Shown: in pieces, positions 1 through 64,000 of the stretch | Layout: the number at the start of each line of letters is the position of its first letter | Numbering within the stretch: the stretch's first letter is position 1 | Origin: Gluconobacter albidus | Lineage (GTDB): Bacteria > Pseudomonadota > Alphaproteobacteria > Acetobacterales > Acetobacteraceae | Length of the DNA: 64,000 nucleotides | NCBI RefSeq assembly: GCF_002723915.1 | Contig: NZ_BEWL01000003.1 | Span: 124,001 to 188,000 of the forward strand | Reading direction: 5' to 3' | Notes under the pieces: model-generated | What the model saw: only the letters and a program-made list of their open reading frames with translations | Told to the model about the DNA's origin: nothing | The model's database searches: none | Program-made: the position numbers and the translations under genes

Positions 1-542
1 GCCATCTGCCGCTGCTGGTCTTCGAAGCGCCTTATGTGGCGCTGCTGGAAGATGCGCTGGCCGGACGCCGGATGATCGGCGTGATCCAGCCCCTCATGGA
101 CCCTGATACGGACGAGCACCCCCTGCTCTACCGGACCGGAACGCTGGGCCGCATCACGGAATTTGCCGAACATACGGATGGCACCTTCACCGTCACCCTT
201 CTCGGCATTTCCCGCTTCCGCCTGATCCGCGAAACCCCAACAGAACGCGGCTGGCGCGAAGGCATCATCGACGCGACCCCGTTTGCCGCGGATCTGGTCG
301 AGGAAGACCCGATGCCGATCAATCGCGAACTGCTGCTGGAAGGCCTGAAAACCTATCTCGATTCCCGCGACCTTCAAGCAAGCTGGCCGCTGATCGAGGA
401 TATGGACGATGAGACACTGCTGGTTGTCCTGCCGATGCTCGTGCCGTTCACCCCAGTGGAAAAGCAGTCCCTGCTGGAAGCCATGACGCTGGATGAGCGT
501 GCCGGGCTCTTGCTGGATCTGCTGGAGAGGGGCATGGAATAA
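1..542 (+). CDS. LON-substrate-binding-domain protein (5' end outside window)
   Basis: The reading frame is open from the window edge, so the true start lies upstream. The first visible residues ([11 protein letters not shown], then a long helix ending [10 protein letters not shown]) match the beginning of the Lon N-terminal domain. The protein ends at about 180 visible residues without any AAA+ or protease domain, so it is a stand-alone Lon-N protein, a common alphaproteobacterial family of unknown precise role thought to bind substrates or regulate proteolysis. It is followed 2 bp later by a Trm112-like gene, an arrangement suggesting co-transcription. The family call is firm; the cellular function is not known. 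Confidence 0.85.
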
Positions 543-544
543 CC

Positions 545-724
545 ATGACGACTGAACTTGATCCCCGCCTCCTTTCCCTGCTGGTCTGCCCTCTCACCAA
601 GGGACCGCTGACCTATGACCGCGAGACACAGGAGCTCATCAGCCCCCGCGCCAAACTCGCCTTCCCGATCCGGGACGGGATTCCGGTCATGCTGGCTGAC
701 GAAGCCCGTCCGATCGAGGCCTGA
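545..724 (+). CDS. Trm112 family small protein (UPF0434 type)
   Basis: A 59-residue protein starting [20 protein letters not shown] and ending in a conserved segment [16 protein letters not shown]. The LVCPxTKGPL start and the IRDGIPVML core are the hallmarks of the bacterial Trm112/YcaR family, small zinc-ribbon-like proteins. Only one cysteine remains here, so the zinc-binding pair seen in some members is absent. Eukaryotic and archaeal Trm112 activate methyltransferases; the bacterial role is largely unproven. It starts 2 bp after the upstream stop codon and is probably translated from the same mRNA. Confidence 0.85.
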
Positions 725-768
725 TTTCTCCAGACCTGTCTTCCGGGCCTGACCTCAGGACCTGATCG

Positions 769-2337
769 TCAGACTTTTTCCCTGATGCCGTTGTGGGACG
801 GCATTTTCGGGGCAGCGGGCTGCGTTCCCCGCTGCAAGGGGCGGGAATGGGCTTTGCGGACCTTGAAATTCCGCACCACGCGCGTCAGCTCCCCGGCATC
901 GCCCACCAGTTTCTGGCTGGCGCTGCTGGTCTGATGGACAATCGCGGCGTTGCTCTTGGTCACGCCCTCCAGCTGCGTCGTGCTGGCGTTGATGTCCATG
1001 ATGCGCTGGGCCTGTGCCTCGGCGCCCGAGGCGATCTGCCCTACCGCCGTTCCCAGACGTTCGACCGACGTACTGATGTTGCCAAGGGCCGTACCGGTCT
1101 CGTCGACCATCTGCACGCCGCGCTGCACATCCTGCATGCTGCTGGCGATCAGCGACTTGATCTCCTTGGCCGCCGTGGCGGAACGCTGCGCCAGAGCCCG
1201 GATTTCCTGTGCGACGACGGCAAAACCACGCCCCGCATCCCCGGCATGCGCGGCTTCCACACCGGCATTGAGCGCCAGAAGATTGGTCTGGAACGCGATT
1301 TCGTCGATGACGCCGATGATCTGGACGATCCGGTTGGAGGACGAGGAAATCTTGGCCATCGCCTCGACGGTCTTGCCGACGATTTCACGGCCCTGTTCGG
1401 TTTCCTGACAGCAGTCCGCTACAGTCGTATCGGCCTGCCGGGCCTCATCGGCCACGGCCTTCACCGAAGACGTCAGTTCGGCGATATTGCGCGCCACGGC
1501 CGCCAGCGCATCGACCTGTTCGGCGATGCGGCCGGTGATGTCTTCCGTGGAACCGCTGATTTCGCGGGCTCTCTGTTCCACAGCGCCCGAAGTTTCGCGA
1601 ACGGCATGGACGATCCGCCCAAGTCCTTCACAGGCACGATGAAACGCACCGCCCATGCGACTTGAGCCGTTTTCCAGAGACGGGTCGATCTGCTGGACCA
1701 GATCGCCACCTGCCATGCGATCCAGCGCATCGGCCAGCGCATCCGACAAAGCGGCGAGGCTCTGGATCCGCTCGTTTTCCGCACGCGAGCGTTCCTGTAC
1801 ATCCAGATTCTGGGTGTAGGTTTCCAGCCCGAGCTCCATATCCAGCAGGCCACACCGGATCAGAAGCCCGATCTGAGCAGCCGCTTCCTCGGCGGACGTG
1901 CCCTGAGCCGGGCGACGCAGGAGACGGTCCAGAAAGCTGCGGCGTGGCTCGGGCCAGTGCTGACGGAGCAGCTCTGTCACCATGCCTTCGATCAGCAGGG
2001 CATAACCGCCGACATACCACTGGGGCTTGAGGCCGATCCGGGCATGCGTATTGCCGATCGCACGGGTACTGGCGACGTAATCGGCGCCGAACTCGCCTTC
2101 AAGAATCTGCTTCCAGTGCTTTTCCTGCTGGCTGCGCGCGCCATTGCGGTGCTGTTCGCTGGAAAAGAACTTGTTCAGGGCCGGGGTCTTGAGGATCCGA
2201 CCATAGAAATGGTCCAGCGCAGCCCCCAGAACGCTCAGGGCCTGCGGGCGGATTCTGGCCAGATGGGCTTTCTCAGCCGCGCCGATGCCAAGAAAAAGCA
2301 GTCGTTCGGCAATGTCTGCCTTGACCTGCTCAGTCAT
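769..2337 (-). CDS. Soluble globin-coupled methyl-accepting chemotaxis protein
   Basis: A 522-residue protein with a globin-type (protoglobin/GCS) sensor in roughly residues 10-185 and a chemotaxis signalling domain in the C-terminal half. The segment [18 protein letters not shown] carries the predicted heme-proximal histidine at about residue 98. The tip of the signalling hairpin is recognisable ([21 protein letters not shown], shown in part). No membrane segments are present, so it should act in the cytoplasm, sensing oxygen or another heme ligand and controlling CheA, as HemAT does. The start at 2337 is preceded by GGAG; an upstream in-frame start at 2409 lacks this support and adds a tail not typical of the family. 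It is a single-gene unit. Confidence 0.88.
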
Positions 2338-2437
2338 AGTCGGAGTCTCCAGAGCGTGGATTTGGCGCATGTTCAAGCCAAAGCCCCTAACACGCCAAGT
2401 GTTACGCAATCATGAAGAAGCCCCGACGGATTTCCCG

Positions 2438-2806
2438 TCAGTTGGGCGTATTGTTTTTCCCGTAAGAAACTTCGGTATCAGGCGTTGCGGGGTGTGGCGC
2501 GATATCGACGCTGCCATTCTGACCGCCGAAGGACATGCTACCGGAGGATGGGCCGCTGCCGGTGTCCCGTGAGGGCGACGCTGGACTTTCCGCACCCGGC
2601 GGCATGGGCATGACCGGGGCATCATCAGCGTAGGACACGCCGCTTCCCTGACGGTGACGGGCGCTGGCATGGGAATGCGATCCGTGACCGGGGCCTGCAC
2701 CCGGCGGCGGAAGGGGAGCCATGTCCGGGGACGGCCCGCTGAGCATGGAGCCGCAGCCTGTCATGGCAAGAAACGACAGCAGGAAGAGGGAAGAAACGAA
2801 ACGCAT
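2438..2806 (-). CDS. Putative small lipoprotein, Pro/Gly/Ser-rich
   Basis: A 122-residue protein starting MRFVSSLFLLSFLAMTGC, a signal peptide ending in a lipobox-like MTGC with the lipidation cysteine at residue 18. The mature part is low-complexity and rich in proline, glycine, serine and histidine, with no domain I recognise. A longer version starting at 2899 would add an unlikely N-terminus in front of the signal sequence, so the 2806 start is preferred. It is probably an acetic-acid-bacteria-specific envelope lipoprotein of unknown function. Confidence 0.6.
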   Translation of the reverse strand: MRFVSSLFLLSFLAMTGCGSMLSGPSPDMAPLPPPGAGPGHGSHSHASARHRQGSGVSYADDAPVMPMPPGAESPASPSRDTGSGPSSGSMSFGGQNGSVDIAPHPATPDTEVSYGKNNTPN

Positions 2807-2913
2807 GGCAGGTAACGTAGCACTTTTCAGCGGTTGACGCATCCCTTTGCGGGATGGGACACAGCGCGTTCCCGCCGCGACCAGCGGCCTGTCCAGCAAG
2901 GATGCACTCTACC

Positions 2914-3576
2914 ATGTTCGAAGGCCGGATCACGACCCCCGCTACACGGCGGCGCGCCTGGTGGGACAGTCTGTTCGTGGACCATTCCATCTTCCGGCTC
3001 GGCTGGACCAATCTCGCCCCCGTCGTGCCGGGCAAGGTGTGGCGCTGCAACCACCCCACGCCCTCGCGGCTGCGGAGCCTGAAGCGGCGGCTGCATCTGA
3101 AAACGCTCGTAAACCTGCGCGGACATCGCAAATGCGGCTCCGATGCGCTGTCCCGCGGGGCAAGTGCGAAGCTGGGACTGGTGCATCTGGACATGGCATT
3201 CGAAAGCCGGGGCGCCCCGCACCGTGACCGCATCCTGCGGTTTTACGACATGTACCAGACGCTGGCTTTTCCCATGCTCATGCACTGCAAATCCGGCGCG
3301 GACCGCGCGGGTCTGGCATCCGGACTGGTGCTGATGTTCGAAGGCGGCTCGGCTCAGGACGCTCTGGGGCAACTGCACTGGCGGTTCGGGCATTTCAACC
3401 GTTCCCGCACCGGCATTCTGGATGCGTTTTTCCTACGCTACCAGAAAGAAGCCGAGGGACGTCTGCCGTTCATGGACTGGGTACGGAACGAGTATGATGA
3501 AGACCGGCTCCGCGCCGATTTCAAGGCCGGAAAGCTGGCCTCCTTCGTCAATGACAGCATCCTCCGCCGGGAGTAA
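2914..3576 (+). CDS. Cysteine-based protein tyrosine/dual-specificity phosphatase-like protein
   Basis: About 220 residues. The sequence MLMHCKSGADRAGLASG contains the HCxxGxxR P-loop, with the nucleophilic cysteine and phosphate-binding arginine of the tyrosine/dual-specificity phosphatase superfamily. Upstream, LKTLVNLRGHRK resembles the beta-strand and loop that carry the general-acid region of SIW14/DSP-like phosphatases. There is no signal peptide, so it should be cytoplasmic. The start at 2914 is preceded by AAGGA about 11 bases upstream; a slightly earlier start at 2902 is possible. Its substrate cannot be told from the sequence; neighbours give no clear hint. Confidence 0.78.
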   Translation: MFEGRITTPATRRRAWWDSLFVDHSIFRLGWTNLAPVVPGKVWRCNHPTPSRLRSLKRRLHLKTLVNLRGHRKCGSDALSRGASAKLGLVHLDMAFESRGAPHRDRILRFYDMYQTLAFPMLMHCKSGADRAGLASGLVLMFEGGSAQDALGQLHWRFGHFNRSRTGILDAFFLRYQKEAEGRLPFMDWVRNEYDEDRLRADFKAGKLASFVNDSILRRE

Positions 3577-3602
3577 CGCTCCGGGAGTGAGGTGCTGGCC
3601 GG

Positions 3603-4202
3603 TCAGTCCGTTTTCGGGTCTGCCGCGCCGAGGGAGCGGATCAGGTCCAGCATCCGCTTGCGGACCGCGGGGTCCGGGATGCGGTAATAGGACCGGACCA
3701 GATCAACCGTCTCGCGGCGGCTGAACAAGGCGGCCTCGTCCACCGGCAGATCGAACAGACGCGGCGACGCAGCGCTTCGGGACGGAAGAGCGCCAAATGC
3801 GGCCTGTGTTTCGGCGAACCCCGTAACGGGCCCCTTGAAAGGCTTGGGCTGGCCAAAAACCGGGGTGAACGGCCGACCGGTCTCGGGAAAAGGCCGCGAC
3901 GCAAACTCCCGCGACTCCTGAGCCTCCCGCATATCATCGAAAAAGAAGCCGACCGGGACGTCCAGAATCTGCGCCAGATCGTAAAGACGGCTGGCGCCAA
4001 CGCGATTGGCGCCACGTTCGTACTTCTGGATCTGCTGGAAGGTCAGGCCCAGCGCCTCGCCAAGCTTTTCCTGCGACAACCCCATGAGGGTACGGCGCAG
4101 CCTGATACGGTTGCCGACATGGACGTCTACAGGCCCGGCCGCAGCGGAGCTGCGGGTTTCGGAGCGAGCACGATCCGAGGAAGAGGACTGTTTTTCTGGC
4201 AC
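3603..4202 (-). CDS. XRE-family helix-turn-helix transcriptional regulator
   Basis: About 199 residues. An HTH_3 domain lies near residues 30-85: VGNRIRLRRTLMGLSQEKLG followed by LTFQQIQKYERGANRVG, the standard XRE DNA-binding helix pair. The C-terminal half is specific to this alphaproteobacterial group and ends in a helical segment (RRETVDLVRSYYRIPDPAVR). The start is uncertain: GTG at 4202, TTG at 4238, or a later one; conservation in this group begins near DVHVGNRIRL. The upstream region carries an inverted repeat that could be an autoregulatory operator. The target genes are unknown. Confidence 0.8.
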   Translation of the reverse strand: MPEKQSSSSDRARSETRSSAAAGPVDVHVGNRIRLRRTLMGLSQEKLGEALGLTFQQIQKYERGANRVGASRLYDLAQILDVPVGFFFDDMREAQESREFASRPFPETGRPFTPVFGQPKPFKGPVTGFAETQAAFGALPSRSAASPRLFDLPVDEAALFSRRETVDLVRSYYRIPDPAVRKRMLDLIRSLGAADPKTD

Positions 4203-4210
4203 ACCATGAT

Positions 4211-4246
4211 GGTTAATAAAACTACAACAGCTTGTCAATGTTAACC
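4211..4246. promoter_or_regulatory. Inverted repeat GGTTAA-N24-TTAACC, possible operator of the XRE regulator
   Basis: GGTTAA at 4211-4216 is mirrored by TTAACC at 4241-4246, and an inner palindrome ACAACAGCTTGT lies at 4224-4235 with nearly the same centre. The element is just upstream of the regulator start and overlaps a TTGACA-like hexamer on the minus strand. Such nested symmetry is what a dimeric HTH protein would bind, but this is inference from one site. Confidence 0.3.
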
Positions 4247-4256
4247 TTTTTGTGTC

Positions 4257-5756
4257 CTATCTGTGTCGGCTCCGAACCGCAGGAAACAGGGCCAGAATCA
4301 TACACAGGATCGCCAGCGCCAGTGGTGTGGCGCGCCCGAAACGGGAGAAAAATGTCGGGGGAAGCGGCGACGGAATATCGCTGACCAGAACATCGGCCAG
4401 CCCCCAGCCCAGACGGGCGGTTTCGTGCCCGGTCGCGTCATAGATGGCGGAAATTCCTGTATTGTTGGCAAAGACAACCGGCAGCCCCTCCTCCACGGCG
4501 CGCATCCGCCCGGTGGCGAGATGCTGGCGCGGACCGGCGCTGTTGCCGTACCAGGCATCATTCGAAATCGTGACCAGCCAGTCCGGACGATCGTTGCGGG
4601 CCGTAACGGAGCCGGAGAAAATGATCTCGTAACAGACCATCGGCCCCACGCGGCCCAGACCCGGCAGATCCCATGTCTTCAGACCCGGCCCCGGCGTCAG
4701 GACACCGGGCAGCACGTTGAACGGCAGGATCCAGGGCTGGTATTCGCCGAACGGCACCAGACGGCTCTTGTCATAGATGCCCGCAATACTGCCATCGGGA
4801 GCAACCGCGATCAGACTGTTGAACCAGTCCTTGCCGGACTGCCGGTCCGAGCCAACCAGAGATGGCGCACCGTCTGCGGCCCGGGCGATCATCTGCCGGG
4901 CGAGCGTGTCTTCGTCCAGAAGGCCGGGAAAGCCGGATTCCGGCCAGATCACCACGGGCGATCGGCCACCCTGCGCATAGGCTTTCTGCACGCCCTGTGC
5001 CGTCAGACTCAGATAGCGGCGAAAATTTCCGACCGCATCCGCATGGCTGATGACTTCAGCTTCCGGCACGTTGCCCTGCACCAGAACGGCACGGGGATTG
5101 GTGATGCTCAGAGGCGTTGCAGAGGACAGACGCCACGCGCCCGCACCGATCCAGAGCACGCAGACGGCCAGTACCGCCAGCGTCGCGCGCCTGCCGCGAA
5201 ACACCGCAAGCGAACCAAGCACGAGGGCCAGAGACAGCCCGTCCACACCCAGAACGGCTGCGGGCTGGATCAGAACATCTCCGGCAAGACCCGGCAGTTC
5301 AAGATCGCTCCCCAGCGGATTCCATGGAAACCCCGAGAACATGAAGACGCGCCCCATGTCCATGACGGTCCAGCTTCCCGCGAACATCAGCACCCGCCGC
5401 CAGCCTGACGGCACCACGCGGCACAGCACGGCCGGAACGCAGATGAACGGGGCGATCAGCAGCGACACGCCGGGAGACGCAAACGGCACGACCCACCAGA
5501 ATTCGTGAACGCGCGTCAGGATCGCATTTGTCAGCCAGTAGAGCCCGACTGTGTGAAAACCCATCCCGAACAGAAAGCCGCACCATGCCGCCTGCTTCCA
5601 CGACCGCGCATCTTCCGACACGCGATACAGGACCATCAGTCCCACGGGCAGCAGAAACAGGAAATGGACCGGAGGCAGGGACAGGGCTGCCAGCGCTCCA
5701 GCAAGCAGCATCAGTCCGGCGAGCCGCCAGCCACGGATAGGGAGCGTCGAAATCAT
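4257..5756 (-). CDS. lnt: Apolipoprotein N-acyltransferase
   Basis: An integral inner-membrane enzyme that adds the third acyl chain to the N-terminal cysteine of outer-membrane lipoproteins. About 499 residues: an N-terminal block of hydrophobic helices (residues about 8-210) and a periplasmic nitrilase-like domain. The catalytic triad is visible: Glu in VVIWPESGFPG (about 273), Lys in YDKSRLVPFGEYQP (about 330) and Cys in MVCYEIIFSG (about 375). Start 5756 gives MISTLPIRGWRLAG leading directly into the first helix; a longer form to 5813 is possible. Several lipoproteins in this window are potential substrates. Confidence 0.93.
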   Translation of the reverse strand: MISTLPIRGWRLAGLMLLAGALAALSLPPVHFLFLLPVGLMVLYRVSEDARSWKQAAWCGFLFGMGFHTVGLYWLTNAILTRVHEFWWVVPFASPGVSLLIAPFICVPAVLCRVVPSGWRRVLMFAGSWTVMDMGRVFMFSGFPWNPLGSDLELPGLAGDVLIQPAAVLGVDGLSLALVLGSLAVFRGRRATLAVLAVCVLWIGAGAWRLSSATPLSITNPRAVLVQGNVPEAEVISHADAVGNFRRYLSLTAQGVQKAYAQGGRSPVVIWPESGFPGLLDEDTLARQMIARAADGAPSLVGSDRQSGKDWFNSLIAVAPDGSIAGIYDKSRLVPFGEYQPWILPFNVLPGVLTPGPGLKTWDLPGLGRVGPMVCYEIIFSGSVTARNDRPDWLVTISNDAWYGNSAGPRQHLATGRMRAVEEGLPVVFANNTGISAIYDATGHETARLGWGLADVLVSDIPSPLPPTFFSRFGRATPLALAILCMILALFPAVRSRHR

Positions 5757-5847
5757 GAGAAAACCGTCCGGCTGACGAAGGGGCTGAAACAGAAAACAGC
5801 CGGCTTTCTGCAATGTTCTGCGAAAAATCCGGCTGCAAGGCAGGCTG

Positions 5848-6753
5848 TCAGTCGAGGGCGTCGCGCAGGCGGCGTTCGTAATGGCGGTAATACTTGTCCG
5901 CCAGCAGTTCGCTCTTCACCAGAACAGCCACATCCGTTGTGTTGAACTGCTCGTCCACCACGGCGCCATCACCGACATAACCGCCAAGACGCAGATAACC
6001 CTTGATCAGCGGCGGAAGCTTGTTGAGGCAGGCGCGATAGTCCAGCACATGCGGATCGGTCCGCTGCATTTCCACATAACGGTCCGGCAGCGCGCGGATA
6101 CGCAGCGCCGGCGGGGCCAGATGGTTATGATGCATGTAGGTGAGCTGGTCGGCCAGGGCATCCGGATTGGTGCCCGGAAGACTGCCACAGCCAAACAGCA
6201 CGTCGATCCGGTGCAGGAAGATGTAGGACGCAATGCCACGCCACAGAAGCTGCATGGCGGAGCGGCCGCGATACTCCTTCGCCACGCAGGAGCGCCCGAC
6301 TTCAAGCAGACGACCGGGAAATTCCGTCAGGGTCGAGATGTCATATTCGGAGGACGTGTAAAAACGCCCCACCTTCTCCGCGGCATCAGAACGCAGCAGA
6401 CGATAGGTTCCAACGACACCGGCGGCACCGGGGCCCTTGTCGTGGTCAATGACCAGAAGGTGATCAGCCGCCTCATCGAATTCGTCGACGTCCCGCTTGG
6501 TACGGAAGGCGCGTTCGTCCGGATGGGCGCCAAGTTCTTCGAAAAAGACACGGTACCGCAGGGCCTGGGCAGCGTCGCGCTCTTCATCCGTCTCGGCGAT
6601 GCGCACACCCAGCGTACCGCCGCGCAGTTCCTGAAAGCCGCCTTCGCGGTTCAGGGACAGGGAGGAGAGAGTCTCCATCTGACGCAAGGTTTCTTCGCTG
6701 CTGACCAGCGTATGTGGAGCGGAAATGGGGGTGCCATCCAGTTTGGTGGTCAT
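5848..6753 (-). CDS. olsB: L-ornithine N-alpha-acyltransferase (OlsB-like GNAT)
   Basis: A 301-residue member of the OlsB/hemolysin-like GNAT group. OlsB makes lyso-ornithine lipid from ornithine and 3-hydroxyacyl-ACP, the first step to phosphorus-free ornithine membrane lipids. Diagnostic stretches are ALRYRVFFEELGA, the DEFDEAADHLLVID segment, and LEVGRSCVAKEYRGRSAMQLLWRG. The start codon ATG at 6753 overlaps the stop of the upstream Fur gene as ATGA, so translation is likely coupled. No olsA gene is adjacent. A wider acyl-ACP-dependent acyltransferase role cannot be excluded. Confidence 0.82.
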   Translation of the reverse strand: MTTKLDGTPISAPHTLVSSEETLRQMETLSSLSLNREGGFQELRGGTLGVRIAETDEERDAAQALRYRVFFEELGAHPDERAFRTKRDVDEFDEAADHLLVIDHDKGPGAAGVVGTYRLLRSDAAEKVGRFYTSSEYDISTLTEFPGRLLEVGRSCVAKEYRGRSAMQLLWRGIASYIFLHRIDVLFGCGSLPGTNPDALADQLTYMHHNHLAPPALRIRALPDRYVEMQRTDPHVLDYRACLNKLPPLIKGYLRLGGYVGDGAVVDEQFNTTDVAVLVKSELLADKYYRHYERRLRDALD

Positions 6754-7283
6754 GATCCGCTCTTGTTCCTGTTTTCTGGAGGAGATTTTGTCCTGTCCTC
6801 GGGCTCGGCACGACGGCCGAACAGCTCGATACGGTGGGAGACAAGGTCAAATCCCAGACGCTGGGCAAGCTGGGCCAGAAGACGGACAGGTTCGTCGTCC
6901 TCGAATTCGATGACCCGCCCGCTGTCCACGTCGATCAGGTGATAATGGTTGCCGCTGTCGCTGGCTTCGTAGCGTGCCCGTCCGCCGCCGAAATCGCGAC
7001 GTTCGAGAATACCTTTCTCCTCAAGGAGACGCACCGTGCGATAGACGGTCGCCACGGAGATGCGGCTGTCGATCTCGGAGGCACGGCGATAGAGTTCTTC
7101 GACGTCGGGATGATCGTCAGCAATGGACAGGACATGTGCGATGACACGTCTCTGACCGGTCATTTTCAGACCGCTTTCCACACACAGGCGGGCAATGTGC
7201 GAATCATCCGGCACGGGGGAAGAGGAGGCCTTCCGATTCCCGGGGCTGCTGCGTCTCTCAGCGGTTTTCGTATCTGCGACCAT
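6750..7283 (-). CDS. fur: Fur-family metal-responsive transcriptional regulator
   Basis: 177 residues. The winged-helix DNA-binding domain includes MTGQRRVIAHVL and ISVATVYRTVRLLEEKGILER, and the dimerisation domain includes NHYHLIDVDSGRVIEFED, with the metal-binding histidines and the IEF segment of Fur. It lacks the C-terminal CxxC pairs of gammaproteobacterial Fur, as is usual in alphaproteobacteria, where the orthologue can respond to iron or manganese. It lies between mucR and olsB in the same direction; the last bases overlap olsB. A second family member with CxxC pairs (zur-like) lies at 46.4-46.9 kb. Confidence 0.88.
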   Translation of the reverse strand: MVADTKTAERRSSPGNRKASSSPVPDDSHIARLCVESGLKMTGQRRVIAHVLSIADDHPDVEELYRRASEIDSRISVATVYRTVRLLEEKGILERRDFGGGRARYEASDSGNHYHLIDVDSGRVIEFEDDEPVRLLAQLAQRLGFDLVSHRIELFGRRAEPEDRTKSPPENRNKSGS

Positions 7284-7339
7284 ATCTGCGGCCTAGCCGA
7301 AAAACAGGCGTGTTGTCCACTTTATGGAGCCTGTCGGGA

Positions 7340-7381
7340 TTTTCCCTGTCGCCGGGATGAAGAAACCGGCGACAGGGAAAA
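7340..7381. repeat. Perfect 16-bp inverted repeat between mucR and fur
   Basis: TTTTCCCTGTCGCCGG at 7340-7355 is exactly complementary to CCGGCGACAGGGAAAA at 7366-7381, with a 10-base loop. On both strands the hairpin starts with T and ends with A, so it does not have the 3' U-tract of an intrinsic terminator. It begins just downstream of the mucR stop codon and may be a transcript-stabilising or processing hairpin, or a protein-binding site. Confidence 0.7.
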
Positions 7382-7388
7382 GAGGCTC

Positions 7389-7796
7389 TCAGTCTTCGCG
7401 ACGACGGCCAAGACCGATCTTGCGGGCCAGCGAGGAACGGTGGTTCGCGTAGTTCGGAGCAACCATCGGGTATTCCGGCGGCAGGCCCCAGCGCTCGCGA
7501 TATTCCTGCGGCGTCATGTTGTAGGCTGTCTTGAGGTGACGGCGCAGGAGCTTCAGCTTCTTTCCGTCTTCAAGGCAGATGATGTAGTCCGGGAAAACCG
7601 ACTTGCGCGGCGAAACGGCCGGGACCAGCTTCTCGGCAGGAGCCTCTTCCGGAACGTTCACCGTTGCAAGAGAGTCATGGACGGACCGGATCAGGGCCGG
7701 GAGAGCGTCAGCCGGAATATCGTTGTTTGATACATAGGCCGTAACAATCTGCGCGGTCAGCTGATGCAGTTCGGGAGCATTTGTCTCTTGCGACAT
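7389..7796 (-). CDS. MucR/Ros-family transcriptional regulator
   Basis: 135 residues. The C-terminal half contains the MucR signature: YIICLEDGKKLKLLRRHLKTAYNMTPQEYRERWGLPPEYPMVAPNYA (shown here only to mark residues about 71-117), a degenerate Ros-type zinc finger in which the usual first CxxC is reduced to one cysteine. MucR proteins act as H-NS-like global repressors of surface polysaccharide, motility and cell-cycle genes in alphaproteobacteria. It is upstream of fur, in the same direction, separated by 105 bp holding the perfect inverted repeat. The start ATG at 7796 gives MSQETNAPELHQLTAQIVTA, the usual family N-terminus. Confidence 0.9.
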   Translation of the reverse strand: MSQETNAPELHQLTAQIVTAYVSNNDIPADALPALIRSVHDSLATVNVPEEAPAEKLVPAVSPRKSVFPDYIICLEDGKKLKLLRRHLKTAYNMTPQEYRERWGLPPEYPMVAPNYANHRSSLARKIGLGRRRED

Positions 7797-7885
7797 GATA
7801 AATTTAAGTCCTTCATCCTTGAGAGAGTGAGCATGTAGCAGTCATGAATTGCTACGTTCAAGCATAAAAAGAAAGAAACGGGCCC

Positions 7886-8128
7886 GTGACAGAAAATGAA
7901 ATATTCTTCATAGATATAACGGAGAAAAAGTGCCCCATGACGACTGTATATGTGCGAGCCAAACTCGATGCCATGACTTCCGGTCAGGAACTTGATGTGT
8001 GGCTCTATGGAACAGAAACACGAAAGAACGTCAGGGCATCAGTGCAGGCACTGGGGCATACAATTCTAGCTGATTCCCCTGTTTCAGACAGAGCGGATCT
8101 TTACTGTCTGAGTATCAAAAGGCGTTAG
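7886..8128 (+). CDS. TusA/SirA-like sulfur-carrier family protein
   Basis: 80 residues starting with GTG. The segment ITEKKCPMTTVYVRAKLDAMTSGQELDVWL matches the TusA family fold: Cys-Pro at the start of helix 1, then a helix and a beta strand. TusA-type proteins relay persulfide sulfur, for tRNA thiolation or molybdopterin synthesis; members of this short divergent type are often of unknown partner. The gene and its 5' flank (7800-7920) are visibly more AT-rich than the surrounding DNA. It converges on rimI, overlapping its last 14 bases. Confidence 0.7.
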   Translation: MTENEIFFIDITEKKCPMTTVYVRAKLDAMTSGQELDVWLYGTETRKNVRASVQALGHTILADSPVSDRADLYCLSIKRR

Positions 8129-8558
8129 AAACAAGGACATGCGCGTCACTTCCGTCCCTGTAATAGCCGCGGCGCAGGCCAGCTTTTACAAAACCGCAAG
8201 CTTCATACAGCGCAATGGCCGGATTGTTACAGACTGCTACTTCTAGAAATACTTGTCCTTTGGGCAGAATGGCCTGCACCAAAGACCTTCCGACACATCT
8301 GCGGCGAAAATATGGATGAACGGCAAGTGTCAGGATTTCCGTTTCATCCAGAACTGTCCGCGAGAGAATGAAACCGGCAGGAATATTGTCGATCAGTGCA
8401 ATAACGACTTCCGTTCTCTGCATGGATAGTAAATCAATAAAGGACGCCGCACTCCAGACTTCTCCGCCATGAAATGCGGCTTCATGAAGCTCCGCCAGAA
8501 GCGGCGCACATTCGATCCCCATCGTCCGCAGCTCAAACGCCTGTCCCGGACTGCTCAC
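8115..8558 (-). CDS. rimI: Ribosomal-protein-alanine N-acetyltransferase-like GNAT
   Basis: 147 residues of the GNAT family. The acetyl-CoA-binding stretch is VHPYFRRRCVGRSLVQAIL (the R/Q-x-x-G-x-G/A loop is altered to RRRCVG), followed by FLEVAVCNNPAIALYEACGF, the typical RimI-like LEVxxxNxxAxxLYxxxGF motif. The GTG start at 8558 overlaps the tsaB stop as GTGA. tsaB-rimI pairing is widespread, and RimI acetylates ribosomal protein S18 in Escherichia coli. Its DNA is more AT-rich than neighbours. An internal ATG at 8522 is an alternative start. Confidence 0.8.
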   Translation of the reverse strand: MSSPGQAFELRTMGIECAPLLAELHEAAFHGGEVWSAASFIDLLSMQRTEVVIALIDNIPAGFILSRTVLDETEILTLAVHPYFRRRCVGRSLVQAILPKGQVFLEVAVCNNPAIALYEACGFVKAGLRRGYYRDGSDAHVLVSNAF

Positions 8559-9196
8559 AGGGGCAAGGGTCTCAGACCGGCTGCGGGCGGCTTGGCTTCG
8601 GGCGGATCGACATAGAGCGGCATCAGGGGGCCGGGAGAAACGCTCTGTGCGGCTCGAACGATGCCCAGAGCGGTCGGGGCGTCGCAGGACAGCACGGGGC
8701 ATGGCCAATCTGGTTTTTCGGACACGGCATCGCCCGTCACACAGGCCCAGTCCGCGGGATCGAGATCGACGGTCTGGCTGGCCGTGACGGGACCGTGCGG
8801 CGGGTCCACGAACACCCGGCCCCGGCGCGCGATGCTGACGCAGACAGCGTCCGAACGGCAAAGTGTGGCGCGGATCGCCTCACCCAGCGTGACGCCGATC
8901 GTGGGACAGTTCCAGCCTGCCGCCAGACCAGCGGCCAGTGACAGGGACGAGCGCAGTCCGGTGAACGATCCCGGACCAAGGACGGCCACGACGCGATCCG
9001 GAGCCGTGGTCCAGTCGTTCTGTGTCAGGAGGTCACGGATGGCAGGCGCGAAATGCTCGGAAGCGCCGCGTCCGGCCATCAGCTTTTCCGCGACGACCCG
9101 ACCGTCCTCGACCAGCGCCACCAGACTGGTCAGGCCGGCCCCTGCTCCGGCCCCGTTAAAAACGACTGTCCTTGAAGACCCCGTCCTTACAGGCAC
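8555..9196 (-). CDS. tsaB: tRNA threonylcarbamoyladenosine biosynthesis protein TsaB
   Basis: 213 residues. TsaB is the non-catalytic partner of TsaD in making t6A at position 37 of ANN-decoding tRNAs. The signature GPGSFTGLRSSLSLAAGLA near residues 74-92 and the ending MPLYVDPPEAKPP identify it. The N-terminal beta-hairpin that normally reads ILALDTS is degenerate here (TVVFNGAGAGAGLTSLVALVEDG). It starts with GTG and overlaps the preceding nitroreductase gene by 10 bp; rimI follows with a GTGA overlap, so three genes form one unit. Confidence 0.88.
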   Translation of the reverse strand: MPVRTGSSRTVVFNGAGAGAGLTSLVALVEDGRVVAEKLMAGRGASEHFAPAIRDLLTQNDWTTAPDRVVAVLGPGSFTGLRSSLSLAAGLAAGWNCPTIGVTLGEAIRATLCRSDAVCVSIARRGRVFVDPPHGPVTASQTVDLDPADWACVTGDAVSEKPDWPCPVLSCDAPTALGIVRAAQSVSPGPLMPLYVDPPEAKPPAAGLRPLPL

Positions 9197-9807
9197 AGAC
9201 AGGCTTCTCCGAAGTCCAGACGGGGCGCACGCGGCTCGGCATGGTCGGGGGCGGGTTCGTTTTCCGCCAGATAGCCAAGCCCGACGAGGAAGTTCACGCG
9301 CCAGCCGGTGGCGTTCAGCAGCGTGTCCTCGACCATGAAACAGTCAAAGCCGGACATCGGCATGGCGGACAGGCCCAGCATCCGGGCGGCCATGATGAGA
9401 TAGGCGCCTTCGAGCGTACCGTTGCGAAAGGCCGTCTCATCGGACAGTCCCACATCGGCAGCAAACCAGTCGCGCAGGCCCTCCTGCGGGTTCAAACGGG
9501 GCAGCGCCTCGAAAAACAGAGGATCATGACAGACAACGGCCAGAACCGGAGCGGCCATGGCGCGGGCCACGTTTCCCGGCGACAGCGCGGGGCGGATGCG
9601 CTCACGGGCATCCTGCGTCGTCAGGAAAACGAAACGACCCGGCGAGCAGTTACCGGACGTCGGCCCCAGCTTCACCAGATCGTACAGACGGCGCAGGACA
9701 TCTTCCCCGACCGGGCGCGGCGAGAAGCTGCGCGGCGTCCGGGCCTGCGTGAACAGGGCTTCCGCGCCCGGAACCGGTGCGCAATCAGGATATGTCTGGC
9801 CGTCCAT
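9187..9807 (-). CDS. Nitroreductase-family protein (RutE/malonic semialdehyde reductase type)
   Basis: 206 residues of the FMN-dependent nitroreductase fold. ARTPRSFSPRPVGEDVLRRLYDLVKLGPTSGNCSP (residues about 22-56) and the segment GWRVNFLVGLGYL are close to the HadB/RutE subgroup, whose best-studied member reduces malonic semialdehyde to 3-hydroxypropionate in pyrimidine degradation. No other rut gene is nearby, so the physiological substrate is open. It overlaps tsaB by 10 bp. Confidence 0.82.
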   Translation of the reverse strand: MDGQTYPDCAPVPGAEALFTQARTPRSFSPRPVGEDVLRRLYDLVKLGPTSGNCSPGRFVFLTTQDARERIRPALSPGNVARAMAAPVLAVVCHDPLFFEALPRLNPQEGLRDWFAADVGLSDETAFRNGTLEGAYLIMAARMLGLSAMPMSGFDCFMVEDTLLNATGWRVNFLVGLGYLAENEPAPDHAEPRAPRLDFGEACLCL

Positions 9808-9810
9808 GGT

Positions 9811-10374
9811 TCAGTCCTCGACCTGTTCGACCGAAACGACTTCGGGAACATAATGCCGCAGCATGTTCTCGACGCCGTGCTTCAGGGTCGCGCGGGAAGA
9901 CGGGCAGCCGGAGCATGCACCCTGCATGGCCAGATAAACCACGCCGTCCTTGTAGCCGCGGAATGCGATGTCGCCACCGTCACCAGCCACGGCAGGACGC
10001 ACGCGCGTGTCGAGCAGGTCCTGGATGCGACTGACGACTTCGACGTCTTCCGGGGCAACATCATGTTCCGGCGCGGACTGCGTTCCCGAAAGAACCGGAC
10101 GGCCGCTTTCGAAGAACGTCGTGATCGTTCCCAGCACGACGGGCTTGAGGTCGCCCCAGCTGATGTCGTCGGACTTCGTGACGGAGACGAAATCGCCGCC
10201 AAGGAAGACGCGGCGCACGTTCGGCTGGTCGAACAGCGCGGTCGCCAGTTCGGAGCGTCCGAGGGCAACATCCGCATCGCCGAAATCGACGGGACGGGCA
10301 TCGCCGGTCACGCTGCGGCCGGGCAGGAATTTCAGGGTAGCGGGATTGGGAGTGTCTTCGGTCTCGATGAACAT
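9811..10374 (-). CDS. NifU-like iron-sulfur cluster carrier (Nfu type)
   Basis: 187 residues with an N-terminal Nfu_N domain (MFIETEDTPNPATLKFLPG) and a C-terminal NifU-like domain with the cluster-binding pair CSGCPSS. This is the scaffold/carrier protein that delivers [4Fe-4S] clusters to apo-enzymes. The ATG at 10374 matches the conserved family start and is preceded by AAGGA at good spacing; an ATG nine bases earlier (10383) lies almost on top of the ribosome-binding site. It is 3 bp upstream of the nitroreductase gene. Confidence 0.9.
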   Translation of the reverse strand: MFIETEDTPNPATLKFLPGRSVTGDARPVDFGDADVALGRSELATALFDQPNVRRVFLGGDFVSVTKSDDISWGDLKPVVLGTITTFFESGRPVLSGTQSAPEHDVAPEDVEVVSRIQDLLDTRVRPAVAGDGGDIAFRGYKDGVVYLAMQGACSGCPSSRATLKHGVENMLRHYVPEVVSVEQVED

Positions 10375-10491
10375 CGTGGTCATGTCCTTGCGTTCCAGTC
10401 CGCCCTGACATGTGCCACTTCGTCGCAAGGTGCAAGTGTCGGGACTGCATTGGTCCGACTTCCCGTGTTTTTAACGGCAGGGCACGTCTTT

Positions 10492-11880
10492 TCAGACCTG
10501 CTCGCCCTGCCCCTCGGTTTTCCTTGACGGAGAAGGGAGTCCCTTCGGCAGGATGATGGTCGCACACAGCCCGCCATAGCCTTTCGAGGCATCTCCGCGC
10601 CCTAGCACCAGAGACCCGCCTTCACGCGAGATTTCGCGTTGCACGATCGCAAGCCCCAGCCCGATTCCCCCCGTGGCCCGCGAGCGCGACCCCTCCAGCC
10701 GATAGAACGGAGCCAGCACGCGTTCGTATTCGCTCTCGGGGATTCCGGGGCCGCTGTCGCTGATGGCAATTTCCAGCGCGCCGTCCTCGCGGGTGCGGAG
10801 GGTCGCCAGAACGTTGCCGCCATAGTTGATGGCGTTTTCGATCAGGTTCGACAGGACGCGTTTCATGGCAAGCGGACGCACATGCACCAGCGCACGGTCC
10901 GGCCCTTCGTAATGGGCTTCATGCCCACGATCCACATGGTCATCCACAAGCGTTTCCAACGTGGCGACGATATTGATGGTGCGGGGGACCTCCGGATCAT
11001 CGGCACCGGCCAGATAGGCGAGAATGCCGTTCACCATGGCTTCCATCTCGTCCAGATCCGCCTCGATGGCGGCCTGTGCCTCACCATCATTGAGGAAGCC
11101 GCAGCGCAGCCGCAGCCGCGTCAGCGGCGTCCGAAGATCGTGCGAGACGGCCGCCAGCGCCTGTGTCCGGTCGTTGATGAGGCTCTGGATGCGGTCCTGC
11201 ATCGCGTTGATGGCATGGGCGAGGCCCCGCACTTCGGGCGGCCCGCGCTCGGCCAGCGGCACCCATTTTTCGCTGGAACCAATACGGTCGGCGACCGAAA
11301 CCAGCGCACGAAGCGGCATGCTGAGGCCGCGGATCAGCATGGTCGCGGCAATGGCGACTGCTCCGGCCGCAATGGCAGCCGAGGCCAGACCACGCGTAAC
11401 GCGATGGTGGCCAAGCATCCCCGGCACCCGGAAATGAATGTAACTCCCATCCGGCAGACGCTGTGACCCCAGCACATCCGCACTCCCCGGCCCCAGGGTA
11501 TAGAGGTCCAGATGCGCCTGTTCGAGAATGGGGTCGTCCGCCGTCAGACGCCGGACGAGCTGGGTGAGCGCGACGGGAGGATGTCCCGGCAGCACGGGCG
11601 TGATGGAGGCCGGCTGCCAGGCCACGCTGAGCTCGCTGCCCGACAACATGACGGCCAGAAACGATCTCTGACTGACGGGAGCCGCAGCCAACACGCGCAG
11701 ATCCGTGCTCAGCGCCTCGCCAAGCTGGGCGATGCGCACGTCATCAACGATATAGGTTTCTGCCTGACCGTAGAAAATGGCGTTCGTCAGAAACACCAGT
11801 GTCACTGCAACGGTCAGGACAACGCAGACGCGCCCAACCAGCCCCAGTGGCCACAGCAGAATGCGATTCTGAATGTTCAG
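10492..11880 (-). CDS. EnvZ-like sensor histidine kinase
   Basis: About 462 residues if translation starts at CTG 11880, or 437 from GTG 11805. Domains in order: membrane helix, periplasmic domain, second helix (about 165-185), HAMP, HisKA with AAVSHDLRTPLTRLRLR (His about 247), N box NLIENAINYGG, G1 DSGPGIP and G2 GGIGLGLAIV. Starting at GTG 11805 would cut the first membrane helix in half, because the frame reads ILLWPLGLVGRVCVVLTVA directly upstream with no ATG, GTG or TTG; the only candidate in place is a CTG overlapping the response-regulator stop as CTGA. It phosphorylates the OmpR-like protein encoded immediately upstream. Confidence 0.85.
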   Translation of the reverse strand: MNIQNRILLWPLGLVGRVCVVLTVAVTLVFLTNAIFYGQAETYIVDDVRIAQLGEALSTDLRVLAAAPVSQRSFLAVMLSGSELSVAWQPASITPVLPGHPPVALTQLVRRLTADDPILEQAHLDLYTLGPGSADVLGSQRLPDGSYIHFRVPGMLGHHRVTRGLASAAIAAGAVAIAATMLIRGLSMPLRALVSVADRIGSSEKWVPLAERGPPEVRGLAHAINAMQDRIQSLINDRTQALAAVSHDLRTPLTRLRLRCGFLNDGEAQAAIEADLDEMEAMVNGILAYLAGADDPEVPRTINIVATLETLVDDHVDRGHEAHYEGPDRALVHVRPLAMKRVLSNLIENAINYGGNVLATLRTREDGALEIAISDSGPGIPESEYERVLAPFYRLEGSRSRATGGIGLGLAIVQREISREGGSLVLGRGDASKGYGGLCATIILPKGLPSPSRKTEGQGEQV

Positions 11881-12647
11881 ACCCGTTCAACCTCTGCGAC
11901 GAAGATGTATCCGAGACCGCGCACGGTCCGGATGAGCTGGTCGGCGTCCGAACCCAGCTTTCGGCGCAAACGACTGACAAGAACGTCAATACTGCGGTCC
12001 GACACGTCGCCCAGACGGGTCCGCGACAGTTCCAGCAGGCGATCGCGGGCGATGACCCGCTGCGGGTTGTCCAGAAAGCTGGTCAGCAGATCATGTTCCG
12101 CACCGGAAATATCAACGGTCGCGCCCGACGGGTCCGTCAGCTCCCGGCGGCGCAGATCGAGCGTCCAGCCCGCAAAACGCAGCGTCTCACGGCGGACGCG
12201 CTCCTGCGGCGCACCGGTCGTTGCGATGCCGCGACGCAGCACGGCCCGCACGCGCGCCAGAAGCTCGCGCTGCCCGAACGGTTTGGGCACATAATCGTCA
12301 GCACCCGATTCGAGGCCGGTGACGCGGTCGCGTTCCTCGCCCCGGGCGGAGACCATGATGATCGGCACCTGAGCCGGGGGCGTCTCGTTTTCATGTAGGG
12401 CACCCTGCCCGCTGCGCAGCGCGCGGCACAGTTCGATACCGCTTTTGCCCGGCAGCATGATGTCCATGATGATGAGATCGACGGGTGCCACTTCGAGCGC
12501 GGCCCACATCTCCTCACCACAGGCAACACCCCGCGCACGGAAGCCGCCGCCCTGAAGGGCACGGAGAATGAGGGTCCGCATTCCGGCGTCATCTTCGACG
12601 ACGAGGATACGGGCGGGAAGATCTGGGTCGGAAAGATTTGGCACCAT
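11877..12647 (-). CDS. OmpR-family response regulator
   Basis: 256 residues: receiver domain with acidic pocket VVEDD (19-20), phospho-acceptor Asp about 62 in LIIMDIMLPGKSG, and the conserved Lys in VPKPFGQ; then a winged-helix DNA-binding domain with DRSIDVLVSRLRRKLG and RTVRGLGYIF. It forms an operon with the kinase downstream. The ATG at 12647 is preceded by a GGAAAAAAC purine run. An OmpR/EnvZ-like pair is suggested, but the target genes are not evident. Confidence 0.92.
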   Translation of the reverse strand: MVPNLSDPDLPARILVVEDDAGMRTLILRALQGGGFRARGVACGEEMWAALEVAPVDLIIMDIMLPGKSGIELCRALRSGQGALHENETPPAQVPIIMVSARGEERDRVTGLESGADDYVPKPFGQRELLARVRAVLRRGIATTGAPQERVRRETLRFAGWTLDLRRRELTDPSGATVDISGAEHDLLTSFLDNPQRVIARDRLLELSRTRLGDVSDRSIDVLVSRLRRKLGSDADQLIRTVRGLGYIFVAEVERV

Positions 12648-12817
12648 GTTTTTTCCATAGTCTCCACAGGGCTGGCATCACAAGCAACAAATCCTGACAA
12701 TAAATCTTTCAGCGATTTGAAGGCTCATGACGAAAAGCAATTGGCATCGTACAGTACAACGCAACACGGCCGCACCCGTTTTGCTGGCCTGTTTCATGCG
12801 TTCAGTTGGAGCCGCCA

Positions 12818-13894
12818 ATGTCAAGAGTTTCACCCGGCGTCGTCAGTGGCGCCAGTTATACGGCCCTTATCAAGGCCTGCCATGAAGGGGGCTATGCCCT
12901 TCCCGCCATCAATGTCGTCGGCACCGACAGCGTCAATGCCGTTCTGGAAGCGGCGGCCCGGAACGGATCGGACGTCGTCATTCAGGTCTCGAATGGTGGC
13001 GCGCGTTTTTATGCCGGCGAAGGCCTGCCTGACGCCCATCGCGCCCGCGTGCTCGGCGCGGCCTCGATGGCGCGGCACGTCCATCTTCTGGCGAAGGAAT
13101 ACGGCATCGCCGTCATCCTCCACACCGATCATGCCGACCGCAAGCTGATCCCCTGGCTGGACGATCTCATCACGCTGAGCGAGGACGAGTTCCGGACGAC
13201 CGGCAAGCCACTGTTTACGTCCCACATGCTCGACCTGTCCGCCGAACCGATCGAGGACAACCTTGCGACTTCAGCCGCGATGCTCAAGCGGCTTGCCCCT
13301 CTGGGGATGGGGCTGGAAATCGAACTGGGCGTGACCGGTGGCGAGGAAGATGGCGTGGGCCATGACCTCGAGGACGGTGCGGACAACGCCCATCTCTACA
13401 CGCAGCCCGAAGATGTTCTGAAGGCCTGGAACCTGCTCTCCCCGATCGGCACCGTGTCGATTGCCGCGTCTTTCGGCAACGTGCATGGCGTCTACAAGCC
13501 GGGCAATGTGCAGCTTCGCCCTGAAATCCTGAAGAACTCGCAGGAAGCTGTCGAACAGGCTACGCAGAGCGGCCCCAAGCCGCTGCCGCTGGTGTTCCAT
13601 GGCGGTTCAGGCTCAACGATTGCGGAAATCGACGCCGCCGTTTCCTACGGCGTGTTCAAGATGAACCTCGATACCGACATCCAGTTCGCGTTCGCACAGG
13701 GCGTGGGCCACTATGTTCTGGAGCATCCGGTCGCGTTCCAGCACCAGATCGACCCCAGCACCGACAAGCCGATGAAGTCCCTTTACGATCCGCGCAAATG
13801 GTTGCGCGTGGGAGAGAAATCCATTGTCAGCCGACTGGACGAAGCCTTCGAGATTCTAGGCTCCAAGGGCCGGTCCGTCGCGCGCAAAGCCTGA
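12818..13894 (+). CDS. fbaA: Class II fructose-bisphosphate aldolase
   Basis: 358 residues of the class IIA (Escherichia coli FbaA-like) zinc enzyme, which condenses dihydroxyacetone phosphate and glyceraldehyde 3-phosphate. The zinc motif HTDHAD, the acidic loop LEIELGVTGGEEDGV, the histidine in FGNVHGVYKPG and VFHGGSGST are all present. Start 12818 has GGAG about 8 bases upstream. Gluconobacter is known to lack a complete Embden-Meyerhof pathway, so here it probably works in the gluconeogenic or pentose-recycling direction; that is knowledge of the genus, not visible in the window. The 170 bp upstream separate it from the divergent response regulator. Confidence 0.95.
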   Translation: MSRVSPGVVSGASYTALIKACHEGGYALPAINVVGTDSVNAVLEAAARNGSDVVIQVSNGGARFYAGEGLPDAHRARVLGAASMARHVHLLAKEYGIAVILHTDHADRKLIPWLDDLITLSEDEFRTTGKPLFTSHMLDLSAEPIEDNLATSAAMLKRLAPLGMGLEIELGVTGGEEDGVGHDLEDGADNAHLYTQPEDVLKAWNLLSPIGTVSIAASFGNVHGVYKPGNVQLRPEILKNSQEAVEQATQSGPKPLPLVFHGGSGSTIAEIDAAVSYGVFKMNLDTDIQFAFAQGVGHYVLEHPVAFQHQIDPSTDKPMKSLYDPRKWLRVGEKSIVSRLDEAFEILGSKGRSVARKA

Positions 13895-13919
13895 TGGAAA
13901 GGGCCTGACGGAACCGGCT

Positions 13920-13943
13920 GCCGGGAGGCCTGCACCTCCCGGC
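13920..13943. terminator. Hairpin between convergent fbaA and efflux outer-membrane gene
   Basis: GCCGGGAGG (13920-13928) pairs perfectly with CCTCCCGGC (13935-13943) across a 6-base loop. It sits between two convergent genes, where a shared terminator is expected. No U-tract follows on either strand, so it may work weakly or only with Rho. Confidence 0.5.
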
Positions 13944-13957
13944 TAAGAACTTCCCGT

Positions 13958-15550
13958 TCAGGGACCGGGCGTTGCGGAGGCGAGTTGCGCTTTCGCAACG
14001 TCCGGGTTGTTGGGAAGAGCGTCTTCCCAGCCCCCGCCAAGCGCATTGTAAAGCCGCGTCAGGTTGGTCGCCAGCGTGGCGTCGCTGCTGACGAGGTCAA
14101 GCTGGGTGGACTGAAGCTGTGACTGCGCGTTCAGAACGTTCAGATAGTTCGTCAGGCCGCTGCGATACTGGCTCTGCGCCAGGTTGAGCGCACGGCTGTT
14201 GTCATCAACGGCATTCTTCAGCCCCTGACGGTGAAGCTGTTCATCCCGATATGCGATCAGCGCGTTGTCCACGTCATGCCAGGCCTTGATGACCGTCTGC
14301 TGATAGGAAATAGCCGCCGCCTTCTGGGCGTATTTCTTCAACTCGAGCTGACCGTACAGGCGTCCACCCTGAAAGATCGGGAGGGAAATGGACGGACCAA
14401 CATTCCAGGCGCGCGCGTTCCAGAACCCCAGATCGCGGAACGACAGGGTCTGGAACCCGAAATCGGCGTTGATCGTGACCTTCGGATAGAAATCCGCCGT
14501 GGCCTCGCCCACTTCGGCCACCGCACCACGCAGATGGGCCTCGGCCTCGCGGATATCCGGACGGCGCTGGGCCAGTTCGGAAGGAATGCCAACGGGCACC
14601 ACAGGCGGCACGACCGGCACGCCGGCGTTCTTGTCCAGCTCGGCATTCAGGCTGCCCGGAGGGGCCCCCAGAAGCAGCGCAAGCGCGTTTTCTTCCTGAG
14701 CAACCGCCTGTTCGAGCTGCGCTTCCTGACCCTGCATGTCATGCAGACGGCCCTGAGCGGAGTCCACGTCCAGCTCCGTCACCAGACCGCCATGATAGCG
14801 CTCCTGCGCGATGGAGGTGATCTGCGTGAGAATCCTGAGGTTGTCGCGCAGGATCTTCAGGCGCTGCTGGTCGCCACGCAGGCCCATATAGCCCCGCGCC
14901 ATGTCGGCCTGCTGGGCGATGAGGATGGAACGGCGCTCCTCGTCCGTCGCCTGAAGATCGGCCTTGGCGGCGTCGTACTGGTGCGCGACACGGCCCCACA
15001 GGTCGATTTCATAGGTCGCATCAATCGCGCTGCGCCACTGGTTCAGCAGCGGAACCGTGGCACCATCGGCCGCGCCCTGAAGCAGGGGACCAACCGAAGC
15101 TCCAGCGGTGTTCCCCGCGGACTTCGCGATATTGCCGCCCACCCGGCTGATGATCTCCTGCATTTCCTTGGTGCTGTACTGGCTGCGCTGATACGAGCCC
15201 GAGGCGCTCAGGGCCGGGAAGCGCTCGGCCCCCGCCATGATGAGCTGTGCGCGGCTCTGCGCCAGATTGGCGGTCGCAAGGCGGAAGGACAGGTTCTGGT
15301 TGACCAGACGGGCTTCCAGAGACGTCAGCCCGGGATCGTGAAAAACCTGCCACCAGCGGCTGTCGGCCTTCATCTCGCTGATGATGCTGTCAGGCGCCCC
15401 AGCCCGATGAGCATCGGCCATATGGTCGGTGTAATGCGCGGGCGACCAGGGCTTGGGCGTATGATATTCAGGCCCCACCATGAGGCAGCCGGACAGGGTG
15501 AACAGGGCGCAGCCGCAAAGCAGCGCGCGGGAAGTGAAGGCTGCGCTCAC
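13958..15550 (-). CDS. Outer-membrane efflux lipoprotein (NodT/OprM type)
   Basis: 530 residues. A signal peptide ends in lipobox LSGC (Cys about 21), followed by the outer-membrane-factor repeats with long coiled-coil helices; PSELAQRRPDIREAEAHLRGA and a repeat starting NQNLSFRLATANLAQSRAQL are standard. It forms the outer-membrane channel for a tripartite efflux pump, here clearly the EmrAB-type pump encoded at 16.3-19.0 kb. It is divergent from the TetR gene, and the operator at 15584-15602 lies between them. Confidence 0.92.
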   Translation of the reverse strand: MSAAFTSRALLCGCALFTLSGCLMVGPEYHTPKPWSPAHYTDHMADAHRAGAPDSIISEMKADSRWWQVFHDPGLTSLEARLVNQNLSFRLATANLAQSRAQLIMAGAERFPALSASGSYQRSQYSTKEMQEIISRVGGNIAKSAGNTAGASVGPLLQGAADGATVPLLNQWRSAIDATYEIDLWGRVAHQYDAAKADLQATDEERRSILIAQQADMARGYMGLRGDQQRLKILRDNLRILTQITSIAQERYHGGLVTELDVDSAQGRLHDMQGQEAQLEQAVAQEENALALLLGAPPGSLNAELDKNAGVPVVPPVVPVGIPSELAQRRPDIREAEAHLRGAVAEVGEATADFYPKVTINADFGFQTLSFRDLGFWNARAWNVGPSISLPIFQGGRLYGQLELKKYAQKAAAISYQQTVIKAWHDVDNALIAYRDEQLHRQGLKNAVDDNSRALNLAQSQYRSGLTNYLNVLNAQSQLQSTQLDLVSSDATLATNLTRLYNALGGGWEDALPNNPDVAKAQLASATPGP

Positions 15551-15583
15551 AAAGAAACTCCTGAAGCGGAAATGATCTTGCAG

Positions 15584-15602
15584 TGACCGACCGGTTCGGT
15601 CA
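15584..15602. promoter_or_regulatory. TetR operator 1: TGACCGA-N5-TCGGTCA palindrome
   Basis: TGACCGACCGGTTCGGTCA is a 19-bp palindrome with perfect 7-bp arms in the divergent control region between the outer-membrane gene and tetR. A second site with identical arms (19068-19086) lies upstream of the EmrA-like gene, strongly suggesting one regulator controls tetR, the channel gene and the pump operon. Confidence 0.75.
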
Positions 15603-15648
15603 GCATGTTAGAGAGACGACCTGACGGACAGAAGGATTTTTCGCTCAC

Positions 15649-16317
15649 ATGACGGGCATCACGGACGACGGCCACGCGGACACTCCCGACGGATCCGGCA
15701 ACACCGATCCTGCGGGAAGCGCCAAGCGCGAACAGATCCTGAAAGGAGCCGGGGCGATCTTTCTGGCGGACGGCTACGAAGGCGCGTCCATGTCCCGGAT
15801 CGCGCAGATGGCCGGGGTGTCCAAGGGAACGCTCTACAACCATTTCGATGGCAAGGCGTCCCTGTTTTCCGCGTTCTTCGAAGAACAGGTGCGCTGCCGT
15901 CTTTCCCCCATCGAGACGCTTGCGCGCAGCAATGAACAGTCCGTCCGCGTGACGCTGACCCGCTTTGCCGAAATGACGGTTCACCTGCTGATTTCGCCTG
16001 TGGCGCTGGGGCTGTATCGCATCATCGTCAGCGAGGTCGACAAGTTTCCCCATCTGGCCGATACGTTCTGGCGCTACGGCTTTGGCCGGACGCTCAGCAA
16101 TCTGACCGAATATCTGGCGCGCAGCGAGACGCAGGGAGAGCTGGATATCGCCGACCCGAGCCTGTCGGCCGAGCAGTTCCTGCTCATGTGTCAGGCCCGC
16201 ATCATCCAGCGCCGGCGCTTCGGGCTGCCGGTCGATGACAGCGATGCCGCCATCGCGGAATTCGCCGCCTTTACCGCCGACAGTTTCCTGAAGATCTACG
16301 AACCGCGCCATCAGTGA
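15649..16317 (+). CDS. TetR/AcrR-family regulator of the efflux locus (AefR-like)
   Basis: 222 residues. After a charged, likely flexible N-terminus the DNA-binding domain reads KREQILKGAGAIFLADGYEG, then SMSRIAQMAGVSKGTLYNHF, a standard TetR helix-turn-helix. The C-terminal ligand domain resembles AefR-like members. It sits between the two parts of the efflux locus on the opposite strand, its stop overlapping the EmrB-like stop by 7 bp. The two identical operators suggest autoregulation and repression of the pump; the inducing compound is unknown. Confidence 0.9.
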   Translation: MTGITDDGHADTPDGSGNTDPAGSAKREQILKGAGAIFLADGYEGASMSRIAQMAGVSKGTLYNHFDGKASLFSAFFEEQVRCRLSPIETLARSNEQSVRVTLTRFAEMTVHLLISPVALGLYRIIVSEVDKFPHLADTFWRYGFGRTLSNLTEYLARSETQGELDIADPSLSAEQFLLMCQARIIQRRRFGLPVDDSDAAIAEFAAFTADSFLKIYEPRHQ

Positions 16318-17888
16318 CCCCCGCCTGAGGCCTGGGCCGCCTTCTTGCCGTTGGGAGACAGCAGGAAACACAGCGGCACCACAAACAGCGCAATCACGCC
16401 GATCCAGTCAAAAACCTCGTTATAGGCCAGCATGGCGACCTGAGAGGTGAACTCCCGGAAGGTCTGGTAGAGGGCGAATTTATGCGCCTGCGCGGCCGGG
16501 AACCCGTGCGCCTCAGCGACCTTCTGCGCATTGGCGATATAGGAATTGAGGCCCGGATTGGCCGCCGTCATGTGATCCGTGACATAGGTCTGATGACGCT
16601 GCCGGGTCTCGATGATCGCCGCCGTCGCCAGAGAGATGGCGAGGGAGCCGACATAGTTCCGGGCCATCGAGAACAGGGCGGACGCATCGGCATTCAGTTC
16701 GCGCGGCAAGGTCGAGTACGCGATCGTCGAAATCGGCACGAACAGGAATGCCAGCGAGGCCGTCTGGCTGATGCGGTAGAGCATCAGATGTCTGAAATCA
16801 ATCGCGGCATAGAGGTTCGAAGCCTGGAACATCGCCATGCCCATCGCGAAAAACCCGAACGCGATCAGATATCGCATCTGGATGAACTTCATCAGGATGC
16901 CCACGATCGGGATCAGACAGATCACCGCAACACCGCCCGGCGCCAGAAGCAGACCCGAGGTGGTCGCGGTATAGTCGAGAACCTGCTGGGCAAACTGCGG
17001 CACGACAATCGCCGAGGCATAGAGCGTCGCCCCCACCATCGAGATCAGCAGCGTGCCGACCGCGAAGTTGCGATCCCTGAAAACCGACAGGCGCACAAGC
17101 GGGTTCTTCGCATAACACAGCCACAGAATGGCTCCGACAACACCGATCACACCCAGCACGGCCATGGTGGTGATGAAGGGCGAGCCGAACCAGTCGTCAT
17201 CCTCACCACGATCGCACATGACTTCGAGACAGCCGAGGCCCAGCGTAATCAGACTGATGCCGATCACGTCCACCTTCTCGCGCTTCATGCGCTCCCACGG
17301 CGGGTCCTCGACGAAAGCCGTCACCGCCATGACCGTCAGGATGCCGAAGGGCACGTTGACGAAGAAAATCCAGCGCCAGGAGAAATTATCGGTCAGATAT
17401 CCCCCCAGCATCGGGCCCAGAACCGGGCCAACAATGGTGGCAATGGCAGTCAGGCCGAACGCGGCCCCGCGTTTTTCAGGCGGGAACGTATCCAGGATGA
17501 TGGACTGCTGGCTGGGTTGCAGACCGCCCCCGAAGAAGCCCTGCATGAGCCGGAACACCACCAGCATCGGCAGCGATGTCGCCAGTCCGCACAGGAAGGA
17601 CGAGACGGTGAACATCGTGATGCAGATCAGGAAGTAGCGTTTGCGGCCAAAGAACCGCGACAGCCAGCCCGAAATCGTCAGCACGATGCCGTTCGCCACC
17701 AGATAGGACGTCAGCGCCCAGGTGGCGTCATCATACGAACTGCCGAGCGATCCCGCGATATGCGGCAGCGCCACGTTGACGATGGTGGTGTCCAGCACCT
17801 CCATGAAAGCCGCCAGCGTGACCGTGACGGCCACAAGCCACGGATTGTGACTGGGTTTCCAGTCCTGATGCCCGGCAGTATCGCTCAT
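16311..17888 (-). CDS. DHA2-family (EmrB/QacA-like) multidrug efflux permease
   Basis: 525 residues with about 14 hydrophobic helices. MFS drug-exporter motifs are visible: MEVLDTTIVNVALPHIAGSLG near the start (motif D1) and GWLSRFFGRKRYFL (motif A), plus GPVLGPMLGGYLTD (motif C). It is the inner-membrane proton/drug antiporter of an EmrAB-TolC type tripartite system. Its start overlaps the end of the EmrA-like gene by 4 bp (ATGA). Confidence 0.92.
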   Translation of the reverse strand: MSDTAGHQDWKPSHNPWLVAVTVTLAAFMEVLDTTIVNVALPHIAGSLGSSYDDATWALTSYLVANGIVLTISGWLSRFFGRKRYFLICITMFTVSSFLCGLATSLPMLVVFRLMQGFFGGGLQPSQQSIILDTFPPEKRGAAFGLTAIATIVGPVLGPMLGGYLTDNFSWRWIFFVNVPFGILTVMAVTAFVEDPPWERMKREKVDVIGISLITLGLGCLEVMCDRGEDDDWFGSPFITTMAVLGVIGVVGAILWLCYAKNPLVRLSVFRDRNFAVGTLLISMVGATLYASAIVVPQFAQQVLDYTATTSGLLLAPGGVAVICLIPIVGILMKFIQMRYLIAFGFFAMGMAMFQASNLYAAIDFRHLMLYRISQTASLAFLFVPISTIAYSTLPRELNADASALFSMARNYVGSLAISLATAAIIETRQRHQTYVTDHMTAANPGLNSYIANAQKVAEAHGFPAAQAHKFALYQTFREFTSQVAMLAYNEVFDWIGVIALFVVPLCFLLSPNGKKAAQASGGGH

Positions 17889-18991
17889 TTCACATAAACC
17901 GTCGGCTCGACAGACAGGCCAAGGGCCAGCGGAAGGTTCGGATCAAGCCCGCTGTCCACCACGATCTTGACCGGGATGCGCTGCACCGTTTTCACGAAGT
18001 TTCCGGTCGCGTTTTCAGGAGGGAAGGCGCTGAAGGATTCACCTGAGCCAAGCTGGATGGAATCCACATGGCCATGCAGTTTGAGCTGCGGATAGGCATC
18101 GACGTCGATATCCACCTTCTGCCCGGGACGCATGTGGGTGAGCTGCGTTTCCTTGTAGTTCGCCACGATCCAGACTTCCGGCTCGACGATGGAGAACATC
18201 TCCTGCCCGACCTGCATGTAATCACCACGCTCGACGTTACGCTGGGAAATCCAGCCGTCATGCGGAGCGCGGACTTCCGTCCATTCGAGGTTCAGGCGGG
18301 CCTGCGTCAGCTCTGCATTGGCGGATGCGAGGGATGCCTGTTCCTGCGTGACACGGGCATCGGCACTGGCCACGTTTTCCTTGACCGGCTCGGCCTGCGT
18401 CAGCTGACCCTGCGCCTGAAGGACGCGGGCTTTCGCCTGATCCAGCGCGGCGCGGGCATAGTCGATATCCTGCTGCGACGTAGCAGCACGGGCCACCGAA
18501 CGCTGGCGACGGTAATCGGCTTCGGCCTTGATAAGTTCCGCCTGAACGGCAGCGAGGTTGCCCTGCGCCGTGACGAGCTGTCCGGGGAAGTTCTTGTGCG
18601 CCACGGCCAGCATGAGCTGATAGGCGTCAATATTGGCCTTCGCCTGGGACACGGCGGCTTCGGCCTTGTTCAGGGAAGCGGCATAGTCCCGGCTATCGAT
18701 TCTCACGAGCAGGTCACCGGCGTGGACGAACTGGTTATCGTTCACCAGAAGCTGCGTAACGTACCCGTTGACGTGAGGGGCTATGGCGATCTTGCGACCG
18801 GCCGTGTAGGCGTCATCCGTCTCGATATTGTTGCGGGTCAGGAAAAGATAGGCCCCGATACCCACGAGAACCAGAACCACCAGCAGGATCAACGCGATCC
18901 GGACAAGGGGATTGCGCTTTTTCTGCGGCTTTCCGTTCTTGTCGGATGTCGTGCCATCCTGCGCGTGATCGGCCTGATCGCCTTGCGCCAT
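17885..18991 (-). CDS. EmrA/HlyD-type membrane fusion protein
   Basis: 368 residues: a charged cytoplasmic head, one membrane helix (about 28-50), the biotinyl-lipoyl segment around IAPHVNGYVTQLLVNDNQFV, a long coiled coil rich in Ala, Gln and Glu, and the barrel region (VRAPHDGWISQRNVERGDYM). It connects the EmrB-like permease to the outer-membrane channel. It is the first gene of the pump operon; operator 2 lies 77 bp upstream of its start. Confidence 0.93.
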   Translation of the reverse strand: MAQGDQADHAQDGTTSDKNGKPQKKRNPLVRIALILLVVLVLVGIGAYLFLTRNNIETDDAYTAGRKIAIAPHVNGYVTQLLVNDNQFVHAGDLLVRIDSRDYAASLNKAEAAVSQAKANIDAYQLMLAVAHKNFPGQLVTAQGNLAAVQAELIKAEADYRRQRSVARAATSQQDIDYARAALDQAKARVLQAQGQLTQAEPVKENVASADARVTQEQASLASANAELTQARLNLEWTEVRAPHDGWISQRNVERGDYMQVGQEMFSIVEPEVWIVANYKETQLTHMRPGQKVDIDVDAYPQLKLHGHVDSIQLGSGESFSAFPPENATGNFVKTVQRIPVKIVVDSGLDPNLPLALGLSVEPTVYVK

Positions 18992-19067
18992 AATGTTTTT
19001 CTCGCTTTGAAAACAGGTCTGTCAGATCGTGACCGGGTTGACTGTGCAGGGCCTGAAACCCTCGTAC

Positions 19068-19086
19068 TGACCGATCGGTTCGGTCA
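19068..19086. promoter_or_regulatory. TetR operator 2: TGACCGA-N5-TCGGTCA palindrome
   Basis: TGACCGATCGGTTCGGTCA upstream of the EmrA-like gene has exactly the same 7-bp arms as operator 1 near 15.59 kb; only one base in the spacer differs (A/C to T/C context). This supports joint control of the pump and channel genes by the TetR protein encoded between them. Confidence 0.75.
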
Positions 19087-19152
19087 TCCATGACATATCG
19101 TCTCGCGGGCTTCAAGCTGGAAAAAACTGATCCGTTTCCAATTGTCCGTTCT

Positions 19153-20643
19153 TCACGCGTCCGGACGCCCGCAAAAATCCCGCAGCCGCGCGAGACCCTC
19201 TTCGAACCGCTCCCGTTCGATCTCTCCCTGCGCGCTGTCCCCCAGCCGCAGCAGCCAGGACGGGTGGGCAAGCGCCAGACGCTGGACGGCATTTTCGCCC
19301 TCTCCCGCCGTCCAGAGCGTTCCGCGTCTCTCTGCCATCGCCCTGCCCGGACCATCCAGCGCCTTCAGCGCCGTAGCCCCCAGCGAGACGATGAGTCTGG
19401 GCCGGACCAGCGCAATTTCCTGTTCCAGCCAGGGGCGGCAGGCCGCCACATGCGCCTCATCCGGGCTCTGATGAATGCGGCGCCGCCCCTGAAGACGAAA
19501 ACGGAAATGCTTGACCGCGTTTGTCAGATACAGCGTGCTGCGCTCGACCCCGACCTTTTCCAGCGCCTCCTGCAACACCTGTCCCGCCGGGCCAACGAAG
19601 GGCCGCCCCGCCAGATCCTCCTGATCGCCCGGCTGCTCGCCAACGACCATGATCCGCGCCTCAACCGGCCCCTCCCCGACGACAGCCTGCGTGGCCGCAC
19701 AGTGCAGCGGACACGCGGTGCAGCTCCGAATTTTCGCAGCCAGATCTTCAGGCGTATGCGAAAGCGGCTGGAGTGGAAGACTGTCACGGGAGCGCAGGCG
19801 TTCGTGAAAGGCCGGAGCCGGCAGAGGCACCTGTTCGGCCATCATCCGGACGCGCGCCTCGGCCCCGGCCACAAGCTGCGGGATCAGGCGCGTTTCGGGC
19901 AGGTTTTTCCAGTAGCGACCCGGCATCTCACGGCGCATGGCTTTCGTGCGGACGCGGGCGGGATTGAACGTGGAGGCATAATAGGTGTTCCACAAATCCC
20001 CAAAGCCGTCATCCAGCTCCGGCTGTTCGCAGGGTTCAAAGGAGTAGGCCAGATCCTTCCCGTCCCAGCAGATGGAACCGCGCGGGGTCAGGATCATCCA
20101 GTCCATGTCCGTAAAGCGCTTCGAGAAGAAGGGCGCGATGCGTTCGAGAATATGGTGCTGCGGCTCGAACCAGGCGAGGAACCGCCGACGCCCGCTGCCC
20201 TCCCCCCCGACCTGTGCGGGCAGTTCGCGAAAGCGGACGAAGGCCGTCATCTTGTGACAGTCCTGCCGGTTCTGCCGGATCATGATCCGCGCTTTTGCGA
20301 TATCGGCATCCGTCGCCACATCCAGCAGATGCGGATTGCCCTGAACGCGCCATGCGATCCGGTAAGCGAGCGCGAACCGGCCAGGATCGGAATGGCACAG
20401 CATGTCCCGCAGCAGCGCGATGCACGACGCGCGCAATGTCACGCTTTTCAGGACCGGCCCCTCCGTCAGCGCTACCATGCCGTCGCTGTCATTGGTCTGT
20501 TGCCCGAACAGATCCGTCTCGCCTCCCCTCATCCGCCAGTCGAGGACCTCGGGCGGAATCGCACGCTGCAAAGCCGCGCGCGCCATCTCCCGCCAAGGCT
20601 CGAATACGGCGCTGTCCTCAAGAGTCAGGACGTAGCGCGTCAC
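19153..20643 (-). CDS. DUF4130-UdgX fusion: uracil-DNA-binding/glycosylase superfamily protein
   Basis: 496 residues. Residues about 1-255 are a DUF4130 (TIGR03915-type) domain: MTAFVRFRELPAQ, FLAWFEPQHHILERIAPFF, DWMILTPRGSICWDG. Residues about 300-495 are a UdgX-type glycosylase: cluster cysteines CTACPLHC (308-315), GEQPGDQED (335-343), FVGPAGQ, and the UdgX-specific loop GRRRIHQSP, whose His391 corresponds to the histidine that forms a covalent bond with uracil-DNA in Mycobacterium UdgX, then HPSWLLR (460-466). The GTG start overlaps the upstream radical SAM stop as GTGA. This arrangement suggests a DNA-damage response; the SOS-type box is upstream of the operon. The exact substrate is unknown. 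Confidence 0.88.
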   Translation of the reverse strand: MTRYVLTLEDSAVFEPWREMARAALQRAIPPEVLDWRMRGGETDLFGQQTNDSDGMVALTEGPVLKSVTLRASCIALLRDMLCHSDPGRFALAYRIAWRVQGNPHLLDVATDADIAKARIMIRQNRQDCHKMTAFVRFRELPAQVGGEGSGRRRFLAWFEPQHHILERIAPFFSKRFTDMDWMILTPRGSICWDGKDLAYSFEPCEQPELDDGFGDLWNTYYASTFNPARVRTKAMRREMPGRYWKNLPETRLIPQLVAGAEARVRMMAEQVPLPAPAFHERLRSRDSLPLQPLSHTPEDLAAKIRSCTACPLHCAATQAVVGEGPVEARIMVVGEQPGDQEDLAGRPFVGPAGQVLQEALEKVGVERSTLYLTNAVKHFRFRLQGRRRIHQSPDEAHVAACRPWLEQEIALVRPRLIVSLGATALKALDGPGRAMAERRGTLWTAGEGENAVQRLALAHPSWLLRLGDSAQGEIERERFEEGLARLRDFCGRPDA

Positions 20644-21872
20644 AAAAGATTCATCTGTTGGGGGGCGGGGCTGAACAGGCTGCGCAGGTCGTGCCGGTCG
20701 GTCAGACGGGCGGGACTCCAGCCCGGCGTCTGCACGAAGGGCCGGACCTTGCGGATGGACACGTTCAGCCGCGCCAGATCCTCCAGCCGTACGGCCTGAT
20801 GCCGCCGCGCCCTGAGAATGGCCGCTACGGCCTTCACCCCCAGCCCCGGCACCCGCAGCAGCATCTCCTTCGGCGCCCGGTTCAGATCCAGCGGAAACAA
20901 CGCCCGGTTATCCAGCGCCCAGGCCAGCTTGGGGTCCAGCTCCAGATCGAGCATCCCGTCCGCACGCCCGGCCGTCAGTTCCCCGAAAGCAAATCCGTAG
21001 AACCGGAACAGCCAGTCCGCCTGATAGAGCCTGTGCTCGCGCTGAAGCGGCGGACTTGTCGCCGGCAGGAGGGCGGATGCATCAGGAATAGGACTGAAAG
21101 CGGAATAATAGACGCGCCGCAGCCCGTAAGAGCCGTAAAGATTGGCGCTGCTGGCCAGAACATCCTGATCGGATGCCGCATCAGCCCCCACGATCATCTG
21201 CGTGCTCTGCCCCCCCGGCGAAAACCGTTCGGCCCGGCGCCCGGTATGGCTGCGGTCCTTGCCCGCGTCGATCTTCAGCCGCATCTCCCCCATGGCCTGC
21301 CGGATACCCCCCGCCTTTTTCTGCGGCGCATACTGCTCCAGCCCGGCCACGGTCGGCATTTCCACATTGATCGACAACCGGTCCGCATAGCGCCCCGCCT
21401 CTTCCAGCAGACGCGGCGACGCATCTGGGATGGTCTTGAGATGGATATAGCCCCGGAACCCGTGCTTCAGCCGCAGATCCCGCGCCACCTGCACAAGCTG
21501 CTCCATCGTGTGGTCAGACGAGCGGATAATGCCCGAAGACAGGAACAGCCCCTCGATGCAGTTCCGCCGGTAGAATTCCAGCGTGAGCCACACGACTTCC
21601 TCGGGTGTAAAGCGCGCGCGCTCCACATTCGAGGACGACCGGTTGATGCAATAGGCACAGTCATAGACGCAGAAATTGGTCAGCAGGATCTTGAGCAGCG
21701 ACACGCACCGCCCGTCCGGCGTATAGGAATGACAGATCCCGTTTCCCGTGGTGGAGCCAAGCCCCCCGCTCTTTGCGGAATCCCGACGCGTCGAGCCGCT
21801 CGACGCGCAGGAGGCATCGTATTTCGCCGCATCAGAGAGAATCGCCAGTCTCTGGGAGAGTGTTTTCTTCAT
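20640..21872 (-). CDS. Putative DNA modification/repair radical SAM protein
   Basis: 410 residues. The radical SAM cluster motif is CVYDCAYC (Cys 68, 72, 75), embedded in LLTNFCVYDCAYCINRSSSN; a helix-hairpin-helix DNA-binding motif lies near the C-terminus (LNRAPKEMLLRVPGLGVKAVAAIL, partly shown). This is the family of TIGR03916, described as a partner of the TIGR03914/TIGR03915 proteins, which here are fused in the next gene. The biochemical reaction is unknown. ATG 21872 is directly downstream of a GTTC-N7-GTTC box, so expression is likely SOS-induced. Confidence 0.88.
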   Translation of the reverse strand: MKKTLSQRLAILSDAAKYDASCASSGSTRRDSAKSGGLGSTTGNGICHSYTPDGRCVSLLKILLTNFCVYDCAYCINRSSSNVERARFTPEEVVWLTLEFYRRNCIEGLFLSSGIIRSSDHTMEQLVQVARDLRLKHGFRGYIHLKTIPDASPRLLEEAGRYADRLSINVEMPTVAGLEQYAPQKKAGGIRQAMGEMRLKIDAGKDRSHTGRRAERFSPGGQSTQMIVGADAASDQDVLASSANLYGSYGLRRVYYSAFSPIPDASALLPATSPPLQREHRLYQADWLFRFYGFAFGELTAGRADGMLDLELDPKLAWALDNRALFPLDLNRAPKEMLLRVPGLGVKAVAAILRARRHQAVRLEDLARLNVSIRKVRPFVQTPGWSPARLTDRHDLRSLFSPAPQQMNLL

Positions 21873-21877
21873 GCTGC

Positions 21878-21892
21878 GTTCTTATTTCGTTC
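21878..21892. promoter_or_regulatory. LexA-type SOS box GTTC-N7-GTTC before the repair operon
   Basis: GTTCTTATTTCGTTC, an exact match to the alphaproteobacterial LexA consensus GTTC-N7-GTTC with an AT-rich spacer. It ends 6 bases upstream of the ATG of the radical SAM gene (minus strand), where a possible -10 hexamer also lies, so LexA would block transcription. The second half-site is also part of an inverted repeat CGTTCC-N7-GGAACG (21888-21906). Confidence 0.7.
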
Positions 21893-21944
21893 CAGATGAC
21901 GGAACGCAAGAGAAACCGTGAAATTAACCTCTTGTTTCCCGGTA

Positions 21945-21996
21945 TTCCGTTATTTTTGAAGGGCTTTTTTTAACGGAACCGATTCAGCTTCCGTTA
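21945..21996 (+). repeat. Three TTCCGTTA motifs upstream of flagellin
   Basis: TTCCGTTA occurs at 21945-21952 and 21989-21996 on the plus strand and as TAACGGAA at 21971-21978. The first and second copies form an imperfectly spaced hairpin around a T-rich stretch. They lie 55-106 bases before the flagellin start, where a regulator or mRNA leader structure could act; no regulator is identified. Confidence 0.5.
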
Positions 21997-22050
21997 ACCA
22001 CTCCCCCCTATCCTGAGGTCGCAAACCTGCACCGACGGAGAACAGATTCA

Positions 22051-23550
22051 ATGTCATTGTCCATCAATACGAACACTGCGGCAATGGCCGCACTCCAGAG
22101 CCTCAATCAGACGACGGCTGACCTGAACAAGACCGAAAACACGGTCTCTACCGGCAAGTCCGTCAACACGGCGTCCGATAATCCCGCACTGTATTCCATT
22201 GCCCAGAACATGACCGCCCAGATCTCGACCCTGTCGGGCGTCTCCACGGGCCTCCAGTTCTCCGCTCAGGTGTTGAACACAGCAACGACGGGTCTGTCGA
22301 GCATTTCGAGCGCCCTTCAGTCTCTCGCCACCACCATCGGCACGAACACGACAGGCGTCGACAACTCGACCCTGAACGATGCCATCACCAAGACGCTGGC
22401 CTCCATCGACTCCGCCGCTACGGGCGCGAAGTTCCAGGGCGTAAACCTGCTCTCAGGCCAGACAGGCAACGGCACGACCTATACGAGCCTGTCGACCGCC
22501 ATGGACGCACAGGGCTCCACGTTCACGCAGAACGGCTTCAACGTAACCTCCGCCGGCCTGGGCCTGACGAACCTGAGCATGGACACGGCGGGCATGGATA
22601 TTGCCCTGGGAAGCACAAATTACACCGGCTCCCAGTCTCTTCAACTGAGCAGCGTACCTGCGGTTGCATCGACAGGAACAGGAACGGCTGCGACCGCCGC
22701 CATGGGAACTGCAACGGACCCGCTGGTGAGCTACAACTTCGTCATGGATGAAGCCGGCACGAAGGCCGATGCGCTTACGGCACTCAATTCTGCTGTAGGG
22801 GGCGGTACCGGCTTCAGTCTCGATACCAACGGCAAGCTGACAAACAGCACAGCTGGAACCACATCAACCACAGCCTCGGATGGCTCAGTGACGTTTTCTC
22901 TGGCCAATGGCAAGAGCGTCGTGGCCTCGAAGGACGGCAATGGCAACGCGGTCTACACCGTTACGACAGGAACGGACGCAAACGGCAATGCAACGGCCAA
23001 GACCGTAATCTCCGATGTTGATCTCAGCGGCGCAACGGGCAACGCGACTGCCACAACGACCGGCTCCCCGAGCCAGCTCATGGTCAACAAGACCAACCTG
23101 CTCACACAGGCCATGCAGTATCAGGGCTTTGCCGTAAGCCGTGATTCTGACAACCACCTGACGGTTGCCGGTAACAACCTCGACACGTCGAGTGCGGCCT
23201 TAACTGCGGCCACTACGGCCAATACCCTTAACAAGGATGCAACACCGCCGGCTATCACAGCCGTCACCGGCGCTGCCGTTGTGAGCGCCGTCGTGCAGTC
23301 TGCGATCTCAAGCGTGACGCGCACTGCGGCTTCGATTGGTTATTCCAGCACGACGATTTCCAACCTTCAGACCACGACGTCCAGCCTGTCCGACGCCCTG
23401 ACAACGGGTGTTGGCGCGCTGACGGATGCCGATCTGGCAGCCGAGAGCGCCAAGCTGACCTCGCTTCAGACGAAGCAGCAGCTCGCTGTTCAGTCGCTGT
23501 CGATTGCGAACTCGCAGTCGTCCACCCTGCTCAGCCTCTTCCGCGGCTGA
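22051..23550 (+). CDS. Flagellin
   Basis: 499 residues. The N-terminal helix domain starts MSLSINTNTAAMAALQSLNQ and continues with STGKSVNTASDNPALYSIAQ, and the C-terminal helix ends QLAVQSLSIANSQSSTLLSLF, the two conserved spoke regions of the flagellar filament protein. The central 250 residues are low in charge, rich in Thr, Ala, Ser and Gly, and likely form the outer domain. GGAG is 9 bases before ATG. flaF follows 130 bp downstream. No other flagellar structural gene is in the window. Confidence 0.96.
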   Translation: MSLSINTNTAAMAALQSLNQTTADLNKTENTVSTGKSVNTASDNPALYSIAQNMTAQISTLSGVSTGLQFSAQVLNTATTGLSSISSALQSLATTIGTNTTGVDNSTLNDAITKTLASIDSAATGAKFQGVNLLSGQTGNGTTYTSLSTAMDAQGSTFTQNGFNVTSAGLGLTNLSMDTAGMDIALGSTNYTGSQSLQLSSVPAVASTGTGTAATAAMGTATDPLVSYNFVMDEAGTKADALTALNSAVGGGTGFSLDTNGKLTNSTAGTTSTTASDGSVTFSLANGKSVVASKDGNGNAVYTVTTGTDANGNATAKTVISDVDLSGATGNATATTTGSPSQLMVNKTNLLTQAMQYQGFAVSRDSDNHLTVAGNNLDTSSAALTAATTANTLNKDATPPAITAVTGAAVVSAVVQSAISSVTRTAASIGYSSTTISNLQTTTSSLSDALTTGVGALTDADLAAESAKLTSLQTKQQLAVQSLSIANSQSSTLLSLFRG

Positions 23551-23560
23551 TCAGGTTTCT

Positions 23561-23588
23561 GGAGGGGGCCGGTCATCCGGCCCCCTCC
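23561..23588 (+). terminator. Strong GC hairpin after flagellin
   Basis: GGAGGGGGCCGG (23561-23572) pairs perfectly with CCGGCCCCCTCC (23577-23588) over a four-base loop. It has no U-run, so it could be a partial terminator or an mRNA-stabilising 3' structure for the highly expressed flagellin transcript. Confidence 0.6.
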
Positions 23589-23683
23589 AGATCCCCCCCT
23601 GCCACGGCAGGACTGCTCCAGAAGCCTGATGCCTTTCCCGCACAGGCTTTCGAAACAGTCTTTCCCGAAAGGAGTTTGCCTCC

Positions 23684-24106
23684 GTGACCTATGCAGCCTC
23701 ACAGTACCAGAAACAGTCCGGAAGCTATCTGTCCTCCCGGGAAGTCGAGGTTATGGCGTTCCGGCACGTCAATACGCTGCTGACGCAGGCGAAAGATCAT
23801 GAAAAGAAGGTCGCGGCGCTGGCAGCCAATCTGAAGCTGTGGAGCATCCTGTCCCTGAGCGTCGAACGGGTCGATTGCCCCCTTCCGCCCGTGCTGCGCG
23901 ATGACATTCTCAAGGTCGGGTCGTGGTCCATGCGCTATTCCAATGCGGCCTTCAACGCACCGAAAGACCTGCAGCCCCTCGTCGATGTCAACAACGACAT
24001 GATCGAAGGTCTGTCCACGGAACCCGCGCCTTATGCCATGACGCCGTCTGCGTCTCAGGCCTATGGCGGGTCGGCCACGAAATCCTCTCTGGAACTCGTC
24101 GGCTGA
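23684..24106 (+). CDS. flaF: Flagellar biosynthesis regulator FlaF
   Basis: 140 residues of the FlaF family, which in Caulobacter promotes flagellin synthesis or secretion in opposition to FlbT. The tract KLWSILSLSVERVDCPLPPVLRDDILKVGSWSMRYS covers residues about 50-85 and is typical. It begins with GTG and lies downstream of flagellin. The last 35 residues (Pro/Ser/Tyr-rich) extend beyond the conserved core. flbT is not adjacent. Confidence 0.9.
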   Translation: MTYAASQYQKQSGSYLSSREVEVMAFRHVNTLLTQAKDHEKKVAALAANLKLWSILSLSVERVDCPLPPVLRDDILKVGSWSMRYSNAAFNAPKDLQPLVDVNNDMIEGLSTEPAPYAMTPSASQAYGGSATKSSLELVG

Positions 24107-24137
24107 GCGTTTCCGGCGACGGAGCATTTCCCAACTG

Positions 24138-24172
24138 AAAAAAGGGCGCCGGTTCAGCCAGGCGCCCTTTTT
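24138..24172. terminator. Bidirectional intrinsic terminator after flaF
   Basis: AAAAAAGGGCGCC (24138-24150) pairs with GGCGCCCTTTTT (24161-24172), giving a GC stem followed by a T-run on the plus strand and an equivalent structure on the minus strand. It ends flaF and also the convergent M1-peptidase transcript reading from the other side. Confidence 0.85.
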
Positions 24173-24229
24173 CATGCTCCGAAGCAGAACCATGCGAGGC
24201 GGTACCGTGCCTCGCATGTCGTCACAATC

Positions 24230-26230
24230 TCAGGGAGTAATCGCCAGCCGGTTATCCGCACGGTCGATATCCGGAATGACGTGATCGGGATCGAGCGTCA
24301 CGGCCTTGAGGCCGTCATGAACCGGCAGCGAAACCACAATGTCGCTGCTCTGGCGCCAGGCTTCCGTCGGAATGCGAAGCTCTTCCGATTTCCCGTCCGC
24401 ATAATCGGCGCGCAGAACCACCGGCAGTGGGAGCCCCCCGTAATTGCGGACCTGCACGGTCGCAGGCTTTCCGGCGTCATGATGGACGTCTCCGAGCGCA
24501 TAGTCCGGAGCGGCATTGGTGAAATACCAGCCGCGCCAGAACCAGCCCAGGTCCTCGCCCGCTTCGCTGCTCATCAGCCGGAAGAAATCCGACGGAGACG
24601 GGTGTTTAAAAGCCCATTCCGCAATATAGCGCCGGAATGCCGCGTCGAACCGGACCGGTCCGAGGATCTGTTCGCGCAGCAGTTTCAATCCATAAGCGCC
24701 TTTGAAATACGTCACGCCATGACGGTATTTCTCCGACACGCCATCGGCGGCCGTCATGAGCACCGGTGCATCCGGATCAGTCAGAACCGGAACGATATCC
24801 TGCGCGGGGTTGCCGGTTTTGGGCGCAAATTCAGAATCGCGCTTGGGGGCGAACTCGCCATTATTGAAGTGATCGGATGCATACACATCAATGAATGTGT
24901 TGAAGCCCTCATCCATGAAGGCATTGCGGCGTTCATCCGTCCCCACAATCATCGGAAACCAGCCATGGCCCAGCTCATGGGTCGTGATCCAGAACAGTTC
25001 CGGGTCCCGGTCGCTCATGCCGTCAAAAACAATGCCGGGATATTCCATGCCCGCGCCATGACCACCCAGATTGATGGCGTTCGGCCAGGGGTATTCAAAC
25101 CACTTCGACGAGAAATATTCGATGGCGTGTTTGACGTAATCCGTCGAGCGGTCCCAGCCATGCGGCCCGATCCCCTCACGCGGATAGACTGACATCGCAA
25201 GCCTCGGCACGGCACGATAGTTCGTCCAGGGCACAACCGGCGGCAGATTGATACGCGCGGCATCCCAAACGAATGCCGGTGAAGCGGCAAACGCCACGTC
25301 GCGCGTGTTGCGCATCCCATAATGCCAGGTGACTTCGCCGCTCTGCTTCAGATGGCTTTTCGGATCGGTGATGTCATCGAGCGTGCGGATCATCACGCGC
25401 GTGTCGCTCTGCGCGGCCTGCGCAAGGCGGTTCCGCTCAACGGAGGTGAGAACCTGTTCAGGATTGAGAAGCGCGCCGGAGCCTACCAGCGTGTAGTTCC
25501 ACGGCACCGTCACGCTATAGTCGAAACTGCCATATTCCAGAAAGAACTCCTGCCCCAGATAAGGCAGCGTGTTCCAGCCACGACGGTCATCATAAACGCT
25601 CAGACGCGGATACCACTGCGCCACTTCATAAATATCGCCTTCGCGGGTCGGCGTGACGGCAGTGCGACCGCCCCAGGGGCCCGGCAGCGTGTAGTGCCAG
25701 TCGATCTTCACGAACGCCACGCCATGCGGGTCAATCGTACGGGGAAGCGTGAGCTGCATCCGCGTATCGGAAATCAGCGGCGTCACATCCACGTCCCGAC
25801 CACCCTGCACGACCGAGACATGCTCGATCACCATGCCGTCGGTGTGGTTGCCCGTCATCATGTGACTGCCCGGAATCGCCCCGACCTCACCCCGTGTATC
25901 GGCGCGATAGATGTTCTGGTCGAGCTGGAGCCACAGAACGTCCAGCGCCTCGGGGCTGTTGTTGCTGTAGGTCACGGTTTCGGAGCCGTGCAGGACATGC
26001 GCCTGCGTGTCGATCCGCGAATGGATCACGTAATCCGTACGGTTCTGCCAGTATTGCGGGCCCGGAAGCCCCGACCCCGAGCGATAGACGTTCGGAGCGT
26101 CGGGAAGGGTCAGGGGTGCGAAGACGGTGGCCGGGTCAGCGAGAGTTTTCGCAAAAGTGGTCGCAGGCAACAGGGCGGCGGGAGCGAGTACGCCTCCCAG
26201 CAGGGGAAGCAGAAAAAGGCGCACAGACAT
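24230..26230 (-). CDS. Secreted M1-family metallopeptidase
   Basis: 666 residues with an N-terminal signal peptide (MSVRLFLLPLLGGVLAPAAL). The gluzincin motif HELGH (His418, Glu419, His422) and the third zinc ligand Glu441 (NAFMDEGFNTF) are in place, preceded by GAGMEYPGI, the substrate-binding motif analogue of GxMEN. It should be a periplasmic or exported zinc aminopeptidase. The downstream terminator serves it. Its substrate range is unknown. Confidence 0.92.
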   Translation of the reverse strand: MSVRLFLLPLLGGVLAPAALLPATTFAKTLADPATVFAPLTLPDAPNVYRSGSGLPGPQYWQNRTDYVIHSRIDTQAHVLHGSETVTYSNNSPEALDVLWLQLDQNIYRADTRGEVGAIPGSHMMTGNHTDGMVIEHVSVVQGGRDVDVTPLISDTRMQLTLPRTIDPHGVAFVKIDWHYTLPGPWGGRTAVTPTREGDIYEVAQWYPRLSVYDDRRGWNTLPYLGQEFFLEYGSFDYSVTVPWNYTLVGSGALLNPEQVLTSVERNRLAQAAQSDTRVMIRTLDDITDPKSHLKQSGEVTWHYGMRNTRDVAFAASPAFVWDAARINLPPVVPWTNYRAVPRLAMSVYPREGIGPHGWDRSTDYVKHAIEYFSSKWFEYPWPNAINLGGHGAGMEYPGIVFDGMSDRDPELFWITTHELGHGWFPMIVGTDERRNAFMDEGFNTFIDVYASDHFNNGEFAPKRDSEFAPKTGNPAQDIVPVLTDPDAPVLMTAADGVSEKYRHGVTYFKGAYGLKLLREQILGPVRFDAAFRRYIAEWAFKHPSPSDFFRLMSSEAGEDLGWFWRGWYFTNAAPDYALGDVHHDAGKPATVQVRNYGGLPLPVVLRADYADGKSEELRIPTEAWRQSSDIVVSLPVHDGLKAVTLDPDHVIPDIDRADNRLAITP

Positions 26231-26263
26231 CCGGGGCAGGCCCTCCGTTGGGTAAGTTCGATG

Positions 26264-27016
26264 TTACCCCGTTATAATGTCGCCAAGCGCTCCCAGATAG
26301 GATGCCAGTTCAACTTTCAGCGGCATCAGATAGGCATTGTCGTTTTTTGCTGTCACGACAGCCAGCATCCGGCGCGCGAAAGCGATGTTGCCGTCGAGCG
26401 TCCCGTCGTAATCGCGCGGGAAGATCACATGGTTCATGCGCTCCCAGTACCGGCGCGACTTGTCGCCCAGAACCGGGGAGATGCCCCAGAACACCGTGTC
26501 GTCCCGCAGCCAGTCCATGCAGTATTCGAGCATCGGAATGTCGAAAAGCGGCTGGGTAAAAAAGCCACAGGCCCCGGCATCGCGTTTGCGGGCGATCTCC
26601 TCGAGCTCCTGATACGGCGCGCGGCGATAGGGGTCGAACACCGCATAAACCTTCAGATGCGGGGCCTCGCGACGATAACGTTCGATGATCTGCGCAGACG
26701 TGTTGGGATAGACCACCCGGTCGCTGCCGGCTGGCGGCGGATCTCCGGCGACGACCAGAATGGAGGTCAGCTCCGGCCGGTCCGCACCCGGCAGCGGCGC
26801 ATTCGGGGCGATATCGGTCGCACGGACATGCGCGATCACCTCAAACGGCGCCTGTTTCACAATCAGCGATGCGGCGTCATGGCTGCGCAGGTCAAAGCGT
26901 ATCAGGTCCGGGACGTTCAGCGTGCTGACCTGCGGCAGGATATCCCGCACGGTCTGCACATCCGCCATCAGGGATTCGGGCGTGCGCGGAACCAGTTCAA
27001 CAGAAACGCGCGTCAT
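26264..27016 (-). CDS. metF: Methylenetetrahydrofolate reductase-like protein
   Basis: 250 residues, shorter than typical MetF (about 290). [20 protein letters not shown] begins a TIM-barrel FAD enzyme; LVVAGDPPP corresponds to the family GDxP loop and [16 protein letters not shown] to the FxQP segment. The likely reaction reduces 5,10-methylene-THF to 5-methyl-THF for methionine synthesis. ATGA overlap with the stop of folD makes them a translationally coupled one-carbon pair. The short length could indicate a divergent MTHFR-like subfamily. Confidence 0.78.
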
Positions 27017-27936
27017 GAGGAGGCATCCGCAGAGGTTGCGGAGGATGTAGCGCGGGCGGCCTGAAGCGTATTGTGCAGCAGGCAGGCAATCGTCATCGGC
27101 CCAACGCCACCCGGAACCGGCGTGATGTGCCCGGCAACCGGAAGCGCTTCGTCAAACACCACGTCCCCAACCAGGCGCGTCTTGCCGTTTTCCGCTGCAA
27201 CGCGGGTGATGCCAACGTCAATCACGGTCGCCCCCGGCTTGATCCAGTCCCCGCGAACCAGACCACTCTTACCGGTCGCAACGACCAGAATGTCCGCCTC
27301 GCGCGCCAGCTCCTTCGTGTTGCGCGTATGGATATGCGCCACCGTGACCGTGCAGTTCTCCTTGAGCAGAAGCTGCGCCATCGGCTTGCCGACGAGATTG
27401 GACGCGCCGATCACCACAGCATGCTTGCCGGTCATGTCCTTGTGGACGGACTGAAGCAGCATCAGACAGCCCAGCGGCGTGCAGGGCACAATCCCATCGA
27501 TCCCGAGCGACAGACGTCCCGCATTGACTTCGCCCAGACCGTCCACATCCTTGTGCGGCGCAATGGCGTTCGTCACCACAACCGGGTCGATCTGTGCCGG
27601 CAGGGGAAGCTGCACCAGAATGCCGTGAATTTTCGGATTGGTGTTGAGCTGCGCAATCAGGTCCAGCAGTTCGTCCTGCGACGTGCTCTGCGGAAGCATG
27701 TGCATGAAGGAACGCATCCCCACGCGATGGGTCTGGATCGCCTTGTTCTTCACATAGACTTCCGACGCCGGATCGTTGCCCACCAGCACCACGGCGAGGC
27801 CGGGGATCGTATTGCCCTGCTCGACGAACTTCGCCACTTCACGCCCCACCTGATCGGTCAGGGCACGGGCGATGGCCTTGCCGTCGATGATCCTGGAGGC
27901 CAGTTCGGACTGCTTCTCGGGGGACAACGTGCTCAT
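27013..27936 (-). CDS. folD: Bifunctional methylene-THF dehydrogenase/cyclohydrolase
   Basis: 307 residues of FolD, which interconverts 5,10-methylene-, methenyl- and 10-formyl-tetrahydrofolate. The segments [15 protein letters not shown], the cofactor-binding [17 protein letters not shown] and [17 protein letters not shown] are diagnostic. ATG 27936 follows GGAGAG. It precedes the MTHFR-like gene and is divergent from threonine aldolase, an enzyme that releases glycine and feeds the same one-carbon pool. Confidence 0.96.
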
Positions 27937-28019
27937 GGGCTCTCCGGATGACAACAGGCGGTCGTTTCAGTTACGCTGGCAAACAGGCCGTAACGGCTGC
28001 AGGAACTGAGGATGGTCTC

Positions 28020-29084
28020 GTGACCGACGAAATACGCAAGAACTTCGCCAGTGACAATGTTTCTCCCGCATGTCCCGCCGTTATGGACGCCATGATGCGC
28101 GCCAATGCGGGCAACGTCGGCTCTTATGGCGACGATGCGCTGAGCCGGTCCCTGAATGCCCGGTTCGGCGCGGTTTTTGAAACGGACGTCGCGGCCTTCC
28201 CGGTCGTGACGGGCACGGCGGCCAACAGTCTGGCGCTGTCCTCGCTGGTAGCACCCTACGGCGCGGTTCTGTGTGACCAGAGCGCGCATATCAGCAACGA
28301 CGAGGGGGGCGCCCCCGAATTCTTCATGCATGGCGCCAAACTCGTCACGCTCCCCTCCGCCGACGGCCGCATGGACGCCGAAGCCCTGCGCACGGGCCTG
28401 CGGGTCAATGCGCAGGGCGGAATTCTCAAACCCCCCATCCACGCCCTGTCGCTGACGCAGGCCACGGAATGGGGCACGGTCTATGCGCTGAAAGACCTCG
28501 CGGATCTCTGTGCGATCGCCCATGACCACGACATCCCCGTCCATCTGGACGGCTCGCGACTGAGCAATGCCATTGCCCATCTGGGCTGCACGCCAGCAGA
28601 GGCGACATGGAAAGCCGGGGTGGATGTCCTGTCGTTCGGCGGTACGAAATGCGGGGCCATGGCAGCGGAAGCGGTCGTGTTCTTCGTCAATGACCGCACG
28701 CGCCCGGTCCTGAAGGATTTCGAGCGTCGCATCAAACGCAGCGGGCATCTGTGGTCCAAGGCCCGCTTCCTGAGCGCGCAGCTTCTGGCGCTGCTGGAAG
28801 ACGGGCTGTGGCTGAAAAACAGCGCCCATGCCAACGCCATGGCCCAGCGCATCGTCGAAGGTCTGCGCCGTCACGCGGGTGCACAGCTTCCGTTCGAGAC
28901 GCAGGGCAACGAAGTGTTCGTCATCCTGCCGGACCGGCTGGTCGAGGAGCTTGAGGCGGCGGGATACGGATTTTATCGCTGGCCCACGCCGGAAGGCGTC
29001 TCGGGCACGCTCATCCGCCTCGTGCCGAGTTTTCACACACGCATCGAAGACGTCGATGCGCTGCTGGCCGAAATCTCTGCCTGA
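28020..29084 (+). CDS. ltaE: Low-specificity threonine aldolase
   Basis: 354 residues of the PLP fold-type I beta-eliminating lyase family, cleaving threonine (and allo-threonine) to glycine and acetaldehyde. SDNVSPACPAVMDAM starts the catalytic domain; the PLP lysine is Lys210 in SFGGTKCGAM, and VHLDGSRLSNA is the metal/PLP support region. Start GTG 28020 has GAGGA about 10 bases upstream. It is divergent from folD and abuts sdaA with no gap. Confidence 0.92.
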   Translation: MTDEIRKNFASDNVSPACPAVMDAMMRANAGNVGSYGDDALSRSLNARFGAVFETDVAAFPVVTGTAANSLALSSLVAPYGAVLCDQSAHISNDEGGAPEFFMHGAKLVTLPSADGRMDAEALRTGLRVNAQGGILKPPIHALSLTQATEWGTVYALKDLADLCAIAHDHDIPVHLDGSRLSNAIAHLGCTPAEATWKAGVDVLSFGGTKCGAMAAEAVVFFVNDRTRPVLKDFERRIKRSGHLWSKARFLSAQLLALLEDGLWLKNSAHANAMAQRIVEGLRRHAGAQLPFETQGNEVFVILPDRLVEELEAAGYGFYRWPTPEGVSGTLIRLVPSFHTRIEDVDALLAEISA

Positions 29085-30443
29085 ATGATCAGCCTGTTCG
29101 ACCTGTTCAAGATCGGCATCGGGCCGTCCTCGTCCCATACCGTCGGCCCCATGCGCGCGGCCACCCGCTTTGCCGAGAGCCTGAACGACACGCCGGACGT
29201 GGCGCGACTGCGCGTGACGCTCTATGGCTCGCTCGCCTGGACAGCCCGGGGCCATGCCACGGACCGCGCGGTCATTCTCGGACTGGCGGGAGAAAAGCCC
29301 GACACGATGGACCCGGCGCTCGCAGACGGCATCGTGCAGTCCGTGACGCAGGCGCATCTGATCCCGCTCAACGGCCACCCCACGCCGTTCAACCCGGACA
29401 CGGACATCGTTCTCGACACGAAGACCGTCCCGCCGGTCCATCCCAACACGCTCCAGTTCGAAGCATTCGATTCCACAGACACCCTGCTCGCCTGCGCGCG
29501 CTTCTGTTCGGTCGGCGGCGGCTTCATCGTACCGGAACAGGTCACCGAAACCGCGACCTACGCCCAGCCCGACATGCCGTATGACTTCACCAGCGGCACG
29601 GAGCTTCTGGAGCGCACGCAAAACACAGGGCTCGATATCGCAGGCGTCGTTCTGGCGAACGAAAGCGTGCTGCGACCCTGCGCCGAGGTCGAAGCCTATC
29701 TGGACCGGATCGTCTCCGTGATGATGGACTGCGTGGACGCCGGGCTGCACCGCTCCGGCACGCTGCCGGGACGGCTGAACGTCCGCCGACGGGCCGCCGC
29801 ACTCTACGAACGGCTCAAGGACCAGAGCCGCAGCAACCAGCCCTCCGCGCACGGCATCATGGACTGGATCAGCCTGTTCGCCATTGCGGTGAACGAGGAA
29901 AATGCTGCCGGAGGGCGCGTCGTCACAGCCCCCACCAATGGCGCCTCGGGCGTGATCCCGGCCGTGCTGCGCTATTACCGGGAGTTCTGCCCCGAATACT
30001 CGCTCGACGGACAGCGCCGGTTTCTGCTGACGGCCGCGGCTATCGGCGGACTGTTCAAGCTCAATGCGTCGATTTCAGGCGCGGAAGTCGGCTGTCAGGG
30101 AGAAGTCGGCGTCGCGTCTTCGATGGCGGCGGCCGGGCTGGCGGCGGCTCTGGGCGCCACGCCACTTCAGGTGGAAAATGCCGCAGAAATCGGCATGGAA
30201 CATCACCTTGGCATGACCTGCGACCCGGTGGCCGGGCTGGTGCAGATCCCGTGCATCGAGCGCAATGCGTTCGGCGCGATCAAGGCCATCAATGCGGCCT
30301 CCCTCGCCATGCACGGCGACGGTGCGCATCACGTCTCGCTCGATCAGGTCATCCGCACGATGGCCGAGACGGGACGCGACATGAACCACCGCTACAAGGA
30401 AACGTCGCTCGGCGGTCTGGCCGTCAATTTCCCCGAATGCTGA
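29085..30443 (+). CDS. sdaA: L-serine ammonia-lyase (iron-sulfur type)
   Basis: 452 residues of the single-chain SdaA, which converts L-serine to pyruvate and ammonia using a [4Fe-4S] cluster. Conserved segments include [14 protein letters not shown] near the start, [27 protein letters not shown], and the cysteines in [19 protein letters not shown]. Its start follows the ltaE stop directly (TGA then ATG), so ltaE-sdaA form a serine/threonine catabolic operon. Confidence 0.95.
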
Positions 30444-30449
30444 AAAGCC

Positions 30450-31580
30450 TCACGCTGCGGCCATGAACTCCGCAATGGCGTCCGCGGCGCGTTGCGATCC
30501 CCCCAGAAGCGGGGTGCCGAAGGTTTCCTGAAACAGACTTTCCTGCGCCGGACGATACGCCGCATGACGCTCCCGCGCGCGGGCAATGGCAGGCATGAGA
30601 TCGTCCAGATCCTCCACCACTTCGCCCAGCGTCCAGTGCAGAAAATACGGATCATCCCGCCAGGGCAGTTTGCGCGGATTGAGGAAAACGCAGGGGCGCG
30701 GAATGCCGAGGAACTCGTAAACCTGACTGCTGACATCGCCAATATAGAGCGCGGCCTGAGACGTGTAGGTCATGTCCAGCATGGCGGACGACCCGGTATC
30801 GACCATCACTTCGGGGCTACGCTGCCGCTTGAGCTGACGCTCGCGAATACCAAACCCCTTGTGGAAGGTCTTGATATGCGGCGCCACAACCAGATTGTAA
30901 TCGCTCTCCCCGGTCTCGCTCTGGGCCTTGAACCCCCGGATCAGCGGCATCATCCAGCCTGACGCCGATGTCAGCTTGCGCTGGTAATGCGGATTATACA
31001 GTGCAAAAGGGCGACCATTGCCAAACGAGATCGTCTTCTCGCGCTGTACGGCCTCGAACACATCGAATTTCGGATACCCCACAACCCGCGTGGTTTCCTG
31101 TTTCAGAAGGCCCTTGTCCTGAAAATAGCTCTCGACCTTGGGGCCGGGAACGAGCGTCAGATCAAAATCCCGCACGAGATGTTCGTCATTGACGTAGCGG
31201 TCCCCGGCACCATGCATCAGCAGGATGAGTTTCGGGCCGCAAAGCCCCATCTCCCTGAGCACACCGGCCGTATATTCCGTCGCCACCACCGCATCATACT
31301 GGTTCAGCTCGGCGATGTTCTCCCGCAGCACCACCAGCCGCTCCTGATCGAGGCGTCTTGCGCGCTTCAGTAGACGGGCTTTCAGCGATTTCGGAAAAGC
31401 CTTCAGCGGCAGGTCAGGCACGTCCAGCGCACGGCGGATGCGGGCGAGATGCTTCACCGTCTCGGGAAAACTGTAATATTCCACCACATCATGACCGGGG
31501 ATCGCAGCCAGTGCACTGGCGACGGACGCCGTATGATAGCACTGGTAGGGCTCGGCAATATAAATGAAGGCGATTTTCAT
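30450..31580 (-). CDS. CDP-glycerol glycerophosphotransferase-like/surface polysaccharide protein
   Basis: 376 residues. LILLMHGAGDRYVNDEHLVRDFDLTLVPG and MLDMTYTSQAALYIGDVSSQVYEFLGIPRPCVF are characteristic of the CDP-Glycerol:poly(glycerophosphate) glycerophosphotransferase superfamily (a GT-B-like fold). It probably transfers a glycerophosphate or sugar residue in capsule, O-antigen or exopolysaccharide synthesis, in line with the flippase gene divergently encoded next to it. Its precise donor and acceptor cannot be read from sequence. It converges on sdaA. Confidence 0.7.
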   Translation of the reverse strand: MKIAFIYIAEPYQCYHTASVASALAAIPGHDVVEYYSFPETVKHLARIRRALDVPDLPLKAFPKSLKARLLKRARRLDQERLVVLRENIAELNQYDAVVATEYTAGVLREMGLCGPKLILLMHGAGDRYVNDEHLVRDFDLTLVPGPKVESYFQDKGLLKQETTRVVGYPKFDVFEAVQREKTISFGNGRPFALYNPHYQRKLTSASGWMMPLIRGFKAQSETGESDYNLVVAPHIKTFHKGFGIRERQLKRQRSPEVMVDTGSSAMLDMTYTSQAALYIGDVSSQVYEFLGIPRPCVFLNPRKLPWRDDPYFLHWTLGEVVEDLDDLMPAIARARERHAAYRPAQESLFQETFGTPLLGGSQRAADAIAEFMAAA

Positions 31581-31814
31581 GACTGATCAGATGCGTCCTG
31601 CCTGAAAAACAGGCCGGAAACCTGCGCTTTTCGGGATGGGGCCTTCAGGAGAAGACGGGTCGCCGCAAGATCCCGTCCGCAGAAATCCTGACACCGAAAT
31701 ACGTAACATTTTCTTCATAATCCCTGACCTTTTCGTGTCAAGAAACCTTCTCAAAATGCTACAATTCGTTACTGGCATAGACACTCTGGCGGCTTTGTGG
31801 TCAGTAAGGCCCGC

Positions 31815-33125
31815 ATGTCCGGCGAACGCTCCGTTTTCAAATCCATTTTCAAAAATGTCAGTGTTCTCACCCTCGGTCGCATCGCCAATGCGCTGTGCAG
31901 CTTCATCTATATCGCCGTGGCCGTCCGTGCTCTGGGACTGTCCGATTTCGGACTGCTGATCCTGATCCATTCTCTGGCCTCGACCGGCTCCGTCCTGTCG
32001 CGGATGCAGTCCTGGCAGACGCTGATCCGCTTCGGCAGCGACAGCTTCAGCAGCAATGATACGGACCTCCTGCACCGGGTCGTCCATTTCTGCATCCGTC
32101 TCGACACGCTTTCGGCGGCCTTCGCCATCGCTTTCGGCCTCGTGGGCGTGCAGATCTACGGCCACACCGCAAACTGGTCCGCGCATGTGCGGTTTCTGGC
32201 CGATCTGTATGTCTGCGTCAGCCCGCTGATGTATTCAGGCTGGGCGAACGGAATCCTGCGGATGGCAGGGAAATTCCATCTCGTCCCGATCATCGACAGC
32301 TGTGCCGCCATCGCCAAGACATTCGGCGTGCTGCTGGGCTATATCCTGCATCTGAAGCTCGGATATTTCCTGTTCGTCTGGGCCATGACGATCGTCATCG
32401 ACTACGGCTTTTACATTTATTATGCGCTGGACATCCTGCACCGGAAATTCCGCTTCCGGTATTTCCGGGCGTTCCGGCACTGGCGCTGGCAGATCCCGGG
32501 CATGTGGCAGTTCACACGCGCGGCCAGCATCAACCAGACGCTGGGCAACATCTCGGGCCATGTGGCAACGCTGGTTGTCGGAACGGGCCTCGGACCGGCG
32601 GAAGCGGCCGTTTTCCGCGTCTGCCGCCAGATCGCGGACGGGATCGTCACCCCGGCGCAGCTCATCTCCCCCGTCCTCTATCCCGAACTGGTCCGGATGC
32701 GGGACCGGCAGGACTGGCGCGGCCTCAAGCGTGTGACCTGGAAAATGTTCGGCGTTCTGGGCGGCCTTTCAATCGTCCTTCTGCTGCTGTCCGCCTTCTT
32801 CGGATCGACGATCTTCCGCTTCCTGCTGCATGTCCATGTGCATCACACGTCGCTCTATATTTCCATCATGCTGCTGGCGGCGGTGTTCAGCCTGCTGGTC
32901 ATCCCGCTTGAGCCGCTGCTGATCGTCGTGGGGCATGTGAAGTTCCTCATGAAGAACCGCACCGCCGTCATGGCGATCTATTTCCCGGCGCTCTATGTTC
33001 TGACGCGGCATTTTGGTCTCGCAGGAGCCTGCCTGTCGACGGCGGCGTGCAATGCGACGATCCTGCTGTCGCAGATGCTGGGTGTCTGGTTCTTTTACGA
33101 TCGGATCGGCAAGGCGGAGCGCTGA
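31815..33125 (+). CDS. Wzx-type polysaccharide flippase / oligosaccharide transporter
   Basis: About 436 residues with 12-14 hydrophobic helices of the MATE/polysaccharide-transporter (MOP) superfamily. The N-terminal RSVFKSIFKNVSVLTLGRIA leads into the first helix. It likely flips lipid-linked repeat units across the inner membrane. ATG 31815 (with AAGG 5 bases upstream) is the preferred start; GTG 31797 is an alternative. It is divergent from a glycerophosphotransferase-like gene and lies in a small polysaccharide cluster. The 230 bp upstream hold no gene that I can support. Confidence 0.82.
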   Translation: MSGERSVFKSIFKNVSVLTLGRIANALCSFIYIAVAVRALGLSDFGLLILIHSLASTGSVLSRMQSWQTLIRFGSDSFSSNDTDLLHRVVHFCIRLDTLSAAFAIAFGLVGVQIYGHTANWSAHVRFLADLYVCVSPLMYSGWANGILRMAGKFHLVPIIDSCAAIAKTFGVLLGYILHLKLGYFLFVWAMTIVIDYGFYIYYALDILHRKFRFRYFRAFRHWRWQIPGMWQFTRAASINQTLGNISGHVATLVVGTGLGPAEAAVFRVCRQIADGIVTPAQLISPVLYPELVRMRDRQDWRGLKRVTWKMFGVLGGLSIVLLLLSAFFGSTIFRFLLHVHVHHTSLYISIMLLAAVFSLLVIPLEPLLIVVGHVKFLMKNRTAVMAIYFPALYVLTRHFGLAGACLSTAACNATILLSQMLGVWFFYDRIGKAER

Positions 33126-33132
33126 CCCCGCA

Positions 33133-33447
33133 TCAGTGCAGAAGATGTGTGGCGTAGGAAGAATGATGGAACACGGCATACCCTGTCACCGCCATTTCCA
33201 CAAAGACCAGCTCCAGAACGAGCAGGACCTTTTTGCGAGTTGAAAGCCCTCTGAAACGGGTCTTGATCTTCGCATCGTCTCCAGTCGCGGCCCATGCAAT
33301 GGCGGCAAACCAGCCTGCAAACGTGAAGGCAAACGCCAGATTTACCACAAACGCCTCGCGCCAATGAACCTTGCGGGTACAGAGGGCAATGATCGTTGGG
33401 AGAAAAGTCAGCGCCAGCAAAGCCAGCGCTCCACCGACAAACTTCAT
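33133..33447 (-). CDS. Superinfection-immunity (Imm)-like small membrane protein
   Basis: 104 residues with two or three membrane helices: MKFVGGALALLALTFLPTII, then EAFVVNLAFAFTFAGWFAA. The arrangement LPTIIAL...NLxxAxTFxGW matches PF14373-type superinfection-immunity proteins; T4 Imm of that family blocks phage DNA entry. In chromosomal homologues the role is unproven. It converges on the flippase and is 140 bp from degP. The cytoplasmic C-terminus is lysine/arginine-rich around KIKTRFRGLSTRKK. Confidence 0.65.
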   Translation of the reverse strand: MKFVGGALALLALTFLPTIIALCTRKVHWREAFVVNLAFAFTFAGWFAAIAWAATGDDAKIKTRFRGLSTRKKVLLVLELVFVEMAVTGYAVFHHSSYATHLLH

Positions 33448-33528
33448 GACAGTAATCAGGTGCACGACAACACGGTCCCGAACGGGTGAAAGCCCGACAG
33501 TATTTCGGATCCGATACGAAAACAAACA

Positions 33529-33566
33529 TAAAAAAGGCGGGAAGGTCTGACCCTTCCCGCCTTTTC
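33529..33566 (-). terminator. Intrinsic terminator of degP
   Basis: AAAAAGGCGGGAAGG on the plus strand is mirrored by CCTTCCCGCCTTTT, so reading on the minus strand there is a GC-rich hairpin followed by a T-run. It lies 18 bases downstream of the degP stop and before the convergent-facing superinfection-immunity gene. Confidence 0.85.
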
Positions 33567-33583
33567 TGGTTTTGGCGTGCCCC

Positions 33584-35131
33584 TTACTGGGCGTCGTCGG
33601 AGCTGTCGTCATCCGAACCGGTCGGGGAGACGGCCACGAAAAGCTGCTGCCCGTCGCGCAGGATCCGCAGAAGCGGCGGCTGCTTGCGACCCAGAGCATC
33701 ATGCACCTGCGCCACGACAGCCTTGGGCGACGGCGTGACGTGATTGCCAACCGCCACGACAATATCGCCCGGACGGATCCCGGCCTGATCGGCAGGCGAG
33801 CCCTGCACCACATCAGCCACGACCGCACCCTGCACACTGTCATCCAGACCCAGTTCCTGACGCGCGCGCGGCGTCAGGGAGGCCAGCGACACGCCCAGCT
33901 TGCCCGCACCCGCCTGTGCGCTGTCGGCGGCATCGCCGGAAGCATGATCCTGCGCGGACAGGTTACCGACCGTGAAGTTCACCGTCATCGGCTTGCTGTC
34001 ACGCAGCAGGCCCAGCGTCGCGGCGGTACCCGGCGCGATGGACACAACCTTCACCGCCAGATCATGGCCATTCTTGATCGGTTTGCCGTTCAGCGTGGTG
34101 ACGACATCGCCGCTCTTGATGCCGGCCTTCTCGGCGGGGCTGCCCTTGGAGACGGACGCCACCAGAGTTCCGCGCGGCGGGGCACCCGGCTCGGGGGACT
34201 GGAGGTTCAGCGCCTGCGCCATCGTGGGCGAGATGTCCTGCCCCTCGATGCCGAGATAGCCGCGCGTGACATGGCCGGTCTTTTCAAGCTGGCTCACGAC
34301 GGATCTGACGGTGTCGGACGGGATGGCGAAACCAATACCGATCGAACCGCCCCCATTGGGCGAGATGATCATGGAATTGATGCCCACGACCTTGCCGTCC
34401 TGCGTGAACAGCGGACCACCGGAGTTGCCATGATTGATCGGCGCATCGACCTGGATAAAGTCGTTATAGGCGCCCGAATGCAGGTCACGCCCCAGTGCCG
34501 AGACGATACCCGCTGTCACCGTACCCCCCAGACCATAGGGATTGCCCACGGCAATGACCCATTCACCCGGCTGGACCTCGTCGGAATCCCCCAGTTCGAT
34601 GAACGGCAGCTTGCCGGTCGGCTTGACGCGCAGAAGGGCAACGTCCGTCTTCGGGTCGCGTCCGATGATCTTGGCCGGCAGCGTCGTGCCGTCATCGAGC
34701 GTGACCGTTACCTTGGTCGCGCCGTTCACGACGTGGTTGTTCGTCACGACATAGCCGTCAGACGAGATGATGAACCCCGAGCCGCGGGCTTCGACCGTGC
34801 GGTTGGGCTGCTGCTGCTGCGGCATCATCTGGAACGGGAAGGGAAACGGGAACGGCGAACCCTGGCCCATGCCACCGCCACCGCCGCCCGGACCATTTTC
34901 TTCTTCTTCCGCCACGTCCGCCTTGATGTGGGACGTGATGGACACGACAGCCGGCTTCACCTGCTTGACGAGCGTGACGAAATTGGGGAGCGCCTGAACG
35001 CCCGTCTGGGGCTTGATGGCGCCACTGGGTGCGACGGCTGCGGGTGCCGTGTCCGCGAAAGCGAACGGGGCCGCGACCAGCATGGTGGTTGCAGCGAGAG
35101 CGGACAGGGACGTGCGAAAGCGTGTGGTCAT
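33584..35131 (-). CDS. degP: Do-family periplasmic serine protease DegP/HtrA
   Basis: 515 residues with a signal peptide (MTTRFRTSLSALAATTMLVAAPFAFA). The trypsin-like domain carries the triad His133 (TNNHVV), Asp163 (PKTDVALL) and Ser237 (GNSGGP); two PDZ domains follow (centres near SPAEKAGIKSGDVVTTL and SPADQAGIRPGDIVVAV). A Gly-rich/Pro-Phe loop (residues about 80-110) precedes the protease core. It degrades or refolds damaged periplasmic proteins. ATG 35131 begins the signal peptide. It is expected to be stress-induced, but no promoter could be assigned. Confidence 0.95.
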   Translation of the reverse strand: MTTRFRTSLSALAATTMLVAAPFAFADTAPAAVAPSGAIKPQTGVQALPNFVTLVKQVKPAVVSITSHIKADVAEEEENGPGGGGGGMGQGSPFPFPFPFQMMPQQQQPNRTVEARGSGFIISSDGYVVTNNHVVNGATKVTVTLDDGTTLPAKIIGRDPKTDVALLRVKPTGKLPFIELGDSDEVQPGEWVIAVGNPYGLGGTVTAGIVSALGRDLHSGAYNDFIQVDAPINHGNSGGPLFTQDGKVVGINSMIISPNGGGSIGIGFAIPSDTVRSVVSQLEKTGHVTRGYLGIEGQDISPTMAQALNLQSPEPGAPPRGTLVASVSKGSPAEKAGIKSGDVVTTLNGKPIKNGHDLAVKVVSIAPGTAATLGLLRDSKPMTVNFTVGNLSAQDHASGDAADSAQAGAGKLGVSLASLTPRARQELGLDDSVQGAVVADVVQGSPADQAGIRPGDIVVAVGNHVTPSPKAVVAQVHDALGRKQPPLLRILRDGQQLFVAVSPTGSDDDSSDDAQ

Positions 35132-35266
35132 ATCAATCCCGACTTGTTGCAAAAACATCGTGGCTTATAGCGTTGAACTATGAACCCCGTTCCCGTTCCA
35201 CAAGCTGGCCGCAGGGTGAAACATCCGTAAGTTCGTGACGGACTGTGAATTCAGCCTTCCACCGCA

Positions 35267-35758
35267 TCATTCTGCGATGGGTTTGCGGAGTTTGCGGAAA
35301 AAGTCTTTCAGAAGCCCGGACGCCTCGCGTTCACACACGCCGCCGATGACCTCGGGGCGGTGCAGACAGGACGGGCGCTCGAAAATGCGCGGCCCATGCT
35401 CCACGCCCCCGCCTTTGGGATCATAGGCCCCGAACACGACCCGCCCGATCCGGAAATGCACGATCGCCGCCGCACACATCGGACACGGCTCCAGCGTCAC
35501 AACCAGCGTGCAATCCGTCAGACGCGGATTTTGCAGACACGCGGCCGCCTCGCGCATCGCCAGAAGCTCGGCATGGGCAGACGCATCATGCGCGCCCTCC
35601 ACATGATTGCGCGCCACCGCCAGAACACGTCCGTCAGGTGCCAGCACAACCGCACCCACCGGCACTTCCCCGCACGACGACGCCTCCCGCGCAGCCTGCA
35701 ACGCGGTCTGCATCGCCGGGCCGATATCCGTCTGAATCCTTGTCTGATCCTGAATCAT
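35267..35758 (-). CDS. tadA: tRNA-specific adenosine deaminase
   Basis: 163 residues of the cytidine-deaminase-like fold. The zinc ligands and catalytic acid are in SAHAELL (His62, Glu64) and TLEPCPMCAAAI (Cys92, Cys95), the typical PCxxC plus HAE pair. TadA converts A34 to inosine in tRNA-Arg(ACG). The N-terminal residues before MQTALQA vary in the family, so the start (35758) is less certain. The gene is divergent from the amidotransferase gene. Confidence 0.9.
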   Translation of the reverse strand: MIQDQTRIQTDIGPAMQTALQAAREASSCGEVPVGAVVLAPDGRVLAVARNHVEGAHDASAHAELLAMREAAACLQNPRLTDCTLVVTLEPCPMCAAAIVHFRIGRVVFGAYDPKGGGVEHGPRIFERPSCLHRPEVIGGVCEREASGLLKDFFRKLRKPIAE

Positions 35759-35767
35759 GATGCGATG

Positions 35768-36499
35768 ATGCGGCGCATGACCCTCCCCCGTCCATCCCCT
35801 TCGCATCGCGCGCCGCTGATCGGTCTGACGCTGGATCATGAACCCGGCGGCCTAGGGCAGTTCTCGCGCTACCCCTTCCATGCCTTGCGGGAAAACTACC
35901 TGACAGCCGTCAGCGATGCGGGTGGGATTCCGGTCTGTCTGGGTTACGGCTGCGACGCCGAAGCCCTGATGGCGCGGCTGGACGGCCTGATCGTCACGGG
36001 CGGCGCATTCGACGTCGATCCCGCGCTGTATGGCGAGGCGCCCCATCCGCTGACCAGCCCGCGCCCCTCCCGCACCGCCGCCGAACTGGCCCTGCTGCGG
36101 GCCGCACTGGCACAGGGCAAGCCGGTTCTGGGCATCTGCGGCGGAATGCAGCTTCTGGCCGTGGAAGCCGGCGGCACGCTGATCCAGCACCTGCCCGAAA
36201 GCCTGCAACACGAACAGCCCAACCCCCGCCACGAACCCGGCCATGCGATCGACATCGTCTCTGGCACGAAACTCGCGCAGATCGTGGGGGTGAACCGCAT
36301 GAGCGTGAACTCCTCGCATCATCAGGCCGTGCGCGACCCCGGACGGGCCAAAATCTGCGCTTATGCGCCGGATGGCACCATCGAGGCGATCGAGCTTGAT
36401 GGCCCCGGTTTCGCCCTTGGCGTACAGTGGCACCCCGAATTCTCCCTCGACCCCGGCGACCGTCGCCTGTATGCGGCGCTTGTGGAGACTGCACGATGA
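35768..36499 (+). CDS. Class I glutamine amidotransferase-like hydrolase (peptidase C26/PuuD-like)
   Basis: 243 residues. The nucleophile elbow LGICGGMQL and the partner histidine and glutamate in VQWHPEFSLD make the Cys-His-Glu triad. Family members such as PuuD hydrolyse gamma-glutamyl-gamma-aminobutyrate, but many C26 proteins act on other gamma-glutamyl compounds. There are several closely spaced in-frame ATGs (35765, 35768, 35777). Its TGA overlaps the next start as ATGA. No puu neighbours are present. Confidence 0.82.
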   Translation: MRRMTLPRPSPSHRAPLIGLTLDHEPGGLGQFSRYPFHALRENYLTAVSDAGGIPVCLGYGCDAEALMARLDGLIVTGGAFDVDPALYGEAPHPLTSPRPSRTAAELALLRAALAQGKPVLGICGGMQLLAVEAGGTLIQHLPESLQHEQPNPRHEPGHAIDIVSGTKLAQIVGVNRMSVNSSHHQAVRDPGRAKICAYAPDGTIEAIELDGPGFALGVQWHPEFSLDPGDRRLYAALVETAR

Positions 36500-37329
36500 C
36501 CGACGACAACACCGAAAACACCGCCCCCGAGATGCCCGAGACCGAGATGCACGAGATCACCGGCTCCGAACCGGAAACGGCCGCCCCGAAAGGCGAACGC
36601 ATCGCCAAGGCGCTGGCCCGCGCCGGCGTGGCGAGCCGCCGCGATATCGAGCGCATGATCGAAGACGGACGCATCAAGCTGGGCGGGCAGATCGTCACGC
36701 ATCCGGCGACTTTCGTGCAGCCGGGCGACATCATGCTGGTGGACGGCAAACCCGTGGACTCCCCCGAGCGCACGCGCCTGTGGCGGTATCACAAGCCCGA
36801 CGGCCTGATGACGACCCACAAGGATCCGGAAGGCCGCAAAACCGTGTTCGACACGCTGCCCGAAGGCCTGCCGCGCGTCATCAGTGTCGGGCGCCTCGAC
36901 ATCAATTCCGAAGGTCTGCTGCTGCTGACCAATGACGGCGAACTGGCCCGCCGCCTCGAACTTCCGGGCAATGCCTGGGTCCGCCGCTACCGCGTGCGCG
37001 TGTTCGGCGTCGTGGACGAAAAGCGTCTGGCCTCGCTGGTCAACGGTTTCGAGTATGAGGGCGTCCGCTACGGCTCCATCGAAGCGGCGCTGGACTCGAA
37101 AAAAGGCGACAACGCCTGGCTCACGGTCAGTCTGCGCGAAGGCAAGAACCGCGAAATCCGGCGCGTCATGGAAGGTCTGAACCTGCATGTCAGCCGCCTG
37201 ATCCGCCTGTCCTACGGCCCGTTCCAGCTCGGCTCACTCAAGGCGCGCGAACTGGAAGAAGTCCCCGGCAAGACCCTGCGCGAACAGATGCCGGACCTCC
37301 CCGCCCCGAAGCGTCAGCGGACACGCTGA
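36496..37329 (+). CDS. RsuA/RluB-type pseudouridine synthase
   Basis: 277 residues. An S4 RNA-binding domain (ERIAKALARAGVASRRDIERMIEDGRIK) is followed by the catalytic core with GRLDINSEGLLLLTNDG (the catalytic aspartate) and GKNREIRRVMEGLNLHVSRLIRLSYGPF, which place it with the RluB/RluE/RluF/RsuA group. It likely modifies 23S rRNA (U2605 is the RluB target). It overlaps the amidotransferase stop and lies 4 bp upstream of rsmD. Confidence 0.9.
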   Translation: MTDDNTENTAPEMPETEMHEITGSEPETAAPKGERIAKALARAGVASRRDIERMIEDGRIKLGGQIVTHPATFVQPGDIMLVDGKPVDSPERTRLWRYHKPDGLMTTHKDPEGRKTVFDTLPEGLPRVISVGRLDINSEGLLLLTNDGELARRLELPGNAWVRRYRVRVFGVVDEKRLASLVNGFEYEGVRYGSIEAALDSKKGDNAWLTVSLREGKNREIRRVMEGLNLHVSRLIRLSYGPFQLGSLKARELEEVPGKTLREQMPDLPAPKRQRTR

Positions 37330-37332
37330 TTC

Positions 37333-37932
37333 ATGCGGATCGTTGGAGGAGACAACAAGGGCCGCGCCCTGACCGCGCCGTCTGGAACCAGCACACGCCC
37401 CACATCGGACCGCACGCGGCAGGCGATTTTCGACATGCTCGCCCATGCGCCGTGGTACGGGCAGGAGGAGCTGGAAAAGGCCCTCGTGCTGGACTGCTAC
37501 GCCGGAACGGGCGCACTGGGGCTCGAAGCCCTCTCCCGCGGCGCGGAAAAAGCCGCGTTCATCGAACGCGACCGCAGCGCACTCGCGGCCCTGCGGATCA
37601 ATCTGGACATCTGCAAAGCCCGGGACCGTTCCCGTGTGCTGAGTTGCAGCGTCACGCATCCGCCCAAGGCGCAGGAACCCTACACGCTGGTTTTCCTTGA
37701 CCCGCCCTATGGCAAGGGACTTGTCGAATCGGGTCTGCGGGCGCTTGCGCGGAACGGCTGGCTGGCGCAGGGCGCGCTGATCGTGGCCGAAACGGGCGCC
37801 ACGGAAGAATTTACGCCCATCATGCCACCTTCCGAACACTTTATGCCCACACTCACGCCAGAAATCCTCTGTGAACGCCGTTTTGGCGCGGCAAAGGTGA
37901 CGATCTGGAAGCATTCCTCCACTTTTCCTTAA
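37333..37932 (+). CDS. rsmD: 16S rRNA (guanine966-N2)-methyltransferase
   Basis: 199 residues of the RsmD family. The N-terminal MRIVGGDNKGRAL and RPTSDRTRQAIFDMLAH are diagnostic, and the SAM-binding and catalytic motifs VLDCYAGTGALGLEALSRGA and FLDPPYGKGL (DPPY) follow. It methylates G966 in the 30S head. It directly follows the pseudouridine synthase gene; the rRNA modification genes are plausibly co-transcribed. Confidence 0.95.
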   Translation: MRIVGGDNKGRALTAPSGTSTRPTSDRTRQAIFDMLAHAPWYGQEELEKALVLDCYAGTGALGLEALSRGAEKAAFIERDRSALAALRINLDICKARDRSRVLSCSVTHPPKAQEPYTLVFLDPPYGKGLVESGLRALARNGWLAQGALIVAETGATEEFTPIMPPSEHFMPTLTPEILCERRFGAAKVTIWKHSSTFP

Positions 37933-38020
37933 TTTTCCCTCTGTATTCAGTACCCTGTCGGCTATAGTTCAGAGTGAATTTTACAAGCCGCAATCCAGAA
38001 AACCGACGGGGTGACGAGAC

Positions 38021-40768
38021 TTGGCCGCGTTCAGCCGATCGACCAGTACAGTGCGCAACATCGTCCGCGACGCGCATGACCGGCACATGACACCAAAACT
38101 GCGTAGCGCCCTGCGCGCCCGCTGCATGGAGCTTCTCGGGCTGGTCCTGCTGATCTTCGCCGTAGCGGTCGGGATCGCGCTGTGGAGCTTCAATCCGCAC
38201 GATCCGTCCTTCAACACCTCGACAGGAACGCAGCCGACGAACCTTCTGGGGCGCACGGGCGCGACCATTTCGGATGGTCTGATCCAGTGGCTCGGCCTCG
38301 GCAGCGGCATGCCGATCGTCATCCTGCTGGCCTGGGCCTGGCGCATGGTCCGCCATCACGGCATGAGCCTTCCGATCCTGCGGATCGTGGCCGCCCTCGC
38401 CCTGCTGCCCGCCGCCGCGACCTTCATCGGCACGCTCCAGCTTCTCATCCCCGGCCTGCAGGTCGGCTGGCCGACCGCCAGCGGTCTGGGCGGGGAAATG
38501 GGCGTCTCCTTTGCCCATCGCCTGCTTGATGCCGCCCATGCCGAAGCCGGGGCCGCAGGAAATGCGATTGCCGTTCTTCTCGTCCTGCTGCTGATGGGCC
38601 TGCTTCTGCCGCTGGCAATGGGTCTCGAAGCCCGCGAATGGCGCGCTCTGGGCAAGACGGCCATGGTTCTGGGCCGCCAGCCTTTTGCAATCGCAAAACG
38701 CATGAACGGCCCGCAGACATCCGATCGCCCCGCGCCCGACCCGCGCCTGTACGAATTCCAGCCAGGCCCCGCCGGTGGCGCTCCCGCCGCGGATGCAGCG
38801 CCCCTGTCCTTCCTGCGCCGCAGCTTCGGCAAAAGCGATCCGCAGTCGCGTCCGGCGCCATTCGTGCCGCAGAACACCGGCTGGATGCAGCCCCCCATGG
38901 ACACGCAGGACGATCCCTATAGCCAGCCCGCCGCGGAGACGCGCCCGGTCAGCCGGACGGAAGCCGCAGCCGCCCGCGCCCGCCAGATCACGCCTGCGGA
39001 AGAAGAAGACGCGCCGTCCAATCCCTATGCCGAACGTCTGGCCCAGATCGCCCGCCAGCGCGACACGCCGCTGCCAGCCGTGCGCCGTCAGATCGACGAC
39101 GAAATGGACGAGGAACTGCCCCAGAGCAGCATCGACACGCCGCCCGAACCCGAACCGCAGAAGCGCGGCCTGTTCGGAATGCGCCGTCCGGAACGTCCGC
39201 CCGAACCTGTTGCCCCCCGCCCCGCCGCGCCGCGCAATGCCGTGGCGACGGGCTGGGAACTACCCCCGCTCGCCCTGCTGAACCCGCCGCCACCGCATGC
39301 CGTGACGGGCCCTTCGCAGGAAACGCTGCAATCCAACGCCCGCCTGCTGGAGAGCGTTCTGGCCGATTACGGCGTGCAGGGCACGATTGGCGACATCCAT
39401 GCCGGTCCGGTCGTCACGCTGTATGAACTCGAACCCGCACCAGGCATCCGCTCGTCCCGCGTGATCGGGCTCGCCGATGACGTGGCACGTTCGCTTTCGG
39501 TTCTGAGCGTGCGTATCGCCACCGTGCCGGGACGCAACGTCATCGGCATCGAGGTGCCCAACGCCAAGCGCGAGACGGTCTATTTCTCCGAACTGCTCCG
39601 CACGCCGGAATGGCAGAACGGAAACGGCCGCCTGCAGATCGCGCTCGGCAAGGACATCGCCGGCGTTCCCGTCTATACCGACCTTGCGAAAATGCCGCAT
39701 CTGCTCGTCGCAGGTACGACGGGTTCGGGTAAGTCGGTCGGCGTGAATGCCATGATCCTGTCGCTTCTCTACCGGCTCAGCCCGGAAGAGTGCCGCCTGA
39801 TCATGATCGACCCCAAAATCCTCGAACTGTCGATCTATGACGGAATTCCGCATCTCCTGACCCCCGTCGTGACGGAACCGACCAAAGCCGTCAGCGCGCT
39901 CAAATGGACCGTGCAGGAAATGGACCGCCGCTACCGCCTGATGGCGCAGCTTCAGGTCCGCAACATCAACGGCTACAACGAACGCGTGAACCAGCTCCGC
40001 TCTTCGGGCGAGATGGTCACCAAGCGCGTCCAGACCGGCTTTGACCCTGAAACGGGCCGCCCGGTGTTCGACGAACAGCAGGTCGCCACAGAAAACCTGC
40101 CCTATATCGTCGTCGTCATCGACGAAATGGCCGACCTGATGATGGTCGCGGGCAAGGAAATCGAAACGGCCGTGCAGCGTCTGGCCCAGAAGGCCCGTGC
40201 CGCCGGCATCCACGTCATCATGGCCACGCAGCGCCCGTCCGTTGACGTCATCACCGGCACCATCAAGGCGAACTTCCCGACCCGCATTTCCTTTCAGGTC
40301 ATCAGCAAGTTCGACAGCCGCACAATCCTTCAGGAACAGGGCGCCGAACAGCTTCTGGGCCAGGGTGACATGCTGTTCATGCAGGGCGGTGGCCGCATCA
40401 CGCGTGTCCACGGCCCGTTTGTGGCCGATGATGAAGTCGAAGCCGTCGTGGCCGATCTGCGCTCCAAGGGCGACCCGATCTACAACGACGACGTGGTGTC
40501 CGGACAGGACGACGACAGCGCGGGCGGCCTGACGGCAGGAAGTGGCTCGGGCGGTGACGGTGAAGGCACCCTCTTCGACCAGGCCGTGGACATCGTCATG
40601 CGCGAAGGCCGCGCGTCCACAAGCTTCATCCAGCGCCACCTCTCCATCGGATATAACCGCGCGGCCAAGCTGATCGACCAGATGGAAAAGGAAGGCATCA
40701 TCGGTGCCGCAAACCATGTGGGCAAACGCGAAATCCTTGTCCGCCGCAAGGAAGACCATGAAGACTGA
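38021..40768 (+). CDS. ftsK: DNA translocase FtsK/SpoIIIE family
   Basis: 915 residues. Four or five N-terminal membrane helices (about residues 35-220), a proline-rich linker (about 230-430), and a RecA-type motor with Walker A GTTGSGKS (565-572) and Walker B VVVIDEMADLMM. The C-terminal gamma winged-helix domain with STSFIQRHLSIGYNRAAKLI reads KOPS sequences. It pumps DNA at the division septum. The first codon is TTG; ATG 38087 is an alternative that gives an N-terminus without the first 22 residues. The 3' end overlaps an RNA pseudouridine synthase gene. Confidence 0.93.
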   Translation: MAAFSRSTSTVRNIVRDAHDRHMTPKLRSALRARCMELLGLVLLIFAVAVGIALWSFNPHDPSFNTSTGTQPTNLLGRTGATISDGLIQWLGLGSGMPIVILLAWAWRMVRHHGMSLPILRIVAALALLPAAATFIGTLQLLIPGLQVGWPTASGLGGEMGVSFAHRLLDAAHAEAGAAGNAIAVLLVLLLMGLLLPLAMGLEAREWRALGKTAMVLGRQPFAIAKRMNGPQTSDRPAPDPRLYEFQPGPAGGAPAADAAPLSFLRRSFGKSDPQSRPAPFVPQNTGWMQPPMDTQDDPYSQPAAETRPVSRTEAAAARARQITPAEEEDAPSNPYAERLAQIARQRDTPLPAVRRQIDDEMDEELPQSSIDTPPEPEPQKRGLFGMRRPERPPEPVAPRPAAPRNAVATGWELPPLALLNPPPPHAVTGPSQETLQSNARLLESVLADYGVQGTIGDIHAGPVVTLYELEPAPGIRSSRVIGLADDVARSLSVLSVRIATVPGRNVIGIEVPNAKRETVYFSELLRTPEWQNGNGRLQIALGKDIAGVPVYTDLAKMPHLLVAGTTGSGKSVGVNAMILSLLYRLSPEECRLIMIDPKILELSIYDGIPHLLTPVVTEPTKAVSALKWTVQEMDRRYRLMAQLQVRNINGYNERVNQLRSSGEMVTKRVQTGFDPETGRPVFDEQQVATENLPYIVVVIDEMADLMMVAGKEIETAVQRLAQKARAAGIHVIMATQRPSVDVITGTIKANFPTRISFQVISKFDSRTILQEQGAEQLLGQGDMLFMQGGGRITRVHGPFVADDEVEAVVADLRSKGDPIYNDDVVSGQDDDSAGGLTAGSGSGGDGEGTLFDQAVDIVMREGRASTSFIQRHLSIGYNRAAKLIDQMEKEGIIGAANHVGKREILVRRKEDHED

Positions 40769-41549
40769 CCGGAAAGACCGGATCCGACGCGCAAAAGCCG
40801 CGCGCAACTCACACAAACCCCGCCGTCTGCCGGAACAGACCGCCCCCGACGCTCCGGAAGGCCCGCGCACCCCGTTTCATCCGGGAGCAGACCTCCCCAT
40901 CCTGCTGGAAACCCCGCGCTTCCTGATCCTGGACAAACCCGCCGGTCTGGCCGTCCACCCCGGCCCCTCCACGCAGGATTCTGTTGAAACGCGGCTGCTC
41001 CCACATCCGCGTGGAGGACCGTGGCTGGCGCACCGGCTGGACACGGACACGTCCGGCTGCCTGCTGGTTGCACGACGCAAGACAGCGCTGATCGAGGCGC
41101 AGGCGGCGTTTCAGCAACGGCAGGTTCGCAAGCTCTACTGGGCGGTTGTGGTAGGAAATCTGTCGCAGGACAGCGGCGAGATCGACGCGCCGCTTCTGCG
41201 TAAGTCCGGTCCCTCGGGCTGGCGCATGGTTGTGGACGCGAAGGGCGATGAGGCCCGAACGCGCTGGCGTGTGCTGGGACGTGGCAAAAATCTGTGCTGG
41301 GTGGAGCTGGAGCTGCTGACGGGGCGGACCCATCAGGCGCGCATCCATTGCGCGGAACTGGGAACGCCGATCCTTGGCGATGCGGTTTACGGTGCTCGGG
41401 CAGGATCTTCTTCACCGGGGCTGCATCTTCTTGCCCGTAGTCTGGAACTGAACCTGCCGTCCGACACGCTCGCTGCGGAAGCATCCCCGCCGGATTTCAT
41501 GGCGGAGACGCTGCGACGGATGGGCTGCGAGGGAGCGGCTCAGTCCTGA
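40758..41549 (+). CDS. RluA-family pseudouridine synthase
   Basis: 263 residues. WLAHRLDTDTSGCLLVAR contains the catalytic aspartate in the HRLDxDTSG motif; LLTGRTHQARIHCAELGTPILGDAVYG is the second signature. No S4 domain is present, and the N-terminus is lysine/arginine-rich (MKTDRKDRIRRAKAARNSHK). The target is either rRNA or tRNA and cannot be resolved. It begins inside the end of ftsK (11-bp overlap), so translation is coupled. Confidence 0.9.
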   Translation: MKTDRKDRIRRAKAARNSHKPRRLPEQTAPDAPEGPRTPFHPGADLPILLETPRFLILDKPAGLAVHPGPSTQDSVETRLLPHPRGGPWLAHRLDTDTSGCLLVARRKTALIEAQAAFQQRQVRKLYWAVVVGNLSQDSGEIDAPLLRKSGPSGWRMVVDAKGDEARTRWRVLGRGKNLCWVELELLTGRTHQARIHCAELGTPILGDAVYGARAGSSSPGLHLLARSLELNLPSDTLAAEASPPDFMAETLRRMGCEGAAQS

Positions 41550-42277
41550 ACGAGCTTGAGGGTTCCGAGCACGCTGTGGATAATGACGTGATCGCGGCCA
41601 TCCCCGACCTTGCCAGTGGCCGTGATCGTACGGACCTCTTCTGACCTGCCAGATTCCTTTTCCCAGTTCCCTGTCTGCACCGTCAAACCGAGCGACTGCT
41701 CAAGCGGCAGCGTCTTGTCCGAGCGGCGCTGTCTCAGGTGGATGTCAAAGGTCCCGCCAAAGCCATGAGGCAGGTTGAGCGTCATGTCGCCGCTGACCGT
41801 GCCGATATCAATCGTGCGCATCTGCGGCGCGGCATCAAGCGTGAGGGTCGTATCCCCACTGACGCTGCGGAGCATGACATCACGGGTGGCATGGTTGAGC
41901 GTGCTGTCACCGTTCATGGTGCGGATCGAAGTCGCGCCGTCAGAGTGATCAAGCGTGACATCGCCGCTGGCGCTGCGAATTTCGACGGCAGTCGTCGCAT
42001 GATCCACATCAAGCGTACCGTTGACCGTATGAACGTCGAGCGGCCCTCTGGACTGCCTGATATGGATGTCGCCGCTGACGGTCCTCACGGACAGTGCGCC
42101 ATCTGACGTCCCGATGCTGACATCTCCGCTGATGCTGGAAATTTTTCCGCCCTCTGGCAGGGCAGACAGGGAAATGTCGTCCGAAGTCGAGGACTGGCTC
42201 AGAGGCGCGGCGCAGACCGGAAAGGCCAGTGCGGTGCCAAGCGCGAGGACAGGGAGGGAAAGCGCAAAGCGGTTCAT
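41540..42277 (-). CDS. DUF4097-type exported beta-solenoid protein
   Basis: 245 residues with a signal peptide (MNRFALSLPVLALGTALAFPVCA). The mature part is made of about seven 18-20-residue strand repeats in which [V/N]-[S/N]-G-D followed by a short hydrophobic strand recurs (VSGDIHIRQ, ASGDVTLDH, MNGDSTLNH, VSGDTTLTL, VSGDMTLNL), a right-handed beta-solenoid pattern of DUF4097 proteins. The ligand is unknown. It follows two DUF4870-like genes on the same strand, suggesting a membrane-linked module. Confidence 0.75.
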   Translation of the reverse strand: MNRFALSLPVLALGTALAFPVCAAPLSQSSTSDDISLSALPEGGKISSISGDVSIGTSDGALSVRTVSGDIHIRQSRGPLDVHTVNGTLDVDHATTAVEIRSASGDVTLDHSDGATSIRTMNGDSTLNHATRDVMLRSVSGDTTLTLDAAPQMRTIDIGTVSGDMTLNLPHGFGGTFDIHLRQRRSDKTLPLEQSLGLTVQTGNWEKESGRSEEVRTITATGKVGDGRDHVIIHSVLGTLKLVQD

Positions 42278-42296
42278 GGTCAGGACCTTTCGGACT

Positions 42297-42716
42297 TCAG
42301 CAGCCTGCAACAGAGCGGTTCAGCAGGGCGGCGTGCACACCACGGGCAATCGCCCAGGCCGTCAGAATGCCCCAGGCCAGCGTCAGCCCCCAGGGCACCA
42401 CCATGAACACCAGTCCAAGGCCGCCCGTGATGGCGCCCAGACCCGCGACCATGAAATGGATGGTCCCGATCACAGTCAGGGCGAGCAAACCGTACCAGAA
42501 CATCCGCACCTGCCAGTCGAGCTGCGTGCGCGTCAGGCCCGTGGCGGAACGACGGCTTTTATGCGCGATCATCACGCCAATCAGGGCCGTCACGCCCGTG
42601 AAAAATCCGGCGACATACAGCGCGTAGATCAGCAGGACCAGATCGCGGCCACTCCGGGCGTCATCGCCGCGGCCATAGCGGCCTGCGGGTTCGTAAGGGG
42701 CGTAGGATGCGTACAT
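42297..42716 (-). CDS. DUF4870-like small integral membrane protein (copy 1)
   Basis: 139 residues with about three hydrophobic segments. DLVLLIYALYVAGFFTGVTALIGVMIAH and LDWQVRMFWYGLL are the DUF4870-type pattern. The next upstream gene encodes a paralogue with the same layout (VYALYIARFFTGISLLAGVIVA, LNWLVRLFWYDV), so the pair arose by duplication. ATG 42716 begins MYASYAPYEPAGR. The DUF4097 gene follows 19 bp downstream. Function unknown. Confidence 0.7.
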   Translation of the reverse strand: MYASYAPYEPAGRYGRGDDARSGRDLVLLIYALYVAGFFTGVTALIGVMIAHKSRRSATGLTRTQLDWQVRMFWYGLLALTVIGTIHFMVAGLGAITGGLGLVFMVVPWGLTLAWGILTAWAIARGVHAALLNRSVAGC

Positions 42717-42856
42717 GAGGGAGATATTCCTCTGAGAAAAACTCGACAGCAACCCTGATGCAGGAACCGTGCCAGATCCGGATTCCAGCCATTCTGACAA
42801 ATGGAGTCCGTCTGGCCGTTTTGGAAAATGGCGGATTACGCCAGTTCCCGGCAGAC

Positions 42857-43279
42857 CTATTCCGCCAATCCCCGGAAACGTTCGGGAAGCGGCCCGCTTC
42901 CTGCGAGAATCCCCCGTACGCCCACAACCAGCGAGACCAGCAGAACAATGTTCCAGATCGCGAAAATGCCGATCGGCAGCAGGAACAGAAGCTGGCCGGG
43001 ACCGGAACTTCCGGGCGGTTCCGTCAGGAAGCACGCCAGAAACAGGGCGGCGGAACCAATGATGAAAGCGACGTCATACCAGAACAGGCGTACCAGCCAG
43101 TTCAGATGCATCCGCTCAACCCCGACGCTTGATCTGCGCAAAAGATAGGCCACAATCACACCCGCCAGAAGGCTGATCCCCGTGAAGAAACGGGCGATGT
43201 ACAGCGCATAGACGAGCAGGACGCCACTTCTGCCGATGACCGGGCTGGAGCCTTGGGAGGATCTGGAAAATTCGCTCAA
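42857..43279 (-). CDS. DUF4870-like small integral membrane protein (copy 2)
   Basis: 140 residues with three hydrophobic helices and a paralogous core to the next gene. It starts with TTG at 43279, with GGAG about 8 bases upstream; there is no ATG or GTG at an equally plausible position. It lies 88 bp after the sugar-porter gene. The 140 bp between copies contain no gene I can support. Function unknown. Confidence 0.7.
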   Translation of the reverse strand: MSEFSRSSQGSSPVIGRSGVLLVYALYIARFFTGISLLAGVIVAYLLRRSSVGVERMHLNWLVRLFWYDVAFIIGSAALFLACFLTEPPGSSGPGQLLFLLPIGIFAIWNIVLLVSLVVGVRGILAGSGPLPERFRGLAE

Positions 43280-43307
43280 GCGCGTCTCCTGATGGAAGGT
43301 TCAAATG

Positions 43308-43334
43308 AAAACGCCCGACCAGAGAGGCCGGGCG
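43308..43334 (-). terminator. Intrinsic terminator of the sugar porter
   Basis: Minus-strand hairpin CGCCCGGCC-loop-GGTCGGGCG followed by TTTTC, 33 bases after the porter stop codon. One stem mismatch (a G-T type pair) is tolerated. Confidence 0.7.
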
Positions 43335-43366
43335 CAAGATCACGCGATGGTGATGACCCGCAGATG

Positions 43367-44794
43367 TCAGCGGCCCAGTTTGCGGAGTTTCACGCCCGAC
43401 ATGAGCCGCTTTTCAATGACGGCAAGGGACATCCCCCGCGTCTCTGGGACGAACAGGATTGTCAGCAGCAGGAACAGGGCATTCAGTCCGGCAAACAGCC
43501 AGAACGTGCCGGCCGTACCGAGGGTCTGCATGAGGGTAAGGAAGCTCACCCCGACCAGAAGATTGGTCATCCAGTTGGTGAAGGTCGAAATGGCGATCCC
43601 GAAGTCACGACCGCCGAGCGGCTGGATTTCGGAACACAGCACCCACATCAGCGGTCCGGCCGACATGGCGAACCCTGCACAGAAAATCATCAGCAGGAAC
43701 ACGGCCGCGATCTGGGAGGACTGCGTGGTCATGCCGGTCTGGAGCAGGAGCGCCAGAATGCCCATGCCAAACGCCATGACGGTAAAACCCGCATACAGGA
43801 TCGGCTTGCGACCCCAGCGATCGACCAGCCCTACGGCCACGAAGGTCGCCAGCATGTTCACCAGACCGATGATGGCCGTGCACCACATCTGGGACTGCGG
43901 ATCGAAATGCGCCGCCGCGAGAATGTTAGGCGCGTAATACATGACGATGTTGATGCCCGCGAGCTGCTGCATCATCTGGAGCATCACGCCCAGCGCTACG
44001 GAGCGGCGGAAGTTGGGATTGGTGCGGAAGAGCTTGAAACCCTCCTGCTTCGTCTCGAGTTGCTCGCGGATGGCGCGGATTTCCTTCGCGGCCGTCAGCG
44101 GGTCATCCCGCAGGTCGAGCAGGATCTGCCGCGCTTCCTTGTGACGTCCCTGCGCCATCAGCCAGCGCGGGCTGTAGGGCAGGAACAGCACGCCGATCAG
44201 GAACAGAATGGCCGGAATGCCCGCCACGCCAAACATCCAGCGCCAGTTGCCGCTATAGGAAAAATACGTGTCGGACAGGAAGGCGATGAAAATGCCGACC
44301 GTCACCATGAGCTGATAGGTCGAGACCATCGCCCCGCGCGTATCCTCGCTGGCAATTTCGGACAGGTACAGCGGGGCGGTGAAAGCGGAAATCCCGACCG
44401 CGATGCCCATGACAACCCGAAAGGAAATCATGGACGCGACCGACCAGCTCATGGCGCAGCCGATCGTGCCGATCACGAAAATCGTGCCGCCCACAATCAG
44501 TGAGTGTTTGCGTCCGAGCGTCTTGGACATCCAGCCCGCACTCAGAGCCCCTGCCGCCGCCCCGGCCATCATGGAACTGACAACCCATTCCAGTGCGATG
44601 GTGGAGGCGTTGTATTCCTTGCCGAACAGGTCCAGCGCCCCTGCCACCACACCGATATCAAGCCCGGACATGAGACCCGCCAGCGCGGCGATCACACCGA
44701 TGGCAATGATCTTGAAGCGCGTTGCGTCGAAAATGGATGTACTGTTGTCATCCTGCGGCGAAATGGTCTCTGTCATTCCGGGCTGATCGTTCAT
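43367..44794 (-). CDS. Sugar porter (MFS, GalP/XylE-like proton symporter)
   Basis: 475 residues with 12 hydrophobic helices. The sugar-porter signatures are present: GWMSKTLGRKHSLIVGG (after TM2), PYSPRWLMAQGR, GLVDRWGRKPILYAG and PETRGMSL near the C-terminus. The QxxGxN region reads MQQLAGINIVMYYAPNIL. It probably imports hexoses or pentoses, or polyols, with protons. No sugar-metabolism genes or regulator are next to it, so the substrate is not defined. It ends in a clear terminator. Confidence 0.88.
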   Translation of the reverse strand: MNDQPGMTETISPQDDNSTSIFDATRFKIIAIGVIAALAGLMSGLDIGVVAGALDLFGKEYNASTIALEWVVSSMMAGAAAGALSAGWMSKTLGRKHSLIVGGTIFVIGTIGCAMSWSVASMISFRVVMGIAVGISAFTAPLYLSEIASEDTRGAMVSTYQLMVTVGIFIAFLSDTYFSYSGNWRWMFGVAGIPAILFLIGVLFLPYSPRWLMAQGRHKEARQILLDLRDDPLTAAKEIRAIREQLETKQEGFKLFRTNPNFRRSVALGVMLQMMQQLAGINIVMYYAPNILAAAHFDPQSQMWCTAIIGLVNMLATFVAVGLVDRWGRKPILYAGFTVMAFGMGILALLLQTGMTTQSSQIAAVFLLMIFCAGFAMSAGPLMWVLCSEIQPLGGRDFGIAISTFTNWMTNLLVGVSFLTLMQTLGTAGTFWLFAGLNALFLLLTILFVPETRGMSLAVIEKRLMSGVKLRKLGR

Positions 44795-44881
44795 AGGGCA
44801 GTGCGTTCCTCTTGTTCAGTCATAAAATGACATCAATCTTTCAGGCGGATGTCATATCCGTAACCTATAACACAAAACCGT

Positions 44882-45901
44882 TTACAGCGTGAGCGCACTG
44901 CGGAGTTCGCCGACGGTGAACCCGTTCCAGTTCCGCATGGTCTGCACAGCAGTTGCGTCCAGAATGTCGCGGTCTGCGGCGTCCCGGCACAGCGTCTCGC
45001 CGCCGAAGCGACGCAGCAGGGCAGACAGGGCGACTTCCGCCGCGCGGTTGGCGCCATCATCGGTCTTGATGGCCAGACCCAGTCCCAGCTCCGGCAGGGA
45101 CGCGATCATCACGCCTTCCGCGCCCATCTTCACAAAAGCCCGCGTGCCGAACCGGTCCATGATTTTCGTGTCATAACGCCCCGTCCCGGCGACCATGAAC
45201 GGATGGGCCGCCACGGCCTCACGAAGACGTGTGGCCGCACGGAAACGCCCTTCGGACAATCCGGTTCCCGCGCCAAATCTTGCAAAACCTTTCGCAAGCG
45301 CTTTCAGCGGAACAGCATAGGTCGGCATGGAACAGCCATCCATGCCCCGGTTGGCGTCATCATGCGGCGTGTCCATCATGGCGGCCAGCACATCCGTCAC
45401 GCGGCGCTGGATCTCGTGGGACGGGTCGATATAGCCGGTCGGATCGACGCCCTGATCGCAGGAGAGGCACACCATGCCCGCATGTTTGCCCGAACAGTTG
45501 TTATGCAGCGGACAGACCTCCTGATGCGCGGCCGCCAGCGCTCGGCCAGCCGGTTCATAGGTCGGCCAGTGCGTTCCACATTCCAGAGACCCGACATCGC
45601 GGCCGACCGACGCCAGCATCGTGGCAGCCATTTCGGCATGGGCTTTCTCGCCACCATGCGAGGCGCAGGCAAGCGCCAGGGCATCGCTGCTCAGACCAAG
45701 ACGGTCCGCCGCACCGCTTTCCACCAGTTCGATCGCCAGCAGGGATTTGACGGTCGACCGCGGAAACACCGCTGCGTCCACATCCCCACACGACCAGACC
45801 ACGCCACCATCGGCATCCACGACGACCGCCCGGCCCAGATGATGGGATTCGACGCGTCCGCCGCGCGTAACCTCGGCCAGAAGGCCCGACTGTGCTGCCA
45901 T
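44882..45901 (-). CDS. L-asparaginase, Rhizobium etli thermolabile type
   Basis: 339 residues of the asparaginase II family (PF06089). HNNCSGKHAGMVCLSCDQG is the family core and ASHGGEKAHAEMAA and PHDDANRGMDGCSMPTYAVPL the flanking motifs. It hydrolyses L-asparagine to aspartate and ammonia; no N-terminal signal peptide, so it is cytoplasmic. ATG 45901 follows GGGAGAG at 7 bases. It is 19 bp downstream of an unknown gene in the zur-containing unit. Confidence 0.9.
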   Translation of the reverse strand: MAAQSGLLAEVTRGGRVESHHLGRAVVVDADGGVVWSCGDVDAAVFPRSTVKSLLAIELVESGAADRLGLSSDALALACASHGGEKAHAEMAATMLASVGRDVGSLECGTHWPTYEPAGRALAAAHQEVCPLHNNCSGKHAGMVCLSCDQGVDPTGYIDPSHEIQRRVTDVLAAMMDTPHDDANRGMDGCSMPTYAVPLKALAKGFARFGAGTGLSEGRFRAATRLREAVAAHPFMVAGTGRYDTKIMDRFGTRAFVKMGAEGVMIASLPELGLGLAIKTDDGANRAAEVALSALLRRFGGETLCRDAADRDILDATAVQTMRNWNGFTVGELRSALTL

Positions 45902-45920
45902 ATGATACTCTCCCTGCCTC

Positions 45921-46376
45921 TCATGATGTTTCCGGACCGAGCACATAGCACGGACGGCCGTCCTGACGATCCGCCGTCAGCCAGGGCTGGATCAGACGCC
46001 GCCGGACACGCACGATGCCCAGATCTTCCGCAACCGGAGCATCCGCAAGATCCTGCGCCAGATGCGCGGCCGTGCGGAACATGAGGCTTTCCGTCAGAGG
46101 CAGGCCATTTTCCGCGAACCTCCTGGCGCTGACGATATCCGTCAGATGATACACAAACGCCTCCCCCGACGGAGCACGGAACCCGACAGGGTTCAGCAGA
46201 CAGGCCTCGACCTCATTTGCGTCCAGATGCGTCAGCGGTGGCGTCCAGCCCAGAAGATCCGGCTGGTCGGTCGGGGTGGAAGAAACGCGAGGCGGCGTGT
46301 TCTGCGCGCGCGGGCGGCGGGACTGGGGCAGCGTTTCAAACAGTGGCGCCGACGACGGGGAACGACGGCGGCCCAT
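45921..46376 (-). CDS. Conserved hypothetical protein
   Basis: 151 residues; I do not recognise the family. The N-terminus is basic (MGRRRSPSSAPLFETLPQSRR), then a region rich in proline and a core with VYHLTDIVSARRFAENGLPLTESLMFRTAAHLAQDL, probably helical, followed by VRRRLIQPWLT. No membrane segment or signal peptide. It lies 5 bp after zur and 19 bp before asparaginase, so it is co-transcribed with them. A role in metal or nitrogen balance is conceivable from context only. Confidence 0.55.
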   Translation of the reverse strand: MGRRRSPSSAPLFETLPQSRRPRAQNTPPRVSSTPTDQPDLLGWTPPLTHLDANEVEACLLNPVGFRAPSGEAFVYHLTDIVSARRFAENGLPLTESLMFRTAAHLAQDLADAPVAEDLGIVRVRRRLIQPWLTADRQDGRPCYVLGPETS

Positions 46377-46381
46377 GCGTC

Positions 46382-46936
46382 TCAGCCTGCAGCGGTTTTC
46401 GGGCGGCGTACCGGCTGGATACCGGCTTTCTGGCAGGCCACGCACAGGCCTTCAATCTCGACGGTCGCCGCCTCGGCCCTGAAGCCCATGCTTTGCGCCG
46501 CACGGGTCAGGACCGGAGCAATGGATTCCTGCTCCAGCTCCCACGCCCGGTCACAGCCCCGGCAGATCAGAAACTGCGCCCGGTGCATTCCGCCTTCGTC
46601 GTGGTGGTTGCAGCCATGCGGACACTCCACGGCATGCGAACAGCCCACGAAGGCGCTCAACCGCTCCAGACGGTGGATCAGGCTGTTTTCCAGCAGGAAA
46701 TCCAGCGCCCGGTACACGGTGGGCGGGGCGGCTTTCGGGTGGGCGGGGCGCAGTCTGGCCAGAAGATCATAAGCCCCGGACGGCTTCTCGCTGGACAGGA
46801 TCAGCCCCAGCACCTGACGACGCGTCTCGGTCAGGCGCTGCCCGTTGCGCTGGCACCACTCGGCCGTGAGGTCGAGGCGCTGTGTGACCTCGGGCGAAAA
46901 GACGAGCGTATCAGCAGTGGCAGAAGAATCCGGCAT
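46382..46936 (-). CDS. zur: Zinc-uptake-type Fur-family regulator
   Basis: 184 residues. The helix-turn-helix region is PPTVYRALDFLLENSLIHRLE, and the dimer domain contains the metal sites: GCSHAVECPHGCNHHDEGGMHRAQFLICRGC and CVACQK, i.e. two CxxC pairs as in Zur. It likely represses zinc import genes under zinc-replete conditions. It starts at ATG 46936 and is followed by an uncharacterised gene and asparaginase. No znu genes are in the window. Confidence 0.88.
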   Translation of the reverse strand: MPDSSATADTLVFSPEVTQRLDLTAEWCQRNGQRLTETRRQVLGLILSSEKPSGAYDLLARLRPAHPKAAPPTVYRALDFLLENSLIHRLERLSAFVGCSHAVECPHGCNHHDEGGMHRAQFLICRGCDRAWELEQESIAPVLTRAAQSMGFRAEAATVEIEGLCVACQKAGIQPVRRPKTAAG

Positions 46937-46993
46937 AAACGTCAATATGGCATCCCCGCCCCGCTTTGCCGAGAGACCCACGCACAAACAGTG

Positions 46994-48871
46994 TCAGGTT
47001 GCGAACTGCCGCACCAGATCCTGGATCACCGCCGGATCGCTTTCCAGCATGACCTGGCGGCGAAGCTGGTCGCAGCCTTCGAGCGTCAGGGTCCGGATCA
47101 GGCGCTTCACACGCGGCAGGGAGGCGGAGTTCATGGAAAAGGAGCGCAGACCCAGACCGATCAGCAGCGCCACCACGCGCGGATCAGACGCCATTTCCCC
47201 GCAGACCGAAATCGGACGGCGCGCTTTCAGGGCCGAATCCGCCGCCGCCTCGATCAGCCGCAGCACACCCGGATGAAGCGGGCTGTAGCGGTCCGCCACC
47301 ATGGAATCCGAACGGTCCACGGCAAGCGTGTACATCGTCAGGTCATTGGTGCCGAGCGCCATGAAATCGGCATGCCGGGCCAGTGTATCCACCGTGAGTG
47401 CCGCGGCGGGGGTTTCGATCATGATTCCCAGCGGCGGCAGCGGATCGGGCAGGGTATGGCCCTTGCGCCTGAGCCGCCGTACGACACGGTCATAAATCTC
47501 CCGCGCTGCCACGATTTCGTCGGCGGACGTCACCATGGGCAACAGAATCCGCACCGGCCCGATGGCCACACCCGCTTCGGGTTCGGCAGCCCGCAGGATC
47601 GCGGCGAACTGCGTCTCCAGCACGTCCGGCACCCGCAGAAGCAGACGTACGCCCCTCAGGCCCAGCGCAGGATTTCCACCATCCGCGACCTGCTCCGCCA
47701 GACCCAGCCTGCGCATGCAGGCCCGGCCTTTCTCGCCCCCCCAGTCCAGCACGCGTATCGTTACCGGGCGGCCGTCCATGGCCTGCACGATGGCACGATA
47801 GGCGTCGGTCTGGCCGTCTTCGTCCGGCAGGTCCTCGCGTTCGCCGAACAGGAACTCGCTACGCAGCAGGCCAATGCCCTTCGCGCCGTTGCGCAGGAGC
47901 ATCGGCATTTCCGCCGGCAGTTCCAGATTGGCCGCAAGCTCGATGTCCTCGCCGCTCTGAAGCTGGGCTGGCAGGCGCTTGAGCCGCCCGAACGCCCGCT
48001 TTTCCCTGACTTCGCGCTGCGCGGCTTCCGCCGCCAGACGCAGTTCGGTGTCGTTGGGCGACAGCGTGACGGTCCCCAGATGCCCGTCCACGACCAGCAT
48101 CTCGCCTTCCTGAACCTGCGCCATGAGGTTCGGCACGGCGAGGATGGCAGGAATATCAAGCGCGCGCAGCAGGATCGCAGTGTGGTCCGCCCCGCCCCCG
48201 CCCTGCGTGACGACCGCCGCGATGCGCGCGGGGTCGATCATGGCGACATCGGCCGGCCGAAGCTGCTCCGCCACCAGGACGGAGCCGGGAGGCAGGCTGG
48301 AAAAAGCGCGGTAGGAAATTCCGGTCAGGTTCCGCATCAGGCGACGCCCGACTTCCTCGAACTCACCCGCGAGACGCAGATTGGCGTCGGCGTCCTGTGC
48401 GCTGTTCTCCCGCGCCACGGCCTCCGCCATGCGCGAGACCTGCGCCGCCAGCTCCTCCGTGACGTCCGAAACGGCCGCCTCCGCACAGAGCCCCTCACCC
48501 GCAATCCGCTCCCGCACCTGACGCACCAGCCGCGATGGGCCGAGCATGCGTTCATAGACCGTCAGAAGGGAGGCAATTTCCGCCCGGCCCTCTTCCGGCA
48601 GGCCGACCAGCCGGTCACGCATCTTCTCGATCTGGTGGAACGCCCGGGCGATGGCTTCGTCCAGACGGACGTTCTCCGCCTCCGGCCCGATGGCGCTGTA
48701 GCGTTCGGTGATGTCGGGAAGGGGAAGTTCCTCAACACGTCCGGCGGGACCGAGCGCCATACCGGGCGTGATGGCCTTGCCCTGAAGGAACGTACTGGAC
48801 GATGCGCTGCGGCGGGACGGCCGGGAAGAGCGGCGCCGGGGTGGAGCTTCAGTCACGCTCACCAAATCCAT
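46994..48871 (-). CDS. ptsI: PTS enzyme I
   Basis: 625 residues. The phosphohistidine domain has GGGGADHTAILLRALDIPA (the active-site His of EI; the usual GGxTSHTAI is changed to GGADHTAI). The PEP-binding TIM barrel with LRSEFLFGER, MIETPAAALTVD, ALGTNDLTMYTLAVDR and VCGEMASDP follows. No GAF domain is present, so it is EI rather than EI-Ntr. An N-terminal Arg/Ser-rich extension (RRRSSRPSRRSASSS) is unusual. It overlaps the ptsH gene by 23 bp and feeds phosphate to HPr. No EIIB or EIIC is in the window. Confidence 0.93.
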   Translation of the reverse strand: MDLVSVTEAPPRRRSSRPSRRSASSSTFLQGKAITPGMALGPAGRVEELPLPDITERYSAIGPEAENVRLDEAIARAFHQIEKMRDRLVGLPEEGRAEIASLLTVYERMLGPSRLVRQVRERIAGEGLCAEAAVSDVTEELAAQVSRMAEAVARENSAQDADANLRLAGEFEEVGRRLMRNLTGISYRAFSSLPPGSVLVAEQLRPADVAMIDPARIAAVVTQGGGGADHTAILLRALDIPAILAVPNLMAQVQEGEMLVVDGHLGTVTLSPNDTELRLAAEAAQREVREKRAFGRLKRLPAQLQSGEDIELAANLELPAEMPMLLRNGAKGIGLLRSEFLFGEREDLPDEDGQTDAYRAIVQAMDGRPVTIRVLDWGGEKGRACMRRLGLAEQVADGGNPALGLRGVRLLLRVPDVLETQFAAILRAAEPEAGVAIGPVRILLPMVTSADEIVAAREIYDRVVRRLRRKGHTLPDPLPPLGIMIETPAAALTVDTLARHADFMALGTNDLTMYTLAVDRSDSMVADRYSPLHPGVLRLIEAAADSALKARRPISVCGEMASDPRVVALLIGLGLRSFSMNSASLPRVKRLIRTLTLEGCDQLRRQVMLESDPAVIQDLVRQFAT

Positions 48872-49139
48872 CCGCGATCAGGGCTTGCAGAGCGTCGAGC
48901 GCCTCGACCGCCTGAGGCCCGTGCGCACGGAGCGTAACGCTCTGTCCTTCCCCAGCCCCCAGCATCATCAGACCCATGATTGACAGGGCGGAGACGACAT
49001 TGGAGCCATGGGCAATCGTGGTCTCGGCATCGAAACGCTCGGCAGTGGTCACGATCTTGGCGGCAGGTCGGGCATGAAGGCCCAGATGGTTGACGATGCT
49101 GACAGTGCGCGGCGGAACGGACAGGGTCGTATCACTCAT
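48849..49139 (-). CDS. ptsH: Phosphocarrier protein HPr
   Basis: 96 residues. The EI-phosphorylated histidine is in NHLGLHARPAAKIV, and the regulatory serine that HprK would phosphorylate is in SALSIMGLMMLGAG. It is the middle carrier in the phosphorelay and may pass phosphate to the EIIA-Man protein. Overlaps ptsI; the EIIA gene is 14 bp upstream, so EIIA-ptsH-ptsI are one transcript. Confidence 0.93.
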   Translation of the reverse strand: MSDTTLSVPPRTVSIVNHLGLHARPAAKIVTTAERFDAETTIAHGSNVVSALSIMGLMMLGAGEGQSVTLRAHGPQAVEALDALQALIADGFGERD

Positions 49140-49153
49140 TCAGCGAACTCGAT

Positions 49154-49594
49154 TCAATGAACCGGCAGCGTACAGGCACGCGGCCCTCCATGGAGGCAGG
49201 GAGCGGGAAGCTGTGACGCCACGGCGATATACTTCCGCCCCGCCATTGTGGCCTTTTCCACGCAGCCTGCAAGATCCAGATCGCGGCGCGTTTTCGCCAG
49301 CTTGACCAGCATCGGCACATTCACGCCCGACACGACCTCGACATGCCCCGGCTCCCGCAGCGACAGCGCCAGATTGGAGGGCGAACTTCCGAAAATATCG
49401 GTCAGCACCAAGACGCCATCGCCAGTATCGAGGCGCTGGAGCAGGCGCTCGGCCGCCGGGCGCAGCATGGCGGGATCATCGTCATCCGCGACGCCGACAA
49501 CACCGACCTGCGTCTGCGGACCCACGACATGGACCAGCGTTTCCAGCAGGACATCGCCAAGACGCCCATGCGTTATCAGCATCAGTCCGATCAT
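49154..49594 (-). CDS. PTS EIIA, mannose (ManX/EIIA-Man) family
   Basis: 146 residues. The phospho-histidine is in MLITHGRLGD, and DIFGSSPSNLAL is the family segment. In alphaproteobacteria this protein is a regulatory terminal acceptor rather than part of a sugar permease. ATG 49594 overlaps the rapZ stop as ATGA. No EIIB, EIIC or EIID gene accompanies it. Confidence 0.88.
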   Translation of the reverse strand: MIGLMLITHGRLGDVLLETLVHVVGPQTQVGVVGVADDDDPAMLRPAAERLLQRLDTGDGVLVLTDIFGSSPSNLALSLREPGHVEVVSGVNVPMLVKLAKTRRDLDLAGCVEKATMAGRKYIAVASQLPAPCLHGGPRACTLPVH

Positions 49595-50571
49595 ACCGTT
49601 CTGTCCTGTAAAGAAAGATCCTGTGACGGGTCCTGCGGGGGGACGGCCCAGCGCCGGGGGGCCAAGCCTTTGCGGGCGAGTTCGCGGTGCAGCACCATCA
49701 TCGGCCCGACCGGCATGGCTTTGGGGAGAATACGGGCCAGTTCTTCCACGATCGTCACCGAACGGTGGCGCCCGCCGCTGCATCCGATGGCGATGGTGGC
49801 ATATTTCTTGCCTTCCGCGACGAAACGGGGAAGCACGAGCTCCAGCAGGCTCTGGATATGTCCGAAAAACGCGGGATAGGCCGGGTCTGACTTCACGTAC
49901 TGCACCACTGCCTCATCCAGTCCGGTCATGGGCTGGAGGAGCGGATCATAATGCGGATTACGCAGGAAACGCGCATCGAAAACCATGTCCGCTTCGCGCG
50001 GCAGACCCGACGGATAGGCAAAGGACATCAGTGCAACCGTCAGCCCGTCTCCGTGCGCGCTGCCAAAGCGCGTCTCGATCAGCTGGCGCAGCTCCGGCGA
50101 GGGCAGGTCGGACGTGTCGATGACCAGATCCGCATTGGCGCGCAGGGGGGCCAGAAGGGCGGTTTCCTGTTCGATTCCGGGAAGGATAGTGCCGCTGGTG
50201 ACCAGCGGATGGCGGCGACGCGTGGCGGTAAAGCGGCGCAGGAGGATTTCAGGCTCGGCGGTGGCGTAGAGAAGCTGCACCACACAGTCGGGCAGGAGGC
50301 GAAGGCGCTCCAGTTCTTCGAGAACGCGGGAGGCTTCGAACCCGCGGCTGCGGACATCGATCCCGATGGCCAGATTCTGTCCGGCGCGTGAGGCGAGCGC
50401 CTGGATCAGGTTCAGGGGTGGGTTATCCACGACCTCGTGACCCAGATCTTCCAGAACCCGCAATATGGATGATTTTCCCGCCCCGGACAGACCCGTCACG
50501 ATCAGGATCCGACGGGACCCGTGACCATAGCCGGATAAGGAGCCAGACTCGGGATGGTTCGCCGATGCCAT
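49591..50571 (-). CDS. rapZ: RNase adapter protein RapZ
   Basis: 326 residues. Walker A GLSGAGKSSILRVLED near residues 28-43 and the C-terminal CSGGRHRSVTIVEELA domain are the family signatures. In Escherichia coli RapZ binds small RNAs GlmY/GlmZ and directs RNase E, controlling GlmS; that sRNA system is not known in alphaproteobacteria, where the role may differ. Its 3' end overlaps the EIIA gene. hprK lies just upstream on the same strand. Confidence 0.92.
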   Translation of the reverse strand: MASANHPESGSLSGYGHGSRRILIVTGLSGAGKSSILRVLEDLGHEVVDNPPLNLIQALASRAGQNLAIGIDVRSRGFEASRVLEELERLRLLPDCVVQLLYATAEPEILLRRFTATRRRHPLVTSGTILPGIEQETALLAPLRANADLVIDTSDLPSPELRQLIETRFGSAHGDGLTVALMSFAYPSGLPREADMVFDARFLRNPHYDPLLQPMTGLDEAVVQYVKSDPAYPAFFGHIQSLLELVLPRFVAEGKKYATIAIGCSGGRHRSVTIVEELARILPKAMPVGPMMVLHRELARKGLAPRRWAVPPQDPSQDLSLQDRTV

Positions 50572-50618
50572 GCCACACTCTAGCCTTTTTTCTTTCGGTA
50601 CGGAACTATTTCACATCT

Positions 50619-51080
50619 TCACATTTCTTCAACATTTTCTCCAGCCCCTGCGACCCACTCGTAAGAGCCGCAACAGGCCTTGAGAGCCGCCCTGATCCGC
50701 GCCACCGTTCCCGGAAAACCGGGCTCCAGAGACAGCATCACCGCCCCCGTCCAGGGATCCCGACACGCCTCGGGAAGACGCGGCTGTCCCTGCCCCAGAC
50801 ACACCCGCAAACTCACTGGCACCTTCGTGACAAAAGGTGTCCGTAAAATTCCCACGCCCCGGACTTCGATCAGTCCCGCAAGCCGCGCCGGGGCCGAGGC
50901 GACCGCGCCATCGAGCAGCACGCGGTCATCCGCCACGAGGTCAAAACCCGCGTCCATCAGCCGCAGGGCCAGTTCCGATTTCCCCGAGCCAGATGGCCCT
51001 GAAATCAGGACACCCGCCCCGCTCCACGCCACACAACTTGCATGGACCGAACCTTCAGACAGGGATGGCGGGACGGACAT
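50619..51080 (-). CDS. hprK: HPr kinase/phosphorylase, short alphaproteobacterial form
   Basis: 153 residues, half the size of the Gram-positive enzyme, consisting of only the catalytic domain. GPSGSGKSELALRLMDAG is the P-loop (Walker A) and ADDRVLLDGAVA the following segment; GLIEVRGVGIL is the HprK signature. It would phosphorylate the regulatory serine of HPr. ATG 51080 is downstream of AGGAGG. In many alphaproteobacteria hprK directly follows chvG, but here two other genes stand between them. Confidence 0.88.
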   Translation of the reverse strand: MSVPPSLSEGSVHASCVAWSGAGVLISGPSGSGKSELALRLMDAGFDLVADDRVLLDGAVASAPARLAGLIEVRGVGILRTPFVTKVPVSLRVCLGQGQPRLPEACRDPWTGAVMLSLEPGFPGTVARIRAALKACCGSYEWVAGAGENVEEM

Positions 51081-51172
51081 GACGGATTGCGACCTCCTCG
51101 GGAGCAGACTAAGACCTTGAGCCGGACAGGGGCATGACGGACCTCTGACATGGATCAGGAGTCCGAACCACC

Positions 51173-51523
51173 ATGGGCGCATCCTCCCCTTCCCCGACCG
51201 TCACCGTACATGGAGACGAGGTCACCTGCACCGATTTCAGCGGCTTCAGCCCGGAAGGGGATCGCCCCGGACGGCTGGCGGATGAATGTCAGGCGGCACT
51301 CTCGGCCATTTCTCTGGCGCTGGCCGATCATGGCCTCACGCTGAACCACACCCGGCATGTCGCGGCGATGATCCGCGAGGGGCAAACCTTCAGCCAGTGC
51401 CAGGCAGCCCTGAATGAGGCTTTGGGTGCGGCAAAACCCGCACTGACTCTGCGGATCGTACAGCGTTTTCCCCTTCCCGAACAACGCATCGCCCTCAGCC
51501 TGACTGCTACGCCACACGAATAA
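51173..51523 (+). CDS. Rid-family (YjgF/YER057c/UK114) protein lacking the key arginine
   Basis: 116 residues. RLADECQAALSAISLALADHGLTLNHTRHVAAMI and the strand RIVQRFPLPEQRIALSLTA follow the Rid fold, but the imine-hydrolase arginine (PARxxV in RidA) is replaced (KPALTLR), so it cannot be a standard 2-iminobutanoate deaminase. Function unknown. It is transcribed opposite to hprK and to chvG. Confidence 0.65.
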   Translation: MGASSPSPTVTVHGDEVTCTDFSGFSPEGDRPGRLADECQAALSAISLALADHGLTLNHTRHVAAMIREGQTFSQCQAALNEALGAAKPALTLRIVQRFPLPEQRIALSLTATPHE

Positions 51524-51529
51524 TGGGAT

Positions 51530-51554
51530 AATACGCCACTCCATGGCGTATTTT
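51530..51554 (+). terminator. Intrinsic terminator after the Rid-like gene
   Basis: AATACGCC (51530-51537) pairs with GGCGTATT (51545-51552), with TTTT following. It begins 7 bases after the stop codon. Confidence 0.75.
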
Positions 51555-51692
51555 GTAATTTTATCGAAATAATTCGTTTTCAATCCTTATGAAATCGAAT
51601 TTTTCTGAGCGAAAATAAAAACTGGCACGCTTCCTGCATTGAAGATTTCCAGACGCAATCAGCGTCGGAACTGACTTCAGGAACGTCGTGCC

Positions 51693-52064
51693 ATGATCCG
51701 TTTTTCCACTCTGCTGCTCTGCGCGCTCTCCACAGCCAGCGTTGCCCTGCCGCTTCAGGCCGCTGATGCCGCTCCCACCGGGATCGGTACGACCAGCACG
51801 GAAATCGACCTCTCGTCGCTGGACCTCACGACCACGCGGGACTGGACAATCGCCAACAAGAAGATTGCCCGGGCCTCCCATGCCGTCTGCCAGAAGCTCA
51901 TTCAGGACAACTGGCTGGTGGACAGCGATGGCGCCGACTGCGAGCAGGACGCGTTCTCCCGCGCCCACGAGGATCTCTACGCCCTCCGGGACCAGCAGCG
52001 CACCCTTCATCAGAGCGGCCATCAGAACGGCCATGTGCTCCTCGCCCTTTCCGCCGGGAAGTGA
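51693..52064 (+). CDS. UrcA-family exported protein
   Basis: 123 residues with a signal peptide (MIRFSTLLLCALSTASVALPLQA). The core TSTEIDLSSLDLTTTRDWTIANKKIARASHAVC is the UrcA pattern: two short strands, a helix and a cysteine, with a second conserved cysteine in GADCEQDAFSRA that could form a disulfide. UrcA proteins are small alphaproteobacterial envelope proteins of unknown function. It stands between hprK and chvG, opposite in direction. Confidence 0.75.
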   Translation: MIRFSTLLLCALSTASVALPLQAADAAPTGIGTTSTEIDLSSLDLTTTRDWTIANKKIARASHAVCQKLIQDNWLVDSDGADCEQDAFSRAHEDLYALRDQQRTLHQSGHQNGHVLLALSAGK

Positions 52065-52198
52065 GACCCGTGTCCCGGCCCGCCTTTGCGGCCCTGGTTC
52101 TGGCGCTGCCTTTTGCGGCGGCCCTTGTTCCGGGCGCGATTGCGGGCCTGTCCCCGGAGCCAGCGATCAGCGTCCAGAGCGCTGCACGGCTGGCAGCA

Positions 52199-54049
52199 TC
52201 AGGACGCGCGGGGGAGCCGCACCACGAAACAGGCACCCCGGATCGCACCGGACGGATCCATCCGGTTCTCGGCGAACAGATTGCCGCGCAGGGCGTGAAT
52301 GATCTGCCGGCTGATCGCGAGCCCGAGGCCGGAATGCTGGCCGAAGTTCTCGGTCTGGGGCCGCTCTGAATAGAAACGGTCGAAAATGCTGTCGAGCTTT
52401 CCGGGCGGAATGCCAGGGCCCTGATCGGTAATGGTGATTTCCACCACGCTCCCCGTCCCGGGCCCGCTCCCGGCAATATCGCGCGCACTGGCATGCAAGG
52501 CGATGATGCCCTTCGGCGGTGAGAACGAGACCGCATTGCCAATCAGGTTGCGCAACACCTGAACCAGACGGTCCTCCACGGCCAGCGCCTTGAGCGGCGG
52601 GTCCTGATCGCGGACGTCCAGCCGAAGCACAGGGTCGTTTTCCCGGCGGGTGGTCTGGTGCATTTCCGCGAGGATGGACAGGAGCGCCACGACCGAAACG
52701 GGCTCGGGGCGCACGCGGGACAGCTCTGCATCAATCCGGCTGGCGTCGGAAATGTCGGTAATCAGGCGGTCAAGCCGTTTGACGTCACTGTTTATGATTC
52801 CCATCAGCCGTTCGCGACGCTCGGCGATCTGGATACGCGGCAACGTCTCGATAGCGGAGCGGATGGAGGACAGCGGGTTCTTGATTTCGTGACTCACATC
52901 AGCGGCGAAGCGTTCGATGTCATCCATCCGCGCCCAGAGCGCCAGCGCACTGCCCCGGAGCGAGCGGGCCAGAACGCCAATCTCGTCCCGACGGATCAAC
53001 AGCCGCTCGGGCACCAGGTCCTTGCGGCCATCCGTTTCGCGCATGTCGTTGGACGCCCGCGCCAGCGTCAGGAGCGGGCGGGCGATCGTGAGCGACAGAT
53101 ACCACGACAGCAGCACTGTCACGACAAGCGCCGCCAGAACCAGCGACAGGATCGAGGACCGGACAGCGAACAGCGTGCGGTCCACTTCTGGCGCATGGCG
53201 CGTCAGCTGGATTTCCCCGACCGTCACGCCATCACGCACGACCGGCTCCACCACCGTCACGACAAGCTGATGGTCTTTTGTCCGTCGGATAAAGGGCGGC
53301 AGCTCGGCCTGTGACTGGAGCGGCCGGGCATCATGCGGGCCGTCCATGGCGGTATCGTTGGTGTCGAGCGTGACTTCCTCGCTGGAGGTCAGCGGCAGGA
53401 GCGACAGCAGCCAGTCGTAGAAACTTTCCAGAATATTGTTGCGCGGCGGCTGCCACGGCGTGCCATCGACGGGGTCGGGGAGCGCATGGTCCTGTTTGCG
53501 GCGAGAGGCCGTACGGCTGTCCACGACAAGCTTGCCATCCGGATCGAACAGCAGGGCGTGAGCATTCGGACTCGGCTCGGTCAGGCTGGCCAGAAGCGGC
53601 CGGGCCTGCGCGACATCCAGCTCCAGATTACCCCCGGGCGCGGGATGGCCCGGCCCGTGCGCGTTCACCCGCACAGCGGACTGGCCAAGGGCACCTGCAT
53701 AGATATGCGCCTGTTCACGCAGGGCGTTGACGTCGGTTTCCAAAAGCCCATTCTGGAACTGGTCCAGAAACAGCAGCGTGACGGCCAGAAGAGCGAGCGG
53801 CAGGGCGTTCAGCAGCAGGATCCGCACCAGAAGCGGGGACGCCAGACGCCGCCGCGATAGCGAGATTTCCGAAGCCCGCCGCGGGCGCAGGCGCTTCAAG
53901 ATCTTTGCGCCGACCTTCCGCAGGGACTCGCCCAGCCCCGCCCGCAGAGCAGCCCGGGCCGATTCGGCACGCCGCCGGTCCCGGCCCTGTTCCAGCCGGT
54001 CGGCATCGAGAATATGGCCTGTCGGAAAAGCCCCCGAATCATCATCCAC
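52199..54049 (-). CDS. chvG: ChvG-type sensor histidine kinase
   Basis: 616 residues. TM1 about 73-97, periplasmic sensor about 98-295 (stimulus-sensing domain), TM2 about 298-320, HAMP, then HisKA with the phospho-His387 in AADVSHEIKNPLSSIRSAIE and an ATPase domain with NLIGNAVSFSPP, DQGPGIPPGK and SGLGLAISRQ. ChvG senses acidic or envelope stress and controls succinoglycan, motility and acid adaptation in Rhizobiales. A GTG start at 54049 follows chvI by 6 bp. It pairs with chvI. Confidence 0.93.
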   Translation of the reverse strand: MDDDSGAFPTGHILDADRLEQGRDRRRAESARAALRAGLGESLRKVGAKILKRLRPRRASEISLSRRRLASPLLVRILLLNALPLALLAVTLLFLDQFQNGLLETDVNALREQAHIYAGALGQSAVRVNAHGPGHPAPGGNLELDVAQARPLLASLTEPSPNAHALLFDPDGKLVVDSRTASRRKQDHALPDPVDGTPWQPPRNNILESFYDWLLSLLPLTSSEEVTLDTNDTAMDGPHDARPLQSQAELPPFIRRTKDHQLVVTVVEPVVRDGVTVGEIQLTRHAPEVDRTLFAVRSSILSLVLAALVVTVLLSWYLSLTIARPLLTLARASNDMRETDGRKDLVPERLLIRRDEIGVLARSLRGSALALWARMDDIERFAADVSHEIKNPLSSIRSAIETLPRIQIAERRERLMGIINSDVKRLDRLITDISDASRIDAELSRVRPEPVSVVALLSILAEMHQTTRRENDPVLRLDVRDQDPPLKALAVEDRLVQVLRNLIGNAVSFSPPKGIIALHASARDIAGSGPGTGSVVEITITDQGPGIPPGKLDSIFDRFYSERPQTENFGQHSGLGLAISRQIIHALRGNLFAENRMDPSGAIRGACFVVRLPRAS

Positions 54050-54055
54050 GCGCGC

Positions 54056-54826
54056 TTACTCGTCCCGGTAGCGGTAGCCGATGCCGTACAGCGTCTCGAT
54101 CTGGTTGAACTCGTCGTCCACCTGACGGAACTTCTTGCGGACGCGCTTGATGTGGCTGTCGATCGTGCGGTCATCGACATAGATATTGTCGCCATAGGCG
54201 GCATCAATGAGCTGGTCGCGCGACTTCACCATCCCCGGACGCAGGGCCAGAGCCTTGACCAGCAGGAATTCCGTGACCGTGAGCGCAATGTCCTGTCCGT
54301 CCCACAGGCACTGATGGCGCGTTTCGTCCAGCGAGAGCTTGCCCCGCACGATGGCGGAGCCGACGGCTGCCACACCCGTGGCCTCGGCCCGGCTGGCATC
54401 CTGACGGCGCAGCAGGGCGCGGATGCGCTCGATCAGCAGACGCTGGGAGAAGGGCTTGGTGATGTAGTCGTCAGCCCCCAGACGCAGGCCCATGAGCTGA
54501 TCCAGCTCCTCGTCCTTGGACGTCAGGAAAATGACCGGCAGGTTCGAGCGCGACCGCAGGCGCTGGAGCAGCTCCATGCCATCCATGCGCGGCATTTTCA
54601 CATCCAGCACCGCAAGGCTGACCGGGCGCGAGGTGATGCCCTGTAGCGCGCTTTCGCCATCGGTATAGGTGTGGACGGTAAATCCTTCGGCTTCGAGCGT
54701 CATCTGAACGGACGCGAGAATGTTCCGGTCATCGTCCACCAGCGCGATGATCGGCGCGGCGGAAGCTCCGGGCGGCGTCTGCGAGGCAGGCGCGGGCGGC
54801 GCGTAGGGGGTTCGGGGCGTCTCCAT
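54056..54826 (-). CDS. chvI: ChvI-type OmpR-family response regulator
   Basis: 256 residues. Receiver domain with ALVDDDRNI, phospho-Asp75 in [13 protein letters not shown], and [13 protein letters not shown]-binding domain with [19 protein letters not shown] and [15 protein letters not shown] Pro/Ala-rich N-terminal tail of about 25 residues precedes it. Start ATG 54826. It is divergent from grpE. In acid-adapted acetic acid bacteria an acid/envelope-stress regulator is a natural fit. Confidence 0.93.
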
Positions 54827-54939
54827 GAGGGGTCCGTCTGCTGAGAACTGTTGCGGCTTTTTACCTATAACCCATGATCCATGATGGCGGAAAATAGGCT
54901 TTTCAATGACATGATGCGTCGTTATGCGACGGCGCAACC

Positions 54940-54967
54940 CTTGTCTTTAGGACAATCAGCGTTATCT
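54940..54967 (+). promoter_or_regulatory. Possible sigma-32-type promoter of grpE
   Basis: CTTGTC at 54940-54945 and TTATCT at 54962-54967 with a 16-base spacer resemble alphaproteobacterial RpoH promoters (CTTG and CyTATnT boxes), 55 bp upstream of the grpE start. The match is partial and single. Confidence 0.3.
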
Positions 54968-55021
54968 CCTGAAGAAGAACGGGGCCGCATGATGGCCCGT
55001 CCCACCAAAGAAGGTCGTGAC

Positions 55022-55654
55022 ATGACAGACCACAACGCCTCGCCGGAAACGGCCCACGACGTGCCTGAACAGGGCGTCGAGACCTCCGGCCACGAAACGC
55101 CGGGCATGAACGAAACTGGCGGAGAAAAGCTGGAAGAGACGACTCCCGAAGCCCGGATCGAGGCTCTTGAAGCCCAGGTTGCGGAACTCAAGGACCGCTG
55201 GGTCCGTTCCGAGGCCGAAAGCCAGAACATCCGCGCCCGCGCCAAGCGCGACATCGAGGATGCGCGCCAGTACGCCATCCAGAAATTCGCCCGCGACGTG
55301 GTGGAAGCCGCCGACAATCTCGAGCGCGGTCTGGCCTCCCTGCCCGCGAAGACGGAAGGTGAGGACATCCTCATCACGAAGCTGCGCGAGGGAATCGAGG
55401 GCACACAGCGTTCGTTCCTCGGCATTCTCGAACGCAACGGCATCACCTGCGAAGACCCTACCGGCAAGCCGTTCGACGCCAACCTGCATCAGGCGATGGC
55501 GGAACAGCCGTCCGACCAGCATCCGTCAGGCCATGTCATGCAGGCCTGGACGCCGGCATGGCTGCTCAAGGGCCGCCTGCTGAAGCCCGCCATGGTCGTG
55601 GTCGCCAAGGGCGAACCGGCTGCAGCACCGCAGGGCGTCGACACCACGGCCTGA
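55022..55654 (+). CDS. grpE: Nucleotide exchange factor GrpE
   Basis: 210 residues. A charged N-terminal tail leads to a long coiled coil (EARIEALEAQVAELKDRWVRSEAESQNIRARAKRD in residues about 42-77) and the beta-wing domain ending with HPSGHVMQAWTPAWLLKGRLLKPAMVVVAK, the usual family C-terminus. It ejects ADP from DnaK. ATG 55022 follows AAGAAGG at 8 bases; an upstream start at 54989 is possible. dnaK is not adjacent. Confidence 0.95.
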   Translation: MTDHNASPETAHDVPEQGVETSGHETPGMNETGGEKLEETTPEARIEALEAQVAELKDRWVRSEAESQNIRARAKRDIEDARQYAIQKFARDVVEAADNLERGLASLPAKTEGEDILITKLREGIEGTQRSFLGILERNGITCEDPTGKPFDANLHQAMAEQPSDQHPSGHVMQAWTPAWLLKGRLLKPAMVVVAKGEPAAAPQGVDTTA

Positions 55655-55734
55655 TTGGCCACAGGGTCGATTTTCTTTGCGGAACGCCAGCCGGGAACGG
55701 TTGGCGTTCCGCAACACCCTGCTAAAGTTGGCTC

Positions 55735-56655
55735 ATGAGTCGCATACTTGTCATAAAGCTCGGCGCGCTGGGCGATTTCGTTCAGGCTTTCAGCGCTTTC
55801 GCGTCCATCCGGGCTGCCTTCCCCCACGCCACGCTGAACCTTCTGACGACCGCGCCTTTCGTGGATCTGGCCCGCGCCGCGCCATGGTTCGACGAAGTCC
55901 TCACGGATGACCGCCCGTCGATGGGCAATCTGCCGGGGCTGTGGCGCCTGTCGCGCAAGCTGCGCGGCTATGACCGGGTCTTCGATCTTCAGACTTCGGG
56001 ACGGTCCAAAACCTATTTCCGCCTCGCAGGACAGCCCGCGAACTGGTCTGGCATTTCCGACGGCTGCTGCCATCCGCACGGCAATCCGTCGCGCAACGCC
56101 ATGCACACGCTGGCCCGGCTCGACGACCAACTGCATGACGCCGGGGTTACCCCCCTGCCGCGCAGTGTTCCGCGCTGGCTTCAGGGCTATGGGCCGGACA
56201 TTGCTGCCCCCTATGCCGTTCTGGTACCGGGCGCAGCCCCTCACCGCCCCCAGAAAAGATGGCCCAGCGCCCGCTTTGCCGAAATTGCAAAATCCCTTGC
56301 CGCGAAGGGCATCCGTCCGGTCATCGCAGGAACCCGGACCGAAGCGCATTTGGCCCAGGACATCCTGCGCGTCTGCCCAGCGGCCCTCGACCTGACGGGC
56401 CAGACCACGATGGTCGAACTCGCGGGCGTACTCGACCGCGCCTGCCTCGTGATCGGCAACGACACCGGCCCGATGCATCTGGCCGCCGCGATGGACACAC
56501 CCTGCCTCACGCTTTTCGGCCCGGACAGCGATCCGCGCCTGACGGCACCCCTCACCCCTACGGCAGGCCGGACGGAGCTGATCGTGGTGCCTGATCTGGC
56601 GATGCTGCCCGTAGAACGGGTCGAGACCTGCATGGACGCCCTGCTGTCCCGATGA
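55735..56655 (+). CDS. Glycosyltransferase family 9 (heptosyltransferase-like)
   Basis: 306 residues of GT-B fold. MSRILVIKLGALGDFVQAFSAFASIRAAFP and VLVPGAAPHRPQKRWPSARFAEIA and VIGNDTGPMHLAAAMDTPCLTLFGP are the GT9 heptosyltransferase signatures. It may extend lipopolysaccharide core or another glycan. Its stop overlaps the next gene, a family 2-like glycosyltransferase. Confidence 0.88.
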   Translation: MSRILVIKLGALGDFVQAFSAFASIRAAFPHATLNLLTTAPFVDLARAAPWFDEVLTDDRPSMGNLPGLWRLSRKLRGYDRVFDLQTSGRSKTYFRLAGQPANWSGISDGCCHPHGNPSRNAMHTLARLDDQLHDAGVTPLPRSVPRWLQGYGPDIAAPYAVLVPGAAPHRPQKRWPSARFAEIAKSLAAKGIRPVIAGTRTEAHLAQDILRVCPAALDLTGQTTMVELAGVLDRACLVIGNDTGPMHLAAAMDTPCLTLFGPDSDPRLTAPLTPTAGRTELIVVPDLAMLPVERVETCMDALLSR

Positions 56656-57707
56656 CCCGAATCCGCTGCGTCATGATGCAGAAGAACGAGGCGACCCTGC
56701 TGGAGCCGTGGATTCTGTGGCACGCGGCAATTTTCGGTTTTCCCAGCCTGACCGTGATCGACAATGGTTCGACTGACCCCGCCGTTCTGGAGATCCAGAG
56801 CCGGTATGAGGAAAAGGGCGTGCGGATCATCCGCGATCACGCATCGCACAGCGATTTCCTGCACAAAGGCGAGGTCATCGCCAACATCATCCGTCAGTGG
56901 GATGCAGAAGAGTCCTACGATTTTGCCGTCCCGCTGGACTGCGACGAGTTCCTGACGGTTTTTCTGGACCAGCTTTCGCTCGACCCGGACGTTATTCGAC
57001 GGCAGTTCGACTATCTGAAGCAGGAAAACGCGACCTTCATCACCGAACGCCTGCTGCTGAACGTGCCGGAAGCACCGGATTACTACCGGCCCCAGATTGT
57101 CCGGCGCGGTCTGTTCCGGGCGCATACGATCGTCAGTCTGGACCGCGGCTTTCACAACCCGCAGAGCATTTATCCCAACCGTTATGTCCGCACGCCTTTC
57201 GTGTATCTGCATCTGCACAACCGGCCGGACTACGAAGACATCCGTCGTTTCGCCCGCCAGAAACTGACCGCCACGGACACCGGCGCACAGCCTGAACATC
57301 CCAAAGACGGTACGCATCTGCATTATTATTTCAACGCCAGCTATCAGGACTTTCTCGCCAGTTACAGCCTGACGCCGGATCTGTATGCGCCCATGATCGC
57401 GCAGCGCTTTCGGGATCTGGGTGTCGATCCGGACATCCTGCTCGGCATGGGAGAGAGCGTTCCGCACCCTCCCCTCAGCATCCCGTCCGGCTTTGTGGCC
57501 CATCGGGCACGCGATGACGGGCAACAGCACGAGTATCGGGTTTTCGATCCGCTGTATTATGCCCAAAGCAACCCGGATGTGACGCAGGACGACTATTACG
57601 GGATCTGGCCCCTCATCCATTATGTCACGCTCGGATGGGACGAAGGGCGGCAGCCCGATCCCCATGATGGGCCTGCGCTCGTGCTGCGGATGGACAAAGC
57701 GACCTGA
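56652..57707 (+). CDS. Glycosyltransferase family 2-like protein with C-terminal YxxxNPD-type repeat
   Basis: 351 residues. RIRCVMMQKNEATLLEPWILWH and LTVIDNGSTDPAV are the GT2 nucleotide-binding start (family 2_4/GT92-like). VPLDCDEFLTVF is a DxD-like site. The last 45 residues (FDPLYYAQSNPDV...IHYVTLGWDEGRQPDP) form a motif seen at the end of many polysaccharide transferases. It is coupled to the upstream GT9 gene by a 4-bp overlap. Confidence 0.8.
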   Translation: MTRIRCVMMQKNEATLLEPWILWHAAIFGFPSLTVIDNGSTDPAVLEIQSRYEEKGVRIIRDHASHSDFLHKGEVIANIIRQWDAEESYDFAVPLDCDEFLTVFLDQLSLDPDVIRRQFDYLKQENATFITERLLLNVPEAPDYYRPQIVRRGLFRAHTIVSLDRGFHNPQSIYPNRYVRTPFVYLHLHNRPDYEDIRRFARQKLTATDTGAQPEHPKDGTHLHYYFNASYQDFLASYSLTPDLYAPMIAQRFRDLGVDPDILLGMGESVPHPPLSIPSGFVAHRARDDGQQHEYRVFDPLYYAQSNPDVTQDDYYGIWPLIHYVTLGWDEGRQPDPHDGPALVLRMDKAT

Positions 57708-57820
57708 AAACGGTCCGACTGTCCGTCTGGGGGTTGCGGCGGGACGGGGATTGAGGCCATTTACCCGTTCATTTTTCGGCAGAGCGATCTGCCGTTCCCA
57801 CTCGCACAGGAGCGATCTCC

Positions 57821-59758
57821 ATGCCCGCCATCACACTCCCCGACGGAAGCGTCCGCACATTCGACGGGACGGTGACGGGCACGACGATCGCCGCCTCCAT
57901 CGGACCGGGCCTCGCCAAGGCCGCCATGGCGATGGAAGTGGACGGCAAGCCCGTCGATATCAGCACCAAAATCAGCAGTGATGCGTCCGTAAAGTTCGTC
58001 ACCCGCAAGGATGAGGACGCGCTGGAAATGATCCGCCATGACGCGGCGCATGTTCTGGCCGAAGCCGTGCAGTCCCTGTGGCCTGAAACGCAGGTCACGA
58101 TCGGGCCGAGCATCAAGGACGGGTTCTATTACGATTTCTCTCGCGAGAAGCCGTTCACCCCGGAAGACTTCCCGGCCATCGAAGAAAAGATGCGCGAGAT
58201 TGTGGCGGCCAACACGCCGTTCGTCCGCGAGGTCTGGGACCGTGACGAAGCCATCCGCTTCTTCGAAGAGAAGGGCGAGGACTTCAAGGCGCAGCTCATT
58301 CAGGACCTGCCGGAAGACGAGCAGATCTCGATCTACCGTCAGGGCGAATGGCTCGACCTGTGCCGTGGCCCGCATCTGCGCACCACCGGCGATGTCGGCA
58401 CGGCGTTCAAGCTGATGCGCGTGGCTGGCGCTTACTGGCGCGGCGACCATCGCAACCCCATGCTGACCCGCATTTACGGCACTGCCTGGCGCGACAAGAA
58501 GGAGCTGGACGCCCATCTCCTGCGCCTTGAGGAAGCCGAGAAGCGCGATCATCGCCGCATCGGGCGCGAAATGGACCTCTTCCACATTCAGGAAGAAGCC
58601 GTCGGACAGATCTTCTGGCACCGCAAGGGCTGGCGCCTCTACACGGTCCTTCAGGACTACATGCGCCGTGCGCAGGAGCGGAACAACTACGAGGAAGTCC
58701 GCACCCCGCAGCTCGTGGACCGCGCGCTCTGGGAGGCTTCGGGCCACTGGGACAAGTATCGCGAGAACATGTTCATCGCGACCGTCGAGGACGAAGACAA
58801 GACCCTCGCACTCAAGCCCATGAACTGCCCGTGCCACGTGCAGATCTTCCGTCACGGCCTGCGCTCCTATCGTGAGCTGCCGCTGCGGATGGCGGAATTC
58901 GGCGCCTGTCACCGTTATGAACCGTCGGGCGCGCTGCACGGCATCATGCGCGTGCGCGGCTTCACGCAGGACGACGCCCATATTTTCTGCACGGACGACC
59001 AGATCGCGGACGAAACCGCGAAATTCGTGAAGATGCTGGCCGAAGTTTACACGGATCTCGGATTCGAGAGCTTCCGCGTGAAGTTCTCCGACCGTCCGGA
59101 AACGCGTGCGGGTTCGGACGAGGTCTGGGATCGTGCGGAAGGCTCGCTCAAGAAAGCCTGCGAGATCGCGGGCGTCGAGTACGAATACAATCCGGGCGAA
59201 GGCGCGTTCTACGGTCCGAAGCTCGAATTCGTGCTGACGGATGCCATCGGTCGTGACTGGCAGTGCGGCACGCTTCAGGTGGATTACGTTCTGCCGGAGC
59301 GTCTGGACGCCTCTTACATCGGCGAGGACAGCAACCGTCATCGTCCGGTCATGCTGCATCGCGCGATTCTCGGCAGTTTTGAGCGCTTCATCGGTATCCT
59401 GATCGAGCAGTATGCCGGCAAGTTCCCGCTCTGGCTGGCACCCACGCAGGTTGTTGTGGCGTCCATCGTCTCCGACGCTGGCGATTATGCCAACGAAGTC
59501 GCCGCGACCCTCAAGGCCGCGGGACTCCAGGTCGAGACCGACATCCGCAGCGACAAGATCAACGCCAAGATCCGCGAACACAGCCTGGCGCGCGTTCCGG
59601 TCATCCTTGTGGTGGGTCGTCGCGAAGCCGAGGAACGCAAGGTCGCCATGCGGCGTCTGGGCGGCGCGACGCAGGAAATTCTCTCGCTCGACGAGGCCGT
59701 TGCGGCTCTTGCGAAAGAGGCGCAGGCCCCCGACATCGCACGCGCGACAAAGGATTGA
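57821..59758 (+). CDS. thrS: Threonyl-tRNA synthetase
   Basis: 645 residues. TGS and editing (SAD) domains at the N-terminus, where [12 protein letters not shown] and DLCRGPHL mark the editing zinc region; then class II motif 2 and zinc ligands in [10 protein letters not shown] and [31 protein letters not shown], and the anticodon-binding domain. AGGAG lies 8 bases upstream of ATG. infC is 138 bp downstream and may be transcribed from the same mRNA as in other bacteria. Confidence 0.97.
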
Positions 59759-59896
59759 ACGTAATCCCCTTGCACCGGGCGTAAGGCAGGACTATGTGCA
59801 GAAGGAACGGGATCGGAACTGGCCGTATCCCGCCTTTCTTCGTGAAGGCGGATGCAGGCTACCGGACCCGACCGAAACTGATGACAGGAGCTGACC

Positions 59897-60433
59897 ATAG
59901 CTAGACCGCCGATGCAGGCCGCGCCAACCCGTGAAGGACCGCGCGTCAACGAGGAAATCCGTGTTCCGCAGGTTCGTCTGATTGACGAAGAAGGCGAAAT
60001 GCAGGGCGTCATGACGACCCGGGATGCCCTGATGCGCGCTTTTTCGGTGGGTCTCGACCTTCTGGAAATCAGCCCGACCGCTGTTCCTCCTGTCGTGAAG
60101 ATTCTCGACTACGGCAAGTTCAAGTATGAGCAGCAGAAGAAGAAGAACGAAGCCCGCAAAAAGCAGAAGGTCATTGAGATCAAGGAAGTGAAGGTTCGTC
60201 CCGGTACGGGCGAGCATGACTTCCAGACCAAGCTCAAGGCTATTCACAGCTTTCTTGACGAAGGCGACAAGGTCAAGATTTCCCTGCGCTTCAAGGGCCG
60301 CGAAATGGCCCATCAGGAGCTGGGTATCAAGATGCTTGAGCGTATCCGGCAGGAAGTCGAAGAAAAGGCGAAGGTGGAGCAGATGCCCCGCCTTGAAAAC
60401 CGCCAGATGCTGATGGTGATTGCGCCCCGCTAA
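59897..60433 (+). CDS. infC: Translation initiation factor IF-3 with AUA start
   Basis: 178 residues if initiated at ATA 59897, which is placed 6 bases after AGGAG. The resulting N-terminus (M/I)[21 protein letters not shown] has the same length up to the conserved GPRVN as the alphaproteobacterial family that starts at AUU (MRRPFKADAPVKEGPR). The first ATG is at 59912 with no ribosome-binding site. IF-3 discriminates against non-standard starts, so an AUA start makes its own synthesis self-limiting. [17 protein letters not shown] and [16 protein letters not shown] are diagnostic. Confidence 0.92.
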
Positions 60434-60457
60434 AGGGGGCTTTCATCCTGCGAATGG

Positions 60458-60499
60458 AAAACCGGCCGCCTCCTTTTCGGGAAGCGGCCGGTTTTTTTT
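60458..60499 (+). terminator. Intrinsic terminator of thrS-infC
   Basis: AAAACCGGCCGC (60458-60469) pairs with GCGGCCGGTTTT (60484-60495) and an 8-T run follows. Strong intrinsic terminator; the mirrored A-run means it also stops transcription of the convergent TPR gene. Confidence 0.9.
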
Positions 60500-60511
60500 A
60501 TGGCCTGTGCT

Positions 60512-62026
60512 TCAGGCCGCCTCGGCCGCAAGGTTCGTGCGGTACAGTGCAACGAACTGCCGCAGCATGCCCGCAATCTCGACCGCCGGCGTCTCCCAGT
60601 CTCCCGAACGCGGCTGACGGAAAATCCGCATGCTGGGATACCACGGCGTTGTCGAACCGGTTTCGCCCCAGCGCCAGCACGCATCGCTGCGTGAAATCAT
60701 CCAGACCGGCAGGCCGAGTCCGCCAGCCAGATGCACCATGGATGTATCTACGCTGATCAGCAGGTCCACGCCATAAAGCCGGGCCGCCGTGTCCGCGAAA
60801 TCCACAATCCCGTCCGTGACGTCGATCACGGGCAGGCCGGTTTCGACAATCTGGTTTTTCGCGGCACCAAGCTGAAAACTGACGAACCGGATTCCCTCCA
60901 CATCCATCAGGGGAGCGAGTTTCTCCAGCGGGACACTCCGGCGCCGGTCCACCTGCGTGGCGACGAAATCATGAGGTCGGGGGTCACCGTTCCAGACCAG
61001 CCCGACAATCAGTTCGGGCTGCCGGGGGGTCTGCACCACGCTCTGCCGCAAAGCACCGCCCACACGCTCCTGTTCCTCGACGGGCACGGACAGATACGGA
61101 CATTCCGGCGCCGTGTCCGGTGTCAGACCCAGGCGCATCGGCAGGCCGACAAGCGGGCAGTGCAGATCCAGAGGCAATGACGGATCAAGCGTCGTGATCA
61201 CCCTGTCAATGCCGTCCATCCGCTCCAGAAGTCTGACAAGCGAGGGCGGAACCTGCACCACGGTCGTCGCCCCCAGCGCCTTGAGCAGGGGCACAAAACG
61301 GATGAACTGGAGCGTATCGCCATAGCCCTGTTCGTGATGGATCAGAATGGTCCGGCCCGTCAGGTCCTCCCCGTCCCATAGCGGGACGGAAAGATCCGTG
61401 CGCGGCATCTGGCAGCACCGCCAGCGCCATTCATACTCCCGCCATCCGGCCTCGAAATTTCCGATCTTCAGAAGACTGACGGCCCGTCCGAAACGACAGA
61501 CGCCGTTTTCCGGCGCAAGAGCAATGGCCCGGTCATAATAGGGAAGCGATTCTTCGCTCCGCCCAAGGCACTGAAGCGCATGGGCAATATTATTGATGGC
61601 CGGAACATGGTCCGGACAGAGGGAATCGCCGGTTATGGCGTTCTCAAGGGCCGCATCGAACGCGCCCTTGCGGGCCTGAACCAGGCTCAGATCGACGTAA
61701 TACGGCGCCTCGGACGGTTTTTGCTGGATGGCGACCTTCAGCGCCCGCTCCGCTCCGTCCAGATCGCCTGCTTCCAGACAAACAATTCCCAGACGATGCC
61801 AGATCCTCGGGGCGTTGACGTCCAGATGCAGGCTCTGGAGGTAAAAGCGCCGTGCCTGTTGCCAGTCCCTGAGGCGCTCATACAGACATCCCGCCAGAAA
61901 TGCGGAATGCGGTTCTTCAGGAAGCGTCTGGACACCTTCGTTCAGCTTTTCGAATGCAGCGGATACGTCGCCCGCATCTGCCAGAGCGATAATGTCCTGT
62001 GCCAGCAAACGGAAAGAATTGGGCAT
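60512..62026 (-). CDS. TPR protein with C-terminal glycosyltransferase-9-like domain
   Basis: 504 residues. The first half has TPR helical repeats (e.g. RLGIVCLEAGDLDGAERALKVAIQQKP and NNIAHALQCLGRSEESLPYYDRAIALAP); the second half, from IHHEQGYGDTLQFIRFVPLLKALGA to LISVDTSMVHLAGGLGLPVWM, is a heptosyltransferase-like GT-B domain with the ADP-sugar/phosphate site. Proteins of this build glycosylate flagellin or surface glycans. ATG 62026. The flagellin gene is 38 kb away, so that link is speculative. Confidence 0.8.
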   Translation of the reverse strand: MPNSFRLLAQDIIALADAGDVSAAFEKLNEGVQTLPEEPHSAFLAGCLYERLRDWQQARRFYLQSLHLDVNAPRIWHRLGIVCLEAGDLDGAERALKVAIQQKPSEAPYYVDLSLVQARKGAFDAALENAITGDSLCPDHVPAINNIAHALQCLGRSEESLPYYDRAIALAPENGVCRFGRAVSLLKIGNFEAGWREYEWRWRCCQMPRTDLSVPLWDGEDLTGRTILIHHEQGYGDTLQFIRFVPLLKALGATTVVQVPPSLVRLLERMDGIDRVITTLDPSLPLDLHCPLVGLPMRLGLTPDTAPECPYLSVPVEEQERVGGALRQSVVQTPRQPELIVGLVWNGDPRPHDFVATQVDRRRSVPLEKLAPLMDVEGIRFVSFQLGAAKNQIVETGLPVIDVTDGIVDFADTAARLYGVDLLISVDTSMVHLAGGLGLPVWMISRSDACWRWGETGSTTPWYPSMRIFRQPRSGDWETPAVEIAGMLRQFVALYRTNLAAEAA

Positions 62027-62125
62027 GAGGGCTCCTTTTTTTTCGTGGTAGCGAAAGCTCCCTAAGAAACCCTTAAAATCCTTCTCTTTTACACCCTGAC
62101 AGAGGCCGCTCCCGCGGCAGAAACA

Positions 62126-62863
62126 TTACTGCGACAGTTCCGCCTGTACGAAGACATTCACGCGAAGGGTCTGTTCATCCGGGCTGCGTTGCGGTGGTGC
62201 GGAATCGGCCATACGGGCAGCCATGAGCATGACGGGACGCGGGCCCGGCTCCTGAGATGAAATGCGAACCTCCTTCAGGCGCACGAGGCGCAGACCCAGC
62301 GTCTGTGCGCTCTGCTCCGCCTGCTGGCGGACCTGTTTGAGGGCCGTCGTCCGGGCATCTTTCAGAAGCTGTTCACGGGTGGCGTCATCCAGAGACCAGT
62401 CCATCCCTTCCAGCATCAGGGACTGCGACTGGAGTTGCCCGGCCAGCGCGAGAAGCTGCACGGAGTCCTTGCCGCTGAGCTCAAGCTCCTGCCGGGCCGT
62501 CCAGCTTTTGGGCGCGTGCTCAGGCGTGTTCTCGTAAATGGAGTATCCCCCCGCCTTCGCTTCGATTCCCGCCTGACCTCCCGCCAGTTTCAGGGCAGCG
62601 GCCATGCGGGTGTTTACGTCCTTCTGGGCCGTCGCGGCGGACGGACTGTCAGAGCGGACGGACAGGCGGACCGTCAGTTCCGTTGGCGCGGCATGGGCAT
62701 TGCCGGTCACACTGAAATCAAGCTGGGTCGTTGTCTGTGGCGTTGTCTGGGGCATGTCAGCGGCCTGTGCTGTGGAGAACGTCCCGGAAAGGGCGAGCGG
62801 AGACACGGCCAGAGCAGCCACCAGAAACGGGGCTGGCCGGATCAGGGAGGAAAGACGGATCAT
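62126..62863 (-). CDS. SIMPL (DUF541) domain exported protein
   Basis: 245 residues with a signal peptide (MIRLSSLIRPAPFLVAALAVSPLALS...AQA). TQLDFSVTGNAHAAPTELTVRLSVRSDSPSAATAQKDVNTRM and ALKQVRQQAEQSAQTLGLRLVRLKEVRIS are the SIMPL pattern. These periplasmic proteins affect oxidative or signalling responses in some bacteria; here the role is unknown. It follows a small lipoprotein gene on the same strand. Confidence 0.85.
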   Translation of the reverse strand: MIRLSSLIRPAPFLVAALAVSPLALSGTFSTAQAADMPQTTPQTTTQLDFSVTGNAHAAPTELTVRLSVRSDSPSAATAQKDVNTRMAAALKLAGGQAGIEAKAGGYSIYENTPEHAPKSWTARQELELSGKDSVQLLALAGQLQSQSLMLEGMDWSLDDATREQLLKDARTTALKQVRQQAEQSAQTLGLRLVRLKEVRISSQEPGPRPVMLMAARMADSAPPQRSPDEQTLRVNVFVQAELSQ

Positions 62864-62921
62864 CGGATCTCCTGAAAGCAGGTATCGTATGGAATGCCCC
62901 GAAAACTATCAGCAAAGCGCG

Positions 62922-63266
62922 TCAGCGCGGCTCCGGGGCGTGTTTCAGCAGGACCAACGCCCGACGCAGGCGTTCGATCCCCGCCCGGACATGCCCCTGT
63001 GCACAAAGAAGGCTTCCCTGCGCGCGCAGATGACGCGCGTCTTCCATCATCCCCAGCGCAATGGCGGCGGGAGGAGCGGCCAGTTCGCCATCCACGCTTT
63101 TGCGAAGCCGCGCACAGTATTCCGCCGTCTCGGACGTCACCGAAATCGCATCATCTGACCGCCCGGACGGCTGGTGCTGCACCGGATGCAGGACCGGCGA
63201 CGCGGCCAGACAGCCGAGCAGACAGAAGGCCGGGAGCAGCACCGGCGAAGGGAGGAAAAAGCGCAT
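62922..63266 (-). CDS. Putative small lipoprotein, hypothetical
   Basis: 114 residues. MRFFLPSPVLLPAFCLLGC gives a signal peptide with lipobox LLGC and lipidation cysteine 19. The mature part has helical, cysteine-containing segments (AEYCARLRKSVDGELAA, GSLLCAQGHVRAGIERLRRALVLL). I do not recognise a family. It follows a histidine-kinase gene on the same strand by 58 bp and precedes the SIMPL gene, so it may belong to that two-component unit. Confidence 0.6.
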   Translation of the reverse strand: MRFFLPSPVLLPAFCLLGCLAASPVLHPVQHQPSGRSDDAISVTSETAEYCARLRKSVDGELAAPPAAIALGMMEDARHLRAQGSLLCAQGHVRAGIERLRRALVLLKHAPEPR

Positions 63267-63324
63267 TACGGACTGTCTAGCCCATTCCAGCTAAGCGCAG
63301 GGTGGGGCTGGCATGAAACTTCCG

Positions 63325-64000
63325 TCATGCAGCCTTTGCGACGGGTGGCACGACCGGCAGGAGCAGGGTCGCGGACAGGCCCTGATCCCCGTTTTTCAGT
63401 TCAAGCGCACCCCCATGCAGACTCATGACAGCCTGTACGAGCGACAGACCAAGCCCGGCTCCCGGCGTGTTACGAGCCGTTTCGGCCCGGAAGAACCGCT
63501 CGGAAGCTCGCCCCAGATCGTCCTCGCTCATCCCCGGCCCCTGATCCGCAACAGTAATGGCCAGACGATCGCCACGCATGTCCACCGACAGGGTAATGGC
63601 CGTGTCGGGCGGTGCGAACTTGATGGCATTGTCCAGCAGATTGGCCACGGCCTGTTGCAGCAGATGCGGATCGCCATTCACAGGCGGCACGGTCCCGGCC
63701 CTGAAGACCAGTCGCAGCCCGGCGTCCTCAACAGACGCCTCATAGAGTTCGCTCAGTCCATCGAGCAGGGAGCGGACATCCAGAAGCGTGAAAGCCGCCC
63801 GCCTCGCGCCCGCCTCAAGCTGCGCAATCCGCAGCAGGGCCTCGAAAATCGACGTCACCCGGTCGAGATCCGTAACCGCACGGTCGATCGCGGCATGAAG
63901 TTCCCCGGCGGAGGTCGCGGTACGATTGGCGTCCTCGAGCCGGGCGCGGGCACGGGCAATCGGTGTGCGCAAGTCGTGTGCAATGGCGTTGGAGACCTGT
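63325..64000 (-). CDS. Sensor histidine kinase C-terminal part (5' end outside window)
   Basis: The frame continues through the window edge. The visible 225 residues begin in the HisKA domain with AIAHDLRTPIARARARLED (phospho-His) and cover the ATPase domain with NLLDNAIKFAPP, DQGPGMSEDD and GAGLGLSLVQAVM. The sensor and membrane segments are outside, as is its response regulator. A partner of the small lipoprotein gene downstream. Confidence 0.9.
   Translation of the reverse strand, partial: QVSNAIAHDLRTPIARARARLEDANRTATSAGELHAAIDRAVTDLDRVTSIFEALLRIAQLEAGARRAAFTLLDVRSLLDGLSELYEASVEDAGLRLVFRAGTVPPVNGDPHLLQQAVANLLDNAIKFAPPDTAITLSVDMRGDRLAITVADQGPGMSEDDLGRASERFFRAETARNTPGAGLGLSLVQAVMSLHGGALELKNGDQGLSATLLLPVVPPVAKAA

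Follow-up and report, generated by a model that had tools for sequence, protein, structure and literature searches.

The best model for the operon described here, to which we give a probability of about 60% on the basis of its sequence features, is a lesion-processing module that would be induced by the SOS response and tethered to the replication clamp. The operon lies on the minus strand of the window (the whole 64-kb stretch of DNA analysed) and consists of a gene for a 410-residue radical SAM protein (20640..21872) and a gene for a 496-residue DUF4130-UdgX fusion (19153..20643). The initial annotation had placed it at 20640..21906, an interval that covers the radical SAM gene and misses the greater part of the second. 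The two open reading frames share a GTGA at 20640..20643, as already described from the initial reading; GTGA is found at the junction in 13 of the 20 genus loci shown, and this overlap may reflect translational coupling. The distribution of the radical SAM gene is patchy, yet the gene is common, being present in 84/398 genomes of the phylum sample and 28/60 genomes of the family, and above the cut-off in 10/190 of a class-wide sample. The closest named loci belong to Gluconobacter sp. (97% and 96%), in agreement with the assignment to this genus. Locus L058, which is the window's own locus again, and loci L061-L067, weak class matches below the family cut-off, were left out of the analysis.

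The LexA-type box upstream of the radical SAM gene

The direct repeat GTTCTTATTTCGTTC occupies positions 21878-21892 and reads GAACGAAATAAGAAC on the coding (minus) strand, an exact match to the pattern GAAC-N7-GAAC of a LexA-type operator. The initial annotation had recognised this repeat and had set it 6 bases upstream of the start codon; the repeat stands, and the spacing to the ATG of the radical SAM gene (at 21872) is corrected to 5 bases (21873-21877). A TTGC at -37 (21906..21909, minus strand), present in 20/20 aligned genus sequences, is the possible core of a -35 element, and the sequence AATAAG, inside the LexA-type box, was assigned by eye as the putative -10. It matches four of the six letters of the -10 consensus. 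With the putative -10 inside the box, a repressor bound there would also lie over the promoter. The LexA consensus of Caulobacter, which belongs to another order of the class, is TGTTC-N6-TGTTC in the available text of PMC13384398. The window box does not match it in full, both T's before GTTC being C, and may thus be a weaker site; the lexA box of the same genome also deviates from it, at one T before GTTC.

Taken on its own, the window shows no significant enrichment of the box (4 matches vs 1.90 expected, with at least 4 in 10/100 shuffles), and its conservation in relatives was therefore used as evidence. The genome-wide scan for the motif that had been called for at the outset (3.29 Mb, both strands) gives 117 matches vs 23 for the pattern read backwards, corresponding by our own arithmetic from this count to a chance of about 0.7% for a box in a given 200-base stretch. 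The matches include boxes upstream of lexA, which is found in 26/26 genomes of the genus, and of recA, together with boxes at two imuA-like genes and one ydjM-like gene. Among 20 of the 117 boxes, chosen by eye, chiefly because of A/T-rich spacers, 5 lie at recognisable SOS-type genes and 8 inside ORFs of at least 200 aa.

The initial reading was to fail if related Gluconobacter operons did not conserve the box; the exact box is found in 22/22 genus loci. In the 20 of these loci whose upstream regions were aligned, both half-sites are invariant (20/20). With the family loci added, the exact box is present in 41/49 and absent in 8/49, and it is found at 75/80 named genome loci, where the background is 6 in 197,981 b. 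It also precedes the gene in 9/9 class loci examined and in 28/28 of the same-class phylum-sample loci read (28 of 53 same-class matches). Outside the class, where 20 of 29 phylum-sample matches were read, picked before their upstream regions were seen, the radical SAM gene is preceded instead by CTGT-N8-ACAG, which we take to be the E. coli LexA type, in 17/22 proteobacterial loci (background 1 in 75,725 b). A perfect box of any known type is absent from the other 5/22 loci, one of which has 7 of the 8 letters, and likewise from three further gammaproteobacterial loci, L133, L155, and L158, where the best matches to the Xanthomonad-type LexA box are no better than those in shuffles. That this gene carries one kind of LexA-type box in some lineages and a second kind in others argues that it matters after DNA damage.

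Taken together, these data make control of the operon by LexA and the SOS response, through a putative operator, a well-supported prediction. The non-significant window count and the 8 of 20 boxes inside long ORFs would suit a GAAC repeat that arose by chance in an operon outside LexA control. We regard this as very improbable, however, given that the box is conserved in all locus sets and that, beyond the class, the gene has another LexA-type box.

The radical SAM protein and its C-terminal tail

The radical SAM protein matches TIGR03916 (putative DNA modification/repair radical SAM protein) with 549.2 bits vs a cut-off of 343.5, in line with the initial assignment of a radical SAM gene with a helix-hairpin-helix. 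The CxxxCxxC motif of the radical SAM cluster spans residues 68-75 (C68, C72, and C75; 21648..21671; Pfam Radical_SAM, 32.8 bits) and is present in 51/51 homologues. Three further cysteines, C22, C47, and C56, within residues 22-56 (21705..21809), are also Cys in 51/51 aligned homologues, giving six invariant cysteines in total. These three are candidate ligands of an auxiliary Fe-S cluster, which the protein probably has; because residues 22-44 have a pLDDT below 50 in the predicted model, the model lends this cluster no structural support. The 50 fold matches listed (of 83 with E<=0.001, Foldseek) are generic radical SAM folds and include the auxiliary-cluster enzymes lipoyl synthase, MiaB, RimO, and biotin synthase. 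A likeness to TYW1 was considered on the assumption that TYW1 also has three cysteines before its CxxxCxxC; it gained no support, as no TYW1 title is among the 50 fold matches listed. The helix-hairpin-helix, a DNA-binding motif at residues 328-358 (20799..20891), is weak in the single protein (HHH_3, E=0.0056). HHH_3 is nevertheless matched at E<=1 in 49/51 aligned homologues, with a best value of 4.3e-7, and profile matches of the region to chains of ComEA and RuvA are weak (E 0.01-0.21).

The protein ends in QMNLL (20643..20657, minus strand), a motif of the beta-clamp-binding type that is conserved in homologues, with QMSLL at the C-terminus in 13/22 genus loci. The tail fits the consensus QL(S/D)LF given in the excerpted text of a review (PMC11139829). 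A clamp-type motif lies within the last 16 residues of 188/190 radical SAM homologues (158 strict pentapeptides, 12 hexapeptides, 18 loose matches, and 2 with none), a count made with expressions for a short motif that were fixed after the tails had been seen, and over many rows that are close kin and were not thinned. By comparison, the motif occurs at none of 78 C-termini of the partner protein, in 9.8% of tails after shuffling, and in 0.46% of internal windows. Three loci were dropped from the count, namely L060 (cut off), L164 (with a frame that stops at 233 aa), and L168 (the same place as L203). The two homologues without the motif are the most divergent ones (36% and 45% identity). In the predicted model, residues 405-410 have a pLDDT below 50, placing the motif in a flexible stretch. 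The tail suggests where the radical SAM protein would work, namely at the replication clamp. The SOS switch has already been proposed for relatives, and it is the clamp-type tail of a radical enzyme that looks new: no report of a radical SAM enzyme with a clamp-binding motif was found in the open-access literature, and work on Verrucomicrobia LexA and on the Caulobacter SOS regulon, seen as citations only, may discuss the motif or the gene pair. The tail, the three extra invariant cysteines, and the linkage to imuB and dnaE2 described below are absent from the initial annotation. Separately, a second clamp-like motif (xxLF), in which the Gln is usually missing, was observed in the DUF4130 linker of the partner protein.

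The DUF4130-UdgX partner and the gene neighbourhood

The second protein exceeds the cut-offs of both TIGR03915 (194.7 bits vs 112.25) and TIGR03914 (283.2 bits vs 189.95), so that the initial placement of the pair in families TIGR03914/03915/03916 holds for all three; the names of these models give no reaction. Its DUF4130 domain covers residues 89-250 (19894..20379; Pfam PF13566, 126.2 bits vs a cut-off of 27) and its UdgX-type uracil-DNA glycosylase domain residues 299-466 (19246..19749; phmmer match to a UdgX chain with 160.6 bits). The 50 fold matches listed for the fusion are mostly of the UDG type, none of them indicating a fold for DUF4130, and the UdgX matches among those listed have 43-47% identity and a TMt of 0.82-0.93. 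The histidine of the RRIH motif, H391, aligns with the His of solved UdgX chains in the PDB and is kept in at least 90% of the 48 aligned sequences. The UdgX domain of one locus (L149) lacks key residues, the Fe-S cysteines of the UDG are missing in some Rhodobacterales rows, and in 6/78 loci the partner gene stops at 261-289 aa and has no fused UDG. Given these losses, covalent capture cannot be a core common to all such systems.

In a minority arrangement, the pair is linked to imuB-like and dnaE2 genes. An imuB-like gene lies at most 1.4 kb upstream on the same strand in 8/78 named loci, dnaE2 at most 300 b downstream in 6/78, and the pair sits between the two in 5/78. Several of the other flanking-gene clusters, besides imuA/imuB/dnaE2, look like antisense frames.

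Possible functions and known systems

In the model of an SOS-induced, clamp-tethered module, LexA would occupy the box, and with it the putative -10, until its RecA-stimulated cleavage, as the conserved operator suggests. Motif conservation points to a radical SAM protein that would bind the beta sliding clamp via its QMNLL/QLSLF-type tail and DNA via its helix-hairpin-helix. With its SAM [4Fe-4S] triad and a probable auxiliary cluster, it would most likely act by radical chemistry on a base that is damaged or deaminated and lies exposed behind the fork, at gaps or translesion sites. Recognition of the lesion would fall to the DUF4130-UdgX protein: its UdgX domain would bind or covalently capture lesions of the uracil type in single-stranded DNA, with DUF4130 coupling this capture to the radical step. 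We propose more tentatively a fuller version, in which a clamp-tethered, SOS-induced radical SAM enzyme with two Fe-S clusters, encoded in some lineages within an imuB-dnaE2 cluster, would repair or remodel a lesion in a base that the covalently binding UdgX holds in single-stranded DNA. The novel kind of base repair or modification put forward in the initial annotation is likewise a hypothesis. No described counterpart of such a radical-based, replication-coupled repair pathway was found in the open-access literature.

Three other functions appear less plausible. UdgX and DUF4130 might remove uracil or nucleotides misinserted by error-prone polymerases, as a form of uracil excision tuned by the SOS response, with the radical SAM protein acting on the product. 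The conserved UDG fold and His, together with the dnaE2/imuB linkage in some loci, favour this, and the available text of PMC8565304 proposes that SOS-controlled UDGs counter misincorporation by SOS polymerases. It is nonetheless unlikely, as it leaves unexplained the radical SAM enzyme, which is more conserved than its partner (on average 71% column identity over 51 rows vs 51% over 48 rows), and the relatives in which the DUF4130 gene has no fused UDG also stand against it. Somewhat less probable again is a direct reversal like that of the spore photoproduct lyase SplB, in which the radical SAM protein would repair a UV thymine photoproduct and UdgX-DUF4130 would be merely accessory. To our knowledge, the three extra invariant cysteines have no counterpart in SplB; among the 25 NCBIfam families listed out of 33 (51 members, E<=1), there is no model for spore photoproduct lyase, and no SplB title is among the 50 fold matches listed (83 with E<=0.001). 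The auxiliary-cluster enzymes among the fold matches listed and the NCBIfam name 'DNA modification/repair' would suit a radical enzyme that adds a base hypermodification after damage rather than repairing it. We consider this improbable, since control of the SOS type and a clamp tail would fit repair better than steady-state modification.

The clamp-tethered module is the reading that we prefer. The SOS boxes and the clamp-type tail together open a family without an assigned reaction to simple tests, namely of binding to DnaN, sensitivity to damage, and the mutation spectrum.

Among known systems, the co-occurring NCBIfam families TIGR03914, TIGR03915, and TIGR03916 have all their curated cut-offs exceeded here, with no difference seen. 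The UdgX of Mycobacterium smegmatis (PDB 6ail, 6ajo, 6iod, 8iie, and others) resembles the domain described here in the identity given above and in the RRIH histidine; it differs in that the domain here is part of a fusion with DUF4130 whose gene accompanies a radical SAM gene, and no pairing of UdgX with radical SAM or with LexA was found in the open-access literature. SplB shares the radical SAM superfamily and, as far as the excerpt of PMC3765255 goes, a DNA context, whereas the protein described here has the extra cysteines, the helix-hairpin-helix, and the clamp tail, and no match specific to SplB among the profiles and folds listed. The imuA-imuB-dnaE2 mutasome has a LexA-type box as well and shares the gene cluster in some sphingomonads, but the operon of the window contains no polymerase and lies on contig C3, the imuA-like genes being on contig C9.

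The closest precedent is the COG1573-COG4277 operon, in which COG4277 is presumably the same as TIGR03916. It likewise combines a UDG-family gene and a partner under a LexA-type repressor, and the available text of PMC8565304 infers its SOS control in Bacteroidetes and cites reports on Verrucomicrobia and Alphaproteobacteria. The link between operator and DNA damage drawn in the initial annotation is supported by the sequence but, in view of this precedent, is not new in kind. The operators given in that text are GGA-N5-TCC and CTAA-N5-TTAG, whereas here GAAC-N7-GAAC precedes the pair and the UDG is fused to DUF4130; and where the same text mentions no clamp motif, the radical SAM protein described here carries a clamp-type tail.

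Operator conservation at the radical SAM operon

The radical SAM gene (20640-21872, minus strand, 410 residues) overlaps the DUF4130-UdgX gene (19153-20643, minus strand, 496 residues) by GTGA, and pattern matching places the LexA-type repeat GTTCTTATTTCGTTC (coding strand GAACGAAATAAGAAC) at 21878-21892, five bases upstream of the radical SAM ATG. Overlap and repeat are both as the initial annotation had described them, except that it counted six bases before the start codon, and the families it had named, TIGR03914, TIGR03915 and TIGR03916, all exceed their curated cut-offs. The window contains four matches to the box pattern against 1.90 expected, and 10 of 100 shuffles give at least four; as this is not significant, the decision on the box rests on conservation. 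At 22051-23550, a gene that by eye resembles a flagellin points the other way, with 178 bases separating its start from that of the radical SAM gene; two promoters may therefore share the gap between them.

The radical SAM gene is present in 22 of 26 genus genomes, and an exact box lies within 200 bases upstream at all 22 loci, bearing out the conservation expected among related Gluconobacter operons. When 20 of these upstream regions are aligned (L049 and L050 were excluded as divergent), both GAAC half-sites and a TTGC at -37 are invariant in 20/20. A putative -10 would fall inside the box; it would then be hidden by repressor binding, and the transcript would be nearly leaderless. The family sample, with a match in 28 of 60 genomes including the window's own, adds 27 loci from other genera, for an exact box in 41 of 49 loci. 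The box is also found at 9/9 loci examined at class level, at 28/28 new loci read from the 53 same-class matches of the phylum sample, and, in exact form, at 75 of the best 80 of 589 genome loci, these sets overlapping in kinship and not being independent. The sequence following those 80 loci gives a background of 6 matches in 197,981 bases. Among the five without an exact box, two alphaproteobacterial loci have one mismatch each, while three gammaproteobacterial ones (Xanthomonas, Luteibacter, Rhodanobacter) have no box.

Outside the class, the GAAC box was not found at any of 22 proteobacterial loci, which include one Caballeronia and one Acinetobacter. At 17 of them the same gene carries a perfect CTGT-N8-ACAG, the E. 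coli-type LexA box, for which the sequence after these loci gives a background of 1 match in 75,725 bases. It is absent in perfect form from L198, L203, L204, L206 and L221, the last matching 7/8 letters. The same control is thus kept through a different operator, which is strong evidence that it matters. Judging from these sequence comparisons, the operon is real and very probably under SOS control.

Boxes and SOS genes in the same genome

lexA is present in the window's genome and in 26/26 genus genomes. This genome has 117 exact boxes, of which 20 were read: one precedes lexA, one precedes recA (576 bits) and one lies 41 bases upstream of L072, which encodes a membrane protein of the ydjM type (PF04307, 100.5 bits); in E. 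coli, ydjM belongs to the SOS genes. Two further boxes overlap the starts of imuA-like genes on contig C9 (L079 and L080, 96% identical). An impB/mucB-type frame comes after each of these genes, whose imuA matches of 60 and 51 bits are under the curated cut-off of 150. Because 8 of the 20 boxes fall within ORFs of at least 200 aa, an exact match has little predictive value by itself. Compared with the Caulobacter consensus given in PMC13384398, the box of the window is missing the T's before GTTC. Neither the radical SAM gene nor an ImuA match is present in four genus genomes (G054, G072, G077 and G081; 2.2-2.6 Mb), all of which keep lexA; of the 22 with the gene, 6 also have no ImuA match, kinship being ignored.

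Around the pair, 78 loci (L090-L167) were compared, some of them too short to reach the following gene. dnaE2 starts at most 300 bases downstream at six (L129, L131, L136, L138, L162, L165), an imuB-like gene ends at most 1.4 kb upstream on the same strand at eight (L129, L136, L138, L139, L140, L160, L162, L165), and five have both. The loci with dnaE2 or imuB nearby are labelled as sphingomonads or Erythrobacteraceae, except L140, labelled as an unspecified alphaproteobacterium; in Henriciella (L134), imuA-imuB-dnaE2 lies on the strand opposite to the pair. Among mobile elements, 158 of 72,556 plasmid records carry the radical SAM gene, Phaeobacter being the commonest source (58). So do 10 of 50,697 phage records: eight are faecal 'Bacteriophage sp.' contigs and two are named Acinetobacter phage.

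Features of the radical SAM protein and its partner

At its C-terminus the radical SAM protein has Q-x-x-(L/M)-(F/L/I/W) or a variant of six residues. With expressions set after inspection of the tails, the motif lies within the last 16 residues of 188 of 190 homologues (158 strict pentapeptide, 12 hexapeptide, 18 loose); the exceptions are the two most distant sequences, at 36% and 45% identity. It is found in 0/78 partner C-termini, 9.8% of shuffled tails and 0.46% of internal windows. Beta-clamp clients have the consensus QL(S/D)LF according to the review PMC11139829, whose examples include QLGLF of Pol II, QLNLF of Pol V, QLVLGL of Pol IV and QADMF of Pol III. The tail has low confidence in the structure model, as a flexible tag would. 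In a variable linker of the DUF4130 protein, an xLF(G/A) patch recurs at residues 40-47 (20503-20526), and a few relatives have QxDLF there; this may be a second, degenerate clamp motif.

Exactly six cysteine columns are conserved, each in 51/51 aligned homologues: the CxxxCxxC triad and C22, C47 and C56. The latter three, whose region is not resolved by the structure model, suggest an auxiliary cluster. Among the fold matches listed, the radical SAM domain sits with generic superfamily members, and a reading of the protein as SplB is not favoured. Its mean column identity is 71% (51 rows) versus 51% for the partner (48 rows), suggesting that the radical SAM protein is the core.

The DUF4130-UdgX protein has the UdgX fold and histidine. 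Capture by UdgX cannot be universal, since the DUF4130 gene has no fused UDG in 6 of 78 relatives, cysteines of the UDG Fe-S region are missing from the Rhodobacterales fusions L107, L109, L113 and L116 among the rows listed, and the Acetobacter nitrogenifigens protein (L149) shows degenerate UDG motifs, having lost the histidine (RRIP for RRIH) as well as HPS. The L149 domain is possibly inactive yet retained in the fusion.

Relation to known SOS operons

In the favoured mechanism, LexA would repress the operon, the clamp would tether the radical SAM protein, UdgX would capture the lesion, and the radical SAM protein, with its putative auxiliary cluster, would carry out a radical step on a DNA base. 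The proposed link to DNA damage and LexA stands on the conserved operators; however, it is already known in kind. A two-gene COG1573-COG4277 operon, which includes a UDG and is putatively a system for base excision repair, appears in PMC8565304 as a member of the SOS networks inferred for Bacteroidetes; references 7 and 65 are cited there for reports of SOS control of a system of this type in Verrucomicrobia and Alphaproteobacteria. An open-access literature search returned no publication linking a clamp motif to radical SAM proteins, and the tail motif, the three further cysteines and the imuB/dnaE2 neighbourhood of some relatives all look new. The operon belongs to a family whose SOS control is in print, to which the tail and the cysteines add new, testable content.
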